From Acidobacteriota bacterium (GTDB lineage Bacteria; Acidobacteriota; Blastocatellia; Pyrinomonadales; Pyrinomonadaceae), in assembly GCA_020853255.1 (NCBI GenBank), contig JADYZI010000361.1:1-9608 (forward strand): DNA of 9,608 nt, read 5' to 3'. Both the position numbers and the translations under genes were made by a program. The notes beneath the pieces were generated by a model. It was not told the origin of the DNA. It made no database searches and saw nothing but the letters and a program-made list of their open reading frames with translations. This document shows positions 1-9,608 of this stretch, in pieces. Numbering within the stretch: position 1 is the stretch's first letter; each line of letters begins with the position of its first letter.

Positions 1-390
1 AAGAACTTTCGCCAAATCCCCTACGACCAAAAACTGTCGGAAGTTGCATTTTCAGGATTAGTATAACAGGAAAAAGGATTTATGGAATAGCAAACTCCAG
101 CGGTTGAAGGCGAATTTGCTTTGAGTTTCTTTCGGTTGATCTTTGCGTCCTTGGCGGTCTTTGCGTGAGACCTGTTTTGAAGTAACGCAAGGCTCGCCCC
201 GGGCCGCAAAGAAAGATGGTCTGCCACTGTTCGGTGCAAGTTGCGAAACCTGACCGCGTTCAGTACTTAGGCCGGGTTGGCGAAATCGCTTCGGCCGCTG
301 GTTTAAAAGTATGATCTTGCGATAAAGTTGGTTCGTCTGTACTCCGCCATCATATCGGTCAAGGTCCCGGGTGAGGGAAAGCTAATAAAA
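1..390. other. Probable non-coding region upstream of the macroglobulin gene
   Basis: No convincing gene is seen here. Plus frame 1 is open from the window edge to a TAA at 64-66 (ending ...KLSEVAFSGLV), so the region could begin with the last 21 codons of an upstream gene, but nothing identifies it. A 72-codon minus-strand reading frame (239-21) is low-complexity, runs through a repeat and is judged spurious. A short inverted repeat, AGCAAA (89-94) with TTTGCT (115-120), is visible. A possible -10 box, TATGAT, lies at 310-315 without a good -35 at the right distance, so the promoter of the downstream gene is only tentatively placed. Confidence 0.5.
135..170. repeat. CTTTGCGT direct-repeat tract
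   Basis: CTTTGCGT occurs at 141-148 and again at 159-166, an 18-nt period, within a T/G-rich tract. From memory, sequences of the type 'ctttgcgtc...tctttgcgt' are dispersed through intergenic DNA of many environmental bacteria and give spurious lysine-rich translations such as the HAKTAKDAK read from the minus strand here. Its function is unknown. Assignment to that dispersed class is inference. Confidence 0.4.
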
Positions 391-3300
391 ATGAGGAAAC
401 TAACGGCAGTATTGGTTTTGGCTTCGGTCTATTTGAGCATTTTTGCTCCGTTTGCAACGGTCGCTTCCGGGCAGGTCGCCGGCAGGCCAAGGGAAAAGAG
501 AATGAATGATATTCCGGCTGGATTCACGTTTCGATTAAGTGAAGGTGTTCAAGGTTCGGAAACCCGGACCGTGCAGCCGCCGGCGACGGCTGAGCCTATC
601 TCAGAAGATCTGTCGTCGTCGATCTTAAAGCGGCTTCCCGCGATAAAGTCCGACCCAAGCGACCAGACGGAGTTTTCAAAACGCATCGGAACGCTGCCGG
701 CACCGAAAACCGGGAATCGCATTTCCATAAAATTTCCTGCCGATGCAGACAGGGCATTGCCGAATACAGCCGGCACTAATACGTCGCTTGAAGTTCTACG
801 TTTTTCGCCGGAAGGAGAGGTACCGCTGGCGCCGGACCTGAGCGTTACCTTCTCACAGCCGATGGTGGCCGTCACATCACAGGAAGAAGCGGCAAAATAT
901 GCACCTATCGAGTTCGCGCCGCAGGTAGAAGGCCGGTGGCGTTGGCTTGGGACAAAAACGCTGATGTTCGATACGGACAAACGCTTCCCAATGGCAACCA
1001 AGTTTACCGCTCGCATACCCGCCGGGACAAAGTCTGCGACCGGACAGACGCTGGCGAAAGATTTCTCATGGACATTTACGACTCCGCCGCCAAAGGTTGA
1101 ACAGATGATCCCAGCGAATCAGGTCGTTCGGCGCGATGCGTTGATGTTCATTCGCTTTGACCAGGCGATAAACCCCGAAGCGGTACTGAGGACAATCTCC
1201 GTACTTGCCGGCGGGCGAAAGTTGGCCACGCGTTTGGCCACCGAGGCCGAGATCGCCGCCGACGGCAATATTTCATATCACGCCAAGCAAACGCAGCCCG
1301 GCCGTTGGGTCGCATTCAGGGCAGTAAATGCTAATGGCGGCGTCGAAGACGCAATGCCCGGAGCCTCGACCATTACAGTGAATGTGGAGAAAGGCACGCC
1401 ATCGGCCGAAGGGCCGCTGACAACCGTTGAACGCCAGCCTTTTCAGTTCACAACTTACGGGCCGTTCAAGTACAAGCGATCGTATTGCGGTTGGGAAAGC
1501 AAGCCCGATTGCTCGCCGTTTGATGCGTGGTACGTCGAATTTAATAACCCGATCGACAGCGGAAAGTTTGCTAAGGAAATGGTCAAGGTTGAACCCGCCG
1601 TCGAAGGGTTGAGTATCTATCCTTCGGGGAATTACATATATTTTCAAGGCTACAAAAAAGGGAATACGACGTACAAGATAACCGTCGACGGCGGCCTGAC
1701 GGACAATTTCGGCCAAACTCTGGGCCAGCCCGCCGTAGCAGCGTTCAAGGTCGGGCCCGCACCCCAGAATTTCTACGCCCAGGGCGGTTCGATGGTCGTG
1801 CTTGACCCCGGGTCAAAGCCGACATTTTCGATCTACACCACAAATCATTCGAATGCCCGCGTGCGGATGTATCGTGTAACACCCGAAAACTGGTATCAGT
1901 TCACACAGTATTTTCGGCGAATGAACTACGACGACGGCGAACGCCCAGCCATTCCCGGATCGCTTATTTCTGAAACGGTCGTTCCGATCAAGAACGTTCA
2001 GGATGAACTGGTCGAAACACGGATCGACCTCAGCGCGGCCCTGCCCGGCGGGCTTGGCAACATCATTCTCGATGTCGAGCCGACGGTCAAACGAGATAAA
2101 TACGACCGTTCACGCGTTTTTACATGGGTTCAGGGCACGCATATCGGGCTTGATGCGTTCGTGGATAATGAGGAGCTAGTTGGTTTTGCGACTGATCTCG
2201 CAACGGGCAAGGCCCTGAACGGTGTGCAGTTGTCGATCTATCCTAACGGCGCCGTTAGTTCAGTGATGCCTAACGGCAGCGTGCCGACCGAACAAACCGG
2301 CTGGATCGAGTCCGCATGGGAATGGATCGCCGGTTCAGGCGGCCCAAGCGCGGGCGATATTACTTCATTCAACCCCGACGGAACGCAGGCCGAAAGTGAG
2401 ACCATCGAGCCCGCGCAATCAAATTCCACAGGTCCCGGCGGCATTCTCCGCCTCGCGCTGCCCGAAACGCCGTCGAACAAGGGAATGAGCCTTCTTGTCG
2501 CAAAACGCGGCAGCGATACTGCGTTTCTGCCTGAGAATACCGAATACTATTGGCAGGACACCGGCAGTTGGTATAAAAGGGCCAGTTCGGATTCGCTCCG
2601 CTGGTTCGTCTTTGACGACCGAGGAATGTACAAGCCAAACGAGGAAGTCTCGGTCAAGGGATACATCCGCCGGATAACGGGCGGAAAGCTTGGCGATGTC
2701 GAAGGGCTCGGCGATGCAGCGAGCGGGCTTACCTGGTCCGTCAAAGACCCGCGAAACAATGAGATCGCGAAAGGCGAAGGAACGCTCAATGCATTTGGTG
2801 CTTTCGATCTCAAGTTCAAACTGCCCGACAACGTAAACCTCGGCTATGCCCGGATCGATCTGCATACGAACGGTAAGGTCAGCGGCGAAAACCATTCGCA
2901 TCAGTTCCAGATACAGGAATTTCGCCGGCCTGAGTTTGAGGTTACGGCCAAGGTCGAAACGGAAGCACCGCATCTTGTCGGCGGCCACGCGATTTTGTCG
3001 GTCGATGCTAAATACTACGCCGGCGGTGGCTTGCCGAACGCCGAAGCCAACTGGACCGTCACCGCGACGCCGACCAACTACACACCACCCAACCGCGGCG
3101 ATTTCACGTTTGGCACATGGGTGGCGTGGTGGGGCCGATATGATTACAACAGGCCGTATGGCGGCACGACGCAGAATTTTAAGGGCGTTACCGATACCGA
3201 AGGCCGCCATTTGCTCCGGATCGATTTCGATTCGGTCAAACCGCCGCGGCCATACACCATCAGCGCCAGCGCTTCGGTCCAGGATGTAAATCGGCAGACG

Positions 3301-6300
3301 TTTGCCGGCCGAACGTCGATGCTTGTCCATCCGGCGGACCTGTATGTCGGCATCAGAACGCCGAGCACGTTCGTCCAGAAGGGCGAGGCCATCAATGTTG
3401 AATCCATCGTTACTGACATCGACGGCAAGCTGATCCCGAACCGTGATATCGAGATAAAGGCCGTGCTCAAGGATTGGCAGTTCGACAAAGGCTCGTGGAA
3501 TGAGGTCACGGTCGACGAACAGACCTGCACAGTTAAGTCAGAACCGCCTGCGTCAGCAGGCGGCCAGTATGCCGGAGTAGCAAAGTGTTCCTTTACCGCA
3601 AAAGCTGGCGGCCGGTACACCGTCACCGCAACGGTCATGGACGACCGTGAGCGGCCAAACGAAAGCGAATTCACCATCTGGGTTCCCGGCGGAAAGCAGC
3701 CGCCGAAACGAAATGTTGAGCAGGAAGAAGTGCAGATCATTCCTAATAAGAAGGACTATGCACCTGGTGAGACGGCCGAACTTTTGGTGATCGCGCCCTT
3801 TGCGGAGCCATCCGGAAACCGGCGGACTGAGGTCCGAGTTCCGGTTGAAGGCGTGCTGACGCTCCGCCGCGATGGGATCGTTAAAACCGAGCGGTTTACG
3901 ATGAAGGATTCCTCGATCACATTGAAGATCCCACTCGATGAAACGTATTTGCCGAACATCAACGCCCAGGTCGATCTTGTCGGCTCGGCGGAACGGAACG
4001 CTGCCGTCCCGGCTGCGGCCGGACGGCGAGACGCCGGAGCTCCGCGCCCGGCGTTTGCAAGCGGCAATATCAACCTTTCCATCTCAACCGCTTCGCGAAA
4101 GCTTACGGTATCCGCTGAACCAAAGGACAAAACGCTTGTCCCCGGCGGCGAAACAAAAGTCGATATCGAGGTAAAGGACAACGCCGGTGAACCGGTCGCG
4201 AACAGCGAGGTTGCCGTCGTGATCGTCGATGAGTCGGTGCTTGCTCTCTCCGGCTATTCGATCGCTGACCCAATGTCCATCTTCTACACGCCGCGCGGGA
4301 CCGGGACGACCGATCATCATCTGCGGAAGGATGTTCTGCTTGGAAATCCGGATGATGTTAATCCACCACCGCCTCCGCCGTCACCCGTTGCTAGCGAGGG
4401 GGCGTCGACTGATTCCTTCTCCGGCCGACAATCGCTTCCAACCGCTGGCAGGGCGGGGCGGTCGGAATTGAAGATGGCCGCGAAAGCCTCGGATCCTTCC
4501 AATGGTTCACGAATTTACCTCCCGGAGGGCGAGGCTCCGATCGACCTGCGCGAAAACTTCGACGCCCTCGCTGTTTGGTCGCCATCGGTCAAGACCGACT
4601 CGAACGGCCGTGCAATCGTTGATGTAAAACTGCCGGACAACCTGACCCGTTACCGGATCACCGCCGTTTCCGTCGATCAGGGCAAGCGTTTCGGCAGATC
4701 GGAATCGAACATCACAGCAAAGAAACCGCTTATGGTCCGCCCGAGCGCTCCGCGGTTTATGAACTTTGGCGATCGTGTCGAGCTTCCTGTCGTTGTCCAG
4801 AATCAAACCGATCAGGACATGACGGTTGACGTGGCGGTCCGCGCTACGAATGCCCGCCTGTCAGAACCAGGAGCGATAGCGACTGGGTTCCCAGACGCTG
4901 GCCTGAAGAACCCAGTCGCTACCGCTCCCGATTCCGACTCGGATGGGAAGCGCGTTCTCGTCAAAGCCAACAGCCGCGAGGAGGTGCGGTTCCCTGTCAG
5001 CACCATAAAAGCCGGTACCGCCCGATTCCAGATCGCGGTCACTTCCGGCAAGCACAACGACGCGGCCGAGATCTCGCTGCCCGTCTGGACACCGGCAACG
5101 ACCGAGGCGTTTGCAACCTACGGCACGACCGATCAGGACGGAGCGATCATTCAACCCGTCCAGGCTCCCGGCGATGTCTATCCGCAATTTGGCGGGCTTG
5201 AGATAACGACGAGTTCTACCCAATTGCAAGAGCTGACGGACGCATACATTTATCTCGCGAATTATCCATACGAATGCTCCGAGCAGATCGCGTCGAGAAT
5301 GATCTCGACCGCGGCCCTTCGCGATGTATTGAACGCCTTCAAAGCCAAAGATATGCCGTCCGCGGCCGAGCTTGAGGCAAGATTCAAACGCGATATTCAG
5401 ATCCTGCAATCCCGCCAACGCGAAGACGGCAGTTTTGGGCTCTGGCAAAAAGAACGGGAACGATACGAGTATCCGTTCCTTACCGTCCACGTCGCTCACG
5501 CACTTGCTCTGGCAAAAGAGAAGGGCTACAAAGTGCCGGACGAGATGCTTAACCGGACGAAACCGTACCTGAGCAATATCGAAAGCCACATGAACGACCA
5601 GTGGCACAAGGCCTCGCCGCAGGCGCGCTGGACAATTTCGGCATACGCACTCTATGTCCGTGATCTCATGGGCGATAAAGATGCCGGCAAGGCTAAAAAC
5701 CTTTTGGCCGAAGGCAGGTCAGAACCGTCTGCGTCAGCGAGCGGCCAGTCCGCTGTTCTATACAACACGCGTATGCCCTTCGAGGCACTCGGCTGGATCC
5801 TCTCGGTTCTCGCTGGCGACAAAAGCTCTGCCGCCGAGGTCGGGTCGATCATACGATTCCTGACGAATCGAACAACCGAAACAGCTTCCACCGCCAATTT
5901 CGTGACAGATTACGGCGATGGCGGCTGGCTGATCATGTACTCAAACCGCCGAGCGGACGGCGTGCTGCTGGAAGCGCTGATCAAAACGTCGGAACGCGGA
6001 CTTCAGTCCGCAAGCGGGCGGACTGAAGTCCGCGTTCCGACCGATAACCTCATCCCCAAGCTCGTCCGCGGCCTGCTGGCCCATCGCAAAAAAGGCCATT
6101 GGGGTTCGACGCAGGAGAATGTATTTATCCTGCTGGCGCTCGACAAATACTTCAACGCGTTCGAAAAGGTCACGCCTGATTTTGTCACACGTATCTGGCT
6201 TGGGAGCACATACGCGGGCGAGGAAGCGTTCAAAGGCCGCTCGGTGGATTCGAATGTGCTGAACATTCCAATGTCGTACCTGTTGGGGAATGCTGCGGTA

Positions 6301-6924
6301 GCGGTGGAGGGACGCAAGGACGTTGGCGTTCCGCTCATCATCGACCGTCAGGGAGCGGGAAGGCTGTATTACCGGATCGGGATGAAGTATGCGCCGAAGA
6401 ACTTGAAACTGGAACCCGCCGATTACGGCTTTACGGTACTGAGAAAATATGAGGCGATCGATAATAAGGACGATGTAAAACACAACGCGGACGGGAGTTG
6501 GACGATCAAGTCCGGCGCCCGTGTTCGCATCCGCCTGACGATGGTTGCGCAGGCTAGGCGTTATCACGTTGCACTTGTCGACAGTTTACCGGCCGGACTT
6601 GAGATATTAAATCCGGAACTCAAAACGACTGAAGCCATCCCGCCCGACACCGGCGGAGGGAACACGGGCGTGGTCGAGGTAGGCAGCAGATCGTACGGCC
6701 GCAACTACTATTGGTGGCGTTGGAACTGGTTTGAACATCAGAATTTCCGCGACGAACGTGCCGAGGCTTTCTCATCACTGCTGTGGGAAGGCGTTTATAA
6801 CTACACCTACGTCACAAGAGCAACGACGCCCGGCCAGTTCGTAGTCCCGCCCGCAAAAGCTGAAGAGATGTACGCTCCGGAAACCTTCGGCCGGACCGGT
6901 ACTGATTTTGTCACCGTAGAGTGA
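391..6924 (+). CDS. Secreted thioester-containing alpha-2-macroglobulin family protein
   Basis: A giant protease-trap protein of 2177 aa, versus about 1650 in E. coli YfhM. The ATG at 391 is preferred because it opens directly on a signal peptide (residues 1-27, MRKLTAVLVLASVYL..., cleavage near VASG|Q), with GAGGG at 373-377, a rather long 13 nt upstream. A TTG at 328 would add 21 unlikely residues. Domains in order: SbsA/Big_5-like Ig domains (about 127-460, with a C366/C374 pair); macroglobulin domains including the conserved WFVFDDRGMYKPNE (738-751) and FRRPEFEV (844-851); a bait-region-type domain with VVIVDESVLAL (1276-1286); a Pro-rich candidate bait (about 1320-1374); the A2M core starting RENFDALAVW (1387); the thioester CSEQ (C1629, Q1632) and its helical toroid, including HWGSTQEN (1903-1910); and a C-terminal MG10-like domain to 2177. 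No lipobox cysteine follows the signal peptide, so it is predicted soluble, unlike YfhM. No pbpC partner is in the window. Several palindromic repeats are translated within it. Confidence 0.93.
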   Translation: MRKLTAVLVLASVYLSIFAPFATVASGQVAGRPREKRMNDIPAGFTFRLSEGVQGSETRTVQPPATAEPISEDLSSSILKRLPAIKSDPSDQTEFSKRIGTLPAPKTGNRISIKFPADADRALPNTAGTNTSLEVLRFSPEGEVPLAPDLSVTFSQPMVAVTSQEEAAKYAPIEFAPQVEGRWRWLGTKTLMFDTDKRFPMATKFTARIPAGTKSATGQTLAKDFSWTFTTPPPKVEQMIPANQVVRRDALMFIRFDQAINPEAVLRTISVLAGGRKLATRLATEAEIAADGNISYHAKQTQPGRWVAFRAVNANGGVEDAMPGASTITVNVEKGTPSAEGPLTTVERQPFQFTTYGPFKYKRSYCGWESKPDCSPFDAWYVEFNNPIDSGKFAKEMVKVEPAVEGLSIYPSGNYIYFQGYKKGNTTYKITVDGGLTDNFGQTLGQPAVAAFKVGPAPQNFYAQGGSMVVLDPGSKPTFSIYTTNHSNARVRMYRVTPENWYQFTQYFRRMNYDDGERPAIPGSLISETVVPIKNVQDELVETRIDLSAALPGGLGNIILDVEPTVKRDKYDRSRVFTWVQGTHIGLDAFVDNEELVGFATDLATGKALNGVQLSIYPNGAVSSVMPNGSVPTEQTGWIESAWEWIAGSGGPSAGDITSFNPDGTQAESETIEPAQSNSTGPGGILRLALPETPSNKGMSLLVAKRGSDTAFLPENTEYYWQDTGSWYKRASSDSLRWFVFDDRGMYKPNEEVSVKGYIRRITGGKLGDVEGLGDAASGLTWSVKDPRNNEIAKGEGTLNAFGAFDLKFKLPDNVNLGYARIDLHTNGKVSGENHSHQFQIQEFRRPEFEVTAKVETEAPHLVGGHAILSVDAKYYAGGGLPNAEANWTVTATPTNYTPPNRGDFTFGTWVAWWGRYDYNRPYGGTTQNFKGVTDTEGRHLLRIDFDSVKPPRPYTISASASVQDVNRQTFAGRTSMLVHPADLYVGIRTPSTFVQKGEAINVESIVTDIDGKLIPNRDIEIKAVLKDWQFDKGSWNEVTVDEQTCTVKSEPPASAGGQYAGVAKCSFTAKAGGRYTVTATVMDDRERPNESEFTIWVPGGKQPPKRNVEQEEVQIIPNKKDYAPGETAELLVIAPFAEPSGNRRTEVRVPVEGVLTLRRDGIVKTERFTMKDSSITLKIPLDETYLPNINAQVDLVGSAERNAAVPAAAGRRDAGAPRPAFASGNINLSISTASRKLTVSAEPKDKTLVPGGETKVDIEVKDNAGEPVANSEVAVVIVDESVLALSGYSIADPMSIFYTPRGTGTTDHHLRKDVLLGNPDDVNPPPPPPSPVASEGASTDSFSGRQSLPTAGRAGRSELKMAAKASDPSNGSRIYLPEGEAPIDLRENFDALAVWSPSVKTDSNGRAIVDVKLPDNLTRYRITAVSVDQGKRFGRSESNITAKKPLMVRPSAPRFMNFGDRVELPVVVQNQTDQDMTVDVAVRATNARLSEPGAIATGFPDAGLKNPVATAPDSDSDGKRVLVKANSREEVRFPVSTIKAGTARFQIAVTSGKHNDAAEISLPVWTPATTEAFATYGTTDQDGAIIQPVQAPGDVYPQFGGLEITTSSTQLQELTDAYIYLANYPYECSEQIASRMISTAALRDVLNAFKAKDMPSAAELEARFKRDIQILQSRQREDGSFGLWQKERERYEYPFLTVHVAHALALAKEKGYKVPDEMLNRTKPYLSNIESHMNDQWHKASPQARWTISAYALYVRDLMGDKDAGKAKNLLAEGRSEPSASASGQSAVLYNTRMPFEALGWILSVLAGDKSSAAEVGSIIRFLTNRTTETASTANFVTDYGDGGWLIMYSNRRADGVLLEALIKTSERGLQSASGRTEVRVPTDNLIPKLVRGLLAHRKKGHWGSTQENVFILLALDKYFNAFEKVTPDFVTRIWLGSTYAGEEAFKGRSVDSNVLNIPMSYLLGNAAVAVEGRKDVGVPLIIDRQGAGRLYYRIGMKYAPKNLKLEPADYGFTVLRKYEAIDNKDDVKHNADGSWTIKSGARVRIRLTMVAQARRYHVALVDSLPAGLEILNPELKTTEAIPPDTGGGNTGVVEVGSRSYGRNYYWWRWNWFEHQNFRDERAEAFSSLLWEGVYNYTYVTRATTPGQFVVPPAKAEEMYAPETFGRTGTDFVTVE
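2243..2258. repeat. 16-bp perfect palindrome with nearby direct repeat
   Basis: CTAACGGC (2243-2250) is followed immediately by its reverse complement GCCGTTAG (2251-2258). CCTAACGGC occurs again as a direct repeat at 2269-2277. The region encodes two PNG motifs (YPNGAV and MPNGSV) at the start of a low-complexity Gly/Ser/Asn stretch between two macroglobulin domains. It may be a minor repeat expansion in a linker. It does not match the other palindrome families in this gene. Confidence 0.4.
3538..3568 (+). repeat. In-frame palindromic element, family 1 copy A
   Basis: The unit begins TCAGAACC and contains a perfect hairpin: CCGCCTGC (3544-3551), loop GTCA, GCAGGCGG (3556-3563), then CCAGT. 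It is translated as SEPPASAGGQ (residues 1050-1059 of the macroglobulin) between two cysteines of an Ig-like domain, apparently in a loop. It matches copy B at 5719-5749 at 28 of 31 bases and is read in the same codon phase. Classification as a dispersed element is inferred from the two copies plus the symmetry. Confidence 0.75.
3812..3844 (+). repeat. Decayed half-copy of the RTEVRVP palindromic element (family 2)
   Basis: Bases 3821-3843 match 6017-6039, the right arm of the large palindrome, at 21 of 23 positions, and both are translated RTEVRVP in the same phase (here residues 1145-1151). The left arm is mostly missing. Only CCGGAA (3812-3817) remains to pair with TTCCGG (3839-3844). The encoded stretch interrupts what reads as a conserved strand pair, APFAEP...VEGVLTLRRDGI, which supports a later insertion that has since shrunk. 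Confidence 0.65.
3995..4055 (+). repeat. In-frame double-hairpin element (family 3)
   Basis: Two adjacent stem-loops are seen. The first pairs GCCGTCCCGGC (4003-4013) with GCCGGACGGC (4018-4027), with one bulged C and loop TGCG. The second pairs ACGCCGG (4031-4037) with CCGGCGT (4048-4054) and contains the palindrome GGAGCTCC (4036-4043). AACGC (3997-4001) and GCGTT (4051-4055) could close the whole unit. The translation, AERNAAVPAAAGRRDAGAP, is alanine/arginine-rich and sits between LVG and the PAFASGNINL strand, probably in a loop. Only one copy is present in the window. Confidence 0.55.
4348..4512 (+). other. Candidate bait region of the macroglobulin
   Basis: Residues about 1320-1374 follow the VDESVLAL...FYTPRG domain and precede the RENFDALAVW core, which is where the protease-cleaved bait lies in animal alpha-2-macroglobulins. 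The stretch has six consecutive prolines (1325-1330), then a Ser/Gly/Ala-rich segment with scattered Arg and Lys (SGRQSLPTAGRAGRSELKMAAK in part). It looks disordered and protease-accessible. An imperfect palindrome, CCCGTTGC-TA-GCGAGGGG (4384-4401), lies inside. The bait position in bacterial homologues is less settled, so the limits are approximate. Confidence 0.45.
4861..4928 (+). repeat. In-frame 21-bp inverted repeat, family 1-like copy C
   Basis: The left arm at 4870-4890 (begins GGAGCGATAGCG) pairs with the right arm at 4908-4928 (ends CTACCGCTCC) at 20 of 21 positions, the exception being A4876 against C4922. The 17-nt loop holds its own CCAG-ACG-CTGG hairpin. It opens with TCAGAACC (4861-4868), as copies A and B do, in the same codon phase, and is translated SEPGAIATGFPDAG... 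(from residue 1491). It lies between ATNARL and KRVLVKANSREEVRF in the A2M core, probably a loop. Confidence 0.8.
5275..5286 (+). other. Thioester motif CSEQ
   Basis: Codons for Cys1629-Ser-Glu-Gln1632 lie in the context NYPYECSEQIASRM. In thioester proteins of this superfamily (GCGEQ in complement and A2M, CLEQ in E. coli YfhM) the Cys and Gln form the internal thioester that covalently captures the attacking protease. Both residues and the intervening Glu are present, so the thioester is predicted to be functional. This separates the protein from bacterial homologues that lack the cysteine. Confidence 0.87.
5719..5749 (+). repeat. In-frame palindromic element, family 1 copy B
   Basis: It matches copy A (3538-3568) at 28 of 31 bases with no gap. 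The hairpin has decayed: CCGTCTGC (5725-5732) and GCGAGCGG (5737-5744) around the same GTCA loop now pair with two G-T wobbles and one mismatch. It is translated SEPSASASGQ (residues 1777-1786), in the same codon phase as copy A, between two helices of the thioester toroid (after KNLLAEGR and before MPFEALGWIL). Confidence 0.72.
5988..6041 (+). repeat. Perfect 24-bp inverted repeat in frame (family 2, full copy)
   Basis: The left arm at 5988-6011 (starts GTCGGAACGCGG) and the right arm at 6018-6041 (ends CCGCGTTCCGAC) are perfectly complementary over 24 bp, with a 6-nt loop AAGCGG. Each arm contains a smaller quasi-palindrome, GGACTTCAGTCC or GGACTGAAGTCC, so the unit could also fold as a cruciform-like pair. 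It is translated as SERGLQSASG-RTEVRVPTD (from residue 1867) in a loop of the thioester domain, between LLEALIKT and NLIPKLVRGLL. Confidence 0.88.
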
Positions 6925-6951
6925 TCGATATAGGATCGAAGGGCGAAAAAG

Positions 6952-6971
6952 GACGCCAATCGTTTGGCGTC
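6952..6971. terminator. Hairpin terminator between convergent genes
   Basis: GACGCCAA (6952-6959), loop TCGT, and TTGGCGTC (6964-6971) form a perfect 8-bp stem. It sits 27 nt after the macroglobulin stop and 3 nt beyond the stop of the minus-strand gene. Read on the minus strand the stem is followed by CTTTTTC, a short U-run. On the plus strand it is followed by GCTTTAGTT, a poorer one. It is most likely a terminator for the minus-strand gene that may serve both. Confidence 0.65.
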
Positions 6972-6974
6972 GCT

Positions 6975-7424
6975 TTAGTTAAAATAGAGAAACGCGGCGA
7001 TCTTGATCAAAATACCGGAAATAAAGAGGAGCAATGCGATGGCGCCGAAGAATTTGAATATCCACCCTGAAGGCGAACCGCTGAATGCCCGCCAAAGGCC
7101 TTCGAGGATGCCCATGAGGCCAAGCAGGAAGATGCCGAGCAGGGGCGGAGCGAAAAACGCAAGTTGAAATAGATCGCGGTCAGTTAGCGACTTGCTTCGA
7201 AGGCCTGCAACGGCGCCGAGAATAAGAAAAACCGCACCCATCATTGCTGTCAGCACCAAGCTGACCGTGATGAGCATTATGCCGTTCACCCGGATCTGCT
7301 CTTCGGTCCTAAGACTGTGTTTACGACACTTTGGGCACGGCACAAGCTCGTGGTAGCGAAAGTCACAGTTGAGGCACATGTACTTTCCTCTCGTGCTAGT
7401 ATTTCTGGGCTGATGTATTCTCAT
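6975..7424 (-). CDS. Zinc-ribbon membrane protein with three TM helices
   Basis: 149 aa, function unknown. An N-terminal zinc ribbon has ligands C17-LN-C20 and C30-PK-C33 in the setting GKYMCLNC...VPCPKC. It is followed by hydrophobic segments at about 48-74, 86-108 and 121-146, so the ribbon should face one side of the inner membrane with three spans after it. The start at 7424 is chosen for its GAGG 7 nt upstream and because it keeps the G-x-Y residues that often precede the first zinc knuckle. A start at 7379 (MCLNC) also has AGAGG 7 nt upstream and would give 134 aa. An extension to 7487 is open but looks non-native. It is convergent with the macroglobulin and divergent from the next gene, so probably transcribed alone. 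Zinc binding is inferred from the Cys spacing; no partner is evident. Confidence 0.75.
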   Translation of the reverse strand: MRIHQPRNTSTRGKYMCLNCDFRYHELVPCPKCRKHSLRTEEQIRVNGIMLITVSLVLTAMMGAVFLILGAVAGLRSKSLTDRDLFQLAFFAPPLLGIFLLGLMGILEGLWRAFSGSPSGWIFKFFGAIALLLFISGILIKIAAFLYFN

Positions 7425-7497
7425 TAGACCGCCTCGTGAATTGCCGTCAGATTGATAACTTGACGATCCGCGCGCCGGCTTTTGCACATCGAAGCTG

Positions 7498-7506
7498 TGC
7501 TAGAAT
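7498..7506 (+). promoter_or_regulatory. Extended -10 promoter element, possibly leaderless start
   Basis: TGCTAGAAT at 7498-7506 fits an extended -10 (TGn plus TAGAAT). The best -35 candidates, around TTTTGC (7480-7485), are weak, as expected for an extended -10. Transcription should begin near 7513, only about 3 nt before the ATG at 7516. No Shine-Dalgarno sequence precedes that ATG, so the mRNA may be leaderless. The prediction rests on pattern alone. Confidence 0.4.
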
Positions 7507-7515
7507 CGACGGTGT

Positions 7516-8367
7516 ATGAGAATGCTGCTGACTTTTCTTTTGTCAATCTTCCTCGCCGCCTCCCTGGCTGCTCAGGACACGGCCCAAAAGATATTTGAGA
7601 CCGAGAAAGGCTTTGAAAAGCTCGTTTCCGAGAGAGGCATTCGTGATGGGTTCATTCAGTTTCTGTCGCCGGCGGGCGTAATGTTCATGCCCGATGCGGT
7701 GAATGCGCGGGAAGCGTGGCGGGCGAGGGCTCCTTCGAACGCGGCTCTGACTTGGAACCCTGTCTGGATCGACGTTTCGGCCAATGGCGCGCTGGCGTAC
7801 AGCATTGGCAATTCACGGTATCGGCCGAAAGGCCGCGACGACAGCGAGATCTTCTACGGCCATTATTTATCTGTCTGGATGAAACAGCCGAACGGCAGGT
7901 TTCTGGCGGCCCTTGACACCGGGATCCGTCACGAAAAGCCGGCGTCGGAACCCGTGGAATTTGGATCGCCCACGGACCTTGGCAAGGGATCGAATCCGGA
8001 AGGCGTGTCCGCTGCCGATTCGGCGGTCGCATTTTATGAGGTCGCCGCGGCATCTGGTGCCGCAAAAGCTTACAAACAGTTTCTAGCTTTCGATGCGATC
8101 GCCCTCCGGGACGGCAAGCTTCCTGCATTTGGCAAAAAAGCTGCGCTATCTCTGGTGAAAAGTACTGACGGAGGCGTCCGTTTCGCAAAACGCAAATCGT
8201 TTACGGAAGCCATTGACCTGGGTTATGTACATAGCGGCTACACGATCGTTGACAGCAAAGGTGTTGAGATCGAAAAGGGCAATTTCGTCCAGGTATGGAA
8301 ATTTCGCAACGGCAAGTGGCTCATAGTTGCCGACGTTCTCGTCCCGCTGCCAAAAAGCGGCGGCTGA
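7516..8367 (+). CDS. Secreted tandem NTF2-like (SnoaL/DUF4440-type) protein
   Basis: 283 aa. Residues 1-19 form a signal peptide (MRMLLTFLLSIFLAASLAA|Q) without a lipobox, so the mature protein is periplasmic or exported. Two cystatin/NTF2-like alpha+beta repeats follow. Repeat one (about 24-140) starts with the helix IFETEKGFEKLVSERG and runs through GFIQFLSPAGVMFMPD to a strand ending YLSVWMKQPNGRFLAALD. Repeat two (about 165-278) starts ADSAVAFYEVAAASG and ends GNFVQVWKFRNGKWLIVADVL, the typical 'W+..+GkW+i' closing strand of this fold. Such domains bind small ligands or catalyse diverse reactions, and no catalytic set can be read here, so no function is assigned. The ATG at 7516 lacks a Shine-Dalgarno; an in-frame ATG at 7522 is an alternative. 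It lies 42 nt before kdsD on the same strand and is probably co-transcribed with it. Confidence 0.82.
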   Translation: MRMLLTFLLSIFLAASLAAQDTAQKIFETEKGFEKLVSERGIRDGFIQFLSPAGVMFMPDAVNAREAWRARAPSNAALTWNPVWIDVSANGALAYSIGNSRYRPKGRDDSEIFYGHYLSVWMKQPNGRFLAALDTGIRHEKPASEPVEFGSPTDLGKGSNPEGVSAADSAVAFYEVAAASGAAKAYKQFLAFDAIALRDGKLPAFGKKAALSLVKSTDGGVRFAKRKSFTEAIDLGYVHSGYTIVDSKGVEIEKGNFVQVWKFRNGKWLIVADVLVPLPKSGG

Positions 8368-8378
8368 GGAAAAATTAG

Positions 8379-8406
8379 GCAAGCCGATAGCGAATTTCGC
8401 GCTTGC
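8379..8406 (+). repeat. Nested inverted repeat just before the kdsD start
   Basis: GCAAGC (8379-8384) pairs with GCTTGC (8401-8406). Inside lies GCGAATTTCGC (8390-8400), itself symmetrical (GCGAA-T-TTCGC), with CGATA bulged on the left. The structure ends 3 nt before the ATG at 8410 and would sit over the initiation region, so it could lower or modulate translation of kdsD. There is no U-run, so it is not a classic terminator. Chance cannot be excluded for stems this short. Confidence 0.35.
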
Positions 8407-8409
8407 GGA

Positions 8410-9411
8410 ATGATCAAAATGAGTTCAGCATCACAGGAAAAGGCCAATTCGGTCCACGCGAGGGTCGTCGAATTGCTTCGTTTGGAAGCGTCGGCGATCG
8501 AACATTCGGCTGTTCGTCTGGATCCTGACAGCGTTGCGGCGGCTGTCTCGGCAATACGGAATTGCGCGGGCAAGATCGTCGTTACCGGCACCGGAAAATC
8601 GGGTGTTATAGCCCAAAAGATCGCGCAAACCCTGACCAGTACCGGAACGGTAGCGATCTATCTGCATCCGTCAGATGCTCTCCACGGCGGGCTGGGCGTG
8701 GTTGCCGCCGGCGATGTTGTCATAGCGCTCAGTAATTCGGGTGAGACGGACGAGATACTGGCGATGATGCCTTCGCTAAAGGCCAGGGAGGTGCAGGTCG
8801 TGGCCATTGTTGGAAACCTTGCATCGAGCCTGGCTCGACAGGCGGCTATAGTGCTCGAAGCGTCGGTCGATCGCGAGGCGTGCCCTCTAAATCTCGCTCC
8901 GACGACATCGACCACAGTTGCCCTGGCGATCGGCGATGCGCTTGCCATGACTCTGATGGAGTCCCGCGGCGTGACAGAGGCGGATTTTGCCGTAAATCAT
9001 CCCGCCGGACGCCTTGGCAAACGGCTTACGCTGCGTGTTGGCGACCTCATGCAGGAAAGTCCGAGTGTTGACCTTGGCACGAGTTGGCTTGAGGTCGTTC
9101 GAACGATCTCAAAATATTCTCTCGGCGCTGTAACGGTCGTGAACGACGACCGCCACCTTGTTGGGATAGTCACGGATGGTGATCTGCGTCGTACTATAGA
9201 ACGCTCCGCGGACGATGGCCTCGCCGGCCTTACGGCCGAACAGATGATGACGACCGGCCCTGTTACGACGACGAAGGCGACGCTCGCGTTCGACGCCATG
9301 CGGTTGATGGAAGACCGTCCATCACAGATCTCTGTGCTGCCTGTCATCGACGAAGCTGGGCAATGTCTTGGGCTGATCCGGCTGCATGATATCGTCCGCA
9401 GTGGATTATAG
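8410..9411 (+). CDS. kdsD: Arabinose-5-phosphate isomerase (KpsF/GutQ family)
   Basis: Interconverts D-ribulose 5-phosphate and D-arabinose 5-phosphate, the first step towards Kdo for lipopolysaccharide, in the cytoplasm. 333 aa, the usual family length. The SIS domain (about 35-205) has GTGKSG (60-65), HPSDALHGGLG (86-96), SNSGETDE (108-115), EACPLNLAPTTSTT (156-169) and NHPAGRLGKRL (196-206). Aligned by eye with E. coli KdsD, the four functionally important residues K59, E111, E152 and H193 correspond to K63, E115, E156 and H197 at a constant +4 offset, so the enzyme should be active. Two CBS domains follow (about 210-264 and 276-333). The start may be ATG 8410 or ATG 8419 (MSSASQ); GGA at 8407-8409 would serve the latter. 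No kdsA, kdsB, kdsC or lpt genes flank it. GutQ or KpsF paralogues are alternative names with the same activity. Confidence 0.93.
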   Translation: MIKMSSASQEKANSVHARVVELLRLEASAIEHSAVRLDPDSVAAAVSAIRNCAGKIVVTGTGKSGVIAQKIAQTLTSTGTVAIYLHPSDALHGGLGVVAAGDVVIALSNSGETDEILAMMPSLKAREVQVVAIVGNLASSLARQAAIVLEASVDREACPLNLAPTTSTTVALAIGDALAMTLMESRGVTEADFAVNHPAGRLGKRLTLRVGDLMQESPSVDLGTSWLEVVRTISKYSLGAVTVVNDDRHLVGIVTDGDLRRTIERSADDGLAGLTAEQMMTTGPVTTTKATLAFDAMRLMEDRPSQISVLPVIDEAGQCLGLIRLHDIVRSGL

Positions 9412-9504
9412 CTCTCTAAGCTGAAATTTGAGACAACGCCGCCTCCTTTTCGCCTATCTATTCTTTGCCGATCTCGCTAAAACGGGCAACCTGGAGAAAT
9501 TTTG

Positions 9505-9608
9505 ATGCGAAAACTGATCACGATCCTTGGCCTGATCTTGCTTGGCTCCGCCATTGCCGCCGCTCAGCGTCCCGAAGTGACGATAAGCCTGAATGAGAGC
9601 TTTTTTGA
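9505..9608 (+). CDS. Start of a secreted protein, cut by the window edge
   Basis: Only 34 complete codons are present, and the frame is open at the window edge. GGAG at 9493-9496 lies 8 nt before the ATG. Residues 1-20 form a clear signal peptide (MRKLITILGLILLGSAIAAA) with cleavage before Q21, and the mature part begins QRPEVTISLNESFF. There is no lipobox cysteine. The 93-nt gap after kdsD contains no convincing terminator or promoter, so it might belong to the same transcript. The function cannot be judged from the fragment. Confidence 0.75.
   Translation, partial: MRKLITILGLILLGSAIAAAQRPEVTISLNESFF

Follow-up and report, generated by a model that had tools for sequence, protein, structure and literature searches.

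In-frame, probably REP-type palindromes in the loops of a Pyrinomonadaceae alpha-2-macroglobulin gene and the candidate Y1 transposases linked to them in relatives

The DNA analyzed here (the window) is a 9,608-nucleotide stretch from an Acidobacteriota bacterium, contig JADYZI010000361.1. Its main gene, an open reading frame of 2177 aa at 391..6924 on the forward strand, encodes a bacterial alpha-2-macroglobulin (A2M), with Pfam matches above cut-off to the MG2, bait-region, A2M and bMG10 domains and a CSEQ thioester-type motif. A protein search scored 4392 homologues, the best 120 of which were used for the comparisons below; the organism-named homologues among these best 120 of 4392 belong to Acidobacteria, Pyrinomonadaceae or Chloracidobacterium, and the closest relatives are Pyrinomonadaceae, Acidobacteriota. 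The nearest of those compared is MAG SJ253 (genome G001, locus L001), whose A2M residues are 92% identical and whose DNA agrees with the window at 7974 of 8971 aligned bases. A single pass over viral contigs turned up no viral relative of the host gene.

Seven sites in this gene (S1 to S7), all read on the forward strand, carry short element-like sequences. Element A (S1, 3537..3568) is a solo REP in which the head GTCAGAACC is followed by an 8-bp hairpin, CCGCCTGC-gtca-GCAGGCGG, and which is translated as SEPPASAGGQ. Element B (S5, 5718..5749; peptide SEPSASASGQ) is a solo REP of the same family with a decayed hairpin, 91% similar to A. R1 (S2, 3811..3844), the degenerate half of an R-type pair, contains ..GGCGGACTGAGGTCCGAGTTCCG and encodes NRRTEVRVPV; it is 85% similar to R2 (S6, 5988..6041), a perfect 54-nt REPIN-like pair consisting of GTCGGAAC-GCGGACTtcAGTCCGC, then aagcgg, then the inverse, with 24-nt arms that are 100% complementary and the peptide TSERGLQSASGRTEVRVPT. 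D (S3, 3994..4055) is a D-type inverted pair with the head GGAACGC and GCCGTCCCGGC, encoding ERNAAVPAAAGRRDAGAP. C (S4, 4860..4938) is a REPIN-like inverted pair whose 31-nt arms, each opening GTCRGAAYC, are separated by a 17-nt spacer; its peptide is LSEPGAIATGF..NPVATAP. The initial annotation had located C correctly and set its limits at 4861-4928, 10 nt too short. S7 (6283..6345; peptide GNAAVAVEGRKDVGVP), a degenerate D-like insert, was absent from its list.

As palindromes, these sequences differ greatly in strength. With hairpins scored at +1 per match and -2 per mismatch, and 200 synonymous-codon shuffles of the A2M gene as the null, R2 scores 24, C 19, A 8, D 7 and 7, R1 6 and B 4. 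Two hairpins of score at least 12 arose in 0 of the 200 shuffles, and R2 and C thus exceed chance. The gene's four hairpins of score at least 8 were matched by 45% of shuffles, its two at 9 or above by 30%, and A, D, R1 and B are not beyond chance as palindromes against the 200 synonymous shuffles. The six inverted repeats first reported therefore all lie where they were placed within the reading frame, but chance is exceeded by C and R2 alone. The case for A, B, D and R1 rests on relatives: a chance-palindrome reading is ruled out by the shuffles for C and R2, and for the other elements only through the relatives. B and R1 keep little of their hairpins, and an undecayed B occupies the same site in L001. 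By the comparisons that follow, all six sequences and S7 are identified, through their relatives, as element-derived.

Copies were counted with exact patterns, written from known copies, in the MAG data of 18 relatives reached through their A2M loci. The A/B family occurs in 12 of the 18 genomes, with 13 copies in G001 (one being that genome's own A2M gene), and the C family in 14, with 34 copies in G001. The D family is found in four, with eight copies in G001, seven of them besides its own A2M copy, and the R core palindrome GCGGACTNNAGTCCGC likewise in four (four copies in G001, five in G002, one in G003 and nine in G006). Reversed-pattern controls gave 0 for each of the R, A/B, C and D families, and across Pyrinomonadaceae the A/B pattern is present in 27 of 119 genomes. 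The identities are close: a single G001 copy outside A2M matches window A at 31 of 32 positions and window B at 30 of 32, and an arm of C is identical at 30 of 31 positions to a repeat flanking the RAYT of L137. In an alignment of 61 A-like copies the ends are sharply defined, GTCAGAACC...GGCGGCCAG(T), giving a unit of about 32-33 nt, and inverted +/- pairs of the C family, with starts 52-94 nt apart, occur in G001, G004, G007, G010 and G014. These families thus have the features of REPs and REPINs, namely a short hairpin with a conserved 5' foot in multiple copies per genome in the relatives, and inverted pairs both in the window (R2 and C) and in relatives. Compound repeat arrays lie in G001 contig C321; a search for orthologues of a repeat-rich 20-kb stretch landed on a repeated gene family, and no clear pairs of empty and filled sites came out of it.

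The sites coincide with loops that vary among orthologues. For 121 proteins, namely that of the window and the best 120 of 4392 matches, we measured the length of each loop from one flanking invariant residue to the next. Modal lengths were found at six of the seven loops, in 62 to 116 of the 121 proteins: 10 aa at S1 (A; 89 proteins), 3 aa at S2 (R1; 116), 17 aa at S3 (D; 100), 7 aa at the variable S5 (B; 73), 9 aa at S6 (R2; 62) and 13 aa at S7 (113); no clear mode emerges at the highly variable S4 (C; 22 of 121). The window loop exceeds the mode at all seven sites, measuring 19 aa at S1, 15 aa at S2, 20 aa at S3 and 22 aa at S7. The excess at S3 is only 3 aa, so D largely replaces the usual sequence there rather than lengthening the loop, whereas the long S7 loop points to an additional decayed insert, of which the version in L031 is nearer the D consensus than the window's own.

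By a motif list, at least one recognizable element peptide is present in 34 of the 121 proteins; at the insert sites the majority of orthologues differ in sequence or have a shorter loop, and some hold other repeat families. R1 is also present in L001 and L031. R2 is missing from both, with a 45-nt gap in L001, the 92%-identical orthologue, and on this alignment R2 has empty sites in close orthologues. At S6 a second repeat, ..GFSR..PPKGGT or a close variant of it, is found in L042, L048 and L024, and a third, SADTPVR..DADRSVRAP, in L002, such that this loop holds R-, F- or E-type content or none. At S4, C in the window is replaced in the sister L001 by a different repeat, GGCGGAGACCTGAGCGGTAGCGAGG, close matches to which lie at four more A2M loci (L002, L008, L030 and L031) and at L143, L220 and L224. 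The same loops are therefore filled, empty or occupied by different families. Net length changes differ from unit size (+45 nt for R2, +3 aa for the D loop), no exact pre-insertion sequence was recovered among the orthologues compared, and no target duplication is shown at the insert sites.

These comparisons bear on several claims of the initial annotation. Every element keeps the frame in the window, as it had said, and its picture of loop insertions holds: palindromes of a mobile type stand in frame in loops that exceed their modal lengths. A codon phase common to each family is seen within the window (SEP.. in A, B and C; TEVRVP in R1 and R2) but not beyond it, where R is read in at least two frames (ERELQ and NADFSP). 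It had proposed looking for genomic copies and for empty orthologous sites with gaps matching the units; sister genomes do carry copies, and R2 does have an empty site, but the gaps are unequal to unit size. The opposite picture, of units found nowhere else and residues that are ordinary conserved sequence, does not fit, with copies in relatives and loops that differ.

Where the copies lie, with ORFs called by longest open frame, depends on the family. Strong palindromes (score at least 14) are overall mostly extragenic: in 400 kb of G006, 23 divide into two inside ORFs, 14 intergenic and seven at edges, and in 150 kb of G001, 11 divide into three, six and two, against 0 in one shuffle of each locus. 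With only two of the 23 G006 palindromes intragenic, intragenic abundance belongs to some families. A copies lie inside ORFs in 20 of 29 cases in G013 and G001 (which hold 35) and in 13 of 25 in four further genomes; the combined 33/54 compares with 5/34 for strong palindromes of any family in the tiles (p 2e-5), two sets that were gathered differently. D copies are inside in five of six cases and C copies in 14 of 39, with five near ORF ends and some of the ORFs short and doubtful. A joint count over tiles and A2M loci, which takes in the A2M genes themselves, places inside ORFs 2/9 R, 14/19 E, 6/7 C and 5/5 A copies and 0/6 short S-type REPs. The A family is accordingly not mainly extragenic, as REPs are expected to be, and 14/39 C and 2/9 R copies are inside. 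An S-type REP control (2 of 15 copies inside ORFs) is weak because 10 of the 15 adjoin RAYTs. Some assignments to ORF interiors, in antisense frame 0 and in repeat arrays, are probably to false ORFs.

Among sense A copies in ORFs, 26 of 27 read SEPPASAGGQ-like and one otherwise, where the unit is the copy rather than an independent event and one copy each comes from the window and L001 A2M genes; antisense copies use two frames (eight and five). Since several sense frames can stay open, the one-frame bias suggests either filtering at the protein level or an effect of target phase, of which we favor the former. The variable base of the unit in sense copies is C in 15, T in five and A or G in none, a distribution that is circular since ORF calling excludes stops. 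The ORFs that host inserts look HemW-, CarB-, SucD- and RluA-like, and PDB searches back the CarB, SucD and HemN/HemW-type radical SAM enzyme identities. The clearest insert, a D-type one, adds 13 aa to SucD in comparison with 1euc; that in CarB makes a net difference of about 7 aa to 1bxr.

Among host genes, A2M is a hot spot and not a typical gene. The A2M set comprised 47 genes, one from the window and 46 from the 56 loci, ten being omitted as distant or as second genome fragments; its 265 kb contain 11 palindromes of score at least 13, versus four in 505 kb of neighboring ORFs; synonymous shuffles predict 1.0 and 0, respectively. The density is about fivefold that of neighboring ORFs, and with the window excluded nine of the 13 palindromes lie in A2M genes (p 0.01). 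Of the two interpretations offered at the outset, an element system or a tolerance hot spot, both find support.

A search for PF01797 (Y1_Tnp) gave 174 matches, spread over 17 of the 18 relatives. We examined the flanks of 79 of the 174, a non-random set made up of most of those in G001-G006 and the best or longest-frame matches elsewhere. By motif, ten of these are T-type (GTWLHGD or NVR[TS]NH), 15 are Y-type (LPH.. or DS[LMV]P) and 54 are neither, and the flank test asked for a repeat head within 600 nt of the transposase gene. TCAGAACC stands on both sides of 5/10 T-type genes versus 0/69 others (1/69 one-sided; Fisher p 1.1e-5), and GGAACGC on both sides of 6/15 Y-type genes versus 0/64 others (Fisher p 1.8e-5); on this both-sides test the head is missing at 5/10 T-type and 9/15 Y-type loci. 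One-sided GGAACGC, seen at 12/64 others, is uninformative because it is common in background windows (31% of 1300-nt G006 windows, versus 3.7% for TCAGAACC) and at other RAYT loci. Four further T-type loci, picked because repeats lay nearby in match tables, have repeats on both sides, A-type at L313 and C-type at L315-L317; C-type repeats also flank L104 and L137. In the relatives, by sequence, some RAYTs are flanked by repeats of these families, as in known REP systems. This head-specific flanking indicates that A, B and C go with T-type enzymes and R1, R2 and D with Y-type enzymes. The three families initially proposed consequently reduce to two head classes, TCAGAACC (A, B, C) and GGAACGC (R1, R2, D), and the view of them as unrelated is ruled out in favor of two REP classes.

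The proteins themselves fall into corresponding groups. HUH and Y----Q are present in all ten T-type proteins (for two of them the motif text first matches somewhere other than at the catalytic Tyr), and H97, H99, Y158 and Q163 are invariant in an alignment of nine. All ten tested of the 15 Y-type proteins have HUH and Y---NP. PF01797 was above cut-off in 6/6 tested, including 4/4 T-type, and NF047646 (REP-associated tyrosine transposase) was above cut-off in both Y-type proteins tested and below it in all three T-type proteins. An AlphaFold2 model of a T-type enzyme (pLDDT 78) has ISDra2 and IS608-family TnpA as its best PDB matches (TM 0.43-0.50 over the query), with REP-bound TnpA 4er8 at rank 16; the predicted fold is thus an IS200/IS605-type Y1 transposase match. 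The repeat heads are GTCAGAACC and GGA(A/G)CGC, the classical GTAG / GGAG foot not being found among them, and GT-CAGA-ACC, with a CnGA foot, lies on both sides of 5/10 T-type genes and of L313 and L315-L317. By HUH, Y----Q and CnGA foot the T-type appears to match published class 3 TnpA-Y1, and by HUH and Y---NP the Y-type would be a class 2 RAYT.

We consider it highly probable that the palindromes are REP-type repeats mobilized in trans by Y1 HUH transposases (RAYT / TnpA-Y1), in two systems. Class 3-like T-type enzymes would carry and move the CnGA-footed GTCAGAACC repeats, and class 2 Y-type enzymes the GGA(A/G)CGC repeats. The repeats would take the form of single hairpins (A, B), inverted pairs (C, R2, D) and a decayed half (R1). 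Recognition would be of single-stranded hairpins by their foot, as the flanking suggests here and as has been published for other RAYTs (PMC8266576, in the part available). Such hairpins would insert with little regard to genes, a pattern of insertion into genes being what is seen. Frameshifting insertions, and those that bring in a stop or enter the folded core, would be purged, and purifying selection would leave in-frame survivors: flexible, presumably neutral Pro/Gly/Ala/Ser-rich peptides of roughly 10 to 45 residues in what are probably surface loops. Loop-rich genes such as A2M could thereby turn into hot spots, with families gained and lost repeatedly at a given loop. The inserted repeats would then decay, as the worn B and R1 and the undecayed B of L001 suggest.

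Other explanations deserve consideration. The loops might simply be hypervariable, with linker drift and slippage expansion supplying the length and GC-rich codon use making chance hairpins. That four of the six hairpins are within chance on their own, that S4 lacks a clear mode and that S5 is variable are what such drift would produce. It does not, however, account for units found again in other places in relatives, with identities of 30/31 and 31/32, and also in unrelated genes, nor for 61 A-like copies with common sharp ends where reversed controls give 0, nor for the RAYT flanking, and we regard it as very improbable. Alternatively, hairpins or peptides may have been recruited adaptively and kept for a function, such as mRNA attenuation or pausing, or tuning of the protease-bait loop. 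The roughly fivefold enrichment in A2M genes and the single frame of 26/27 sense A copies agree with this idea. Yet families swap and vanish between close relatives, B and R1 retain little hairpin, and the same peptides stand in HemW-, CarB- and RluA-like ORFs with no common function, all of which make recruitment improbable.

The origin of the copies could also differ from what we propose, if they were spread by recombination, gene conversion or an unrelated transposase and the RAYTs merely lie near REPs. The compound arrays in G001 contig C321 and the family swap at S4 fit this, as does the fact that half or more of T- and Y-type loci are without a matching flank on both sides. It seems unlikely nonetheless, because the flanking is specific not only in head by enzyme class but also in subtype (A at L313; C at L137 and L315-L317), and because REP-RAYT biochemistry is already published, as far as the available part of that source goes (PMC8266576).

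Mobilization of REP-type repeats by Y1 transposases, our preferred reading, places these elements within a known kind, since intragenic REPs, Rickettsia elements and class 3 TnpA-Y1 are all published; the comparisons here draw on the available portions of those reports. Class 3 TnpA-Y1 (PMC6006769) shares HUH, Y----Q, the CnGA foot (CAGA), Acidobacteria hosts and many genomic copies with our T-type system, but the portion available describes no coding insertions, in contrast to the many in-frame copies here; it does record REPs inside RAYT genes without frame loss. Intragenic GTAG/CGTC REPs (PMC3733652) resemble ours in being in-frame REPs or dimers of 20-30 aa, sometimes twice per gene, and are most numerous in Opitutus terrae and R. 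conorii. They differ in their feet (GTAG, CGTC) and in that REPs there are mostly intergenic, whereas here there are other feet, two systems and seven sites with turnover in one gene. The palindromic elements of Rickettsia (PMC10969869, PMC2229807, PMC6649704), compared by description, are also palindromes translated in conserved genes, but they are known from Rickettsia and the passages available name no mobilizing enzyme, whereas candidate transposases are linked here. The initial annotation took them as its precedent; intragenic REPs are the nearer one, and the two precedents overlap, RPE-4 and RPE-6 having been counted as intragenic R. conorii REPs (PMC3733652, as available). REPINs and classical REPtrons (PMC3116915, PMC8266576), to judge from the parts available, share inverted REP pairs, a REP-flanked RAYT and Y---NP enzymes, but here the GTAG-type foot is absent and the A family is not chiefly extragenic. 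Our searches of an incomplete body of open literature yielded no report of class 3 repeats as coding insertions, of loop-by-loop family turnover in one gene, of coding REPs in Pyrinomonadaceae, or of acetyl-CoA synthetase chimeras that contain a complete RAYT in frame.

The transposase genes can themselves lie within coding sequence. In four of the 18 relatives (L162-L165), a RAYT lies in frame within an acetyl-CoA-synthetase-like ORF of 959-1059 aa, adjoining element peptides such as SADTPVR..DADKSVRAP. In a protein search with one such chimera, 69 of the best 120 of 7648 matches carry both PF01797 and AMP-binding domains. Among 64 chimeras parsed by motif, HUH is intact in 64/64 and Y---NP in 62/64, and the RAYT is in the middle of the enzyme in 41, near the N-terminus in 13, in the C-terminal part in six and unplaced in four. 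In 8rpk the position of the middle site is taken by 7 residues flanked by conserved blocks, and the same loops hold element peptides in many RAYT-less homologues among the matches listed. Amino-acid identity of the chimera RAYTs is 0.54-0.73 in six pairs, and dN/dS gave no usable ratio, synonymous sites being saturated. As predicted from ORFs, a RAYT with intact catalytic motifs is positioned between element peptides at no fewer than three sites among the acetyl-CoA synthetase homologues.

Movement of coding palindromes by a transposase has been hypothesized without experimental support (PMC2229807, in the part available). With elements and candidate enzymes in hand, and with filled and empty orthologue sites, the spread of coding palindromes becomes testable. 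The chimeras and inserts also provide a natural collection of apparently tolerated in-frame enzyme insertions and a pointer to transposase-enzyme chimeras, and they advise caution, in that a loop insertion in one of these genomes may reflect mobile DNA and not adaptation. More tentatively, and at somewhat less than even likelihood in our judgment, the REP/RAYT system of Pyrinomonadaceae may have adapted to living inside coding genes, with loop-compatible peptides, a preferred frame and a transposase able to reside in frame inside a host enzyme. The mobile element would then persist as a translated domain and not as an intergenic parasite.

Acetyl-CoA synthetase homologues were found to carry in-frame domains of REP-associated Y1 HUH transposases (RAYTs), both at four loci of relatives (L162, L163, L164 and L165) and among the 120 best of 7648 protein matches to one such fused ORF (P0121-P0240). 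Among these loci and the matches listed, the RAYTs occupy at least three distinct sites within the host protein, and their catalytic motifs are almost always unbroken; in other homologues listed, the identical loops hold element peptides from many families. Conventional short-RAYT loci (L072-L101) also occur in the genomes of the relatives; on either side they are bordered by perfect palindromes of 9 bp, closed by 2-nt loops, of the types CCGTGGGTT, CCACTAGCT and CCCACCGAT. At one locus, the ORF of a T-type RAYT (L104:1434-2030, minus strand) extends upstream in frame through two copies of its own repeat, which read SEPGAVATGF..SEPGAVATGF.

Another large gene, of ~1000 residues and by eye presumably methionine-synthase-like, contains two R-type inserts in G002 (L066/L069, one contig), one of which is shared by its counterpart in the sister genome G001 (L067). 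On contig C321 of G001, C-, A- and A'-type repeats follow one another, ~60 nt apart, in compound arrays (L176:2175-2330, 5141-5300 and 8901-9065), and the genes of this stretch match each other as well as several places in relatives.

In the window itself, GTCGGAACCCGTGG...CCCACGG at 7944-7975, within the DUF4440 gene (7516-8367), resembles another head-plus-hairpin and may be an additional in-frame element. The sister contig L001, collinear elsewhere, is without ~550 nt of window 6925-7535, including the minus-strand ORF 6975-7487. At the loop of the C element (4860-4938), the window and L001 carry different repeat families in macroglobulin genes that are 92% identical, which suggests replacement at the level of the site rather than plain gain or loss.
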